From Flavobacteriaceae bacterium (GTDB lineage Bacteria > Bacteroidota > Bacteroidia > Flavobacteriales > Flavobacteriaceae), in contig JABAYY010000030.1 of assembly GCA_018608765.1 (NCBI GenBank), positions 14,064-64,691 of the forward strand: a stretch of DNA of 50,628 nucleotides. Reading direction: 5' to 3'. Shown here in pieces: positions 1 through 50,628 of the stretch. Both the position numbers and the translations under genes were made by a program. The notes below the pieces were generated by a model. That model saw only the letters and a program-made list of their open reading frames with translations. It was not told where the DNA came from and ran no database searches. Positions within the stretch are counted from its first letter, which is position 1; the number at the start of each line of letters is the position of its first letter.

Positions 1-1
1 A

Positions 2-532
2 AACTTCTTTGTTCTTACAGATCAAAAACAATTTCATCCTATTTTGAAAAGTAGAATTGTAGCTCAAGAATTATTTCATCCTGAGGTTGACCATCTGAAA
101 ATTCTTGAAGATTATTCGCTAAAAAATCAACTAAAAACGCAAACAAATATTGATTACTTTTTTGAAATCATTTTTAATAGTATTGTTACTAAAAATTTTG
201 GGGTCATGAAATGGATTATCGATAATTTAAGAGAGTTTTCTACTTCCAAATCCTTTTATAAGTTTGAGCACTATGAAAACTTTGTATTGATGAATTTACT
301 CTATTACTGCAAAATTGAAGACAGAAATAGCTGTGAGATTTGGCTTGGGTCCATTTCTTTTAATAATTTTAACCGCTCCTATGAGAAGTTATTTCAGCAG
401 TATGTTTACATTTTTAAATATCATTATTACAGCACTGGTAAAAAATCACAGTTAGAGGCATACACCAAAGCAAATAAAAATATGTACAAGAACTTTTTTA
501 GTACATCGTATTTTTTAGAATACTTTTCGTGA
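2..532 (+). CDS. C-terminal part of an HTH-family regulator paralogue, cut by the window edge
   Basis: The frame is open from the first bases of the window to the stop at 530-532, so the N-terminus lies outside. The visible ~176 residues align along their whole length with the C-terminal half of the 420-aa protein at 7096-8358: F-HPILKSRI matches LHPILCSRL, ILTKNIKVM matches IVTKNFGVM, and both end in a YFSEAYLFDYFK-like tail. The two are therefore paralogues, and by analogy the missing part should carry the HTH-like domain seen in the other copy. A TTG at 44 is the first in-frame start inside the window, but homology runs upstream of it, so it is not the real start. The gene is convergent with the minus-strand block at 611-6896. 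Function is unproven; a transcriptional regulator is an inference from the paralogue. Confidence 0.7.
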   Translation, partial: NFFVLTDQKQFHPILKSRIVAQELFHPEVDHLKILEDYSLKNQLKTQTNIDYFFEIIFNSIVTKNFGVMKWIIDNLREFSTSKSFYKFEHYENFVLMNLLYYCKIEDRNSCEIWLGSISFNNFNRSYEKLFQQYVYIFKYHYYSTGKKSQLEAYTKANKNMYKNFFSTSYFLEYFS

Positions 533-610
533 TAATTCTATGAGTCCTTTAGCGTTTGTATTCTAAAATTCATTTGAAAAAGATATACATCCTAGCTCAA
601 TTCTTTTTGG

Positions 611-967
611 CTACCGTATCATTTTTATCAAAACTTTTGTTTGAACAAACTCGCTTTCTTGTAAAAGGTATTCATGTGCAATGTTTAGACCTCCTAAATC
701 AATACCAGAAGACTCAAAGACATGCAATGTTTTAGAATCTATTTCAAAAAAATAAATTGAATTTTTAAAACTTGAATCTTTAAATTCAAATCTCGCATCT
801 AACCTTGGAATTCTTCGGGGTTTTTCTGGTTTACGTTTGTTTGGAGAATAATCCCAATGAAAAAGACCGATAGATGTCAAGCTAGTTAGAAAGTCTAATT
901 TATATTGAATTAACCATTTTTTCATTAATGGTGTAATAAATTCGGGTAATTCAATATCTAAATTCAT
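611..967 (-). CDS. Hypothetical 118-aa protein coupled to the nuclease gene
   Basis: I do not recognise this 118-residue protein. It has no signal peptide or membrane segment, is mixed in charge, and has a basic stretch near residues 43-55 (SPNKRKPEKPRRIPR). Its ATG overlaps the stop of the large nuclease gene upstream by one base (TAATG), a typical arrangement for translational coupling, so the two products are probably made together and may act together. It is the last gene of the minus-strand block. No clear terminator was seen in the 78 bases that separate it from the convergent gene ending at 532. The coding call rests on the coupled start and frame; the function is unknown. Confidence 0.6.
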   Translation of the reverse strand: MNLDIELPEFITPLMKKWLIQYKLDFLTSLTSIGLFHWDYSPNKRKPEKPRRIPRLDARFEFKDSSFKNSIYFFEIDSKTLHVFESSGIDLGGLNIAHEYLLQESEFVQTKVLIKMIR

Positions 968-2955
968 TACACTAAAGATTTTAGGTGTTCATAGATCATG
1001 ACCATTGCCAAGGTGTCCAGTTCACAATAGCGTTTCAGTGCTTTTGAGATTTCCTGCCTTTCCTCTTTGGTCATATCCGTATATTGAATTTTCCCATAGG
1101 CTGTTAAGGCGGCACCCCCATCATTAATGTTATACATTTCTGATAAGGTGTTAGCAATTTCAGCTTCACTGAAGTTCTCAAACAATGGACGTAACAAATT
1201 GTATGGACTGAGTATTTCGCCATTTTCTTCTTCTAACCAAGTGTGATTTGAAGGAAAGTTCTTACTCCCTACTCCAATTGTTTCAATAGATTTACTGTAT
1301 TTATTTTGAACAAATTGGCTTGATTTTAAAACTGCCGGAAGCACTTTTTTAATCGAATTTGAACCGTTGGTATGAGGATTATAGTAGTACTTTTTAATGA
1401 CAGCACAAAGATCAACCATATCTCGAGTTCCATTTCCAGAAAGTCGCGTTGGAACTTTCCATGGATCAGGGTGTTTGTCTTTTGGATGACTTATAGATTC
1501 TATAAAGGAAACAAGCTCATTTTTGAATGGATAGTTACTGGATTTGAGCTGGTCTCTGATGGCATTTAGAATGGTATTTTCGTGTGTTGAATACTTAAAA
1601 ATAGTGCCTTCATCATGAACTAATGCATCTAAAAGATGTTGAGCAAATATAAAATTAGGAAACTCACCTTGGACGGTATTGATGTATTCGTTGGCATGCT
1701 CAATACGTCCATCTTCGTGGTAAATATGGTGTGAAAACTGAAAGGCTATCTGCTCATAAGGTCTGCGACCAGTATGAAATGGGAGCGGTACTGTTGACGT
1801 CTCAAAATCAATGAAATGATATGGATATACCCAAGAATCCATTTCGGCTTTTAAACCTTCTTTATCAACAAATTCAGAAAAATCCTTATCGCGTTCTTTT
1901 TCGATCTGCAACCACTGACGTTCGGTCCTACTCAATTTACCGGGGGCTTCTTTGTATTTGATATCTTCTAATGTGAGTTGTGATTTAAATAACAAACCTT
2001 GTTCCATCAATTTTGGATCCTTTAGGTCCCAAATATTAAAAATATTAGGGGTCTTAAAATCGGTTTCTGTCCATTGAAATTGTGTTTTAAAACAATGATC
2101 AAAACCGGATTTTTTTTGTTCAGCAGTTTCGGAATGGTCTTTTTTAAATTCACAATTTTTACAAGCTGAAAATTGTGCAGGCCAATTTGGGTAATAATCT
2201 TTTAAGCGAACATCTCTTAACAAATCAATGGCTTCGTGAAAATTTAAATTATCATAATAGGAATATTCACCCGAGTGAATCTTTGAAACGATATCAGATA
2301 AATCTTCTTGGTGTAACAAGTTTTCACCTAACTGACGCTTATCATCTACTAAAGCATCGACTCCTGTTCGTTTATCGGTTGTTTGTTTAACTCTAAAAAA
2401 CTGATTGAGCCCTTCTACGGTGGCTACTTTTGATTTATCGACCAAACACAAAAAAGGGGTGACTTTAAAATTTGGCAAACAGAGTTTAGCGACGTGTGTT
2501 TGAAATGCTAAATCAAAAAGATACGGTTTCCAACTGCTTACTAACTTTTTTTTACTGCCTATGAAATTATAGTCGTTATTTGGATCTATTGATTTTGCTT
2601 TGACTTCAATCAGTTGAATATCAGCTCCCTTTTTCACCAGTACATCCGTTCGAATAAATAAATCATCAACATAAAAAGCAGCCTCATAAATGACTACATT
2701 TTCTCGTTTTAAATGCTTAGATGTTTGATCTGCCAAATCTTGATAGTCATTGTCTTCATAGGGTGCATCTACTAAAACTCCTCCTGGATACTGTAAACGG
2801 GCATACTCTTCCACTTGAAAGCCACCACTGGCTAAGGCTTGTAAAAAGGGATCTTCATTTTTTATATTGTGATACACTTCTTTACTGTTTGAAAAAAAGA
2901 GTTTATTAGGACATTCTAATCCTTGTTTAAATCGTGATTTTGAGAGTGCTTTCAT
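967..2955 (-). CDS. DUF2779-like nuclease: Cas4/RecB-type Fe-S domain plus DEDDy exonuclease domain
   Basis: Numbering is from the ATG at 2955 (662 aa); a TTG six codons earlier is open but less likely. The N-terminus (LSKSRFKQGLECPNKLFF, Cys15) and the D104 / E117-V-K119 motif resemble the PD-(D/E)XK core of Cas4/RecB-family nucleases. Cys265, Cys268 and Cys288 lie at the end of that region, so one N-terminal and three C-terminal cysteines could hold a 4Fe-4S cluster as in Cas4 and AddB. A second domain starts with HFIDFET (D383, E385), has MVDL (D515), and ends with Y653-x3-D657, the pattern of DEDDy 3'-5' exonucleases. The arrangement fits DUF2779-type proteins, whose biological role I do not know. 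Substrate (DNA or RNA) is not decidable from sequence. It belongs to the six-gene minus-strand block and is coupled to the 118-aa gene downstream. Confidence 0.75.
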   Translation of the reverse strand: MKALSKSRFKQGLECPNKLFFSNSKEVYHNIKNEDPFLQALASGGFQVEEYARLQYPGGVLVDAPYEDNDYQDLADQTSKHLKRENVVIYEAAFYVDDLFIRTDVLVKKGADIQLIEVKAKSIDPNNDYNFIGSKKKLVSSWKPYLFDLAFQTHVAKLCLPNFKVTPFLCLVDKSKVATVEGLNQFFRVKQTTDKRTGVDALVDDKRQLGENLLHQEDLSDIVSKIHSGEYSYYDNLNFHEAIDLLRDVRLKDYYPNWPAQFSACKNCEFKKDHSETAEQKKSGFDHCFKTQFQWTETDFKTPNIFNIWDLKDPKLMEQGLLFKSQLTLEDIKYKEAPGKLSRTERQWLQIEKERDKDFSEFVDKEGLKAEMDSWVYPYHFIDFETSTVPLPFHTGRRPYEQIAFQFSHHIYHEDGRIEHANEYINTVQGEFPNFIFAQHLLDALVHDEGTIFKYSTHENTILNAIRDQLKSSNYPFKNELVSFIESISHPKDKHPDPWKVPTRLSGNGTRDMVDLCAVIKKYYYNPHTNGSNSIKKVLPAVLKSSQFVQNKYSKSIETIGVGSKNFPSNHTWLEEENGEILSPYNLLRPLFENFSEAEIANTLSEMYNINDGGAALTAYGKIQYTDMTKEERQEISKALKRYCELDTLAMVMIYEHLKSLV

Positions 2956-3017
2956 ATTGTTAATTGGTTGCAAAAAAAGGAATACTCAAATATACGGCTT
3001 CAATTTGAATGGAAATT

Positions 3018-3461
3018 TTATAATAAATATTTTAAAATAGAATTCCAATCCGGATATATTTCGGAGCCATACTGAAGCCACTGACCTTCAAAATCCTTGG
3101 CGCCATTATTGGGTCTGTCATCAATTAAAATATCTCCTTTAACTAAATCCTTTCGGTGTGTTAGGATAAGTTTTCTGTTTATTTTATCGCCAAATTGCTC
3201 TTCTATCCATAGACGTTTGTCAGTCCATGCAGACGGATTATTCCAAGGGGCTGTACTCAGAATATAAACTTCATATTTATCTGAATTGAGTAACTTATTC
3301 ACGGATGCTATGGCATCTTTTATAGGCTCTAAATTTCTAAAAAGACCTGGAATGGTGTCTGGGTCTAAATCATATGGTGGTTGGTTCCTTGACGGATGGG
3401 AGTTCATGGCTGATACAAAATCTGCCACCACACCATCTAAATCTATATAGAGTAATTTCAA
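3018..3461 (-). CDS. 5'(3')-deoxyribonucleotidase, HAD superfamily (NT5C-like)
   Basis: This cytosolic-type HAD phosphatase probably removes phosphate from deoxynucleoside monophosphates. Motif I is IDLDGVVADF with the two catalytic aspartates D7 and D9; motif II is ILST (S69/T70); the motif III lysine lies in HRKDLVKG; motif IV is ILIDDRP (D114, D115). Length (147 aa) is slightly below the usual ~170-200. The start must be the TTG at 3461, because a stop lies five codons upstream in frame and the next Met would remove motif I. The gene is 16 bases after the 187-aa gene and 62 bases before the nuclease, so it is probably in one transcript with them. Sitting beside a nuclease, it may salvage or deplete nucleotides; that is inference. 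Confidence 0.8.
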   Translation of the reverse strand: MKLLYIDLDGVVADFVSAMNSHPSRNQPPYDLDPDTIPGLFRNLEPIKDAIASVNKLLNSDKYEVYILSTAPWNNPSAWTDKRLWIEEQFGDKINRKLILTHRKDLVKGDILIDDRPNNGAKDFEGQWLQYGSEIYPDWNSILKYLL

Positions 3462-3477
3462 ATTATTATAATCTTAT

Positions 3478-4041
3478 CTAGTTTATTTCCCTCTGATTAA
3501 GCAGCTTCAATGGTTCTTTATTTTTGAACTTAAAGTGAATTTCTTTTAAAAAAACTTCTTCCTCTTCCTTATGTTTCCATGCATAACCAGAGGTTCTAAA
3601 AAGATCTCTATGATCATTAGGAACATGTATAGATTTGTCTAATATGGAAGAATCATTCTTCATATTTTCTGATGAAGTTGCAAGTACTGTCATATCATTA
3701 TTGTAATATTTTTCCCAAAATTCATGTTTATTGGATATTTCCGAGTCTAATAAGCTTTGGTAAAAAGAATGTCTCTGTTTGATATGAGAGCGATTTATCC
3801 CCATTCTGGGCACCTTTTTGTATTTGTTTTCTGCAAAAATTTCTAGAGCAGCTGGTGTGATGCCTACAACTCTCCAACAGTTTGGGTTTATTGAAAATAA
3901 AGTGGAAAGCATTTTAATTTTGTTACCATCAGGGGCTCGCATTTTTTTTATGATTTGATAATCATGGAACAGAACATCTTTTAAAAGTTGCTCATCATTA
4001 ATACGATATTTTGTTTGTCCTTTTTTATTCAAATTTTTCAT
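3478..4041 (-). CDS. Hypothetical 187-aa protein
   Basis: I do not recognise this protein. It is soluble and basic at its N-terminus (MKNLNKKGQTKYRIND). Its central stretch, VGITPAALEIFAENKYK followed by PRMGINRSHIKQRHSF, holds His and Arg residues that could be catalytic or nucleic-acid binding, but I cannot tie them to a family. There is one cysteine and no signal peptide or membrane segment. The ATG at 4041 is 32 bases after the 375-aa gene and the stop is 16 bases before the nucleotidase gene, so it appears to be co-transcribed in the minus-strand block. Its base composition is as AT-rich as its neighbours. Confidence 0.6.
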   Translation of the reverse strand: MKNLNKKGQTKYRINDEQLLKDVLFHDYQIIKKMRAPDGNKIKMLSTLFSINPNCWRVVGITPAALEIFAENKYKKVPRMGINRSHIKQRHSFYQSLLDSEISNKHEFWEKYYNNDMTVLATSSENMKNDSSILDKSIHVPNDHRDLFRTSGYAWKHKEEEEVFLKEIHFKFKNKEPLKLLNQREIN

Positions 4042-4073
4042 TTTAATGATTGATATTTAATGGGAACTCTATT

Positions 4074-5201
4074 TTAATAAGTTGGCGGTGTGAAATTAGG
4101 GTCTAACTGCTTTATTTTGTCATGTAAATCTTCATCATCTGCCAAAAGCAAAATCAGATTTTCTAGTTCATCTTCTGGAGCCTGTTCTTTTAATTCAATA
4201 ACCTTATCGAGCGCTTGATTAAAAACTTCTTCTGGAAAAAGATTTTCTTCATTATCATTAAAACAAATTGAGGCATAATCTTGAAACGACTCGGCTAAAC
4301 TTAATACTTTAACACCTAATTTTTTTAATAATTCTGTGTTAGTGTAATACTCTGATTCAAGACGATTTACCATCACAGTAAGACAACTAATGTCCGAATC
4401 TAAATCAATTGCTTTTTCATAAACCAAATGAGCAAAAGCCTCCATTTCGTCTTTGTCCTCAAAAGGCGAAAACTTCTCCAGTGATGATTCGCCTAATGCC
4501 CAATACTCATCAGCATTTGTGGCTTTGGTTTCTAATTTTTTCAGTAAATCAGCCCAAATATTTGAGTATTCAATATTGGTTTTATCGCCTTTACCTTCTT
4601 CACCATAACACGACAAATAGGAAAGATTGCCATAAATTTTGTGGACGGTTCGAGTGATATCATAATAAGGCAACTTTGTTTCTATGCCGCTAAAAGATCT
4701 GTTTTCTACCAATTCTTCCAGAAACGGTTCTATTTCCAATGAAGGTATCGGTGTGTAAGGTTCAAGCCCTAGAGCTTCCACTAGAACTGTATCTATTTCA
4801 TAGAACCAAGTTGCATTAGCAATTTTGTTGATTTGTTCCGTTGTAAATTTAATATCATTTGCTTTATCAGCTCCCTTTATTACATTGTATCCTAAGCCAT
4901 TGACTAAGCTTAAAAAGGCATCAATATTTTTAACACCCCATTGATTAGATACAACCACGTGCATACCATTTTTAATGGTCAATGGTTCTTGCATGTTAAA
5001 ACGTTTGGCATCTTTCACCTCAGATTGTTTTGCTATAAATCCTTTACCACCTTGAACATCATCTGGAAATGCAGCTTGGAAATCTTCTAAAGAGGGGTTG
5101 TTTTTGCTTGCCCAATCTTTTACAATTTCAAAAACTAGTTGTCTTTTGTTAAGATTTTCTCCCAAACCTTTTACTGTGTACTTTGTATAATCTCTTGCCA
5201 T
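4074..5201 (-). CDS. Hypothetical 375-aa protein with the shared N-terminal module
   Basis: Residues 1-105 are closely similar to the N-terminus of the next gene upstream: MARDYTKYTVKG, NKRQLVFEIVK, VQGGKGFI, RFNMQEPL, VVVSNQWGVKNI and LGYNV recur in the same order. Motifs of the form QG..G followed by V.NQWG..NI..F...LGY recur, as far as I remember, at the N-terminus of other uncharacterised bacterial proteins, so this looks like a mobile adaptor module. The remaining ~270 residues are acidic and helical, rich in Glu, Asp and Leu, and do not show the regular 32-residue repeat of the neighbour. No catalytic motif was recognised. The gene starts 30 bases after the stop of its paralogue and probably arose by tandem duplication followed by change of the C-terminal part. 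Confidence 0.65.
   Translation of the reverse strand: MARDYTKYTVKGLGENLNKRQLVFEIVKDWASKNNPSLEDFQAAFPDDVQGGKGFIAKQSEVKDAKRFNMQEPLTIKNGMHVVVSNQWGVKNIDAFLSLVNGLGYNVIKGADKANDIKFTTEQINKIANATWFYEIDTVLVEALGLEPYTPIPSLEIEPFLEELVENRSFSGIETKLPYYDITRTVHKIYGNLSYLSCYGEEGKGDKTNIEYSNIWADLLKKLETKATNADEYWALGESSLEKFSPFEDKDEMEAFAHLVYEKAIDLDSDISCLTVMVNRLESEYYTNTELLKKLGVKVLSLAESFQDYASICFNDNEENLFPEEVFNQALDKVIELKEQAPEDELENLILLLADDEDLHDKIKQLDPNFTPPTY
4887..5201 (-). repeat. Coding repeat: shared N-terminal module (other copy at 6582-6896)
   Basis: The first ~105 codons of the 375-aa gene and of the 554-aa gene (6582-6896) encode nearly collinear protein sequence with no large gap, and the first eleven residues are the same. 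This is a diverged tandem duplication of one protein module. The sequences after residue 105 are unrelated or much more diverged, so the module has been combined with two different bodies. Confidence 0.75.
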
Positions 5202-5231
5202 GCTTATTAGTTGTTATATTTTTATAAAATG

Positions 5232-6896
5232 CTACTCTCCATTTATTTTGATATATTGGTATAATTCAAAAATAGCTTTTCCATTTCCTAAAACATCCCA
5301 AATTTCTTCGCCTGTAGCCCCGTTTGGTAGTTCTCCTTCTTCCACTTCTTCAAACACATTGTGGCCCACAATACACCATTGCTGTCCATTTTCATCTTCT
5401 CCAAAAATTCTGACTACACCATCATACGATTTGTGATCATAATAACCATCATAAATACCTACTTCCCACTCACCAAACCAACGCTGCAAGGCATCATCTG
5501 CCTCTACATGACCAACAACTTCATTGGTTTCCAAATTCAGTTGAATGTTGAAATATTCTATAGTATCGCAAGATGGGCCATTAGCAAGGTTTAAGGTGAT
5601 TTCTTTACCCCAGGCTAAGTTGTAAGATGGGAAAAACTGCTGAGCTAATTTTAGTTTTGGCTTAGCCTCATCGACAAGTTTTCTCATTTTTTGAGTAAAT
5701 GCATGTTGCATCCCTAAACATTCCTTTGCAGCTTCTAATAAATTATCTTTGTCCCATTGGTCGTCTATTAGTGGAAATGCTTTTTCAAAATACTCGGCTG
5801 CCTTTTCTTTATTAGCCAATCCATCCGAATTACCGTAAGCAGCACCTAATTCGCTCAAATCAGAAAAACTCTCTGCTTTTTCTTCAGTTTTCTTTAATAA
5901 CTCAACAGTCCATTTTTTATCAAATTCTAATACTATTTCAGCCAATCGTATGTAATCTTGAGCATAGTCACAAAGCGCTTCCGATTTTTTGTAAATCTTT
6001 ACAGACCAGTCCTGATCTATTTTTCTCACGGCCTCGGCTAACGATTTAGTGTCGTACAAACCGTCAGCTTTACCCTCTGCTTTTTTGTAGATTTTTGTTG
6101 CCCAATCTTTATTATTGTCTTCAACCTTTTCAGCTATATTTATTAAGTTTCCTACGGATTCTGCTTTATCTTCGGCCTTTTTTAGAAGTGCCTCGCTTTT
6201 GGTACTGTCAGACTCTTCGACTACGTCCGCTAATGAAATTAAGTCACTTGAATCCTCTGCCATCGCTTCTGCTTTTGCTACCATTGACCAAAACCTATCC
6301 ATTTCTTCACGCTCCAGTAATTTTTCGCATACAGTTTCTATAGATCTAAAATCCTTGCATGCTTCAACAACATTTTGTATTATAGTATCTGCCCAAGCAA
6401 TATCTCCGTCTTCCACCAAATCATCATGGATTCTGAGAGCATAGTACGAGTTATCATCATAATTGCCATCAACATCATCTTTTATGCGCTCTTTATATTC
6501 TGCAATTTGTTCTTTTGTTAAGGGGCTAATTGCTGGTGCAGCTTCTTTTTTAGTTGCTTCGGCTTCTAAAGCTTCGACTTTGTAGCCTAGTTTTTTCGCT
6601 AACTCTAAAAAATTTGCAATATTTTTTGTACCCCATTGGTTAGAGACCACCACTTTAGTACCATTTTTAATACGTAAAGGCTCTTGCATATTAAAGCGAT
6701 TTGGATCTTTTACCTCTGCATTTTTTCTTATAAAACCTTTGCCGCCTTGTATTTCATCTTTAAAAGTATTGGTCATCACTTTTAAAGATGGTTTTTTCTT
6801 TGCAGCCCAATTTTTAACTATTTCAAAAACAAGCTGTCTTTTGTTTAATTTTTCACCTACTCCTTTTACTGTGTACTTTGTATAATCTCTTGCCAT
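5232..6896 (-). CDS. Hypothetical 554-aa protein: shared N-terminal module plus 32-residue helical repeats
   Basis: Residues 1-105 are the module shared with the 375-aa protein. A Lys/Ala/Glu-rich linker follows (~106-130). Residues ~200-355 contain five repeats with a strict 32-residue period: the motif W...(I/L)(Y/L)KK(A/S/T)E recurs with its final Glu at 210, 242, 274, 306 and 338. This is a TPR/Sel1-like helical solenoid, a protein-interaction scaffold. The C-terminal ~125 residues (430-554) are Trp- and Gly-rich and likely beta-structured (WFGEWEVGIYDGYYD, QQWCIVGHNVFEE). No enzyme motif was recognised. It is the first gene of the minus-strand block, 199 bases from the divergent HTH-like gene at 7096, so the two probably share a control region. 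Confidence 0.65.
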   Translation of the reverse strand: MARDYTKYTVKGVGEKLNKRQLVFEIVKNWAAKKKPSLKVMTNTFKDEIQGGKGFIRKNAEVKDPNRFNMQEPLRIKNGTKVVVSNQWGTKNIANFLELAKKLGYKVEALEAEATKKEAAPAISPLTKEQIAEYKERIKDDVDGNYDDNSYYALRIHDDLVEDGDIAWADTIIQNVVEACKDFRSIETVCEKLLEREEMDRFWSMVAKAEAMAEDSSDLISLADVVEESDSTKSEALLKKAEDKAESVGNLINIAEKVEDNNKDWATKIYKKAEGKADGLYDTKSLAEAVRKIDQDWSVKIYKKSEALCDYAQDYIRLAEIVLEFDKKWTVELLKKTEEKAESFSDLSELGAAYGNSDGLANKEKAAEYFEKAFPLIDDQWDKDNLLEAAKECLGMQHAFTQKMRKLVDEAKPKLKLAQQFFPSYNLAWGKEITLNLANGPSCDTIEYFNIQLNLETNEVVGHVEADDALQRWFGEWEVGIYDGYYDHKSYDGVVRIFGEDENGQQWCIVGHNVFEEVEEGELPNGATGEEIWDVLGNGKAIFELYQYIKINGE

Positions 6897-7012
6897 TTTA
6901 TTTTATTTTATTGTTGTTTTTAACTTGTTTCTCTATGTCATTTGAATATGTTCGTGTTGATTGATAAAAGAACGTAATGTTATGTAAGTACTTTTAAATC
7001 CTTAAGTCGCTC

Positions 7013-7027
7013 ATTGTAGTCTACAAT
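7013..7027. promoter_or_regulatory. Perfect 15-bp palindrome in the divergent intergenic region
   Basis: ATTGTAG-T-CTACAAT is a perfect 7+1+7 inverted repeat placed between the six-gene minus-strand block (start 6896) and the HTH-like gene (7096). Its size and place fit an operator for a dimeric regulator, possibly the divergent gene product itself. Binding is inferred only. Confidence 0.4.
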
Positions 7028-7079
7028 AAATTGTTAAACTAAAAAAACGGATATTCTCAAATTTATTAAAAAACAATTG

Positions 7080-7087
7080 TACATTTG
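7080..7087 (+). promoter_or_regulatory. Possible Bacteroidota -7 element for the HTH-like gene
   Basis: TACATTTG matches the known Bacteroidota -7 consensus TAnnTTTG exactly. Transcription would start near 7094, too close to the ATG at 7096 for a normal leader, so if this promoter is real the second Met at 7114 is the better start. No convincing -33 TTTG partner was seen, and the region is AT-rich. Confidence 0.3.
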
Positions 7088-7095
7088 ATACATAA

Positions 7096-8358
7096 ATGAT
7101 ACATAAAATTAGTATGATTATTGAACTAAAAAAAGAAGTTGAAGCTAAATTTGGAAAAAAAGTAGAAAATCGAGGGGACTGTGAAATGATTTCAAATACA
7201 ATTTTGGAATTGCTAGATGTTGAAATTAGCTATAACACACTGCGCAGGATGTACGAATTAGTTCCTTATACTAAACCAAACACTAAAACGCTGAACACAT
7301 TGGCACAATTTGTTGGCTATAACAACTATTTTCATTTTTCACAAAACTATAGTTTTAAGGAAAAAACAAAATTATTTCAAATTACTTACAAATCTTTATA
7401 CGACGACAATGAGGCTGAAATTTTAGAACTTGTAAAAAGAACCAAAAGAAGCGCTGAAGATTTTGTTGATTTTATTACCTTGCTTTTAAGAGAGTTGTTT
7501 TATAAAAAAAAGTATTCATTGATTAATGCGATCTTTAACCTAAAGGAACTGCATTATTCAAATTTTAGCTATTCAGAGTTACTTTATGTAGGAAATTCTG
7601 TCGGACTCATTCTTCGAAAAGAAAATCGAGTTCACAAAATATTGATTAAAAACATCAATTTTTTGAATTGCATCTATTTAACTTTTGTAGATTACTCAAG
7701 TTTAAATTCTTACTATGGGAAATGGGCAAGCTCGTTGAAACGCATCAATACATCTGAAGAAATTGAACTATTTAATAATGCAGTGTTACAGTTTAAAAAT
7801 TTTCTAAATAATAAGAAAATAAAAGTACTGGACAAGGATTTAATTTACCGCAAAGACTTACACCCTATACTATGCAGCCGTTTACTAGCATTAAAATTTT
7901 TAACTCCCAATACTCCCAATGTAACAAGTATTTTAACCAATTACTACAAAGTCCATTCAATAAGAAAAAATTCAACAGATTACTCATATGAACTGTTTAC
8001 CACAGCTATACTGACAAAAAACATAAAAGTTATGCAGTTTTTAGTTGAAAAATCAGATCTGACAATAAAATTATTGCATCAGAAGCATCACCTAAACTCA
8101 TTTTATTTGATGAGTGCATTTTATTACAAACTAAGTGACAACAAAGCTGAAGCACTTAAAAATTTTAATCATTTTAGTTTGAATGAATGCCGTTACAGTT
8201 ATGAGGAGTTTATTAAACTAATATATTTGATTTACATGTATGAGGACTCCAAGTTAGCGTCAGAAAAAAATCAAATTAGAATGCGATACAAAACGCTTAG
8301 TGAGAAATTAAATTACCCTTACTTTTCAGAAGCCTATTTATTTGACTATTTTAAATAG
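7096..8358 (+). CDS. Putative HTH-family transcriptional regulator with long helical C-terminal region
   Basis: The N-terminal ~80 residues (DCEMISNTILELL, EISYNTLRRMYEL, KTLNTLAQFVGYNNYFHF) have the layout of an HTH-like domain that I know from uncharacterised Bacteroidota proteins, in which an IS..TLRR helix is followed by TLN.LA.FVGY. The remaining ~330 residues are basic and predicted helical, rich in Lys, Leu, Tyr and Asn, without a recognised domain; they could form a TPR-like fold. The C-terminal half is paralogous to the truncated gene at 2-532. The start may be ATG 7096 or ATG 7114. It is divergent from the six-gene block with a palindrome between them, and precedes a TonB receptor gene by 218 bases, so it may control either neighbour. 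A regulator role is inferred. Confidence 0.6.
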   Translation: MIHKISMIIELKKEVEAKFGKKVENRGDCEMISNTILELLDVEISYNTLRRMYELVPYTKPNTKTLNTLAQFVGYNNYFHFSQNYSFKEKTKLFQITYKSLYDDNEAEILELVKRTKRSAEDFVDFITLLLRELFYKKKYSLINAIFNLKELHYSNFSYSELLYVGNSVGLILRKENRVHKILIKNINFLNCIYLTFVDYSSLNSYYGKWASSLKRINTSEEIELFNNAVLQFKNFLNNKKIKVLDKDLIYRKDLHPILCSRLLALKFLTPNTPNVTSILTNYYKVHSIRKNSTDYSYELFTTAILTKNIKVMQFLVEKSDLTIKLLHQKHHLNSFYLMSAFYYKLSDNKAEALKNFNHFSLNECRYSYEEFIKLIYLIYMYEDSKLASEKNQIRMRYKTLSEKLNYPYFSEAYLFDYFK

Positions 8359-8363
8359 ATGTA

Positions 8364-8407
8364 CTTCAAATTAGTTCGATTTTACTTTAAATTTTTAAAC
8401 AAAATTA
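8364..8407 (+). repeat. Diverged direct repeat, upstream copy (other copy 11324-11367)
   Basis: CTTCAAATTAGTTCGATTTTA at 8364-8384 recurs as the same 21 bases with one change at 11324-11344. After a further 14 unrelated bases both copies have ACAAAATTA at the same distance. The two copies flank the TonB receptor gene at 8577-11117. They may be a shared regulatory element or traces of a segmental duplication. Confidence 0.55.
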
Positions 8408-8576
8408 ATTGAAACTTATCTTATTATACACCCCACTTTCCATCGAGATCAATTAGATACTCTTACAAACAAAGAATAGGAATAATCAATGTATAGTTTT
8501 AGAACACTACTTTATTAGTATATTTACGATGTATATAAATTGTCGTATATTAGTTGTGATTAACAATTAAAAAATT

Positions 8577-11117
8577 ATGAAAAAATTTCTGTTACTAAAA
8601 ACTGTCTTTTGTAGTGTGTTTTATGCACTGACTTTTATTGGATATTCACAAGAAGTAAAAACTGAATGTGATTTGAATGTACTAGAAAACGAGTACAATA
8701 TTGGAAGGTTTGAAGAGGTTGACAAAAAACTAAGAAGCTGTCTAGAAGCTTTTAAATTTGATGAAGTAAAATACAAAGATGCACTAAGACTTATCGCAAT
8801 GAATTCTATTATGATGGACTCTATGGATCAAGCAGTTATGGATATAAATGCGTTGTTAGATTTTAGTTCAGACTATGCCTTTAGATCTAATGACCCCTAT
8901 ATCTTCAAAGAACTCATAAACAAATACAGGAATTTTGGAGGAATTACTGTCACATCTGTTTCCAAGTTTGAGGAAACTTTAGATGAGGCTCCCGCTTCAA
9001 TCTATGTACTTACTAGTGAGGATATTGAAAATAGAGGGTATTTAGATATCGAACAAGTATTTCGTGATTTGCCAGGATTCTCACTTTCAAAATCGAGTGG
9101 TCCAGGATATGTACTTGTATATCCTAGAGGATACCGTTCGACACTGAATGATAAATTCTTATTACTTATTGATGGTATTGAAGAAAACGATTTAAATTCA
9201 GATAATGCCGTTATTAATCGTCAAATACCATTATCGAATATCAAACAAATAGAAGTGATATATGGACCCTCCTCTACTATGTATGGAGCCAATGCATTTT
9301 CAGCTGTTATAAATATAATTACTAAAGACGCACAATTTAATGGCGATAATAAGTTTTCTGCAGACATTCAGACGAATTATGGAACTTGGGATACTAGGTT
9401 TGTAGATGCTATGTTTAATAGAAAACTCAAGAACGGTTATTTTTCAGTAACAGCAAGACTTTTTCATTCAGATGAAATGGACTTAACTGACCAAGGATAT
9501 AATTACAATCCTGACACCTATGACTACCTTTCTGAATCAACTCCTTTAACCGGAGATGATGCACAATCGTTTATAGACAATAATGGAACTACATCTCCAT
9601 ATTTTGATTATACAACTGCTGGACCAACAGTGACTTTAAATCAAGTTGGCGCAGATCGAATGAAAGCTTTAGACAAAACTATGTATGACCAAAACCCAGA
9701 AATAGGTTTTAACAACCGTGAAGACGACTGGTATGTTAATACAAAACTTAAAATAGAAGGATTTACTTTTGGAATAGAAAGCTTCAGAAGTAACACAGGG
9801 GCGTTACCTTGGTACACAAAATCTAAGCGGGTTGGATCACCTGATTTATCAAGATGGATAACTTGGAATAGTTCAGTATATCTTAAATATGAAAAGAAAA
9901 TTAATCAAAATTTATATTTTTCAAATTTAGCTTCCTACAGATTACACACTCTTGATGGAGATACAAATTTAACAACCGCTCTTGCTTATAATAACAATAA
10001 ACGTGGGTTTGATAATTTAATTTCAGAAACTCCTGCATCCTTAAGTACTACTTATTTTTACAGGTCTTCAAATCAACTTAGAAATGAGACGAAATTATTC
10101 TACAAAAAGAACAATTTCAATATTGTAACAGGAGTAGAGTTTAGACAAGGTATCTTTCAAATGAACTACCTAACCAGTGGATCAGAAGACCCTGACGAAA
10201 CTTTAGATGCTTCTTCAACAGTGGGTATTGATGGTGGTAACACTTCAAATAAATTAGATATTGGGTACTATGCCCAAGGAAAATATTCTTTTACAGAAAA
10301 TTTCTCAGCGACTTTAGGTGGTCGAGTTGATTACAACTTAGTACGTTCAACAGGTGGATATGGGTTTGTATTTAATCCCAGAGCGGCTTTGGTTTACAGC
10401 AAGGAAGATGCTTTTACTCTGAAAGCGATTTATTCAGAAGCATTTAAGGATGCCTCTTTTTTAACTAAATACTCAACGACAGATGTGAGGATAGCCAATC
10501 CAAGTTTGGAGCCAGAAAAGGTTAAAAACTTTGAAGTTTCCGCGATCGTTAAACTTGTTAAAGGATTAAGCTTTGAAGTAAACGGTTTTATGTCTAAATA
10601 TTCCAATGTAGTAACAACAGTTGCGATAGATGGGGGGTTAACACAAAATCAAGGGTCCGCTGAAGGTAATAATATTCGCGGTTTACAAGCATATTTGAAT
10701 TATGAATATAATGCTTTCTCATTTTGGGCAAATTACACTTATTTAGATCCAAATAATGAGAGTGTCGATAAGCGTATTAGTGATATTCCAAGTGATGCAA
10801 TAAGTGCAGGATTTAATGTTCTTGCTTTCAAAAAGTTAAACTTTAACCTTAGAGCCAACTATGTTGGGGATAGACTAACAGGTATTGAAACTTTTGGAAG
10901 CTCAAACCCACTTGACAAAGTGGATGCATTTACAGTGCTTCATGCTAACATTAGTTATGAGGTCTTCAAGGGCTTTAAGTTTGGAGTGTTAGTAAACAAT
11001 ATTTTGGATGAGAAATACTATCATCCAGGTGTAAGAACTGCAGATGAGAGTTCATACAATTCTTTATCATTACAAAATAGTCGAGGAATAATGTTTAGAG
11101 CAAATTATAAGTTTTAG
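8577..11117 (+). CDS. TonB-dependent receptor with TPR-like N-terminal extension
   Basis: An outer-membrane active transporter of 846 aa. Residues 1-25 are a signal peptide (cleavage near GYSQ-E). Residues ~27-115 are not a CarboxypepD_reg or STN domain but a helical TPR-like segment (NIGRFEEVDKKLRSCL, MDQAVMDINALL) of a kind found in other Bacteroidota envelope proteins. The plug follows at ~120-240 (APASIYVLTSEDIENRG, FLLLIDGIEEND, IEVIYGPSSTMYGANAF, INIITK). The rest is a 22-strand-type barrel ending in Phe (FRANYKF). Substrate is not evident. It is a single gene 218 bases downstream of the HTH-like regulator; two copies of a 44-bp repeat flank it. Confidence 0.9.
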   Translation: MKKFLLLKTVFCSVFYALTFIGYSQEVKTECDLNVLENEYNIGRFEEVDKKLRSCLEAFKFDEVKYKDALRLIAMNSIMMDSMDQAVMDINALLDFSSDYAFRSNDPYIFKELINKYRNFGGITVTSVSKFEETLDEAPASIYVLTSEDIENRGYLDIEQVFRDLPGFSLSKSSGPGYVLVYPRGYRSTLNDKFLLLIDGIEENDLNSDNAVINRQIPLSNIKQIEVIYGPSSTMYGANAFSAVINIITKDAQFNGDNKFSADIQTNYGTWDTRFVDAMFNRKLKNGYFSVTARLFHSDEMDLTDQGYNYNPDTYDYLSESTPLTGDDAQSFIDNNGTTSPYFDYTTAGPTVTLNQVGADRMKALDKTMYDQNPEIGFNNREDDWYVNTKLKIEGFTFGIESFRSNTGALPWYTKSKRVGSPDLSRWITWNSSVYLKYEKKINQNLYFSNLASYRLHTLDGDTNLTTALAYNNNKRGFDNLISETPASLSTTYFYRSSNQLRNETKLFYKKNNFNIVTGVEFRQGIFQMNYLTSGSEDPDETLDASSTVGIDGGNTSNKLDIGYYAQGKYSFTENFSATLGGRVDYNLVRSTGGYGFVFNPRAALVYSKEDAFTLKAIYSEAFKDASFLTKYSTTDVRIANPSLEPEKVKNFEVSAIVKLVKGLSFEVNGFMSKYSNVVTTVAIDGGLTQNQGSAEGNNIRGLQAYLNYEYNAFSFWANYTYLDPNNESVDKRISDIPSDAISAGFNVLAFKKLNFNLRANYVGDRLTGIETFGSSNPLDKVDAFTVLHANISYEVFKGFKFGVLVNNILDEKYYHPGVRTADESSYNSLSLQNSRGIMFRANYKF

Positions 11118-11119
11118 GA

Positions 11120-11254
11120 ATGAGTGAGAGTGGCGTGTTTAGAGTAGAGTTAATTGATTACGAATTGTACAAAAATGAATTGTTAGAGTTAAGAAAGTTT
11201 TCTTGGGCATCATCAGACAGTAACGTTGATTACCCCAAAAACACATCCTCATAA
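11120..11254 (+). CDS. Doubtful 44-aa ORF directly after the receptor
   Basis: An ATG two bases after the receptor stop opens a 44-codon frame (MSESGVFRVELIDYELYKNE..., ending YPKNTSS). Codon use is like its neighbours, and Glu/Leu/Tyr content is protein-like, but I recognise no family. It could be a small receptor-linked protein, the remnant of a decayed gene, or chance. The rest of this 309-base gap holds the downstream 44-bp repeat (11324-11367) and AT-rich DNA before the next gene. Confidence 0.25.
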   Translation: MSESGVFRVELIDYELYKNELLELRKFSWASSDSNVDYPKNTSS

Positions 11255-11323
11255 CAGCTCTGACTTAGCAACGAGCGAATCGAATCAAACACTTGATTTC
11301 AACGCTTAATTTTATTTGCCACC

Positions 11324-11367
11324 CTTCAAATTAGTTCTATTTTAATTCTCGTTTGTCTACAAAATTA
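11324..11367 (+). repeat. Diverged direct repeat, downstream copy (other copy 8364-8407)
   Basis: This is the second copy of the repeat described at 8364-8407 (20 of 21 bases identical, then ACAAAATTA at the same offset). It lies 60 bases before the start of the metal-type receptor module at 11427, so it could carry promoter or operator sequence. Confidence 0.55.
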
Positions 11368-11426
11368 TTTTTAAGACTCTTTTAGTTAAAATTATTTATT
11401 AATTTAGCACATTGTTTTAATAGAAA

Positions 11427-11756
11427 ATGTATCTAAAAAATCATCTTGGTAAAAATATTGCAGCAGTATTGCTTTTATTAGCTTTAATACTCCCGACTGC
11501 AATTCAGTTTAGCCATATGATAGAAGGGCACGAAGACGTTACTTGTAACGACCAGAGTACTCACATACATAAATCTGAAAAAACTTGTGAAGTATGTGCG
11601 TTTCATCATACAACTGTCAGTTATGATATTGCTAAATATCCTGACCTATTACTAACACAAATCTCTGTAAAGCTAAGTACAGACTTTACACCCTTACAAT
11701 TTCACTACCCTACATTAACCAATAAACAACTGCGCGCACCCCCTGTATTCTCTTAA
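11427..11756 (+). CDS. Small His/Cys-rich exported protein (DUF2946-like), first gene of metal receptor module
   Basis: 109 residues with an N-terminal hydrophobic segment (~10-30, IAAVLLLLALILPTAIQF), so it is exported or membrane-anchored. After it come closely spaced possible metal ligands: H30, H35, C40, H46, H48, C54, C57, H60, H61 (HIHKSEKTCEVCAFHH). The protein ends RAPPVFS. A CxxC with nearby His and a terminal RAPP motif recall DUF2946 proteins, which lie next to metal-type TonB receptors in Proteobacteria; the similarity is by motif only. It starts a tight three-gene unit (37-base gap to the receptor gene, then 23 bases to the lipoprotein gene). A periplasmic metal-binding role is inferred. 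Confidence 0.65.
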   Translation: MYLKNHLGKNIAAVLLLLALILPTAIQFSHMIEGHEDVTCNDQSTHIHKSEKTCEVCAFHHTTVSYDIAKYPDLLLTQISVKLSTDFTPLQFHYPTLTNKQLRAPPVFS

Positions 11757-11793
11757 CTAACAAACTCATACGTTTAATGTTAATTAAGAATTT

Positions 11794-14193
11794 ATGCGCA
11801 CCTATGCATTATTGGTATTGCTGTTTAGCAGTATTACTACAATGTCACAAAATTGTGACAACTCACTTTCCGGTACAGTAACAGATAATCACGATGGCCA
11901 ATTGCTCGTCGGGGTCACCCTTATTATTGCCAATACTGAACAAGCAGTTCAGACTGGATTTGATGGGACATTTACTTTTTCAAACCTTTGTAATGACACC
12001 TATTACATACAGGTTTCACACCCCTATTGTTTGACAAAAGGATTTACTGTTAAAGTTTCTGGAGATACCAATAAATCATTTAAACTAGAACACCATATAG
12101 AAGAACTCAATCAAATTACAATTGAAGGGAGTGCCTATACCAACAAATCCAAAACAATTCTTGAGAATACTATAAACAAAGAAGAGTTGGAACGTTTTAG
12201 TAGTGGTTCTCTTGGTGATGCCTTAAAAAGTTTGAGCGGAGTCTCATCATTAAACACAGGAAACACCGTTGTAAAACCCATGATTAACGGACTTCACAGC
12301 AGTCGTGTGGTCATTATTAATAATGGAGTGCGAATGGAAGATCAAGAATGGGGCGCAGAACACGCTCCTAACATTGATATAAACTCCGTTAACAACCTTA
12401 CAGTCCTCAAAGGTGCCAGTGGACTTCAATTTAGTGGCGATGCAGTAGGAGGCGTTATTATTGCTGAATCCTCAAAAGTTCCAGTAAAAGATAGTTTGTA
12501 TGGCAAAAGCATGATGACAGCAGCCAGTAATGGACGTGGTTCAGCGTTGAGTTCTAAATTGACTAAAAGTTATAAAAACGGATGGCATGCAACCCTGCAA
12601 GGAACGTTGAAACGCTTTGGGGATTTTGAAGCTCCCGACTATGTATTGAGCAATACAGGAATTTTTGAGAGAAGCGCCTCTCTAAAAGTAGGTTTCAACC
12701 GTTTTGATTATGGTATGGAAGGGTATTATTCAATCTTCAAAAATGAGATTGGCATTTTAGCAGCTTCACATTTGGGCGGAGCAAGGGATCAAATTAGAGC
12801 TCTAAGCAGCGAAGTACCTTTAATTATAAACGATTTTACATATAATATCGATTCTCCAAGGCAAGATGTAACACATCATTTGGCCACTATAAAGGGATTC
12901 AAAAGGTTTGAAAACTTTGGAAAACTAAGCATCCAATATGATTTTCAAAGAAACAATCGGCTTGAGTTTGATGTCAGACGAGGGGATGACAAAAACAAGG
13001 CTGCATCTGATTTACAATTAGACACGCACACCGTTTTACTGGATTTAGAATCTCATTTGACAGATGCCATTACATTGAAATCTGGAATCATGACTCGGTA
13101 TCAAAAAAACGTTGCAAACCCAAATACAGGGGTTAGAAGATTGATTCCTGATTATGAAATGAATGACTTAGGAATGTATTTTGTAGTCGATTACCAATGG
13201 AATGAGCAACTGCTTCTGGAAGCTGGAGCGAGGTATGATTATACCCATATGGATGTTTTTAAATTTTATAAAACTTCTTTTTGGGAATCCCGTAATTATG
13301 ACCAGCTCTTCCCTGAAATTGTGGTCAAGGAATTAGAAAATCAAATTTTAACCAACCCACAACTAAATTTCAATAATGGTTCAGCAACCTTAGGAGCGAA
13401 CTACCAACTTGGTGAGGATTATAAATTATTTTTCAACTATTCTATTGCATCACGAGCGCCAAATTCCTCAGAACTTTTTAGTGAAGGCTTGCACCATTCC
13501 GCCGCTCGAATCGAACTGGGAGATTTAAGCTTCAACTCTGAAATAGCTCACAAAGTTGCATTGACATTTCAAAAGGAGAACGATCTATTTAGTTTTAATG
13601 TAAATCCTTACATTAATACCATTTCTGGCTTTATAGTGAATGAACCTGTTGATGTACAACAAACGCTAAGAGGAAACTTTCAAGTGTGGGAATACCGCCA
13701 AACAAATGCTCAATTGTTGGGTGTAGATGTAGATGCCAGTTATGCTTTGGCTAAAAATTGTCGTTTAAACAGTCAATTCTCATTGGTCAAAGGGTATGAC
13801 CGTTCTCTTAACGAGCCATTAATTAGCATGCCCCCTGTAAACATAAGCAATGAAATTGTCTATCAAAATCCTGAATTCAATAACATTCGCCTGTCTTTAC
13901 AAAGCGCGTATAATTTTAAACAAAATGACTATCCCGATACTAATTTTGAAGTATTCATGCCAGAAACCCAAACGTGGGAAATGGTTGATGTAAGCTCTAC
14001 TCCAGACGCTTACCACTTGCTTAATTTTAATTCGAGTATAGACATTAATATCAACAAAAAATCAAAATTAACGGTAGGACTTCGAGTTACAAACGTACTC
14101 AACACGTCCTATCGAAACTACCTGAACCGTTTGCGCAATTATGCAGATGATTTGGGCAGAAACTTTTTATTTAATCTTAAAATCAATTACTAA
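11794..14193 (+). CDS. TonB-dependent receptor, probable metal (zinc/copper) type
   Basis: 799 aa. Signal peptide ~1-18 (cleavage near TMSQ-N), CarboxypepD_reg-like domain ~22-95 (LSGTVTDNHDGQLLVGVTL), plug ~105-225 (NGLHSSRVVIINNGVRMED, then QEWGAEHAPNID), and a beta-barrel ending KINY. The plug stretch with W-G-x-E-H and the barrel motif SRAPNSSELFSEGLHHSAAR followed by IELGDLSF resemble ZnuD-type receptors, which take up zinc and related cations; His/Asp in these loops would suit metal capture. Its place between a His/Cys-rich small exported protein and an acidic lipoprotein, near a DtxR/MntR-type regulator, supports metal uptake. The actual ion is not shown by the sequence. Confidence 0.85.
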   Translation: MRTYALLVLLFSSITTMSQNCDNSLSGTVTDNHDGQLLVGVTLIIANTEQAVQTGFDGTFTFSNLCNDTYYIQVSHPYCLTKGFTVKVSGDTNKSFKLEHHIEELNQITIEGSAYTNKSKTILENTINKEELERFSSGSLGDALKSLSGVSSLNTGNTVVKPMINGLHSSRVVIINNGVRMEDQEWGAEHAPNIDINSVNNLTVLKGASGLQFSGDAVGGVIIAESSKVPVKDSLYGKSMMTAASNGRGSALSSKLTKSYKNGWHATLQGTLKRFGDFEAPDYVLSNTGIFERSASLKVGFNRFDYGMEGYYSIFKNEIGILAASHLGGARDQIRALSSEVPLIINDFTYNIDSPRQDVTHHLATIKGFKRFENFGKLSIQYDFQRNNRLEFDVRRGDDKNKAASDLQLDTHTVLLDLESHLTDAITLKSGIMTRYQKNVANPNTGVRRLIPDYEMNDLGMYFVVDYQWNEQLLLEAGARYDYTHMDVFKFYKTSFWESRNYDQLFPEIVVKELENQILTNPQLNFNNGSATLGANYQLGEDYKLFFNYSIASRAPNSSELFSEGLHHSAARIELGDLSFNSEIAHKVALTFQKENDLFSFNVNPYINTISGFIVNEPVDVQQTLRGNFQVWEYRQTNAQLLGVDVDASYALAKNCRLNSQFSLVKGYDRSLNEPLISMPPVNISNEIVYQNPEFNNIRLSLQSAYNFKQNDYPDTNFEVFMPETQTWEMVDVSSTPDAYHLLNFNSSIDININKKSKLTVGLRVTNVLNTSYRNYLNRLRNYADDLGRNFLFNLKINY

Positions 14194-14216
14194 TTTAACA
14201 ATTCAAAAACAAAAAA

Positions 14217-14765
14217 ATGAAAAACATGAAATTTTTAACTGCAGCAGTATTTACTAGCTTGTTATTTATCGGTTGTTCTAAAGACGACGCTCCTGAAGCT
14301 GTAAACGAAGAAGAAGTAATCACTACACTAACCGTAACTCTTATACCAGATGACGGAGGGGCAGCGATTATATTACAGACTCGTGATTTGGACGGAGATG
14401 GTCCTAATGCACCCGTTATTACCAATGGTGATTTAGCTACCGGTGTTACATACAGCGGAAGCATTGTTCTGCTTAATGAAACTGAAGATCCAGCTGAAAA
14501 TATTACAGAAGAGGTAGAAGAGGAAAGTGATGTACACCAATTCTTCTACACAACAACAGGAGGATTAGATGTTACAACATCCTATGATAATTTTGATTCT
14601 AATGGAGATTATTTAGGCACCGAGTTTACATTGGTTGCAGGAGCAGTGAGCACTGGAACATTAACGTTTACATTGCGTCATACTCCTACTAAACCGAATA
14701 CTGGCCTTGAAGATGCAGGTGGTGAATCGGATATTATAGCAACGTTTGATGTATCAGTACAGTAG
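14217..14765 (+). CDS. Acidic lipoprotein of the metal receptor module
   Basis: 182 aa with a lipoprotein signal (FTSLLFIGCSKDD; lipidated Cys ~20). The mature part is very acidic, rich in Thr, Asp and Glu, and likely beta-sandwich (TLTVTLIPDDGGAAI, TGTLTFTLRHTPTKP). Very similar flavobacterial proteins are often annotated as type 1 periplasmic binding fold superfamily, though their function is not established. It follows the ZnuD-like receptor by 23 bases and is followed by a strong terminator, so it ends the operon. A surface or periplasmic accessory role in substrate capture is likely but unproven. Confidence 0.75.
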   Translation: MKNMKFLTAAVFTSLLFIGCSKDDAPEAVNEEEVITTLTVTLIPDDGGAAIILQTRDLDGDGPNAPVITNGDLATGVTYSGSIVLLNETEDPAENITEEVEEESDVHQFFYTTTGGLDVTTSYDNFDSNGDYLGTEFTLVAGAVSTGTLTFTLRHTPTKPNTGLEDAGGESDIIATFDVSVQ

Positions 14766-14798
14766 ATTTGAATTAGTCACAATTCACTACACATTGAG

Positions 14799-14832
14799 AA
14801 ACCTACCAAGCTTGCTTGCGTAGGTTTTTTTT
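14799..14832 (+). terminator. Rho-independent terminator of the metal receptor operon
   Basis: AAACCTAC pairs with GTAGGTTT, with an inner CAAG/CTTG extension, followed by a run of eight T. It is 33 bases after the lipoprotein stop. Confidence 0.85.
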
Positions 14833-14941
14833 GGTTAAAAAATAACCAGTATCATATTCACATAAATAAAATTTTATTCTTGCAGATTTTTTTTGTTTAT
14901 TGTTTGTTCGACTTAAATAATCAAAACAGTCGTTTCTAAAA

Positions 14942-15583
14942 ATGAAAACAACCAAACACTTAAAAACCCTAATGAAGATCGTATCAATTATACTTGGAAT
15001 CCTACTCATCGCTTTTATCGTCATTCAACTTTTTGCCTTAAAGAGCCAGAAAAATATTGAAACGTATCCTTACGATGTCACTAAAACATATGACAACTTT
15101 GAAATACGGACTTATGAATCCACTTTATTTACGTCTGTCAAACTCTCCACCAAAAATTACAAAGAATCCTCCAGTAAGGGATTCTCAATTTTAGCAGGCT
15201 ATATTTTTGGAGATAATGATCGGAACGAAAAAATTGCGATGACTTCTCCTGTAGCTATGTCATTAGAAGATTCTATGACCATGCTCTTTATGGTTCCAAA
15301 GAAATTTGATAAAGAAACACTACCTCAACCCAATCAGTCACAAATAGTATTTACTGAAGAACCTGCAAAAACGGTTGCTGCCATAGCCTTCAAAGGTTGG
15401 GCAAATGATGAGAAAATTGAAACCTATAAACAGCAGTTAAAATTGGCTTTAGACAAACAAGGAATAGCGTATACAAACCGTTTTTACTTTTTGGGATACA
15501 ATGCACCTTACGAATTTTTTAACCGTAAAAACGAAGTGATTGTGGAGTTGCCAAAAGAAACTCTTGATCTCACAATAAATTAG
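14942..15583 (+). CDS. SOUL-family heme-binding protein
   Basis: 213 aa. One N-terminal membrane segment (~12-33, IVSIILGILLIAFIVIQLF) anchors a SOUL/HBP domain (~38-208) marked by the family's pattern: a start at YDNFEIRTY, GFSILAGYIFGDN, KIAMTSPVAM, and GYNAPYEFFNRKNEV near the end. SOUL proteins bind heme or porphyrin; here the domain would probably face the periplasm. It lies between the metal-type receptor operon and the DtxR-type regulator and is convergent with the latter, which is consistent with an iron/heme theme, though the family's bacterial function is poorly known. Confidence 0.85.
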   Translation: MKTTKHLKTLMKIVSIILGILLIAFIVIQLFALKSQKNIETYPYDVTKTYDNFEIRTYESTLFTSVKLSTKNYKESSSKGFSILAGYIFGDNDRNEKIAMTSPVAMSLEDSMTMLFMVPKKFDKETLPQPNQSQIVFTEEPAKTVAAIAFKGWANDEKIETYKQQLKLALDKQGIAYTNRFYFLGYNAPYEFFNRKNEVIVELPKETLDLTIN

Positions 15584-15620
15584 GTTACAAATTAAGATTA
15601 AAACGTTTTGAAGCGTGCAT

Positions 15621-16031
15621 TTAAAACTCAACATCGGGAATAGGACTTCCGTGCGGATCTATGTCACGTTGACTTAACATTTGTTTTACTTTTCTAAAAA
15701 ATGGAGGACTGTCTATATGCTCGATTTCTTCAGCAATTTCATGAACATTATCAGGATCAAACCCCATGACCTCTACCAAAAACAACTCAATCAGGCGGTG
15801 TTTTGCTACAATACTGCGAGCGAGCTCCCGTCCTTCCAAAGTCAACTCGATGGCTTTATACGGCGCGGAATTTAACAATTTCATAGCTACCAGCTTTTTA
15901 ACCATATTTGAAACCGAAGATTTAGAAATACCAAATACTTCCGAAAGACCTGATACTGAGATTGTTTGACCATTGGCTTCCAGTCTGTAGATTTCCTTTA
16001 AATAATGTTCTTTTTCCTTGGTTTTTTTCAT
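15621..16031 (-). CDS. DtxR/MntR-family metal-dependent transcriptional regulator
   Basis: 136 aa from the ATG at 16031; a TTG at 16052 would add seven residues and was not chosen. The N-terminal winged helix (~1-65: HYLKEIYRL, ISVSGLSEVFGISKSSVSNMVKKL) is followed by the metal-binding and dimerisation domain (~66-136: KHRLIELFLVEVMGF, EIAEEIEHIDSP, ending DIDPHGSPIP). Likely ligands are the Glu/His of the first helix and the H and E-x-x-E-H residues that correspond to those of MntR. It has no C-terminal FeoA/SH3 domain, unlike the longer ~220-residue form common in Bacteroidota. It is divergent from a TonB receptor with only 50 bases between starts, so it probably controls that gene and itself in response to Mn or Fe. 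Confidence 0.85.
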   Translation of the reverse strand: MKKTKEKEHYLKEIYRLEANGQTISVSGLSEVFGISKSSVSNMVKKLVAMKLLNSAPYKAIELTLEGRELARSIVAKHRLIELFLVEVMGFDPDNVHEIAEEIEHIDSPPFFRKVKQMLSQRDIDPHGSPIPDVEF

Positions 16032-16047
16032 TAGTTTTGCAGTGGTG

Positions 16048-16057
16048 AACAATTGTT
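16048..16057. promoter_or_regulatory. Candidate operator palindrome between the DtxR-type regulator and receptor
   Basis: AACAATTGTT is a perfect 10-bp palindrome inside the 50-base gap between the two divergent starts. Any promoter for either gene must overlap it. It is short and AT-rich, and unlike the classical DtxR box, so it is only a candidate. Confidence 0.35.
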
Positions 16058-16081
16058 TTTAATTCCTATAAATTTACAACT

Positions 16082-18298
16082 TTGATCGTAAAACATAATA
16101 TTTTTTGTGTCCTATTTTTTCTTTTTACAAATATCTCTTTGGCGCAAACAATAAACGGGGTTGTTAAAGACCAAGATCACAATCTACTCTTCGGGGCGAC
16201 TGTATACAATAGTTTAAATGGTAAAAGCACGCTCACTAACGAAGAAGGTGTCTTTTCAATTGCATCTATAAAAGGAGAAAACAAGCTCGTAATTTCGTAT
16301 GTTGGCTACACGCCTAAAGTACTTAATGTGGATGGAAATACCACAAATATTGGAACAATAGCACTCGAAAATGACAGTTTAGAAGAAGTTGTCATTTCAG
16401 GAACACTAAGGCAAGTTTCAAAACTTAAAAGTGCCGTACAAATTGAACTCTATTCGGCTGATTTTTTTAGAGCCACTCCAAAAGCGAGTTTCTTTGAGGC
16501 CATTGAAGGTATCAATGGAGTCAGACCTCAACTGAATTGTAATATCTGTAATACCGGAGACATTCATATCAACGGGCAAGAAGGCGCCAATACCATGGTT
16601 TTAATTGACGGCTTGCCTTTAGTAAGTGGTCTCTCTACAGTGTATGGATTGTCTGGAATTCCTCAATCACTCATCAAACAAGTGGAAGTGATAAAAGGCC
16701 CTGCCTCTACCCTATACGGTTCGGAAGCCATTGGAGGTGTCATTAATTTAATTACAAAACTTCCTGAAAATGTGCATCGCTTTAACATCGACGCCTACAC
16801 AACATCTTGGGGAGAATTAAATGTAGATCTCGGAGCTAAATATCGATTAAAATCCGTTCAAGGTTTGATTGGTGTCAATTATTTTAACTACTCCAATCCA
16901 ATTGACAACAACGAAGATGGGTTTACCGATTTAACCTTACAACATCGGATTTCAATTTTTAATAAGATTAAAATGAAAAGAAACAGTATCGCTTTTCGCT
17001 ATTTTTATGAAGACAGATGGGGTGGTGAAATGAATTGGAATTCAGATTATAGGGGCGGTACTCAAGTCTATGGAGAAAGCATCTATACAAGTAGAATTGA
17101 AGTGTTTGGAAAGTATGATGTCTCAGAAAATTTATTTTTACAATACAGCCTAAACAATCACGATCAAAATTCGGTTTATGGAAGTACTTCCTATAACGCA
17201 TTGCAAACAATTGGATTTCTTCAAGGTATCTATTCCAAAGCACTAAAAAATCACAACCTTCTAGTTGGAGCTACCTATAGATATACGAGTTATGACGACA
17301 ATACTCCTGCAACCCAAACAAAAGAAGTCACTACCCTTCCAGGTCTCTTTATTCAGGACGAATGGAAACTCGGAAATTCTCAAACCCTCCTCTCAGGGAT
17401 TCGATATGATAGAAATTCTATTTATGGCGATATTTGGACGCCAAGACTCAACTATAAATGGGCCAGTAATGATGAAAGCTCTATTGTACGTCTTGGTTTT
17501 GGAACCGGATACAGAGTAGTCAATGTATTTACAGAAGACCACGCAGCTCTTACAGGGGCTAGAGATGTTGTGTTTACCGAAGATATTCTCCCTGAAAAAT
17601 CATGGAATGTGAATGTAAACTGGAATCAAAAATTGTATTCTAAATTTGGAACCATTTTTGATTTAGACCTAAGTGTGTTTAAAACAGAATTCTCAAATAG
17701 AATTCTTCCAGATTATGAAACCAATCCGAACCAAATTATATATAGCAACTTAGATGGGAAATCGGTCACTCAAGGAATCACCTTAAACATCAATAGCTTG
17801 TCTGCTAACGGACTAAAAGTAAATTTAGGGGCGACATTCATAGATTCAAAAATTATTCAAAATAACGAAACCGAATACCCATTTTTGACTGAAAATTTTT
17901 CAGGGAATTACAGAGTGAGCTATACTCTCTTCAACCCCAAAATTACATTTGATTTATCTGGAACAGTCATTGGCCCCATGAAACTCCCACTGCTTGGACC
18001 GCTAGACACAAGAGACCCTAAGAGTCCTGTTATCAACATAATGAACCTACAGTCAACCTATAGTTTTAAAGAATTTGAATTGTATGCAGGCATCAAAAAC
18101 ATCTTCAACTTTAAACCAGCTTCCAATAGTATTGCGCGGGCGTTTGACCCTTTTGATACAGGGGTAGAATTTGGAAGTAATGGACACGTAATCGCAACTC
18201 CAAACAATCCTAATGCATTATCATTTGACCCCAGTTATGTGTATTACTCCAACCAAGGAACCAATGGGTTTCTAGGGCTTAGATACCATATAAAATAG
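16082..18298 (+). CDS. TonB-dependent receptor divergent from the metal regulator
   Basis: 738 aa. The start appears to be TTG at 16082: the frame is closed by a stop 36 bases upstream, and the encoded signal peptide (~1-22, ...FLFTNISLAQ) would be lost with any later start. CarboxypepD_reg-like domain ~23-100 (INGVVKDQDHNLLFGATVY), plug ~110-225 (CNICNTGDIHINGQEG, TMVLIDGLPLVSG, IEVIKGP-like QVEVIKGPASTLYGSEAIG), then barrel ending GLRYHIK. The plug carries a C-N-I-C motif that might bind metal or form a disulfide. Divergence from a DtxR/MntR-type gene suggests a metal- or heme-related substrate. It is convergent with the CotH gene, 4 bases apart. Confidence 0.88.
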   Translation: MIVKHNIFCVLFFLFTNISLAQTINGVVKDQDHNLLFGATVYNSLNGKSTLTNEEGVFSIASIKGENKLVISYVGYTPKVLNVDGNTTNIGTIALENDSLEEVVISGTLRQVSKLKSAVQIELYSADFFRATPKASFFEAIEGINGVRPQLNCNICNTGDIHINGQEGANTMVLIDGLPLVSGLSTVYGLSGIPQSLIKQVEVIKGPASTLYGSEAIGGVINLITKLPENVHRFNIDAYTTSWGELNVDLGAKYRLKSVQGLIGVNYFNYSNPIDNNEDGFTDLTLQHRISIFNKIKMKRNSIAFRYFYEDRWGGEMNWNSDYRGGTQVYGESIYTSRIEVFGKYDVSENLFLQYSLNNHDQNSVYGSTSYNALQTIGFLQGIYSKALKNHNLLVGATYRYTSYDDNTPATQTKEVTTLPGLFIQDEWKLGNSQTLLSGIRYDRNSIYGDIWTPRLNYKWASNDESSIVRLGFGTGYRVVNVFTEDHAALTGARDVVFTEDILPEKSWNVNVNWNQKLYSKFGTIFDLDLSVFKTEFSNRILPDYETNPNQIIYSNLDGKSVTQGITLNINSLSANGLKVNLGATFIDSKIIQNNETEYPFLTENFSGNYRVSYTLFNPKITFDLSGTVIGPMKLPLLGPLDTRDPKSPVINIMNLQSTYSFKEFELYAGIKNIFNFKPASNSIARAFDPFDTGVEFGSNGHVIATPNNPNALSFDPSYVYYSNQGTNGFLGLRYHIK

Positions 18299-18302
18299 GA
18301 AT

Positions 18303-20903
18303 CTAATTCTTAATTACCTTCTTAACAAATGATTCTGTGTCGGTTTGAATTTGTAAAAGGTAAAGACCATTTTCAAAATTACTCATATCTAACTCAAATT
18401 GTTGATTGTTTAGAGTATAGGTGTCGTATAACTTCCCATTAACACTCCACAGTTTGATCGTTGAAATTTTTCCTTTAGCAATATTAATTTTCAATTTATC
18501 CGATACTGGGTTTGGAGCTAAGCTCACAAAATTTTCATATTGAAAAGCATTTACAGATAAATTTTCCGCAGTATCATTTTGAGCAATCCAACTACTTGCC
18601 AAACTATTGTCTAAATCCACACTAACAAGTTTCAGAAAAGCACCATTTCCGTCTGCATCTTCTGGCCATGGCAACACATCCTTGTACTTGACTTCGTCTA
18701 TAATGTTTCCATAGGCATCTCTTATTATTAAATCTTCACTGTCGTTAGACAAGTTTCTTGAAAACTCGCCGAAAGAATTAAATCCGTAACGTAACAAGAA
18801 AGACTCACTTTTATTAGATAAAAAGATCGACTCCCCACCAGAAACAGTGGCGCCGTTTTCAAACTGATAAGTAAAACCTAAACCTCCAAAATAAATACCT
18901 GTCAAATCAACCGTTGAAGTGCTATTATTTTTTATTTCAATAAACTCATAATCATCTGGATCCAATGCTACATCTACCAAAGGATTATAATTAATTTTAG
19001 AAATTACCAAAGGCGGTGTTGTGATATTATCACACAAACTAGTATCTGTTAATTCGTTTGAAATCCAAGTAATTCGCGCAGAAATAAAATCTTTTATATC
19101 AATGATCTGTTGATCAAATTCACCTGTAGTTTCTGTGACTGTTTCCTGACGTTCAACAGCTTCTGAGATAAGTGCTGTAGTCGCATCAATAAAAGCAAAG
19201 ATTTCGACTGAATTTAAAGGCATCCCTGTGGCGGTAAGCACTTGCCATTGTTTGGCTAAGTAACACTTAAACACCGCATCATCAAAAAGGTCTTTCCAAA
19301 ATTTTGGGCCATCATTTCCTCCGTAATTAAATTGCCAAACATCAGTTTTACTTCTATCATAACCCCAAAAGAACAAATCATTACCATACGTTAAATTAAA
19401 ATCCCATATAGGGCCTGCTCTTAGTTTACCATTGCGATCTTTATGAAAAAATGTACTGAACTCATAGGCATCTGCATTGGAAGCAAACTCGTTGAGTAGC
19501 ATAAAATCTACAAAAGAAGGAATGTCAATAACTGATGGATACCCATTGATTATGGAGCTATCACTTGGAGCTGTTACTTTATCTTGAAGTAATTCAAATT
19601 GCCCTTTAATATACTCATGTTGTTCTGGCTGGACTGTTGTTGGTTTTGGGTGTTCGTGGACAAAATTACTTTGGTACCCTGCATAATTGTCCATAGACCA
19701 AGCTGCGGTATCTGACCCTTCAATCTTATCCGTTTTAGTGATATATCCACCTGTAAGTTTAGGCAAAGTTAACTGGGTTTCTTTAATTTTATTGATATCT
19801 ATTCGGCTGTCATCTGCTTTTAGTTTTTCTTGCAACACATAAATACCTTGAAAATCTCCATTTAATACCACTTCACAATAACGCCCTCTTGATGCGTAAT
19901 TCCCTGTTTGATTTGATAATTTATAACTGATATAATCTCTTATGTACGAAGCATCGTATGCAAGTCCATTCAGAATCCAATCATTTTCTTTTGGCATTTC
20001 TAGAAGCGATACATTTATTTTTTCTCCTAAATCATCATAGGGTGTAAACGCATATTGTTTTTTATCCAATAGACTCGATGAAGACCCACGAACTTCAATT
20101 TTAATAGCACCATCATAGTCTAGAATTGAAGCATTGCTCACATCGGTCAAAAAATTTCGCTCCCCTTCACCTCTGTAAATAATTTTCATAGTGGCATCAA
20201 TTTTAGGATCGTCGGGAATGTCTTGTCCTTGATTTGTCTCAATCACAATAATAGGTAAATTAGAAGACGTAAAATCCACATCCACTGGAACGTACGGAGG
20301 TACAAACCACGAAGGTGGAGAGCTATAATCATTGCTAGTATTAGTAATTCCTAAAGACAACACAGGGAGCGCACTCAAATCAGACGAGTCAGCCGATTGG
20401 TTGTGCACTTGCACCGCAAGAATGTTCGTTCCTGTGGTAAGCATTGATAGATCTACCTCAAAGCGTTCCGGACCATACCCTTGATATAACAAAGCTTCAT
20501 GATAACCCTCACTTGCTTGATTAAACCCAGGAACCTCCCCAGAAACAAGATTTCTTGCAATCTCCTGACCATTCAAAAAAGCCACAAAGCCATCATCATA
20601 ATCAATATCTAAAACCACATATCCCACCGCTGAAGCATCCGTAATCTCAAAAGTTTTTCGGAGATAAACAGACATTGTAGAGGACAAAACCGTGGCATCA
20701 TCACCATCTCCATAACCAAAACCTGAAGGTCCTGAATTCCAACTTGAAGCGTTAAATCCCAACTGATTCCAATTGGAATTGGGTTGTGATGTAGGTACAA
20801 GATAGTCCCAGTAATCCCCAGGAAGCACCACACTTTCCCAATGGTCAATCTGCGAAAAAGTTAACAATGGAAAAAGAAGGTACAGTAAAAACGAAGTACG
20901 CAT
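18303..20903 (-). CDS. Secreted CotH-kinase / lamin-tail protein with type IX sorting domain
   Basis: 866 aa. Signal peptide ~1-18 (LLFPLLTFSQ). Residues ~30-185 form a beta-jelly-roll-like domain (IDYDDGFVAFLNGQEIARN). Residues ~235-615 are a CotH-type kinase-like domain: RGSSS at 272-276, NDWILNGLAYDASYIRDY ~307-324, and RAGPIWDFNLTYGN ~496-508. Residues ~630-745 are a lamin-tail domain (ISKINYNP, YEFIEIKNNS, GESIFLSNKSE). The last ~75 residues (LAPNPVSDKLKI ... NGLYLLQIQTDTESFVKKVIKN) are a T9SS type A sorting domain, so the protein should cross the outer membrane and be surface-bound or released. In Bacillus CotH phosphorylates spore-coat proteins; the target here is unknown. Monocistronic by position. 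Confidence 0.9.
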   Translation of the reverse strand: MRTSFLLYLLFPLLTFSQIDHWESVVLPGDYWDYLVPTSQPNSNWNQLGFNASSWNSGPSGFGYGDGDDATVLSSTMSVYLRKTFEITDASAVGYVVLDIDYDDGFVAFLNGQEIARNLVSGEVPGFNQASEGYHEALLYQGYGPERFEVDLSMLTTGTNILAVQVHNQSADSSDLSALPVLSLGITNTSNDYSSPPSWFVPPYVPVDVDFTSSNLPIIVIETNQGQDIPDDPKIDATMKIIYRGEGERNFLTDVSNASILDYDGAIKIEVRGSSSSLLDKKQYAFTPYDDLGEKINVSLLEMPKENDWILNGLAYDASYIRDYISYKLSNQTGNYASRGRYCEVVLNGDFQGIYVLQEKLKADDSRIDINKIKETQLTLPKLTGGYITKTDKIEGSDTAAWSMDNYAGYQSNFVHEHPKPTTVQPEQHEYIKGQFELLQDKVTAPSDSSIINGYPSVIDIPSFVDFMLLNEFASNADAYEFSTFFHKDRNGKLRAGPIWDFNLTYGNDLFFWGYDRSKTDVWQFNYGGNDGPKFWKDLFDDAVFKCYLAKQWQVLTATGMPLNSVEIFAFIDATTALISEAVERQETVTETTGEFDQQIIDIKDFISARITWISNELTDTSLCDNITTPPLVISKINYNPLVDVALDPDDYEFIEIKNNSTSTVDLTGIYFGGLGFTYQFENGATVSGGESIFLSNKSESFLLRYGFNSFGEFSRNLSNDSEDLIIRDAYGNIIDEVKYKDVLPWPEDADGNGAFLKLVSVDLDNSLASSWIAQNDTAENLSVNAFQYENFVSLAPNPVSDKLKINIAKGKISTIKLWSVNGKLYDTYTLNNQQFELDMSNFENGLYLLQIQTDTESFVKKVIKN

Positions 20904-21056
20904 GATAAAAATAATTGGTTAATTTATACTGGTAAAAATAAAGAAAAAATTAACATAAAAATTATCAAATCACATTTAACTATTTAAGCAGAAACAGGCG
21001 GTGTTTTAGTCGTTCGCTTTTAAATTTTTGCTACATTTATACCAAACTTAAACCTG

Positions 21057-22139
21057 ATGAACTCTAACTCCCTCACTAAAAGTATTTTAAAAACCATCGC
21101 CATCTTAGTCGGAGTTTTTTTGTTGCTATTTTTCTTATATAAAATTCAATCGGTTCTTGTCTATATTGCCATCGCTTCTGTGATAGCCTTGGTAGGAAGA
21201 CCTCTCAATCTGTTTTTAAAACAAAAATTAAAATTCCCAAACGGATTGGCAGTCGTGTCAACTATGACCTTTTTCTTTTTGATTTTTATGGGGCTTATCA
21301 GTCTTTTCATTCCCTTGATTAAAAAACAAGGTGAAAATCTTTCGCTCCTAAACTTAGAACAATTTCAAGAAACCGTTCAGGATTTAATAAATCAAATGAA
21401 TACTTTTTTTATAACCCATGGCATTGACGTACTAGACGAAATAAAACATTACGATCTATTTGAAAATATCAACGTCATTCCAAATTTCTTGAATAATATT
21501 GTGGGGACAATCGGAACCTTAAGTATCGGCTTGTTTTCAGTAGCCTTCATTACCTTTTTCTTGATGAAAGACACGCAAATCATGGAGAATTCAATCTTTG
21601 TGTTTACCAATAAAAAAAGTGAAACTAAACTAAGAAAATCCATAGAAACGATCAAACATTTACTATCAAGATATTTTATTGGACTGGTGCTTCAAATCAC
21701 CATCCTGTTTATTCTCTACTCCATCATTTTGATGATTTTTGGAATCGAAAACAGTATTGTCATTGCCTTTTTATGTGCGCTTTTAAATCTAATCCCCTAC
21801 ATTGGGCCCATGATCGGGTGTTTTTTAATGCTATTTTTAACAATGAGTAGCAACCTCGGATTGGACTTTCAAAGTGAGATTCTTCCAAAGGCTACCTATG
21901 TATTCATTGGATATGTATTTGCACAACTCATCGATAATTTTGTAAGCCAACCTGTTATTTTCTCAAAAAGTGTGAAGTCACATCCCCTTGAAATATTTTT
22001 AACCATCATCATTGGAGGCATCCTGTTTGGTGTGACCGGTATGATTTTGGCAGTACCAACCTACACCGCCCTAAAAGTGATATTAAAAGCATTTTTAGCA
22101 GATAACAAAATTGTTAAGTCGCTGACACAGGAGTTGTGA
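21057..22139 (+). CDS. AI-2E family transporter (multi-pass membrane protein)
   Basis: 360 aa with about seven or eight membrane segments: two near the N-terminus, one near 70-90, one around 155-175, and a cluster from ~210 to 345. Family signatures are the central soluble stretch before FITFFLMKD, and ALLNLIPYIGPMIGC (~243-257). The family name comes from an AI-2 exporter claim for TqsA; many members act as Na+/H+ antiporters or exporters of unknown substrate, so a quorum-sensing role should not be assumed. It stands alone and is convergent with argH, 12 bases away. Confidence 0.88.
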   Translation: MNSNSLTKSILKTIAILVGVFLLLFFLYKIQSVLVYIAIASVIALVGRPLNLFLKQKLKFPNGLAVVSTMTFFFLIFMGLISLFIPLIKKQGENLSLLNLEQFQETVQDLINQMNTFFITHGIDVLDEIKHYDLFENINVIPNFLNNIVGTIGTLSIGLFSVAFITFFLMKDTQIMENSIFVFTNKKSETKLRKSIETIKHLLSRYFIGLVLQITILFILYSIILMIFGIENSIVIAFLCALLNLIPYIGPMIGCFLMLFLTMSSNLGLDFQSEILPKATYVFIGYVFAQLIDNFVSQPVIFSKSVKSHPLEIFLTIIIGGILFGVTGMILAVPTYTALKVILKAFLADNKIVKSLTQEL

Positions 22140-22151
22140 TTTCATTCCTCC

Positions 22152-23426
22152 CTACAAAGGGTATTTAGCCCTAATTTCATCCAAGCCTAAATTATGAATA
22201 CTCCCTAAATGTGTGTGGGGAATGCTTGTATCTGACTTATAAGTTCCTTGTTGTACTTGTGCTCCAATAGTTTGATACGCCTCTCGAAACGACGCCCCTT
22301 GCAGAACTAAAGAGTTGATGCTATCCACCGTAAATAGATAGAGGTATTTTTGATCCTTCAAATCAATTGTTTTCACTTGAATTTCTTGAATGGCATAATT
22401 AAAAATATCCAAAATAGCTTCCAATTCTTCAAAGCCTTGAATCATATTTTCTTTTAATAACTGAAAATCGCGGTGGTAGCCACTGGGCAAATTATTGGTA
22501 ATCAAAAGCATCTCCGTTTCCAAACTTTGAAGTTTGTTACACTTCCCTCGGATCAATTCAAAAACATCAGGGTTTTTCTTGTGAGGCATGATACTACTCC
22601 CTGTTGTCAGTGCTTCTGGAAACCCTATAAAATCAAAATTCTGACTCATATACAAACAAATATCCATCGCCATTTTCCCAAGTGTATTGGCTAAATTCCC
22701 TAAACTAGAAGCGATGATGCGTTCGTTTTTTCCACGACTCATTTGTGCTGCCACTACATTGTATTTTAAAGTATTAAAACCAAGTGCTTTGGTTGTAAAC
22801 TCTCTATCAATTGGAAACGAACTTCCATAGCCCGCAGCCGACCCCAAAGGATTTTGATCCACCACTTTCTGAGCTGCTTGCAAGACATACACATCGTCAA
22901 TAAGTGATTCTGCATACGCAGAAAACCACAAACCAAAAGACGAAGGCATGGCAACTTGTAAATGTGTATAGCCTGGTAACAAGGCCGATTTATGTGTATC
23001 TGCTAAGGCAATCAAAGTTTCAAAAAAGGTTTTAGTCTTGTGTTGTATCGACCCCAAACTGGCTTTATAGTATAGCTGTAAAGCCACCAAAACTTGATCG
23101 TTTCTGGAGCGAGCGGTGTGGATTTTCTTACCCGTATCGCCCAAGGCTTTGGTGAGTTCATATTCGAGTTTGGAATGGATGTCCTCAAACTGTGCATCAA
23201 TCACAAAAGTACCTTCACTAATCTGTGACTGAAGATTGTCAAACACGGCTTCGATCGCTATGAGTTCTTCCGAATTTAGAAGTCCTATTTTAACCAACAT
23301 TTGCGCATGCGCTAAGGAAGCTTGAATGTCATAGGTCGCAATTTTAAGATCGATCTCTCTATCGTTTCCGACGGTAAATTTTTCAATGAATGTATCAATT
23401 GAAATGCCTTTATCCCAAAGTTTCAT
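22152..23426 (-). CDS. argH: Argininosuccinate lyase, last gene of the arginine operon
   Basis: 424 aa; cleaves argininosuccinate to arginine and fumarate in the cytosol, the final step of arginine synthesis. Seen: HTARSRND (103-110), GYTHLQVAMP with the general-acid/base-region His155, and the fumarase/aspartase signature GSSIMPHKKNPD (276-287) with the catalytic serine. Length is a little below the ~460 usual for the family; the C-terminus is compact. It starts 2 bases after the argE' stop. No terminator was seen in the 12 bases before the convergent gene end. Confidence 0.95.
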   Translation of the reverse strand: MKLWDKGISIDTFIEKFTVGNDREIDLKIATYDIQASLAHAQMLVKIGLLNSEELIAIEAVFDNLQSQISEGTFVIDAQFEDIHSKLEYELTKALGDTGKKIHTARSRNDQVLVALQLYYKASLGSIQHKTKTFFETLIALADTHKSALLPGYTHLQVAMPSSFGLWFSAYAESLIDDVYVLQAAQKVVDQNPLGSAAGYGSSFPIDREFTTKALGFNTLKYNVVAAQMSRGKNERIIASSLGNLANTLGKMAMDICLYMSQNFDFIGFPEALTTGSSIMPHKKNPDVFELIRGKCNKLQSLETEMLLITNNLPSGYHRDFQLLKENMIQGFEELEAILDIFNYAIQEIQVKTIDLKDQKYLYLFTVDSINSLVLQGASFREAYQTIGAQVQQGTYKSDTSIPHTHLGSIHNLGLDEIRAKYPL

Positions 23427-23428
23427 AG

Positions 23429-24493
23429 CTATAGTATTTTAGTTAATAATTGAATATATAATGCGATGCCCTCTTCTATTTCTTGGACGTAAATAAATTC
23501 ATCGGCGGTATGGGATCGGGTGCTGTCTCCAGGACCTAATTTTAGAGATGGACAACTCAATACCGATTGATCTGAAAGTGTTGGTGACCCATAAGTCCTT
23601 CGTCCTAAGGCTATTCCCGCCTGCACCAACGAATGTGCCACAGGAATGGACGATGAGTTTAATTTTAAACCTCTAGGTTCAATCGATTCACAAGGGGCTT
23701 GTTTTTGAAGAATTTCAACAATTTCTTTATTACTATACTGATCATTAACCCGCACATCTACAACCAGTTCAACGGCTGCTGGAATGGCATTGTGTTGCTT
23801 TCCTGCATTGATTTGCGTCACGGTCATTTTTACAGGCCCTAATGAATCTGAATTTTTTTCGAAACGGAAATCTTTAAACCATTGCAAGACTTCAATCACA
23901 TTATAAATGGCATTATCGGCATTGGGGTGCGCAGCATGTCCAGGTGTTCCTTTGACAAACGCATCAAAAACCACCAAGCCTTTTTCAGCCACAGCAAGTT
24001 GCATTAATGTGGGTTCTCCAACGATAGCCACATCAATATGCGGAATGATCGATAACATACTATTTAAACCAGCATCCCCACTACTCTCTTCTTCTGCAGA
24101 TGCCACAAGAACCAAATTATAATTTAGATGTTCTAGAGCATAAAAATGGGTGAAAGTCGCTATCAATGACACCAAGCATCCACCGGCATCATTGCTCCCA
24201 AGTCCGTACAATTTACCGTTTTCAACCTCAGCTTTAAACGGATCTTTTGTATAGCCATTATTTGGTTTGACGGTATCGTGATGCGAGTTTAAAAGCAGTG
24301 TGGGCTTGGACGCATCAAAGTGTTTATTCAGAGCCCAAATATTATTTTGAGACCGCTGAAACGGAACCTTGTAATCTGTAAACCACTGTTCTATTCGTGC
24401 AGCAGTCAAATGCTCTTCAGATGAAAATGAAGGGATTTCAATTAAATCTTTTAATAATTGAATGGCGGATGTTGATAAATTTTCTTTGGTCAT
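23429..24493 (-). CDS. argE: M20-family acylornithine/acylcitrulline deacylase
   Basis: 354 aa zinc-dependent M20 peptidase-family enzyme. Metal site residues are visible: H71 and D73 in SHHDTV, D102 in GSNDAGG, and E134-E135 in SAEEESSG; the dimerisation domain lies at ~170-275 (HAAHPNADNAIY). In an arginine cluster with an ArgF'-type transcarbamylase it should remove the acyl group after carbamoylation, from N-succinyl- or N-acetylcitrulline, rather than from ornithine; this comes from the known Bacteroides and Xanthomonas pathways and is not shown by residues here. The start overlaps the argB stop by four bases (ATGA). Confidence 0.88.
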   Translation of the reverse strand: MTKENLSTSAIQLLKDLIEIPSFSSEEHLTAARIEQWFTDYKVPFQRSQNNIWALNKHFDASKPTLLLNSHHDTVKPNNGYTKDPFKAEVENGKLYGLGSNDAGGCLVSLIATFTHFYALEHLNYNLVLVASAEEESSGDAGLNSMLSIIPHIDVAIVGEPTLMQLAVAEKGLVVFDAFVKGTPGHAAHPNADNAIYNVIEVLQWFKDFRFEKNSDSLGPVKMTVTQINAGKQHNAIPAAVELVVDVRVNDQYSNKEIVEILQKQAPCESIEPRGLKLNSSSIPVAHSLVQAGIALGRRTYGSPTLSDQSVLSCPSLKLGPGDSTRSHTADEFIYVQEIEEGIALYIQLLTKIL

Positions 24494-25278
24494 TGGATGG
24501 TGAGTGTTGTGAAAATTGCTCCAGAATCAAGCAACATTTCGGGGGTTCCTATACATACTTTAGAGACCTTGTGGTCTAAAGCATGAAAACAGTTATTTAG
24601 TTTTGGGAGCATCCCAGCGTAAATCACTTGGGAGCTGAGTAATTCTTTATAAGAAGCTTTCGTAATGGTTTTAATGACTGAAGCATCATCATTCACGTCT
24701 TTTAAAACACCCTTTTTCTCAAAACAATAGTACAACTGCACTTCAAATTGAGACGCAAAGGCTATGGCCAATTCAGATGCAATCGTATCGGCATTGGTAT
24801 TTAAAAGTTGTCCTTTTTGATCATGTGTGATGGCACAAAACACTGGAGAAATTCCCTGTTCTAATAACAATTCCAAAGTGGATGTTTCTACCTTTTTAAC
24901 ATCGCCAACAAAGCCATAATCTACTGTTGAAATTGGACGTTTTTGAGAGGTAATGGTATTGCCATCAGCACCCGTAAATCCAAGCGCATTACAGTCCAAA
25001 GCTTGTAATTGTGCGACAATTGTTTTGTTGATTTTACCCGCATAGACCATGGTAATAAGCTCTAATGTCGCAGCATCAGTAATGCGTCTGCCATCAATCA
25101 TTTGTACCTCCAACCCAGTTTGATGTGCTAAGGCGGTGGCAGATTTCCCGCCACCATGCACCAAAATTTTAGGCCCTTTGAGAGATGAAAATGTTGTTAA
25201 AAAAGATGCAAGTGCTTGGGAATCGTCAATCACATTCCCTCCTATTTTGACGATCTTGAGTGTTGTGTGCTTATCCAT
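24490..25278 (-). CDS. argB: N-acylglutamate kinase
   Basis: 262 aa from the ATG at 25278 (a TTG two codons earlier is open). Phosphorylates N-acetyl- or N-succinylglutamate. Amino-acid-kinase-fold motifs are present: KIGGNVIDD near the N-terminus, LVHGGGKSATALAHQTGL (substrate and ATP loop), and LNTNADTIASELA for the nucleotide side. It lacks the N-terminal helix of arginine-sensitive hexameric enzymes, so feedback inhibition by arginine through that helix is unlikely. The start lies inside the end of argF' (8-base overlap) and the stop overlaps the argE' start. Confidence 0.93.
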   Translation of the reverse strand: MDKHTTLKIVKIGGNVIDDSQALASFLTTFSSLKGPKILVHGGGKSATALAHQTGLEVQMIDGRRITDAATLELITMVYAGKINKTIVAQLQALDCNALGFTGADGNTITSQKRPISTVDYGFVGDVKKVETSTLELLLEQGISPVFCAITHDQKGQLLNTNADTIASELAIAFASQFEVQLYYCFEKKGVLKDVNDDASVIKTITKASYKELLSSQVIYAGMLPKLNNCFHALDHKVSKVCIGTPEMLLDSGAIFTTLTIQ

Positions 25279-26206
25279 TTTCAAGAATTTTTTTCAAGAC
25301 GAGTTGCGCCGCAAAAGTTCTATTGTTTGATTGTGCAATCACAATGGATTGCTCACTGTCCAAAACCGCATCTTCTACCACTACATTTCGTCGAACAGGT
25401 AAGCAGTGCATAAATTGAGCCGCTCCTAGTTTTTCTTGGGTCATCATCCATTGGGGATCTTGAGAGGTGATTTTGCCATAGTCTGTATAATTACTCCAGT
25501 TTTTTACATACACAAAATCAGCACCTTTCAAGGCCTCATCTTGATCATAAATCACAGGGGTATCTTTGACAATATCTGGATTTAACTCATAGCCTTCTGG
25601 ATGGGTTATGCTAAATTGAACATCAATCGTTTGCATCATTTCTATGAAGGAATTGGCAACCGCATGTGGCAATGCTTTGGGGTGTGGCGCCCATGAAAGT
25701 ACTACTTTAGGTTTTGGAGTTCTTTTTATTTCTTCAATTGTAATGGCGTCTGCCAATGCCTGAAGCGGATGTCCAGTCGCACTTTCCATATTAATAATTG
25801 GAACAGTTGCATAACGTATGAAACTACTCAATATCCATTCGGATAAATCTTTCTGTTTGTCTGTTAAAGAAGGAAAGGCACGAACCGCTAAAATATCTGC
25901 ATATTGTGAAATGACTTGAGCGGCTTCTTTGACATGTTCAGAAGTATTGAGACTCATAACCACTCCCGATTCAAATTCTAATTGCCATGCGTCGGTTACA
26001 TTCAGTACAATCACATCCATCCCTAAATGCTTTGCCGCTTTCTCGGTGCTTAAACGTGTACGAAGGCTCGCATTAAAAAACAACATCACTAAAGTTTTGT
26101 GAGTGCCTAATTTTTTATATTTATAAGGGTTCGATTTTAAAGCAATGGCTTCTTTAACTGCCGATGCAACCGATGAAAGATCTTTAATTTCTATATAATT
26201 ATTCAT
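25271..26206 (-). CDS. argF': N-succinylornithine (or N-acetylornithine) carbamoyltransferase
   Basis: 311 aa. Carbamoyl-phosphate loop FFNASLRTRLSTEKAA (SLRTR replaces the STRTR of ordinary ornithine carbamoyltransferases), the second motif ESATGHPLQALADAIT and HCLPVRR, all typical of the AOTC/SOTC branch. In Bacteroides fragilis this branch uses N-succinylornithine and is essential for arginine synthesis. Whether this enzyme prefers the succinyl or acetyl substrate cannot be fixed by eye. It overlaps argD upstream by an ATGA and argB downstream by eight bases. Confidence 0.9.
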   Translation of the reverse strand: MNNYIEIKDLSSVASAVKEAIALKSNPYKYKKLGTHKTLVMLFFNASLRTRLSTEKAAKHLGMDVIVLNVTDAWQLEFESGVVMSLNTSEHVKEAAQVISQYADILAVRAFPSLTDKQKDLSEWILSSFIRYATVPIINMESATGHPLQALADAITIEEIKRTPKPKVVLSWAPHPKALPHAVANSFIEMMQTIDVQFSITHPEGYELNPDIVKDTPVIYDQDEALKGADFVYVKNWSNYTDYGKITSQDPQWMMTQEKLGAAQFMHCLPVRRNVVVEDAVLDSEQSIVIAQSNNRTFAAQLVLKKILENG

Positions 26207-27327
26207 AATATTTGAGCTAACGCTTTAAAAAATAAATCAATGTGTTCCTTTTTAATTGTTAAGGGAGGTAAAATCCGAATCAAGTTTGGGTTTTTAGAAC
26301 TTCCTGTGAATAAAAAATGATTAAAAAGTAGTTTTTTACGAAGTGCTGCAACAGGGAAATTAAATTCTAATCCAAGCATTAAACCCCGTCCCTTTAGTTT
26401 TTTTAATTTAGGGATTGACTTGGCTTTCTCCATAAAATAAGCCGACATCTCTGTTGCATTATGCATTAAGTTTTCAGACTCCAAAACCTCCAAAACAGCA
26501 AGTGTCGCAGTGCTTGCCAAATGGTTCCCTCCAAAAGTAGTCCCTAACAATCCATAAGATGCTTTGATAGACGGATGAATCAAAATACCTCCAACAGGAA
26601 ATCCATTACCCATTCCCTTTGCCATTGAAATAATATGAGGCGTGATTCCATGTTTTTGGAATGCAAAAAAATCACCTGTACGTCCAAAACCCGATTGTAC
26701 TTCATCAGCTATTAAAACCGTATTGTAGGTCTGACAGAGTAACTCCAATCCTTTATAAAAATTAGTGCTGCTTTCATCAAGTCCACCAACTCCTTGAATA
26801 CACTCAATAATAATGGCACAAATAGGCTCGGATTTTAAAGTTATTTCTACTAAATCTAAGTCTCCAAGCGGTAAAAAACGGACTTGTTGTTGAGCGTTTA
26901 TAGGCGCTACAATTTTGGGGTTATCCGTTGCTGCTACACAGGCAGAAGTGCGTCCATGAAAAGAATTTTCAAACGCAATCACTGTCGCTTTATTGGTGTG
27001 AAACGATGCCAGTTTCAGAGCATTTTCATTGGCTTCCGCACCTGAGCTACACATAAACAAATCATAATTTTTACAGCCTGAAACTTCTTCGAGGCGGTCT
27101 GCTAACTTGGTTTGAAGCGGATTCTGTACAGCATTGCTGTAAAAGCCAATTTTTTGAAGTTGACTGGTCAATGCATTCACATAAACAGGATGGGAATGTC
27201 CAATTGAAATGACGGCATGTCCTCCGTAAAGATCCAAATACTGGGTTCCTTTATCATCATACAAATAAACGTCGTTTGCTTTTACTGGCGTTACATCAAA
27301 AAGTGGATATACATCAAATAGGCTCAT
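26203..27327 (-). CDS. argD: Acylornithine aminotransferase
   Basis: 374 aa, class III PLP aminotransferase. Seen: the PLP lysine in SMAKGMGNGFPVGG, the cofactor Asp in IADEVQSGFGRTG, the phosphate-binding CSSGAEANENALKLA, and the substrate-side TFGGNHLAS. It converts N-acyl-glutamate semialdehyde to N-acylornithine using glutamate. The stop overlaps the argF' start (ATGA) and the start is 2 bases after the proC stop, so it is within the operon. Confidence 0.93.
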   Translation of the reverse strand: MSLFDVYPLFDVTPVKANDVYLYDDKGTQYLDLYGGHAVISIGHSHPVYVNALTSQLQKIGFYSNAVQNPLQTKLADRLEEVSGCKNYDLFMCSSGAEANENALKLASFHTNKATVIAFENSFHGRTSACVAATDNPKIVAPINAQQQVRFLPLGDLDLVEITLKSEPICAIIIECIQGVGGLDESSTNFYKGLELLCQTYNTVLIADEVQSGFGRTGDFFAFQKHGITPHIISMAKGMGNGFPVGGILIHPSIKASYGLLGTTFGGNHLASTATLAVLEVLESENLMHNATEMSAYFMEKAKSIPKLKKLKGRGLMLGLEFNFPVAALRKKLLFNHFLFTGSSKNPNLIRILPPLTIKKEHIDLFFKALAQIL

Positions 27328-27329
27328 AA

Positions 27330-28124
27330 TTAGTGGGCTTTAATACTGTTAATTTTATCAAATGAGGCGACCATTCCTTGAATTAGCGAGGAGCTCAATC
27401 CTTTGTGCTCCATTTCATTCAATCCTTCAATAGTACATCCATTAGGCGTGGTCACTCTATCTATTTCTTGTTCAGGATGATTTCCGGATGTAATCAATAA
27501 ATTGGCGGCGCCTTCACAAGTAAACATAGCAAGGTTTTGAGCTTCTTCTGCATCAAATCCGAGTTGGATGGCTGCTTGAGTTGTAGCACGAATTAAACGC
27601 ATCCAAAAGGCGATTCCACTGGCACAAACGACAGTGGCTGCTTGCATTTGTTGTTCCGGAATTGAGATAGTCGTTCCCAAGCGATTGAAAATGGCTTCGG
27701 CAACGGCTAAGCGTTGTTTCCCCTTTTCATTGCTACAAATACAGGTCATGGATTTTCCAACAGCAATAGCTGTATTTGGCATCGCGCGAATTATATATTG
27801 ACCTACTCCCACAAGACCTTCAATTCTTGAAATTGAAAAGCCAGTAATCGTCGAGATTAACACATGTTTGTCAGTTAGAAAAGGCTGAACTTCTGTTAGA
27901 ATTTTTTCTAAATGGCTAGGTTGAACGGCTAAAATAATAATATCCGATTGCTGAATGGCTTCATTGTTGTCGGACGTTAGAAATACATTTTTATACCCTT
28001 CAAAATCTGTCAAACCATTAACATTTCGCTTGGTAAGATATAAGGTCGTAATCGCATTATTTTTAATGAGCCCTTTGGCAATAGAGCTCCCTAAATTTCC
28101 TGTACCTATAATTGCTATTTTCAT
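27330..28124 (-). CDS. proC: Pyrroline-5-carboxylate reductase inside the arginine operon
   Basis: 264 aa from the ATG at 28124 (MKIAIIGTGNLGSS, the Rossmann dinucleotide motif). A longer frame from 28184 would overlap argC by 50 bases and add a non-conserved tail. The family C-terminus is clear: GEGAANLL-like CEGAANLLI, and RVTTPNGCTIEGLNEME corresponding to the substrate loop V(T)(S)PGGTT. The enzyme makes proline from pyrroline-5-carboxylate, which can come from ornithine. Its place between argC and argD couples proline supply to arginine control. The substrate loop has NGCT in place of the usual GGTT. Confidence 0.92.
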   Translation of the reverse strand: MKIAIIGTGNLGSSIAKGLIKNNAITTLYLTKRNVNGLTDFEGYKNVFLTSDNNEAIQQSDIIILAVQPSHLEKILTEVQPFLTDKHVLISTITGFSISRIEGLVGVGQYIIRAMPNTAIAVGKSMTCICSNEKGKQRLAVAEAIFNRLGTTISIPEQQMQAATVVCASGIAFWMRLIRATTQAAIQLGFDAEEAQNLAMFTCEGAANLLITSGNHPEQEIDRVTTPNGCTIEGLNEMEHKGLSSSLIQGMVASFDKINSIKAH

Positions 28125-28134
28125 GTGTTTATAT

Positions 28135-29112
28135 TTAAAAATAATTAGCTTTAAGTTGTAATCCCAAATGTGAATAAAATCCAAACATTAAATTCATGTT
28201 GTGAACGGCTTGACCTGATGCTCCTTTGAGTAAATTGTCGATGACGCTTGTTATAAGTAGTTTCCCATCATGCACTTCTAAATGCAGTAAACACTTATTG
28301 GTATTGACCACTTGTTTTAAATGCAAGGGATCTTCCGAAACGGTGGTGAATTCTGCATCTTTATAATAGGATTTAAAGAGTGCTTTCGCCGTCTCTAAAG
28401 TACCTTCGTATTTTGTATAAAGGGTGGCGAAAATTCCTCTAGAAAAATTCCCTCTATTGGGGATAAAATGAATCTCACTCTGCAAGCCTTCTTGAAGCGT
28501 ATCTACAGATTGATGGATTTCTCCCAAGTGCTGATGATTAAATGCTTTGTAATGTGAGAAATTATCAACTCGCCATGTAAAATGAGTGGTTGCTGACAAG
28601 GCTGTTCCTGCTCCAGTAGCTCCAGTGACAGCATTCACATGAATGGCATCTTTGACCAAACTGTTGGCTGCTAAAGGCAGAATTGCCAATTGAATAGCCG
28701 TTGCAAAACAACCTGGATTCGCTATGAACCGAGCCGATTGAATGGCAGATTTATTCAATTCTGGCAAGCCATATACAAAGCGTTTTTTTTGAAAGTCTGC
28801 GTCTTGAATGAGTCTAAAATCGTTTGAAAGATCTATGATTCTAGTGGCTTCTGAAAAAGAATTATTTTCTAAAAATGCTTTAGAATTTCCATGCCCTAAA
28901 CAAAGAAATAAGATGTCAACATCTGTATTAATTTTATCTGTAAATAGCTGCTCTGTAGTCCCTACTAAATCTTGGTGAATAGTGCTTAATTTTTTACCTG
29001 CACTCGATGTACTGTACACAAAATTAATTTCAACTTTAGAGTGCATGAGTAACAATCGAATCAATTCTCCTGCGGTGTATCCTGCACCTCCAATAATCCC
29101 TGCTTGTATCAT
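28135..29112 (-). CDS. argC: N-acyl-gamma-glutamyl-phosphate reductase
   Basis: 325 aa. NADPH-binding N-terminus AGIIGGAGYTAGELIRLL, catalytic cysteine in ANPGCFATAIQLA, and the HQHLGEI and RGIFATLY motifs near the active site. Reduces the acylglutamyl phosphate made by ArgB to the semialdehyde. The start overlaps the argG stop by four bases (ATGA); the stop is 10 bases before proC. Confidence 0.94.
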   Translation of the reverse strand: MIQAGIIGGAGYTAGELIRLLLMHSKVEINFVYSTSSAGKKLSTIHQDLVGTTEQLFTDKINTDVDILFLCLGHGNSKAFLENNSFSEATRIIDLSNDFRLIQDADFQKKRFVYGLPELNKSAIQSARFIANPGCFATAIQLAILPLAANSLVKDAIHVNAVTGATGAGTALSATTHFTWRVDNFSHYKAFNHQHLGEIHQSVDTLQEGLQSEIHFIPNRGNFSRGIFATLYTKYEGTLETAKALFKSYYKDAEFTTVSEDPLHLKQVVNTNKCLLHLEVHDGKLLITSVIDNLLKGASGQAVHNMNLMFGFYSHLGLQLKANYF

Positions 29113-30302
29113 AATTCCGAATTTACTTGTTGATGAATTTTGTTTTGATTTCCGTTAATCTTAATAAAACCTTTGGCTTCTTCTGCAGTCCATCCGTTGT
29201 TAATTTCACCATAACTTCCAAACTTTGCATTCATCAAATCATATTCTGATTGAATCCCGTTAATTGAAAAATGATAGGGTTTTAATTCTACTTCTACAGA
29301 ACCCGTTACGCTCTCTTGACTGTTGGCTAAAAACGCTTCCATATCACGCATAACTGGATCTAAATACTGACCTTCATGCAAATGCATGCCATAAAAATTA
29401 GACAAATAATCTTTGTGTTGGAGTTGCCATTTTGTTAAAGTGTGTTTCTCTAACAAATGATGTGCTTTAACTGTAATTAATGCTGCAGCCGCTTCAAATC
29501 CCACACGACCTTTGATACCAACAATGGTATCGCCTACATGAATGTCTCTACCAATGGCAAATTTTGAGGCCCTGCCATCCAAAAGCTGGATATTAATTTC
29601 AGGGGCATTCTCAACACCATCAAGTGCTGTCAGTTCTCCTTTTTTAAAAGTGAGGGTTACGGTTTCAGATGTTACAGATTCTAACTGGGATGGATAGGCT
29701 GCTTCTGGCAAAGCCAAATGAGAGGTAAGCGTTTCATCGCCTCCAACACTGGTTCCCCAAAGTCCTTTGTTGACAGAATATTTTGCTTTTTCCCAATCCA
29801 AATCAATGCCGTTTAATTTCAGATAGGCTATTTCTTCCTGACGTGAGAGCTTCTGATCTCTTATTGGTGTGATGATTTCTATTTCAGGTGCAAGGGTTTG
29901 GAAAATCATATCAAAACGTACTTGATCATTTCCAGCACCTGTACTCCCGTGAGCGATGTATTCTGCTCCTATGGATTTTGCGTACTCAATAATTTCAATG
30001 GCTTGCACAATCCGTTCAGCACTCACAGAAAGTGGGTAGGTATTGTTTTTTAAGACATTTCCGAAAATAAGGAATTTCACTACTTTTTGATAAAAGGTGG
30101 TGACCGCTTCGATATTTTTATAGGTTGACACTCCCATTTTATAAGCGTTTTGTTCAATGGTTTGCACGTCATTTTTAGAAAATCCGCCTGTATTGACACT
30201 CACGGCATGCACTTCAAAACCCGCTTTTGATAACGAAACAGCACAGTAAGAGGTATCTAAACCGCCACTGTAAGCGATGACTAGTTTTTTTGAGTTTTTC
30301 AT
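29109..30302 (-). CDS. argG: Argininosuccinate synthase
   Basis: 397 aa. ATP P-loop of the N-type ATP pyrophosphatases AYSGGLDTSYC, the ATP/citrulline-site stretches IAHGSTGAGNDQVRFD and YSVNKGLWGTSVGG, all typical of ArgG. Joins citrulline and aspartate with ATP. It is the second gene of the operon, coupled on both sides by ATGA overlaps with the GNAT gene and argC. Confidence 0.95.
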   Translation of the reverse strand: MKNSKKLVIAYSGGLDTSYCAVSLSKAGFEVHAVSVNTGGFSKNDVQTIEQNAYKMGVSTYKNIEAVTTFYQKVVKFLIFGNVLKNNTYPLSVSAERIVQAIEIIEYAKSIGAEYIAHGSTGAGNDQVRFDMIFQTLAPEIEIITPIRDQKLSRQEEIAYLKLNGIDLDWEKAKYSVNKGLWGTSVGGDETLTSHLALPEAAYPSQLESVTSETVTLTFKKGELTALDGVENAPEINIQLLDGRASKFAIGRDIHVGDTIVGIKGRVGFEAAAALITVKAHHLLEKHTLTKWQLQHKDYLSNFYGMHLHEGQYLDPVMRDMEAFLANSQESVTGSVEVELKPYHFSINGIQSEYDLMNAKFGSYGEINNGWTAEEAKGFIKINGNQNKIHQQVNSEL

Positions 30303-30916
30303 TTTTTATGTTTGTTTAGAAACAAGCTTTGCTTGATACTTTTTAATCTTAGGAAGGTTTTTTCTTTCACTTTCTCAGAAGTAACTTCTGGTTTGGAACT
30401 AGGGTCATATAACATCCCAGTACACAAACACATGCTTTGAGTTGTTCGTTGAAGAACATCATAGTTTTTACAAGTTTGACAGCCGTTCCAAAACGAAGCT
30501 TCGTCCGTAAGTTCCGAAAAAGTAACAGGCTTATATCCCAGAGCAGTGTTTAGTTTCATCACGGCTAGACCCGTAGTGATGCTAAATATTTTTGCGTTGG
30601 GATATTTGGATCTTGAATGCTCAAAAACGACTTGCTTAATTTTTTTAGCTAAGCCTTGATTTCTAAAATCAGGATGCACAATGAGACCTGAATTGGCCAC
30701 AAATTTATCATGGCTCCAAGTTTCTATATAGCAAAAACCTGCAAAAACATCCCCCTCTAAGGCAATGACAGCATTGTTGGTTTCCATTTTAGAAATAATA
30801 TATTCTATGGTGCGTTTTGCAATTCCTGTTCCTCTTACTTGTGCAGCAGCTTCGATGGCTTCACAAATAGTATGAGCGTGAATTGTATGAGATTTATCTG
30901 CAATAATGATGTCCAT
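30299..30916 (-). CDS. GNAT acyltransferase, probable first enzyme (glutamate N-acyltransferase) of the operon
   Basis: 205 aa. A GNAT fold with acyl-CoA loop HPDFRNQGLAKKI (81-93) and core strands VIALEGDVFAGFCYIE. After the fold comes a Cys cluster, C146-x2-C149 and C163-x-C165 (WNGCQTCKNYD, MCLCTG), then a basic tail. It is the leading gene of the arginine operon, so the likely job is acylation of glutamate (argA-like), but it is unlike the kinase-fused E. coli ArgA. The cysteines could bind metal and add regulation. The ATG at 30916 is 84 bases downstream of the leader-peptide stop. Confidence 0.75.
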   Translation of the reverse strand: MDIIIADKSHTIHAHTICEAIEAAAQVRGTGIAKRTIEYIISKMETNNAVIALEGDVFAGFCYIETWSHDKFVANSGLIVHPDFRNQGLAKKIKQVVFEHSRSKYPNAKIFSITTGLAVMKLNTALGYKPVTFSELTDEASFWNGCQTCKNYDVLQRTTQSMCLCTGMLYDPSSKPEVTSEKVKEKTFLRLKSIKQSLFLNKHKK

Positions 30917-30934
30917 TATTTAAGATTTAAGTTG

Positions 30935-30983
30935 AAAAAAAAGTTGAAAAAATTGAAAGATGAACCGGACACACCTAAGTTCA
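30935..30983 (-). terminator. Candidate attenuator hairpin before the arginine operon
   Basis: In transcript sense, TGAACT pairs with GGTTCA (one G-T pair) around a GG/CC inner stem (30961-30983), followed by U-rich sequence with runs of six and eight U (30947-30952, 30935-30942). An upstream GTTC, four bases after the leader stop, can instead pair with the same GAAC, giving a mutually exclusive fold. Stems are short, so the fold is tentative. Confidence 0.45.
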
Positions 30984-31000
30984 GAAATTAATGGAACACC

Positions 31001-31096
31001 CTAAGGGCGACGGCGCGTAATACGAGGACGTGCAAAACCGGGGCTATAAAGAATAACCGTTGGGGTAATGAAGGTTTTAAAATTATGTATGTCCAT
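31001..31096 (-). CDS. Arginine-rich leader peptide of the arginine operon (31 aa)
   Basis: A 31-codon ORF (ATG 31096, TAG 31001-31003) not long enough for usual gene calling. It begins MDIHNFKTFITPTVILYSPG and ends FARPRITRRRP: five of the last nine residues are Arg, and all use CGT or CGC codons. The stop lies 84 bases before the first gene of the arginine operon, with a hairpin and U runs between. This is the classical layout of a ribosome-mediated attenuator, where shortage of charged tRNA-Arg stalls the ribosome at the Arg codons. The region is noticeably richer in G and C than the DNA around it, suggesting constraint. Confidence 0.75.
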   Translation of the reverse strand: MDIHNFKTFITPTVILYSPGFARPRITRRRP

Positions 31097-31109
31097 ATAA
31101 ATGTTGTCA

Positions 31110-31125
31110 ACGATAACACTATCGT
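31110..31125. promoter_or_regulatory. Perfect inverted repeat before the arginine leader ORF
   Basis: ACGATA-ACAC-TATCGT (6+4+6) lies 14 bases upstream of the leader ATG. It may be a hairpin in the leader RNA or a repressor site. The rest of the gap to 31289 is AT-rich, and I see nothing else in it. Confidence 0.4.
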
Positions 31126-31289
31126 CTTATAAATATGGAGTAAATATAGAAATTAATTAAAGTGGGGCATGATGGTGGTCAAAAATATTTGTAGTTTTTT
31201 GATATTTTAAAAATACGCTTGTATTTGTTATTGATAATTAAAAAATAAAACTAATTAATGCGGAAATCTCAGACTATTTTTTTCTACAA

Positions 31290-32114
31290 CTAGCGTCTCA
31301 TGCGATTATTTCGAAATTCTTTCATTTTATCAGTAATGATCTCTTGGTATTCTTTTTTTGAGACTTCTTTCCCTTTACTGGGTGCTTCAATCTCAATAAT
31401 TTCATCTGGATTAAGCACTATTTTTGAGCAAAGCATGGTTGTATTATTAGCGCTAACTTCTAAAATTAGGCCTGGCAAACCCCAATAATCTAAAGGCCCG
31501 TGGCGTACTGGAATTTGTGGAGCGTACCACGCCTCTATTTGAGTCATCTTAACTTCTTTCACTTGTGTAGAATCGGACTCTGTTGTGTTTCTTAACTTAT
31601 CCCAAGAAAAAGAATACCATGTCAATTCATCTGAAGGAATTGAGGCTGTGGCTTTAAAACATGAATAGTTTCCAATCTTTTTTGTTTCAGATTCTAAGCT
31701 CCACTCTATGGGTTGTAATACATCCTGAACCAAAAACTTTTTCCCATAAAACTCTTGCTCTTGAAGTTGGGTATTTGTTTTTACATTTTTATATTGTTTT
31801 CCAGGCGCAAAATTTTTGCCCCAAGAATCAGTAGCCCCAGAAATAGCATCCAATTGATCCTCTTCAATAAATACAGATTCTTCTTTATTAAAAGACAAAA
31901 CATAGCCTTTTTCGAGCCTGTTTTTCATACGCGCCTCAACTTCTTTTTTCTGAGCTTCACTCAGTCGAGCTCCCCATTTCCCTAAATCCATTTTAGATTT
32001 AGAAAAATAATAAGCCTTCGCTTGAAATTCTTGCGTGGTCTGTGTTTCATTCACACTTGTTGAGATTAAAAAAACAAATACGAGCGCGAGAGTAGTGATG
32101 ACTTTTGACTTCAT
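31290..32114 (-). CDS. GLPGLI family exported protein
   Basis: 274 aa with a signal peptide (~1-22, TTLALVFVFLISTSVNET). The family motif is present as GPLDYWGLPGLILEV, preceded by the usual EAWYAPQIPV. GLPGLI proteins are Bacteroidota-specific and of unknown function; some lie beside TonB receptors or peptidases. The C-terminal ~40 residues are charged and helical (KKEYQEIITDKMKEFRNNR). It appears monocistronic, with its own promoter candidate upstream. Confidence 0.88.
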   Translation of the reverse strand: MKSKVITTLALVFVFLISTSVNETQTTQEFQAKAYYFSKSKMDLGKWGARLSEAQKKEVEARMKNRLEKGYVLSFNKEESVFIEEDQLDAISGATDSWGKNFAPGKQYKNVKTNTQLQEQEFYGKKFLVQDVLQPIEWSLESETKKIGNYSCFKATASIPSDELTWYSFSWDKLRNTTESDSTQVKEVKMTQIEAWYAPQIPVRHGPLDYWGLPGLILEVSANNTTMLCSKIVLNPDEIIEIEAPSKGKEVSKKEYQEIITDKMKEFRNNRMRR

Positions 32115-32143
32115 TGAAAGAGGTGTTTATTATTTTGTTGACC

Positions 32144-32151
32144 CAAATATA
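32144..32151 (-). promoter_or_regulatory. Possible -7 element for the GLPGLI gene
   Basis: On the minus strand TATATTTG matches the Bacteroidota -7 consensus TAnnTTTG and lies 30 bases before the ATG at 32114. No clear -33 element accompanies it. Confidence 0.35.
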
Positions 32152-32322
32152 GTATTTAATTAAACAGTAATATTTGTCTTTATAATAAAATTAACGCCAC
32201 TAGACGACTGCAATCTGAGGCTCAATTAAAGAGTACTTTAAAATTAAAATAAATAATTGCCATACAAGTCTTATATTGCAGAGACAAACGAATAACAACC
32301 ACACTATTTAAAAATACATACT

Positions 32323-33300
32323 ATGAGTCAACCCTCCTTTATAAAAGAACTGTCCATTCCAGCCATTGCAGCACCAATGTTTTTAATTTCCGGTCCAAAA
32401 CTGGTTATTGAGTGTTGTAAAAACGGAATTGTTGGAACATTCCCAGCATTGAACCAACGCACCACAGAAGGCTTTGAAGAATGGTTGATCGAAATTAAAA
32501 CTGCACTTTCCGATTTTGAAAAAGAAACAGGAGTCAAACCTGCCCCTTACGGAGTAAATTTAATTGTGCACCAATCCAATCCACGCGTACAAGCAGATTT
32601 AGCTATTTGCATCAAACATCAAGTTCCAATTATAATTACTTCTCTAGGAGCTGTACCACAATTAGTAGATGCTATACATAGTTATGGCGGTTTGGTCTTT
32701 CATGATGTCATCAAAAAACGTCATGCAGAAAAAGCTGCGGAAGCCAATGTGGATGGCCTAATTGTAGTTGCTGCTGGTGCTGGAGGCCACGCAGGTACTT
32801 TGAACCCTATGCCTTTGGTTGCTGAGATTAAAAGCTTTTTTAAGAAGACCGTAATCTTATCTGGTTGTATTAGTAATGGCCGTGATATTGCTTCTGCCAT
32901 GCAAATGGGAGCTGATATTGCCTATATGGGAACTCGATTTATCAATACAAAAGAAAGTAAAGCACCTAAAGAATATCGAGATATGATAATTTCGAGTGGT
33001 GCTAATGATGTGGTTTATACTGCTGCAATCTCAGGGGTGGCAGCTAATTTCTTACGCCCTAGTATGGAAGCAATGGGCATTACAGAAGAAATGCTCAGTC
33101 AGCAAAAGAAAATTGATTTTGGAAAAGAACTGACGGCTCATGAAAATGAAGCAAAAGCTTGGGCGACCATATGGTCTGCTGGACAAGGTGTCACAAGCAT
33201 CCATGATTCGCCTTCTGTTGCAGAACTTGTTGGTAGTATGAAAACTGAATTCACAGAAGCTATCAAAGCGCAATACGCTCTTTTAGAAACATATAAGTAG
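32323..33300 (+). CDS. Nitronate monooxygenase-like flavoprotein (2-nitropropane dioxygenase family)
   Basis: 325 aa FMN-dependent TIM barrel. FMN-binding signatures are VAAGAGGHAGTL (~150-161) and ILSGCISNGRDIASAMQMGADIAYMGTRF (the phosphate-binding region, ~177-205). The N-terminus IPAIAAPMFLISGPKLV is the usual barrel start. The family oxidises alkyl nitronates; in many bacteria members detoxify propionate-3-nitronate, but sequence does not settle the substrate. It is convergent with the small gene at 33306. Confidence 0.88.
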   Translation: MSQPSFIKELSIPAIAAPMFLISGPKLVIECCKNGIVGTFPALNQRTTEGFEEWLIEIKTALSDFEKETGVKPAPYGVNLIVHQSNPRVQADLAICIKHQVPIIITSLGAVPQLVDAIHSYGGLVFHDVIKKRHAEKAAEANVDGLIVVAAGAGGHAGTLNPMPLVAEIKSFFKKTVILSGCISNGRDIASAMQMGADIAYMGTRFINTKESKAPKEYRDMIISSGANDVVYTAAISGVAANFLRPSMEAMGITEEMLSQQKKIDFGKELTAHENEAKAWATIWSAGQGVTSIHDSPSVAELVGSMKTEFTEAIKAQYALLETYK

Positions 33301-33305
33301 TAAAA

Positions 33306-33545
33306 TCACTCTGCTTTTACGAGCTGACCTCTCGTTGGTTTCATTGCAGATTTGATAGCTTCTAAGTATTGTTTATCAATCACAGCAAAGGTATAGTGGT
33401 GTACTTCATTCACAGATTCAACGCCTGACTCTAGCAAAAGCATTTGTTCAGTTGCAAAGAATTCTATCAAGTGGATCTTAAAATGAGCAGCTGTTTGTGA
33501 GCTTGTGGGACCTCTAAAATCCCAAATAAGTTTAATTTTTTCCAT
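33306..33545 (-). CDS. Conserved-looking hypothetical 79-aa protein
   Basis: I do not recognise a named family. The protein is small and soluble (KIKLIWDFRGPTSSQTAAHF ... HHYTFAVIDKQYLEAIKSAM), with a ferredoxin-like strand/helix pattern and several His residues. It starts 20 bases after the LysE gene stop and would be the third gene of a pyrD-LysE-orf unit. Confidence 0.65.
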   Translation of the reverse strand: MEKIKLIWDFRGPTSSQTAAHFKIHLIEFFATEQMLLLESGVESVNEVHHYTFAVIDKQYLEAIKSAMKPTRGQLVKAE

Positions 33546-33565
33546 CTATTGATTTTTGGTTGAAA

Positions 33566-34186
33566 CTAATTTGTGGCTATTATAAAAATTGCGATTCCTA
33601 GAAAAACTATAATCTGCGCCCATTTTAATACAGCCCCAAAACGTTTGTTTGATCTTAAGACTGATCCTACTGAACTTGAGAAGAATACAAGCATAGAGAA
33701 TATTAGAAAAGAGGTTGTCATAAATAAAAACCCAAGCGCATAAAACTGAATAACCAAAGAATGGGTTTCACTAAACAAGAATGCTGGGAAAAAAGCCATA
33801 AAAAATATAGAGACTTTAGGGTTGATTACATTCATGATAAACCCTTGTTTAAATAAGGCTAATAACGATTTACTTTCGGTTTGTGTATTGGTGTTTATAA
33901 CATCTACAGATTTAAAAACATTGTATGCTAAAAAAAGCATGTAACCGGCTCCGAATAATTTTAAAACAAAAAGTAGTTCTGAATTAGACTTTATAAAGGT
34001 GGACAATCCAAAAGCTACTAAAGTAGTGTGGATTATACAACCTGATATCAGTCCACATACAATGGCCATACCTTGTTTTTTTCCATAAGTGATACTTTGA
34101 ATGAGTACAAAAATATTATCTGGTCCAGGAGAGAGTGCCAGAGTCGCTGTGGCGATCGTAAATGAAATTAGAACTTCAGTATTCAA
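33566..34186 (-). CDS. LysE/RhtB-family amino-acid exporter
   Basis: 206 aa, about six membrane segments. The signature LALSPGPDNIFVLIQS near residue 17 and GYMLFLAYNVFKS identify the family, which exports amino acids such as homoserine, threonine or lysine; substrate is not evident. The start is TTG at 34186: it is five bases after the pyrD stop, a stop closes the frame just upstream, and the first ATG would remove the conserved first helix. Co-transcribed with pyrD. Confidence 0.88.
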   Translation of the reverse strand: MNTEVLISFTIATATLALSPGPDNIFVLIQSITYGKKQGMAIVCGLISGCIIHTTLVAFGLSTFIKSNSELLFVLKLFGAGYMLFLAYNVFKSVDVINTNTQTESKSLLALFKQGFIMNVINPKVSIFFMAFFPAFLFSETHSLVIQFYALGFLFMTTSFLIFSMLVFFSSSVGSVLRSNKRFGAVLKWAQIIVFLGIAIFIIATN

Positions 34187-34191
34187 AGCAG

Positions 34192-35235
34192 TTAGTGTTT
34201 AAGAGCGTACTCCAAAAGCGCTTTGTTAATACGCTTAATAAGGGTTGGGCCTTCATAAATAAACCCTGTATAAATTTGTACTAAATCAGCTCCAGCAGCA
34301 ATTTTTTCTAAAGCATCTTCTGGGGAATGAACTCCACCTACTCCAATAATTGGAAATGCTTTTTTGCTTTTTTCTGATAAATATTTAATGACTTGAGTGC
34401 TTTTTTCTTTGATGGGTTGACCGCTCACACCCCCATTCCCAATGGCTTCTAAAGTGGTAGTATCTGTTTTAAGGTTCTCTCTAGAAATAGACGTGTTTGA
34501 AGCAATAACACCATCTAATTTGGTAACAGATACCAACTCTATAATTTCGTCTAATTGAGTTTCGTTCAAGTCGGGGGCAATTTTTAAAAGAATTGGTTTA
34601 GGCTTCTCAAAAGTAGCATTTGAGTCTTGGACAGCTTTGATCAACTCCTCTAAATAATCTTTGTCATTTAGTTTTGCATGGCTGCCAACATTAGGACAAC
34701 TCACATTCAATACAAAATAATCTACATAAGGATGCAAGGCTTTAAAACATTCTAAGTAATCAGCTGTGTATCCTTCAGAAGGTGTTTGGGTGTTTTTACC
34801 TATATTTCCACCTATAATAAGTTGTTTTTTATTTTTCTTTAATTGTACAATCGCGGCTTCTAAACCTGCATTGTTAAACCCCATTCTGTTGATAATTCCT
34901 TTATCCGCTTGGAGTCTAAACAAGCGTTTTTTAGGATTGCCTTCCTGTGGTTTTGGAGTGACAGTTCCAATTTCAATAAATCCAAATCCAAAATTAGCTA
35001 GCTCGTTGTACAACACGGCATTCTTATCAAATCCGGCTGCAAGCCCAACAGGATTTTTAAACCGAAGACCAAACAATTCACGTTCCAAAATTGGGTGGTT
35101 GACTTGAAAAAGACGTCTAATTAAAAAAGGGATTCCTGGAATTTTGGACAACAATTTGATGGCGTGAAAAGTGAAATAATGAACGACTTCAGGGTCAAAT
35201 TTAAAAAGAATAGGACGAATAATCGATTTGTACAT
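34192..35235 (-). CDS. pyrD: Dihydroorotate dehydrogenase, quinone-dependent (class 2)
   Basis: 347 aa. FMN barrel motifs: [48 protein letters not shown], and [26 protein letters not shown]. The N-terminal amphipathic helix (~1-40) that docks on the membrane to reach quinone is present. Catalyses dihydroorotate to orotate in pyrimidine synthesis. It heads a three-gene unit with the LysE exporter and the 79-aa gene. Confidence 0.95.
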
Positions 35236-35347
35236 GAAGCGTATTTTGAGTACAAAAATACATTAAATAGACACAATATAAAAGAAAGCAAGCGAACTCT
35301 TGTGTTTGAAGTCAGGGTTAATTATTTTTGACAAAAGACAAAACTAT

Positions 35348-36589
35348 ATGTTAGATAAAAAGCACATTTTGGATCGATTTATTGGCTATGTAAAAATTGA
35401 TACCGAGAGCGATCCTAATTCTATGTCAACACCTAGTACTGAAAAGCAGTGGGACTTGGCAAATAAATTGGCTGACGAACTAAAAACCATTGGTATGCAA
35501 GACGTTTCAATAGATGATAATGCATATATCATGGCGACTTTACCGTCCAACGTTTCTCACAAAGTGCCAACAATCGGATTTGTATCTCATTTTGATACTT
35601 CACCAGATTTTACAGCTAAAAATGTAAATCCTCAAATCATAGAAAATTATGATGGGTCTGAAATTATTCTAAACAAAAAAGAAGACATCGTATTATCCCC
35701 TGATTATTTTGAGGATTTGTTACTCTATAAAGGGCAAACCCTGATCACTACAGATGGTACTACTCTTTTGGGTGCTGACGACAAAGCTGGGATTTGTGAA
35801 ATCGTGAGTGCGATGGAATATCTTATTCTACATCCTGAAATAAAGCATGGAACCATTAAAGTTGGGTTTACACCTGACGAAGAAATTGGTCGCGGGGCGC
35901 ATAAATTTGACGTCAAAAAATTTGGAGCTGATTGGGCTTACACTATGGACGGAAGTCAGATTGGAGAACTTGAATATGAAAATTTTAATGCGGCTGGAGC
36001 CGTCATCAAAGTAAAAGGAAAAATTGTACACCCTGGTTATGCCAAAGGCAAAATGATCAATTCTATGTACTATGCTTCTAAGTTTATAGACGCACTTCCA
36101 AAAGCTGAAACTCCTGAACAAACTGAAGGTTACGAAGGGTTTTATCACTTACACAGCATGGAAGGCAAGGTCGAAGATACTGTATTACAATACATTGTAA
36201 GAGATCACGATCGCGATAAATTTGAGGGCAGAAAACAACATCTTATCAATTTGGTTGAAACTCTAAATACAAAATTTGGGAGCCCTGTTTTTGAAATCGA
36301 AATCAAAGACCAGTATTTTAATATGAAAGAAATGGTTGTGCCTGTGATGCATATTGTTGACATTGCAGAAGATGCTATGAAAGCGCTAAATATCAAACCA
36401 TTAATTAAACCTATAAGAGGAGGCACAGACGGCTCTCAATTGAGTTTTATGGGGCTTCCGTGTCCGAATATATTTGCTGGAGGTCACAACTTCCATGGCC
36501 GTTATGAATATGTACCTTTAGAGAGTATTTTGAGTGCTACGGAAGTTATTTGTAAAATAGCCGATCTAACTCAGAAACGATATTTATAA
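35348..36589 (+). CDS. pepT: Peptidase T (tripeptidase)
   Basis: 413 aa from the ATG at 35348; a TTG at 35300 is open but adds a non-conserved tail. Zinc-site motifs of M20B: SHFDTSPDF, LLGADDKAGICE, and TPDEEIGRGAHKFD, then RGGTDGSQLSFMGLPCPN with HNFHGRYE near the end. It removes the N-terminal residue from tripeptides in the cytosol. The upstream TATTTTTG at 35323-35330 fits a -7 element. A strong bidirectional terminator follows. Confidence 0.94.
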   Translation: MLDKKHILDRFIGYVKIDTESDPNSMSTPSTEKQWDLANKLADELKTIGMQDVSIDDNAYIMATLPSNVSHKVPTIGFVSHFDTSPDFTAKNVNPQIIENYDGSEIILNKKEDIVLSPDYFEDLLLYKGQTLITTDGTTLLGADDKAGICEIVSAMEYLILHPEIKHGTIKVGFTPDEEIGRGAHKFDVKKFGADWAYTMDGSQIGELEYENFNAAGAVIKVKGKIVHPGYAKGKMINSMYYASKFIDALPKAETPEQTEGYEGFYHLHSMEGKVEDTVLQYIVRDHDRDKFEGRKQHLINLVETLNTKFGSPVFEIEIKDQYFNMKEMVVPVMHIVDIAEDAMKALNIKPLIKPIRGGTDGSQLSFMGLPCPNIFAGGHNFHGRYEYVPLESILSATEVICKIADLTQKRYL

Positions 36590-36590
36590 A

Positions 36591-36620
36591 AAAAAGCCGC
36601 TAAAATTAGCGGCTTTTTTT
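36591..36620. terminator. Bidirectional terminator between pepT and yajC
   Basis: A-run, GCCGCTAA, AA, TTAGCGGC, T-run. The stem is symmetrical with A and T tracts on both sides, so it can stop transcription from pepT and from the convergent yajC operon. Confidence 0.9.
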
Positions 36621-36625
36621 AAATG

Positions 36626-36916
36626 TTATTTTTTAACTGGAGGTGCATTAAGTTTTTGACTCATTTCCATTGAGATGGCAGAACGATCAAATTTAATTTT
36701 ACCAGCCAAAGTTTCAATGACACATGAATTGTCTTTATCATTCAATTCGGCAATCTTTCCGTGCATTCCACTTTTAGTGATTACTTTATTTCCTTTTTTG
36801 AGTTCGGCTGCAAATGCTTTCTCTTTTTTGGCACGCTTCATTTGAGGTGCAATCATAAAGAAATAAACAACTACTGCCATTAAAATAAAGGGGGTGTACT
36901 GACTAAGACCTTCCAT
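36626..36916 (-). CDS. yajC: Sec translocon accessory protein YajC
   Basis: 96 aa: one membrane segment (~8-24, FILMAVVVYFFMIAPQMKR) then a small soluble domain with GNKVITKSGMHGKIAEL, the family core. It is an accessory of the SecDF complex in the inner membrane. It follows the DUF1573 lipoprotein gene by 24 bases and ends the nusB-DUF1573-yajC unit just before the terminator. Confidence 0.93.
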   Translation of the reverse strand: MEGLSQYTPFILMAVVVYFFMIAPQMKRAKKEKAFAAELKKGNKVITKSGMHGKIAELNDKDNSCVIETLAGKIKFDRSAISMEMSQKLNAPPVKK

Positions 36917-36940
36917 ATCGTATTGTTGTATTGTTGTTAA

Positions 36941-37435
36941 TTATTGTACGTTAAGTTGTTTGTTAGGAGGTGTTTTAACTGGTGCATTCGGATCTGGAAC
37001 GATAAACGCCGAAATTCTTACTTGCTCTTTACCTTTTTCGGAGTTGGTAGTCAACGTAATTGTTTTAGAAATTTTGTTGGCTCCTTTTCCGTTAAACTTT
37101 ACACTAAACTGAGACGATGCTCCTGGCATTAGTGGCTCTTTACTCCATCCTTGAGGGACTGTACATCCACACGTACTTTTGATTTCTGTAACTACTAAAG
37201 GAGATTTACCTGAGTTTGTATATGAAAACACTGTTTCAACAGGTGTACCGTTCATAATTTGACCGAAATCGTGTTCTGTTTTATCGAATGTAATGGTTGG
37301 AAAAACAATAGCTTGTGCGTCTCTTTCTGCAGCTTTTTCAACGTTTTCTTGTTTTATTTTTTCTGCTGCATTTTCTTTACAAGAGGTAAAAACAACGAAA
37401 CTAGCTACAGTTAAAGTTAAAATTAATTTTTTCAT
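36941..37435 (-). CDS. DUF1573 lipoprotein
   Basis: 164 aa. Lipobox ASFVVFTSC with lipidated Cys ~19. The domain (~45-150) shows TFDKTEHDFGQIMNGTPVE, FSYTNSGKSPLVV and the hallmark STCGCTVPQGW, an immunoglobulin-like fold with a C-G-C motif. Found throughout Bacteroidota in this neighbourhood; function unknown, possibly envelope assembly. It lies 68 bases after nusB and 24 before yajC. Confidence 0.9.
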   Translation of the reverse strand: MKKLILTLTVASFVVFTSCKENAAEKIKQENVEKAAERDAQAIVFPTITFDKTEHDFGQIMNGTPVETVFSYTNSGKSPLVVTEIKSTCGCTVPQGWSKEPLMPGASSQFSVKFNGKGANKISKTITLTTNSEKGKEQVRISAFIVPDPNAPVKTPPNKQLNVQ

Positions 37436-37503
37436 GATTGATTTTTAATGGTTAATAGTTCTATTTGTTTAAAAAAAACGAGGGTATAAATGTAATTAAA
37501 AAA

Positions 37504-38448
37504 TTACATTAATCCACGTCCTATCTTGTTTAAGGTTTTATTTTCATTATACTCCTTCACAATTTTATCTAAAACACCATTTATAAAGACATTACTTTTG
37601 GGAGTTGAATATTCTTTAGCAATTTCTATGTATTCATTTATAGAAACCTTGGTTGGAATGGATGGAAATTCATGAAATTCACAGATAGCCATTTGAAGCA
37701 AAACAAAATCAATGTCCGCTATGCGATCCTTATCCCAATTTTTAGTTTTTAAACTAATTTCCTCAGTATAGGGTTCTAAATTTTTAATAGTGTGCTTTAA
37801 TAAACTTAATCCAAACTCTTTATCCTCTTCGTCTTTGAACAACTTTGGAGTAAAATAATCTTCATAATTATTTTCTTTAGACTTGTTTAAAAGCTTTACC
37901 AGAGCTGTATTTACTACTGGCAAATCATCAATCCAAGTTAAGTTTCTATCTTCTAAATAATTATATAACTTTTCATTGGGTGCAATCACTTCTTTAAATA
38001 ATTCGACTACAAATTGACGGTCTTTATTATATGTAGAAGATTCTGCGGACATGTATTTCGAAAACCGATCGCTCTCAAGAATGGCTCTAAAGATCACCTC
38101 TACATACTCATTGTCCAACTCCCAATTATTGACTTTATGGCGTTCTAGTGCTTCTTTTAAGTATTGGTTTTCAGACAACTGAACCAATAATGCATTTTTA
38201 ACAAACTTCATGTTCGGATTTAAATCCTCAGAAGTTAAAAGGTGTTTTTGTTGAGATTTCTCTTGCTGATCTTTTGCTTTTTCATGCACTTTAACCAATA
38301 AAGATAACATTAGTAAATAAAGTTCATACATGCTATCCATACTTAAGTTGAGAAATTTTTCTTCAGAAGTCAAGTTCAGCTCCTCTGTTCTTTTGAGGGC
38401 GTAGATAACTTGCATTACTTTGGTTCGAATATGTCTTCTGTTCAGCAT
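37504..38448 (-). CDS. nusB: Transcription antitermination factor NusB, long Bacteroidota form
   Basis: 314 aa, more than twice the ~140 of E. coli NusB. The N-terminus LNRRHIRTKVMQVIYAL and the C-terminus (DFVLLQMAICEF, TKVSINEYIEIAKEYSTPKS, VFINGVLDKIVKE) are the two halves of the NusB helical fold; a long helical insertion separates them (~40-200). It binds boxA RNA with NusE in rRNA antitermination. The enlarged form is normal for this phylum. First gene of the nusB-DUF1573-yajC unit. Confidence 0.93.
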   Translation of the reverse strand: MLNRRHIRTKVMQVIYALKRTEELNLTSEEKFLNLSMDSMYELYLLMLSLLVKVHEKAKDQQEKSQQKHLLTSEDLNPNMKFVKNALLVQLSENQYLKEALERHKVNNWELDNEYVEVIFRAILESDRFSKYMSAESSTYNKDRQFVVELFKEVIAPNEKLYNYLEDRNLTWIDDLPVVNTALVKLLNKSKENNYEDYFTPKLFKDEEDKEFGLSLLKHTIKNLEPYTEEISLKTKNWDKDRIADIDFVLLQMAICEFHEFPSIPTKVSINEYIEIAKEYSTPKSNVFINGVLDKIVKEYNENKTLNKIGRGLM

Positions 38449-38575
38449 GGTATAAAGAACTTATTGGTTAAAAATCAAATAAATTGATCTACATTGGTTA
38501 TGTCTTGTGCAATACAAATAAAATCGTTCGACAAAAATAGTATTATTTTGCTTGTAAAAATCTAAAAAAATGTTT

Positions 38576-38603
38576 TTTTACGCAATGTGATTTTTGCGTA
38601 AAA
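38576..38603. promoter_or_regulatory. Perfect 10-bp inverted repeat between nusB and the ABC exporter gene
   Basis: TTTTACGCAA (38576-38585) and TTGCGTAAAA (38594-38603) are perfect complements separated by eight bases. Neither strand gives a stem followed directly by a clean T run, and the repeat ends five bases before a TATCTTTG -7 element, so it is better read as an operator than as a terminator. Confidence 0.55.
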
Positions 38604-38607
38604 CAAG

Positions 38608-38615
38608 TATCTTTG
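38608..38615 (+). promoter_or_regulatory. Probable -7 promoter element of the ABC exporter gene
   Basis: TATCTTTG fits the Bacteroidota consensus TAnnTTTG exactly and is 43 bases before the ATG at 38658. The inverted repeat just upstream would overlap the -33 region. Confidence 0.45.
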
Positions 38616-38657
38616 TGAATGAAGTAAAAGCCTTGACTTAAGGCTGTAAATGATTAG

Positions 38658-40412
38658 ATGAACGAGCTCAAGTATTTAAATAAGTATTTTTTAAAATATC
38701 GATATCGAATTATTTTAGGTATTCTCATCACCATTGGTTCCAAGGTTTTTGCTCTGTTTACTCCTCAACTTATTGGTAAATCTATTTCTTTAATTTCGGA
38801 TCAGATCACGAATCCAAGCAGCACAGAACTATTTAGGCATGAAATTAGTTTAAACATTTTGTACATATTTGGAGCAGCAGTCGCAACGGGTATATTTACT
38901 TTTTTGATGCGTCAAACTATCATAAATGTATCTCGATACGTTGAATTTGACTTAAAAAATGAAATTTACGATCATTACCAACTCCTTTCAATTGCTTTTT
39001 ATAAACGAAATCGTACTGGGGATTTAATGAGTCGAATTAGTGAAGACGTGAGTAAGGTTCGGATGTATATAGGCCCTGCACTTATGTACACAATCAACAC
39101 GTTAACCCTTTTTATAGTTGCGTTGTTTTATATGTATAACCAATCGCCTACCCTTACGCTTTATACCATACTCCCTTTACCCCTATTATCAATTTCAATA
39201 TACTTTTTAAGTAAATACATTCATAAACAAAGTACCATTGTACAAGCACATCTGTCCACACTATCTTCATCTACTCAAGAGTTTTTTAGTGGAATTTGGA
39301 TTACAAAAGCATATGCTCTAGAACCACAAACCGAAAAAACCTTTTCAGAATTAGCAAATTCTCAACGCGAAAAACGTCTGGGCTTATCAAAAATACAAGC
39401 ACTGTTTTTTCCATTAATGTTACTTCTTATTGGGACTAGTAACCTGTTGGTTATTTACATTGGTGGTAAACAATACATGAATGGACAAATTGAGGAAATT
39501 GGAGTCATTGCCGAATTTATTATTTATGTAAATATGCTTACTTGGCCAGTTGCATCAATTGGATGGGTCACATCATTAGTTCAAGAAGCTGAAGCTTCAC
39601 AAAAACGAATTAATGAATTTCTGAAAGAAACTCCTAGCATTGTTAATCCTACTAAAACAACGACTCCAATTAACGGAAGTGTAGTTTTTAAAGACGTTTA
39701 TTTTACCTATGAAGACACCAATATAGAAGCTTTAAAAGGCGTTAGTTTTGAGGTTGAAAAAGGAAAAACACTTGCTATAATTGGAAATACAGGTTCTGGA
39801 AAAACAACCATACTAGAACTAATTGGAAGGTTATATGATACTCAAAAAGGAAGTGTTGAAATTGACAGTGTTAATGTTAAGGTCTTAAATTTAAAAAATT
39901 TAAGAACAGCTATTGGATTTGTACCACAAGATCCTTTTTTGTTTTCTGACACTTTAAAAAACAATATCAAATTTGGGGAAAATAATGCTACGGATGCCGA
40001 AGTTATAGAAGCTGCTAAAAAAGCGGTGGTCCATAAAAACATAATCAATTTTAAAAATGGTTATGACACCATTTTAGGGGAACGGGGCATCACACTTTCT
40101 GGAGGTCAAAAACAACGTGTTTCTATTGCAAGAGCCTTTATCAAAAGTCCTCAAATTATTCTTTTAGACGATTGTCTTTCTGCTGTGGATACGGAAACGG
40201 AAGAGAAAATCCTGAATAATATTGAGTTGGTAACTAAAAACAAGACAACTATTATTGTGAGTCATCGAATTTCATCTGCTAAAAATGCCGATTCAATTAT
40301 TGTCCTAAATGATGGAATTATCGCGCAGCAAGGGACACATGATACGCTCATTACTGTTGAAGGTTATTACAAAGAACTTTATCAAAAACAATTGCGAGAG
40401 ACGACGCATTAA
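38658..40412 (+). CDS. ABC exporter half-transporter (membrane plus ATPase), degenerate Walker B glutamate
   Basis: 584 aa. Six membrane segments (~15-300) followed by a nucleotide-binding domain: Walker A GNTGSGKTT, Q-loop VPQDPFLF, signature LSGGQKQRVSIARAF, Walker B IILLDDCLSAVD, and switch His in SHRIS. The catalytic glutamate expected after the Walker B Asp is Asp here, as in the non-hydrolysing half of heterodimeric exporters (BmrC, TM287, LmrC type). No partner half gene is adjacent. Likely substrates are lipids or drugs; not determinable. Divergent from nusB with a palindrome in the shared control region. Confidence 0.9.
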   Translation: MNELKYLNKYFLKYRYRIILGILITIGSKVFALFTPQLIGKSISLISDQITNPSSTELFRHEISLNILYIFGAAVATGIFTFLMRQTIINVSRYVEFDLKNEIYDHYQLLSIAFYKRNRTGDLMSRISEDVSKVRMYIGPALMYTINTLTLFIVALFYMYNQSPTLTLYTILPLPLLSISIYFLSKYIHKQSTIVQAHLSTLSSSTQEFFSGIWITKAYALEPQTEKTFSELANSQREKRLGLSKIQALFFPLMLLLIGTSNLLVIYIGGKQYMNGQIEEIGVIAEFIIYVNMLTWPVASIGWVTSLVQEAEASQKRINEFLKETPSIVNPTKTTTPINGSVVFKDVYFTYEDTNIEALKGVSFEVEKGKTLAIIGNTGSGKTTILELIGRLYDTQKGSVEIDSVNVKVLNLKNLRTAIGFVPQDPFLFSDTLKNNIKFGENNATDAEVIEAAKKAVVHKNIINFKNGYDTILGERGITLSGGQKQRVSIARAFIKSPQIILLDDCLSAVDTETEEKILNNIELVTKNKTTIIVSHRISSAKNADSIIVLNDGIIAQQGTHDTLITVEGYYKELYQKQLRETTH

Positions 40413-40544
40413 TTTATTAAAATAAAAAAACGTTCATTTCTAGAAAATAAAATCAACAATTAGTTGGTGTCTTAATTTATTTTATGGACTTTTGATAGGA
40501 ATAACAACTACTAATAATAGCTCATTATCATTGACACTAAAGAT

Positions 40545-40904
40545 ATGGAACAAGAAGAAATATATTCAAAAGTTTTAAGAGCTGGAAGGCGCACCTACTT
40601 TTTTGATGTGAGGGCCACAAAAGCAGGAGACTATTATTTAACTGTGACAGAGAGTAAAAAATTCACAAATGATGATGGATCTTTTCATTACAAGAAACAT
40701 AAGATTTATTTGTACAAAGAAGACTTTACAGAGTTCAACACGATTTTAGGGGAGATGACCGATTACATTATCAACGAAAAAGGACAAGAAGTGATCAGCG
40801 AGCGTCACCAAAAAGATTACGTTAAAGAAGAATTCCCTTCAGAGGATTCAAAAGAGGAATCGTCTGCTGACAGCTTTACGGATGTTAGTTTTGATGATAT
40901 TTAG
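40545..40904 (+). CDS. DUF3276 / PUR-family nucleic-acid-binding protein
   Basis: 119 aa. The core ~1-85 (IYSKVLRAGRRTYFFDVRATKAGDYYLTVTESK ... split by loops) matches the Bacteroidota DUF3276 family, which has the PUR-alpha fold and binds single-stranded DNA or RNA. The C-terminus is very acidic and Ser-rich (~90-119), ending FDDI. Such proteins are small and abundant in Bacteroidota; the function is unclear. A terminator follows. Confidence 0.9.
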   Translation: MEQEEIYSKVLRAGRRTYFFDVRATKAGDYYLTVTESKKFTNDDGSFHYKKHKIYLYKEDFTEFNTILGEMTDYIINEKGQEVISERHQKDYVKEEFPSEDSKEESSADSFTDVSFDDI

Positions 40905-40929
40905 TCCTCAAAATATATTCTTTATTATG

Positions 40930-40954
40930 CCGTTACATTGTAGCGGTTTTTTTT
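40930..40954 (+). terminator. Terminator of the DUF3276 gene
   Basis: CCGTTAC pairs with GTAGCGG (one G-T pair) across an ATT loop, then eight T. It is 25 bases after the stop and close to the end of the convergent tRNA-binding protein gene. Confidence 0.85.
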
Positions 40955-40963
40955 GGAAAAAAC

Positions 40964-41299
40964 CTAACGAATCGGTGTTCCATTAGGCACCTGTTCTTCT
41001 GGAGTTAATAAGATGACTTTTTCAGAATCCACGGCTCCAGTAACCAGACACTCACTCATAAAATTGGCGATTTGTTTTTTTTCAAAATTGACATTAGCTA
41101 CAATTTGTTTACCTAATAAATCATCCATTGAATATAAGACAGTGATTTGTGCAGATGTTTTTTTGACCCCTAAATCTCCAAAATCAATTGTCAATTGGTA
41201 AGCAGGCTTTCGTGCTTCAGGAAAATCTTTCACTTCAATTATAGTCCCCACACGGAGGTCTATTTTAGAAAAAACTTCAAAGGTAATTGTATCGCTCAT
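40964..41299 (-). CDS. csaA: CsaA-type tRNA-binding protein
   Basis: 111 aa from the ATG at 41299; a longer frame to 41365 adds an unconserved tail. It is a single EMAPII/Myf-like OB fold: FSKIDLRVGTIIEVKDFP, SAQITVLYSMDDLLGKQIVANVNF and VPNGTPIR are family hallmarks. CsaA binds tRNA and has been described as an export-linked chaperone in Bacillus. It stands alone. Confidence 0.9.
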   Translation of the reverse strand: MSDTITFEVFSKIDLRVGTIIEVKDFPEARKPAYQLTIDFGDLGVKKTSAQITVLYSMDDLLGKQIVANVNFEKKQIANFMSECLVTGAVDSEKVILLTPEEQVPNGTPIR

Positions 41300-41397
41300 A
41301 TCAATATTTATTATCAAAGTTTGAAGATATAAATTTTTAAGGAGTTGATAGACGCAAAGGTTCAATTCTTTATATATTTGAAAAAAAACACAATCTT

Positions 41398-41958
41398 ATG
41401 TCATTAACTCCTTCCAACATGCTTCCATTAGGAACTGTAGCACCAGATTTTGAACTATGGGATTCTGTTTCTGGTTCTACAAAAACATTAAACAAACTAA
41501 AAGGATCTAAAGGTACATTGGTTTTGTTTATTTGTAATCATTGTCCGTTTGTAATTCACATTAATGAAGCCTTGGTTTCTATGGCAAATAACTTGCTTAA
41601 AAAAGGAATTGGAGTGGTTGCTATTTCTAGTAATGATGTTGAAACTTACCCTCAAGATAGCCCAGAAAAAATGCAAGTTCATGCAAAAATCACAAACTAC
41701 CCTTTTCCTTATCTATATGATGAAACACAATCCGTAGCAAAAGCTTATGACGCAGCTTGTACCCCTGATTTTTTTCTTTTTGACTCGACTTTAAAACTCG
41801 TATATAGGGGACAATTAGATGCCTCAAGACCAGGAAATGGAATTCCAATAAATGGAGTAGATTTATTATATGCCGTTCAATGTATGATTGAGAACAAAGT
41901 AAATACACATCCACAAAAACCGAGCATTGGTTGTAATATCAAATGGAAAACTTCCTGA
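41398..41958 (+). CDS. Thioredoxin-fold redoxin (CNHC active site)
   Basis: 186 aa without a signal peptide. N-terminal APDFELWDSVSG and LVLFICNHCPFVIH show a peroxiredoxin/thioredoxin-like fold with a CxxC (C-N-H-C) active site; the C-terminus has another cysteine (SIGCNIKW). This AhpC/TSA-like group is common in Bacteroidota and Proteobacteria and is of undefined redox role. The next gene starts 61 bases after its stop. Confidence 0.85.
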   Translation: MSLTPSNMLPLGTVAPDFELWDSVSGSTKTLNKLKGSKGTLVLFICNHCPFVIHINEALVSMANNLLKKGIGVVAISSNDVETYPQDSPEKMQVHAKITNYPFPYLYDETQSVAKAYDAACTPDFFLFDSTLKLVYRGQLDASRPGNGIPINGVDLLYAVQCMIENKVNTHPQKPSIGCNIKWKTS

Positions 41959-42019
41959 TTTATTTTTTTTAAAGCCAAAATCTATTACTTTTGAGTTAGA
42001 ACCCCAAATTCTAATTCTT

Positions 42020-42916
42020 ATGAAAACTACCATTCTAATGGTACTGTGTACCTTTTTTTCTTTCTCAAATTCGTATTCCCAAGAAATTAATTTTTACAAA
42101 AACGCAAAAGGTGACACCCATATTTGTGGTGAATTTCCTTTGGACTATTTAGAGCATGACAGTACGTATAGCGTATGGTTCAATAAATATTATAATGGAT
42201 TAAAACTCCCAAGTAAGCGACTGCGATTAAAGTCCAAACTAAAAAATAGTACAGTAGATATCTATCTTGGAACATGGTGTGGAGATAGTAAAAAGTGGGT
42301 TCCGCAATTTATTAAACTATGGGATGAACTCGGACTTAAAAGAAGTCAGTTGCGTTTGATTGCGCTTTACAATGACGAAGAACGCTACAAAACGTCTCCA
42401 GATGGTGAGGAGCAGGGTCAGCAAATTCACCGTGTTCCAGTATTTATTTTTAAATCAAATAATGTTGAATATGCCCGTATTGTGGAGTCTCCAAAGAACG
42501 ATTTAATCACCGATGTTGCTCAAATAGCACTAGGATTTCTTTCAAAACCAAACTATGAGGGTGCTAATTATCTTTTCAAAATTCTAGACACAGAACCTCT
42601 AGAAATGATAGAGAAAAACATGAATGAGCATTATAAGATTCTTAGAAACATAACGCATAACAGTAAAGAATTGAACACTTTGGGTTATGTTTTATTAAGA
42701 AACAAGCGTATCAAAGAAGCCAACTTCTGTTTTAAACTGAATACTTATTTATTCAAATACACCCCAAATGTGTACGATAGTTATGGAGAAATCTTGGCTT
42801 TAGAAGGCAAGCATTTAAAGGCACTTAAAATGTATAAAAAAGTATTAGCAATCGAACCTGAAAATAAAAATGCAAAAGCTCAAATCAAACACCTAGAAGC
42901 ATTGATTGGATTCTAA
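42020..42916 (+). CDS. Exported thioredoxin-like protein with C-terminal TPR
   Basis: 298 aa from the ATG at 42020; the open frame begins earlier (41927) but that part overlaps the preceding gene. Signal peptide ~1-21 (FFSFSNSYSQ-E). Thioredoxin-like part ~70-165 with YLGTWCGDSKKWVPQF: the motif is W-C-G-D-S, so only one active-site cysteine remains (CxxS). The C-terminal ~100 residues hold TPR-type helices (AKKNK, HLKALKMYKKVLAIEPENKNAKAQ). A monothiol site favours disulfide isomerisation or scaffolding over dithiol reduction. The end overlaps the convergent LysM gene by four bases. Confidence 0.8.
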   Translation: MKTTILMVLCTFFSFSNSYSQEINFYKNAKGDTHICGEFPLDYLEHDSTYSVWFNKYYNGLKLPSKRLRLKSKLKNSTVDIYLGTWCGDSKKWVPQFIKLWDELGLKRSQLRLIALYNDEERYKTSPDGEEQGQQIHRVPVFIFKSNNVEYARIVESPKNDLITDVAQIALGFLSKPNYEGANYLFKILDTEPLEMIEKNMNEHYKILRNITHNSKELNTLGYVLLRNKRIKEANFCFKLNTYLFKYTPNVYDSYGEILALEGKHLKALKMYKKVLAIEPENKNAKAQIKHLEALIGF

Positions 42917-44850
42917 TCCTGAACCTTTACAATAGTTAAATTTTGATATTTGAGGATATACCCAGCTTCATTTTTATACCCTCCGTAAGGCTGAAGAAAG
43001 TATTGAAATTTGTTTTCTAAATAAGACGTTTGAAAACTTGAAGTATCCGAGTACATTGTTCCATTTTTAGAAAGTCTTAATAAAACATCCATAGTGATAT
43101 CAAACCCTCTAATGGCGTATTTGTTTGGGAACGTTCCAAATTCTGTAATATAGCGTTGCTCAAATGATTTTGGAAATCGCGAATCAAAATTTACAGATGG
43201 ATATTGGAATTGTAAGTTAGATAAATCATAGTTAGAAACATTACTGCCTTCAAAAGCTCTATTTTTTGAGGTTGTCATCAAAAATAATTCGCGTTCAATC
43301 TCTGTTTCATTATCGTCTGCATCCTTTAGAGTCGTTACTCCATTCATTGCATTGAGCATACTTGTAATATTAGACACAAACCCTTCGTTATTAGATTCAA
43401 GAAAAACAAGTGTACGTCCGGATGAAAGAGCAGCCTGAACATCTTCTAACATTAAAAAAAATTGTTCTAAACCTTCTTTATCCTTTTTGGAAGTTAATAA
43501 TGAAGCCTCTGGAAATTCTGCTTTTAAATAATTCGCAGTTGCTAAATTCTTTGCATCATATATAATCAATGTTTGATGTGGTATGGTATCGGATTTCACG
43601 TAGTTTACCATCTTAGTTCGCATCCATTTTTCATCTGGAATGGTTTGAAATAGATTGTGATAAATATTTTTAGTTTTCACAAAAGGTGAGATTACAGGAA
43701 CACTATCCTTTTCAGTATACTTGGCGGCCAACTCTAGATTTTGAGTAGTAATAGGTCCTAACACAGCATCAAAATTCGAAAAATTTGTTTGTAGTAATAC
43801 TGTTTTCAAATCAAGCGTTTCAGCGTTGGTATCAAACACCTCTAGTTTTGTAGAAATTCCAAGACGCTTTGCAGAATCAATTGCCATAATTACACCCGCG
43901 TAGAAGTCAGTAGAAATATTAATAAACCCATCTCTTTTAAGTTGGCTCTTCGCTAGGGTGACAGACTCAAAATCAATACTTTTTGTTTTGAATGGTAATA
44001 AAAGTGCTATTTTTTTAGGGGAAAAATCAACTAAACTATCCGACAAACTAACAACAGGGAACAACTCTGTAGCAATGTTCTGAATACTAAGCTTAGGAGT
44101 TTTTAACACCATTCCTAATTTTAATCCTTGTTCAATCAATTCGGGGTTTAGCGTTTCCAATTGTTCTTTTGTCAATCCTAACTTTTTTTCAAGTCTAAAA
44201 AAACCTTCTTTAGCTTTAACAGTATAATAGTTAAATGCGCCCTCTTCAACTACTTTTTTATCTGTCTCCGAAATATTAGGAACATTCAACTGTTGCCCCT
44301 CTTTAAGATAAAGTCCCATCGTTGGATTGAGTGCTTCCAAATCTGGAACTGAAATTCCGAATTTGTAAGCAATACGCCATTTACCTTCCTTTGGTAAAAC
44401 GGTATATTTTTGAAGTATCTGAGTAGAAATTTGATTTGAAATCATTTTAAATTGAGGAATATAAATTTTATCTCCTCTTCTTAAACTCTTAGAGTACAAC
44501 TCTTTATTATGAGCTTTTATCTCCTCTACGGTTACCTCAAACTTTTGAGAAATACCAAACAAGGTTTCTTTACGTCTTACTTTATATACCTTATAAGAAA
44601 CCAACTCTTTCACAACTTTTGTAGAAGTTGATTTAGGAACAAAAGACTCTGGAATAATCAAAATCGTATTGACTAAAAAATTCGATTTTGCATCTGGATT
44701 TAAAGCATAAATATCCGCTGGTGTAATCTTATAAAGTTTTGCAATACTCTCAATAGATTCTCCAACTTGTACACTGTGCGTTTTTAAGTTTTGGGCATAA
44801 CCAACATAACTAAAAGCAAGGATTCCTAAAACGATTAAAAACTTTTTCAT
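42913..44850 (-). CDS. LysM repeats fused to a PBP1-type ligand-binding domain
   Basis: 645 aa. Signal peptide ~1-19 (SYVGYAQ). Four LysM repeats at about 25-68, 85-131, 147-192 and 208-253 (HSVQVGESIESIAKLY, YKVRRKETLFGISQKF, YTVLPKEGKWRIAYKF, YTVKAKEGFFRLEKKL) should bind peptidoglycan; the last two keep less of the consensus. Residues ~285-640 are a periplasmic binding protein type 1 (branched-chain amino-acid receptor-like) domain: KIALLLPF, DFYAGVIMAIDSAKRLG, AVLGPITTQN, VPVISPF. It may sense or link a ligand to the cell wall. It is 15 bases after guaA in the same direction. Confidence 0.9.
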   Translation of the reverse strand: MKKFLIVLGILAFSYVGYAQNLKTHSVQVGESIESIAKLYKITPADIYALNPDAKSNFLVNTILIIPESFVPKSTSTKVVKELVSYKVYKVRRKETLFGISQKFEVTVEEIKAHNKELYSKSLRRGDKIYIPQFKMISNQISTQILQKYTVLPKEGKWRIAYKFGISVPDLEALNPTMGLYLKEGQQLNVPNISETDKKVVEEGAFNYYTVKAKEGFFRLEKKLGLTKEQLETLNPELIEQGLKLGMVLKTPKLSIQNIATELFPVVSLSDSLVDFSPKKIALLLPFKTKSIDFESVTLAKSQLKRDGFINISTDFYAGVIMAIDSAKRLGISTKLEVFDTNAETLDLKTVLLQTNFSNFDAVLGPITTQNLELAAKYTEKDSVPVISPFVKTKNIYHNLFQTIPDEKWMRTKMVNYVKSDTIPHQTLIIYDAKNLATANYLKAEFPEASLLTSKKDKEGLEQFFLMLEDVQAALSSGRTLVFLESNNEGFVSNITSMLNAMNGVTTLKDADDNETEIERELFLMTTSKNRAFEGSNVSNYDLSNLQFQYPSVNFDSRFPKSFEQRYITEFGTFPNKYAIRGFDITMDVLLRLSKNGTMYSDTSSFQTSYLENKFQYFLQPYGGYKNEAGYILKYQNLTIVKVQD

Positions 44851-44865
44851 GTTTATTTTTATTGG

Positions 44866-46401
44866 TTACTCCCACTCTATGGTTGCAGGAGGTTTAGAAC
44901 TAATATCATATACCACTCTATTCACTCCTTTGACTTTATTAATAATATCATTTGAAGTTTTCTGTAGGAATTCATAAGGTAAATTCACCCAATCTGCAGT
45001 CATTCCATCTGTACTTTCGACAGCTCTCAAAGCAACACATTTTTCATATGTACGCTCATCTCCCATCACTCCAACACTATTCACAGGGAGGAGCATTGCT
45101 CCAGCTTGCCATACTTTATCATATAAATCCCATTCTCTTAAACCATTAATAAAAATGGCATCAACTTCTTGTAAGATACGAACTTTTTCAGCAGTTATAT
45201 CTCCTAAAATTCTAATGGCCAATCCAGGACCAGGAAATGGGTGACGTCCTAATAATTTAGGATCAATACCCATTGAAGCTCCTACACGTCTGACTTCATC
45301 TTTAAACAAAGCCCTTAACGGCTCTACAATGTCGAGCTTCATATAATCAGGTAATCCCCCAACATTATGGTGACTTTTTATGGTGGCACTAGGACCACCA
45401 GTGGCAGACACACTTTCGATCACATCTGGATATATAGTTCCTTGCGCTAGCCATTTGACGTCCTGTATCATGTTTGCCTCGTCATCAAAGACTTCAATAA
45501 ACACACGTCCAATTGCTTTACGTTTCAGTTCTGGATCTTCGAGTCCTGCAAGAGCATCCAAAAAGCGTGCCGAAGCATCAACTCCTTTAACATTAAGCCC
45601 CATGCCTTCATACTGAGTGAGAACACTTGAAAATTCATCTTTTCGTAGCAGACCGTTGTTTACAAAAATGCAGTAAAGATTTTTACCAATCGCTTTGTGT
45701 AATAAAATAGCTGCTACCGTGGAATCAACCCCGCCAGACAATCCAAGGACAACTTTATCGTCTTGAATTTTAGATTTTAAATCCGAAACGGTTTCATCTA
45801 CAAATGAATCTGGCGTCCAATCTTGTTGAAGACCAGCAATATGAACTAAAAAGTTCTGTAAGAGTGTTTTACCATCTGTTGAGTGATATACTTCAGGATG
45901 GAACTGGATGGCAAACGTAGGTTCGCCTTCAATTTTATAGGCTGCATTTACCACATCATGAGTACTTGCTAACAACACCCCATTGGTAGGTAATTCTTTG
46001 ATTGTATCACTATGGCTCATCCAAACTTGACTTCCAGAACTGATACCTTCTAAAAAGGCTTCATTTTCTTTGACAAAAGATAAATTGGCACGGCCGTATT
46101 CTCTTGTATTTGAAGGCGCTACAAGACCACCAGAAAAATGAGCTAAATATTGGGCACCGTAACAGACCGCTAACATAGGTTTAAGGCCACGTATGGCTGA
46201 TAAATCCGGATGTAAGGCTGCATCGCCTCTCACAGATTGTGGACTTCCCGAAAGCACTACGGCTTTAAATTCGTCTAAATTTGTTGGGATTTTATTGAAA
46301 GGGTGAATTTCACAATATATATTTAACTCCCTGACTCGGCGAGCTATAAGTTGTGTATATTGAGATCCAAAGTCGAGAATTAATACCTTATCGTGTTGCA
46401 T
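44866..46401 (-). CDS. guaA: GMP synthase (glutamine-hydrolysing)
   Basis: 511 aa from the ATG at 46401 (a TTG two codons earlier is open). Class I glutamine amidotransferase domain ~1-190 with catalytic Cys in [15 protein letters not shown] and His/Glu in [13 protein letters not shown] pyrophosphatase domain with P-loop [12 protein letters not shown]; dimerisation domain ending [10 protein letters not shown]. Converts XMP to GMP. No purine riboswitch was seen in the 49 bases before it. The LysM/PBP1 gene follows. Confidence 0.96.
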
Positions 46402-46450
46402 GGTCAAAAGTAATATTTATAAATAAATTGAGCCCTAAATTTTCAAACTT

Positions 46451-48052
46451 TTAAAGGGTCAAAACATGAAATTTTTGATTTAAAGGTATAAGCTCTGATT
46501 TTAAAGATTCTATGAACGCATCTCCATGTTCTATGTAGAATTCTGAAAAGTTGGTGAACCGTTCTTGCAAACCTCCACTTGGAAACAGCTCTAAATGGAT
46601 GGACTCAAGCCGTTCAATATAGTCTTTATGTACTTTTTTCTCAGCTTTTAAAAGACGTTTTTCCAACGCTTCCAACCCTTTGATTTGTTTTTTTTCTTGT
46701 GCAGAAACAGCACCGTTAAAGGATTTATCAGTTTGATTAGCTATTGCGTATAACTGTTTGAATTGCTGCTTTAATTGTTCCTTTTGAGACGAAAAATCAA
46801 TAGGTAATGATGCTATTTTTTTGATTTGAAATTGAATCAGTTCTTGTTTGTTTTTAAATAAATCGGAAACAGTAACCTTAAGTTTATTTAATTTTTGATG
46901 TTGTTTTTGGCTGATTAAAAGGACTGAATTACGATGCAACAAAATCGGAAATTGAATATATTCTGCTTCAAAATAAGATTTTAGTTGGAGCCAATATGCT
47001 AATTCGCCTCCCCCACCAATATAACAAAGGTTTGGTAATATTGTTTCTTGGTACAAGGGACGCATGATGACATTAGGCGAAAAGTACTCAGGATGTGAAT
47101 TTACTTCCTCCAAAATACCCGCTAAATCCCAAGTTATATCGGTATTTATAACTGAATAAGCACCTTCCTTTTTTATGATGCGCTCGCGTAGGTTTTCTTT
47201 GAGATAAAATAAATTTAGTTCTCGGGGATTAACCTGAACTTTATACGTTGAGTCTATTTTTAATAGTTCTTTGTTAGTCTCAGAAACAGTTGCAAATGCG
47301 TATTGATTTGTAAGTTCAGAAGTTATTTGTGGAATAAATAACCGTTTTAAAGCCGAGTCATTTCCATCAATAATAACCAAACCCTCAGACCCAAAAAGTG
47401 TGTGTACTAAGTAACGTGTGGCCGAAGCTAAATTTGCATGGCTTGCATAGGCATTCTTAACGAGTTTTTTTAGTTGTATTGCATGCGCTGAATTGCCCAA
47501 AATATTGGAAAACACTTTGACAAACTCCACAAGATCTGAAGTGGATAAATCTCCTACTGCTCCAGAACTTTGATGCGTCCATTGAAATCGTTTGTTCTGA
47601 AAATTGAAGTGATTAATTTCCTCGAAATCATGATCTTCAGTAGCCATCCAAAAAACAGGAACAAACTTGTTATTAGGGTATTTCTGTTTTAATTCTTTGG
47701 CTAGATTAATGGTCGTAATAATTTTATACAAAAAATACAACGGTCCACCCAACAGATTCAATTGATGCCCAGTGGTGACAGTAAAGGTGTCTTTATCTGC
47801 TAAAGACTGAATCGCGTTGGTGGTCAGATAGGATGGTGAAAGCTGTACGTATTGATTATTTAAAGTCGAAACTAAAACAGTTCTTTTTTCAGAGCTAAAT
47901 TCTGACTGCTTTGCATCTAACTGGTCTTTAAAATTTTCTAAAGTTGGAAACCGATGATAAAGCGCTTGCAGTTCCGGTCGGTTTTCTACATAGTCGCAGA
48001 TCAACTTGGATACAAAGGCAGTGTCTCGAAAAGAAATACAGTCTGTTGGCAT
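46451..48052 (-). CDS. bshC: Putative cysteine-adding enzyme of bacillithiol synthesis
   Basis: 533 aa. Family-typical stretches are TVTTGHQLNLLGGPLYFLYKI, VPVFWMATEDHDFEEINHF, and LPNLCYIGGGGELAYWLQLK, with a Rossmann-like core and a long coiled-coil in the C-terminal part (~385-480). BshC adds cysteine to GlcN-malate, the last step of bacillithiol synthesis. The other genes (bshA, bshB) are not in this window. It lies between rimO and guaA in the same direction. Confidence 0.92.
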   Translation of the reverse strand: MPTDCISFRDTAFVSKLICDYVENRPELQALYHRFPTLENFKDQLDAKQSEFSSEKRTVLVSTLNNQYVQLSPSYLTTNAIQSLADKDTFTVTTGHQLNLLGGPLYFLYKIITTINLAKELKQKYPNNKFVPVFWMATEDHDFEEINHFNFQNKRFQWTHQSSGAVGDLSTSDLVEFVKVFSNILGNSAHAIQLKKLVKNAYASHANLASATRYLVHTLFGSEGLVIIDGNDSALKRLFIPQITSELTNQYAFATVSETNKELLKIDSTYKVQVNPRELNLFYLKENLRERIIKKEGAYSVINTDITWDLAGILEEVNSHPEYFSPNVIMRPLYQETILPNLCYIGGGGELAYWLQLKSYFEAEYIQFPILLHRNSVLLISQKQHQKLNKLKVTVSDLFKNKQELIQFQIKKIASLPIDFSSQKEQLKQQFKQLYAIANQTDKSFNGAVSAQEKKQIKGLEALEKRLLKAEKKVHKDYIERLESIHLELFPSGGLQERFTNFSEFYIEHGDAFIESLKSELIPLNQKFHVLTL

Positions 48053-48107
48053 AGCAGTTTCTTAATAGACGTAAAGATACTTTATTTCTTTTGTATTTAG
48101 AAGCCTG

Positions 48108-49409
48108 TTAAACCACTTCTGCATACAGGTCAAAATCAGCAGCTTCTGTAACTTTAACCGTTGTAAATTCCCCTGTTTTAAGATAGGTTTTAGAGGCGTC
48201 TATAAGCACTTCATTATCTACATCTGGAGAATCAAATTCCGTTCGTCCTACAAAGTGTTCCCCTTCTTTACGATCAATCACAACTTTAAAGATTTCACCA
48301 ATTTTAGCTTGATTCAACTCCCATGATATTTGAGATTGAATTTCCATGATTTCATTAGCTCGTGCTAGTTTAACTTCTTCTGGAACATCATCTTCTAAAT
48401 TAAAAGCGTGTGTATTTTCTTCGTGTGAATACGTAAAACAGCCCAAGCGTTCAAAACGCATGGCTTCTACCCATGCTTTGAGGGTTTGATAATCTTCTTC
48501 TGTTTCACCTGGATACCCAACAATCAAAGTCGTTCTAATGGTCATTTCAGGAACAGCTGCTCTAAACTCTTTAAGAAGCTTAGTTGTTTTTTCCTGGGTA
48601 GTTCCACGGCGCATACTTTTCAGGATTTTATCTGAAATATGCTGTAATGGAATATCGAGGTAATTACAAATTTTTGGTTCGCGTTTCATCACATCCAAAA
48701 CATCCATTGGAAATCCTGTAGGAAAGGCATAATGCAAACGAATCCATTCGATCCCTTCAACTTTTACTAACGCTTCTAAAAGCTCTGCAAGATTTCGTTT
48801 TTTATATAAATCTAATCCGTAATAGGTCAAATCTTGAGCTATCAAAACCAATTCCTTAACTCCTGCAGCTGCTAATTTTTCAGCTTCTATTACTAAGTTT
48901 TCAATGGGAGTTGATTTGTGTTTTCCTCGCATCAATGGAATGGCACAAAAACTGCAAGGACGGTCACAACCTTCTGCAATTTTTAGATACGCGTAATTCT
49001 TTGGAGTGGTTGTCAAACGCTCACCAATCAATTCATGTTTATAATCAGCTCCTAATGCTTTTAATAATTGCGGCAATTCAGTGGTTCCAAAATACTGATC
49101 GACATTGGGAATTTCTTTTTGTAAATCTGGTTTATAACGCTCACTTAAACATCCCGTCACAAAAACTTTATCTACATCTCCATCTTCTTTTTTCTGCATG
49201 TAGTCTAAGATGGTATTGACGCTCTCTTCTTTTGCATTGTTAATGAAACCACAAGTATTAATCACCACAATATTACCTTCTTCTTCATGGACAACTTCTT
49301 TTCCACTGGCTTTGAGTTGCCCCATTAACACTTCACTATCATAGACGTTTTTACTACATCCTAAAGTGATGACATTAATTTTATTTTTTTTAAGTGTTTT
49401 GGTTCTCAT
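48108..49409 (-). CDS. rimO: Ribosomal protein S12 methylthiotransferase
   Basis: 433 aa. Three domains: N-terminal UPF0004 with cysteines in TLGCSKN, NTCGFINNAKEES and VTGCLSERY for the auxiliary cluster; radical SAM with C-x3-C-x2-C in EGCDRPCSFCAIPLMRGKH; and a TRAM domain ~365-433. It methylthiolates Asp of ribosomal protein S12. The CDRPCSFCAIP form is that of RimO rather than MiaB. It starts 23 bases after ftsY. Confidence 0.95.
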   Translation of the reverse strand: MRTKTLKKNKINVITLGCSKNVYDSEVLMGQLKASGKEVVHEEEGNIVVINTCGFINNAKEESVNTILDYMQKKEDGDVDKVFVTGCLSERYKPDLQKEIPNVDQYFGTTELPQLLKALGADYKHELIGERLTTTPKNYAYLKIAEGCDRPCSFCAIPLMRGKHKSTPIENLVIEAEKLAAAGVKELVLIAQDLTYYGLDLYKKRNLAELLEALVKVEGIEWIRLHYAFPTGFPMDVLDVMKREPKICNYLDIPLQHISDKILKSMRRGTTQEKTTKLLKEFRAAVPEMTIRTTLIVGYPGETEEDYQTLKAWVEAMRFERLGCFTYSHEENTHAFNLEDDVPEEVKLARANEIMEIQSQISWELNQAKIGEIFKVVIDRKEGEHFVGRTEFDSPDVDNEVLIDASKTYLKTGEFTTVKVTEAADFDLYAEVV

Positions 49410-49432
49410 GAAGCGATATTAAGTACTGTGAT

Positions 49433-50386
49433 TTATTTGAAAAAAGAATCTACAAATTCGAATTTATTAAAAACTTGAAGGTCTTCTAAACCTTCACCAA
49501 CGCCAATATACCTAACAGGGATTTGAAATTCGTCACTAATCCCAATAACAACCCCCCCTTTAGCGGTTCCATCTAATTTGGTAATCGCTAGGGCAGTTAC
49601 CTCCGTAGCAGCGGTAAACTGTTTGGCTTGTTCAAATGCATTTTGTCCTGTAGAGCCGTCAAGCACCAACAAGACCTCATGTGGTGAGTGGTCCACTACT
49701 TTTTGCATGACTCGTTTGACTTTGGTTAATTCGTTCATCAAATTAACTTTATTATGCAAGCGACCTGCTGTGTCAATAATAACAACATCTGCTTTGGAAG
49801 TCACGGCACTTTGTAAGGTGTCAAACGCTACTGATGCAGGATCACTCCCCATAGATTGTTTGATGATTGGAATACCCACTCGATCGGCCCAAACTTGTAA
49901 CTGATCAATGGCAGCAGCTCTAAAAGTATCAGCTGCCCCTAAGACAACATTTAAGCCTTGTTTTTTTAGTTGATAGGCAAGTTTGCCAATGGTGGTTGTT
50001 TTACCGGCACCGTTTACTCCTACCACCATAATAACGTATGGTTTCTGAGTTTGTGGAACAGAAAATTCGGTTTCTTCCCCAGAATTTGTTTCTGATAATA
50101 ATCCTGCTATTTCTTCTCTTAAAATAAGGTTTAAAGCATCCGTACCAACATATTTGTCTTTGGAAACTCGAGCTTCAATTCTTTCAATAATTTTTAAGGT
50201 GGTATTCACTCCAACATCACTAGTGACAAGGACTTCCTCTAGGTCATCTAATACATTTGCATCAACTTTAGATTTCCCAACAACGACTTTACTTAACTTG
50301 TCAAAAAAGGTGGTTTTAGATTTCTCTAAACCCTTATCAAGCGTGGCTTTTTTATCGGAAGAAAATATGTTTTTGAAAAAACTCAT
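49433..50386 (-). CDS. ftsY: Signal recognition particle receptor FtsY
   Basis: 317 aa NG domain without a long acidic A domain: helical N part ~1-95, then GTPase motifs VVGVNGAGKTTTIGKLAY (G1), AADTFRAAAIDQLQVW, DTAGRLHNK (G3), ITKLDGTAKGGV (G4). It receives SRP-ribosome complexes at the inner membrane. It is separated from the DUF4295 gene upstream by 111 bases and a terminator, and followed closely by rimO. Confidence 0.96.
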   Translation of the reverse strand: MSFFKNIFSSDKKATLDKGLEKSKTTFFDKLSKVVVGKSKVDANVLDDLEEVLVTSDVGVNTTLKIIERIEARVSKDKYVGTDALNLILREEIAGLLSETNSGEETEFSVPQTQKPYVIMVVGVNGAGKTTTIGKLAYQLKKQGLNVVLGAADTFRAAAIDQLQVWADRVGIPIIKQSMGSDPASVAFDTLQSAVTSKADVVIIDTAGRLHNKVNLMNELTKVKRVMQKVVDHSPHEVLLVLDGSTGQNAFEQAKQFTAATEVTALAITKLDGTAKGGVVIGISDEFQIPVRYIGVGEGLEDLQVFNKFEFVDSFFK

Positions 50387-50433
50387 AAGTTAACTATTTA
50401 TCTATTTACAAAAATAGCATTAAATGTAAGAAA

Positions 50434-50471
50434 ACTAAAAAATAAAAGCCGCTTTATGATAAAGCAGCTTT
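50434..50471 (-). terminator. Terminator downstream of the DUF4295 gene
   Basis: In minus sense AAAGC-GCTTTAT type arms (50445-50471, one mismatch) are followed by a U-rich tail (50433-50447). It separates the ribosomal-protein-type operon upstream from ftsY. Confidence 0.75.
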
Positions 50472-50497
50472 AAATAGGATACTGTAGAAATATTTTT

Positions 50498-50628
50498 TTA
50501 TTTCTTACTTAAGAACTCATTTACTTTTTCAGGTGCCATGATAGATTCTACAAAAATGTAAGCTCCAGATTTTGGTGACTTAACCATTTTGATCGCTTTC
50601 GTTAGACGTTTTGATCCTGTTTGTAATG
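50498..50628 (-). CDS. DUF4295 protein, C-terminal part, cut by the window edge
   Basis: The minus-strand frame reads LQTGSKRLTKAIKMVKSP, then KSGAYIFVESIMAPEKVNEF and LSKK before TAA at 50498-50500. This matches the ~50-residue basic DUF4295 proteins that sit after rpmB and rpmG and before ftsY in Bacteroidota. The first few residues lie beyond the window. Confidence 0.88.
   Translation of the reverse strand, partial: LQTGSKRLTKAIKMVKSPKSGAYIFVESIMAPEKVNEFLSKK

Follow-up and report, generated by a model that had tools for sequence, protein, structure and literature searches.

A candidate arginine-responsive leader with two RNA hairpins upstream of the arginine operon in Flavobacteriaceae

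The arginine operon and its leader region

The window, the whole 50,628-nucleotide stretch of a Flavobacteriaceae bacterium analysed here, carries a nine-gene arginine biosynthesis operon on its minus strand, preceded by a short leader open reading frame (ORF) and two hairpins. Gene naming by Pfam and NCBIfam confirmed the operon announced by a first-pass annotation of the same DNA: it contains a GNAT acetyltransferase, argG, an argC-type dehydrogenase, a proC-like gene, a class-III aminotransferase (argD type), a carbamoyltransferase, argB, an M20 peptidase and an argH-type lyase. The features of the region are as follows.

31141 to 31148, minus strand: putative -7 promoter box TATATTTA (consensus TAnnTTTG)
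31001 to 31096, minus strand: leader peptide ORF of 31 codons with an ATG start; similar ends in relatives
31007 to 31015, minus strand: Arg-Arg-Arg codons CGC CGT CGC, the third within the 5' arm of hairpin 1
30997 to 31009, minus strand: hairpin 1, CGCCC-TTA-GGGTG, over the stop codon TAG; stem kept where the stop has moved
30984 to 30996, minus strand: T-rich linker of 13 nt (11–14 nt across 90 parsed loci)
30961 to 30983, minus strand: hairpin 2, UGAACU-UA-GG-UGUGU-CC-GGUUCA with an unpaired UA; covariation, covariance model R1
22152 to 30916, minus strand: arginine biosynthesis operon, nine genes

The leader peptide, MDIHNFKTFITPTVILYSPGFARPRITRRRP (31 aa, then a stop), has the C-terminal end ARPRITRRRP, with Arg codons in five of its last nine positions, as the annotation had described, and its ORF ends 84 nt from the first operon gene. 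The hairpin that the annotation had drawn at 30961–30983, TGAACT-ta-GG[TGTGT]CC-GGTTCA, is likewise there and is our hairpin 2; hairpin 1 is a second hairpin, absent from the annotation's list.

The position of the putative promoter box reads TATATTTG in two related loci (L007, L008), and an exact TATTTTTG also occurs in the window at 31180–31187. The -7 consensus of Bacteroidota is TAnnTTTG (PMC9723704), and this motif was found in 44 of 90 upstream regions, compared with 16.3 in shuffled sequences and 8 on the antisense strand. Many of these boxes lie a few nucleotides ahead of the leader's ATG, an argument against a transcription start beyond the leader.

The leader region of the window is also overlapped by further short ORFs, and the fold of the single sequence is not significant: the 184-nt leader alone was not unusually stable (z = -1.22). 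In its minimum-energy fold the start of the leader pairs with hairpin 2, a pairing that is missing by eye in L004 and L011. Overlapping ORFs and an unremarkable fold would suit a chance ORF without function; that reading is refuted by the conservation in relatives described below, and we give it practically no credence.

Conservation of the leader ORF and the hairpins in Flavobacteriaceae

For comparison we searched GNAT in 60 genomes, of which 34 had a match and 30 loci were taken, and in named genomes, where the best 80 of at least 592 loci were kept and are therefore close relatives. Of these 110 loci, a few of which represent the same genome twice, 102 were parsed (the exceptions being L012, L026, L028–L031, L072 and L116), and 12 more were left out (nine with odd parsing of hairpin 1, three duplicates), leaving 90 loci, or 74 after removal of near-duplicates. 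The R1 alignment holds 78 of 90 references, a set nearly identical to the 90 parsed loci.

The short ORF, its terminal Arg codons and the hairpin of the first-pass annotation proved to be kept across Flavobacteriaceae, with peptide end, frame and both hairpins recurring. Upstream of GNAT the N-terminal parts of the leaders differ while their ends are alike (ITRRRP, AFRRP, FPRRP, VPVRRRP, RRRRP). Every one of the 90 parsed loci has the frame open and at least one ATG, GTG or TTG in it; 69 have an ATG. Over the eight codons before hairpin 1 the Arg codons number 2.83 on average, whereas the other frames have 0.23 and 0.36 and shuffled sequences 0.63; at least two are present in 82 of the 90. Among 12 same-genus loci, pairwise codon differences in the leader frame were 310 synonymous and 651 non-synonymous, compared with 154 and 778, and 114 and 841, in the other two frames. 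CGU and CGC make up 241 of the 255 leader Arg codons (94%), compared with 141 of 639 (22%) when the GNAT genes of the 80 loci from named genomes are counted, a bias that could come partly from RNA-level selection beside hairpin 1. This gives strong comparative support to the proposal that a ribosome on CGY Arg codons would be the sensor.

The TnaC peptide ends at or near Arg-Pro-stop, and the fungal arginine attenuator peptide responds to arginine. An analogous nascent-chain arrest, in which free arginine in the ribosome would block release at the terminal RRP and stop as tryptophan does for TnaC, would be consistent with the Pro-stop over hairpin 1 that ends 79 of the 90 leaders, mostly as RRP, and with the distance of 15–19 nt from stop to hairpin 2 in those 79. 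Unlike TnaC and the fungal peptide, however, the arginine leader is not conserved in peptide sequence, and its stop has been lost from this position in 11 of the 90 loci. By eye, no conserved peptide beyond the sensor residues was seen in the 90 loci, the residues upstream differing between genera, and the CGY bias favours reading by tRNA over recognition of residues, making arrest an unlikely explanation.

A second Arg-rich ORF (e.g., MKTLKNKIRCSTQGLPTRNRRRF, then a stop) was observed ahead of the leader, at about -300 to -225 from GNAT; a loose pattern found it in 34 of 105 loci, about 29 of them convincing by eye (e.g., L017, L019, L045, L054, L070, L087).

Family-wide, the last Arg and Pro codons, and usually also the stop, lie within hairpin 1, and hairpin 2 begins 11–14 nt further on. 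All 90 parsed loci show this spacing, the 11 whose stop has moved among them; among the nine oddly parsed loci outside this count, six show 12–14 nt, and the values of 25, 25 and 6 nt in L064, L091 and L096 are taken for misparses. Hairpin 2 consists of a covarying stem and a conserved core, GGUGNGUCC, whose strict form GGTGNGTCC is present in 25 of the 30 loci from the genome sample and 73 of the 80 from named genomes. Three Psychroflexus loci and one Lutibacter locus carry GATGNGTTC with the inner pair preserved, and the conservation of the core exceeds what a plain stem would need.

Across the 78 aligned sequences, 89.1% of the cells of the 12-pair structure are paired, compared with 82.3% after shuffling, and 58 cells show double changes, compared with 16.6 in shuffled alignments and 3–11 in slid controls. 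Changes on both sides occurred in all five outer pairs and one of the two inner pairs of hairpin 2. In the alignment hairpin 1 comes out weakly: 80.3% of its cells pair, and 2 cells show both-side changes, a result due in part to misregister between loops of 3 and 4 nt. The hairpin is best supported by its persistence in the 11 loci with a moved stop and by the CGCAC/GUGCG stem of L022 and L077. RNAalifold, run on a longer alignment of 74 sequences, returned hairpins 1 and 2 only. Rfam models gave only matches below their gathering scores for positions 30700–31400 of the window and for 16 chosen loci.

Covariance model R1 finds the element in its own genome at E = 2.1e-11, the model rows including that sequence, and, at E <= 0.1, gives 96 matches spread over 93 of the 149 family genomes; the GNAT alignment matches 99 of 149 genomes drawn in the same way. 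Of the 96 R1 matches, 91 sit on the GNAT strand, 40–238 nt upstream of the gene (the limit being set at 250). The 92nd (L190, G124:C41) stands before a 194-aa ORF that has no Pfam match, with argG next, so that the element stays with the operon though the first gene differs, and the remaining four have E values of 0.012–0.051. GNAT occurs together with a strong R1 match (E < 1e-4) in 89 genomes and without one in ten: two of these (G155, G173) have weaker matches in place, and in G116 the GNAT itself is doubtful. By eye, G073, G105, G121 and G150 retain an Arg-containing leader end, G179 has only the upstream leader, and G109 and G166 have no such leader. Of 296 genomes sampled across the class, 99 had GNAT and 5 had R1, all five being Flavobacteriaceae; R1 was not found in the five other Flavobacteriaceae GNAT genomes of that sample, all of genus g146. 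Loci of this genus (L159, L160, L161/L196) have a different leader ORF, MNKISLHITSLSRT...SPEVRML.., with no two-hairpin element upstream of GNAT.

Terminators, alternative pairings and the histidine leaders

The first-pass annotation had drawn a switch in which the GAAC of hairpin 2 could instead pair with a GTTC just past the leader stop, followed by U6 and U8 runs. The letters are as it described: the GTTC is present at 30997–30994, and both U runs lie 3' of hairpin 2. The first run begins 8 nt beyond the base of the hairpin, too far for a standard terminator, and no intrinsic terminator was detected within 30900–31300 of the window. As drawn, this switch fails across the family, where GTTC past the stop occurs in 10 of 90 loci and the pairing is not enriched. 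Within the genus the GTTC is present in 8 of 13 loci (3 more have GTTT, for which G-U pairing is possible), so an alternative GTTC pairing is possible there. What stands of the annotation's overall interpretation is an arginine-sensing leader before the arginine operon, supported by its recurrence in relatives; the switch it drew is unsupported.

More generally, the anatomy of classical trp- or his-type attenuation would make hairpin 2 the terminator and would form the antiterminator from the segment past the stop and the 5' arm of hairpin 2. The Arg-run leader, the hairpins and the same-genus GTTC all suit this, and terminator-like structures were detected in 20 of 90 arginine leaders, compared with 5.3 after shuffling. 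In 34 of 74 loci, some 8-nt stretch of the 28 nt after hairpin 2 contains at least 6 T, and some lineages may have a terminator. Against it, the 9 nt after hairpin 2 contain a mean of 2.9 T over the 74 loci, and in these 74 sequences pairing between the linker and the 5' side of hairpin 2 stays at the level of shuffled linkers (mean z of -0.05 and -0.16, SE 0.10 and 0.15).

Alternative pairings of the linker, leader and start region with the tail or the hairpins were also tried and rejected; in 14 comparisons, short pairings being below the power of the test, mean z ranged from -0.23 to +0.79. The lowest value (SE 0.10) belongs to the 3' arm of hairpin 1 plus linker against the 3' half of hairpin 2 and is slight. 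The one exception to the range, the leader against the 3' arm of hairpin 1 plus linker (mean z -0.50), contains hairpin 1 itself.

The histidine operons of the same genomes do show the classical anatomy. A His-run leader was detected in 29 of 30 hisG loci (30 of 33 matches taken), and 26 of the 29 are terminator-like, compared with 0.7 after shuffling. These leaders (L231–L259, e.g., MTFIQLHHHHFHTCTQAS, then a stop) look like a textbook his attenuator in Flavobacteriaceae; in that of the window's own genome (L258), a 12-bp hairpin with a T tract follows, and by eye the end of the leader mimics the 3' arm of the terminator. The histidine and arginine leaders share a run of product codons, but the arginine leader of this genome has neither the T-tract hairpin nor the mimicking end. 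Set beside the arginine counts and the window's own arginine leader region, where no terminator was detected, the histidine result argues that the arginine element is not simply the same device. Taken over the family, classical attenuation appears improbable, about on a par with arrest, and the proposed off-signal does not, for most of the family, resemble a standard intrinsic terminator.

Several other readings of the element were rejected. A general attenuation hairpin shared among operons is not what R1 finds, since each genome has one strong match, at the arginine operon; at hisG (30 loci) the best E value was 3.9 and the strict core was absent. An ORF starting from the GUG in the core of hairpin 2 was dropped because its frame is no more open than another and its phase to GNAT is even, and pairing of AGGUGA with the 16S anti-Shine–Dalgarno sequence was dropped because the Psychroflexus core varies, by eye, to AGAUGA. 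Possible resemblances of the element to tRNA and to the MS2 operator were considered and set aside.

Other Bacteroidia, ArgR and a proposed arginine switch

Outside Flavobacteriaceae we examined 91 GNAT loci (88 of the 89 class matches, the weak G230 being left out, plus G037, G050 and G052). An Arg-rich leader, defined as a short ORF whose final 14 residues include at least 4 Arg, was detected at 35 of these, compared with 10 on the antisense strand and 5.05 after shuffling, and spans 17 of 34 families. Typical ends, each before the stop, are RRRVYSPRV, RRRPMFRSRI, LRFRRPILPRA and RRRPVRV. In family f52, a G+C-rich hairpin and then T6 come after the leaders of L215 (below the 4-Arg threshold) and L216, with RSPRRQ or RSLRRRP, and the ends of these leaders repeat the 3' arm of the terminator (all by eye), which is the layout of a textbook arginine attenuator and would fit classical attenuation in that family. 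Hairpins with a UAYGY pentaloop, mostly closed by CC/GG, were observed in several families near the position of hairpin 2, at 13 of the 91 loci, compared with 0.3 after shuffling (e.g., L212, L223, L218, L228, L029); the loop was picked after inspection, so this count is a description and not a test.

These pentaloops, together with the conservation of the hairpin 2 core, would suit an RNA that binds a ligand or protein in the manner of a riboswitch, with the leader ORF secondary. The Arg codons and frame kept in all 90 parsed loci argue against this, as do the distant families, which keep leaders while the RNA differs, and we rate it as somewhat less probable still than arrest or classical attenuation.

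Arginine operons are usually described as controlled by ArgR. The ArgR domain PF01316 was found in none of 60 genomes, including the window's own (G000, 87% complete), and in 9 of 14 controls. In the class sample it matches 16 of 296 genomes, 13 of them above the cut-off. One of the 13, G345, has R1 and a borderline ArgR in a 312-aa frame on a different contig from its GNAT; eight of the other 12 carry GNAT, each with its ArgR match on the same strand 302–371 nt upstream of that gene (distances subtracted by hand). Two of these eight (G290, G420) are also among the 35 loci with an Arg-rich ORF, which may be chance there, and the other six have no such ORF; many outside loci have neither leader nor ArgR. 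The leader element, kept in most of the relatives examined that possess these genes, apparently stands in for the usual arginine repressor.

On the comparative evidence we think it probable that the element is a cis-acting arginine switch, a codon-reading leader akin to ribosome-mediated attenuation whose output would be the two-hairpin RNA. A ribosome translating the leader ORF would sense charged tRNA-Arg at the run of CGU and CGC codons that ends inside hairpin 1. With enough arginine, it would finish and depart, hairpin 1 would fold, and hairpins 1 and 2 would together present an off-signal that RNA polymerase or an RNA-binding factor could read. When arginine is scarce, the ribosome would stall at the CGY codons, its leading edge within hairpin 1; this hairpin would be blocked, and the operon would be expressed. 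The position of hairpin 1 suggests that it is the part the ribosome opens or leaves to close, and the narrow spacing and conserved core suggest that the two hairpins together are the output; no alternative fold linking the position of the ribosome to hairpin 2 was found, so the output step is a guess. It is because of the terminator, pairing and GTTC results that we hold to this view of sensor, hairpin 1 and two-hairpin output.

Like the his, trp, leu and thr leaders of ribosome-mediated attenuation, the arginine element places an ORF with product codons and hairpins before a biosynthetic operon. Unlike them, it mostly lacks an intrinsic terminator or a supported antiterminator, and its hairpins are not mutually exclusive and include one with a conserved loop. 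Arginine is not known to be among the proteobacterial examples of such attenuation. A comparable arrangement is the uORFC-8-2 cysS motif of Alphaproteobacteria (PMC8632094), in which tandem codons of the upstream ORF likewise lie inside the first of two stems, although that motif, unlike ours, has been described as compatible with an intrinsic terminator; the same paper treats upstream-ORF attenuators in other phyla. Within the phylum, leader-like small ORFs have been described in Bacteroides (PMC7366714), and for Flavobacterium psychrophilum strong indications that leader peptides attenuate amino acid operons have been reported, with pheA and hisG elements named and arginine not mentioned in the section concerned (PMC9723704). 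None of the open-licence papers listed by our searches, judged by title and the opening lines of the abstract, describes this element or an arginine leader attenuator from Bacteroidota.

We further suggest, as a more tentative possibility, that the two hairpins make up a dedicated receptor, to which a protein, RNA polymerase or arginine itself would bind and whose folding would be gated by the ribosome on the CGY codons. The element might then represent a terminator-free class of attenuator that controls arginine synthesis in Flavobacteriaceae, with a related form sharing a U-R-N-G-Y pentaloop in other Bacteroidia without ArgR. A clade without detected ArgR has an arginine-rich leader instead, while the eight class genomes with both ArgR and GNAT have ArgR just upstream. 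The family offers a testable case of an attenuator without a visible terminator, found alongside a his attenuator of textbook appearance, in a phylum where regulation by RNA has received little study.
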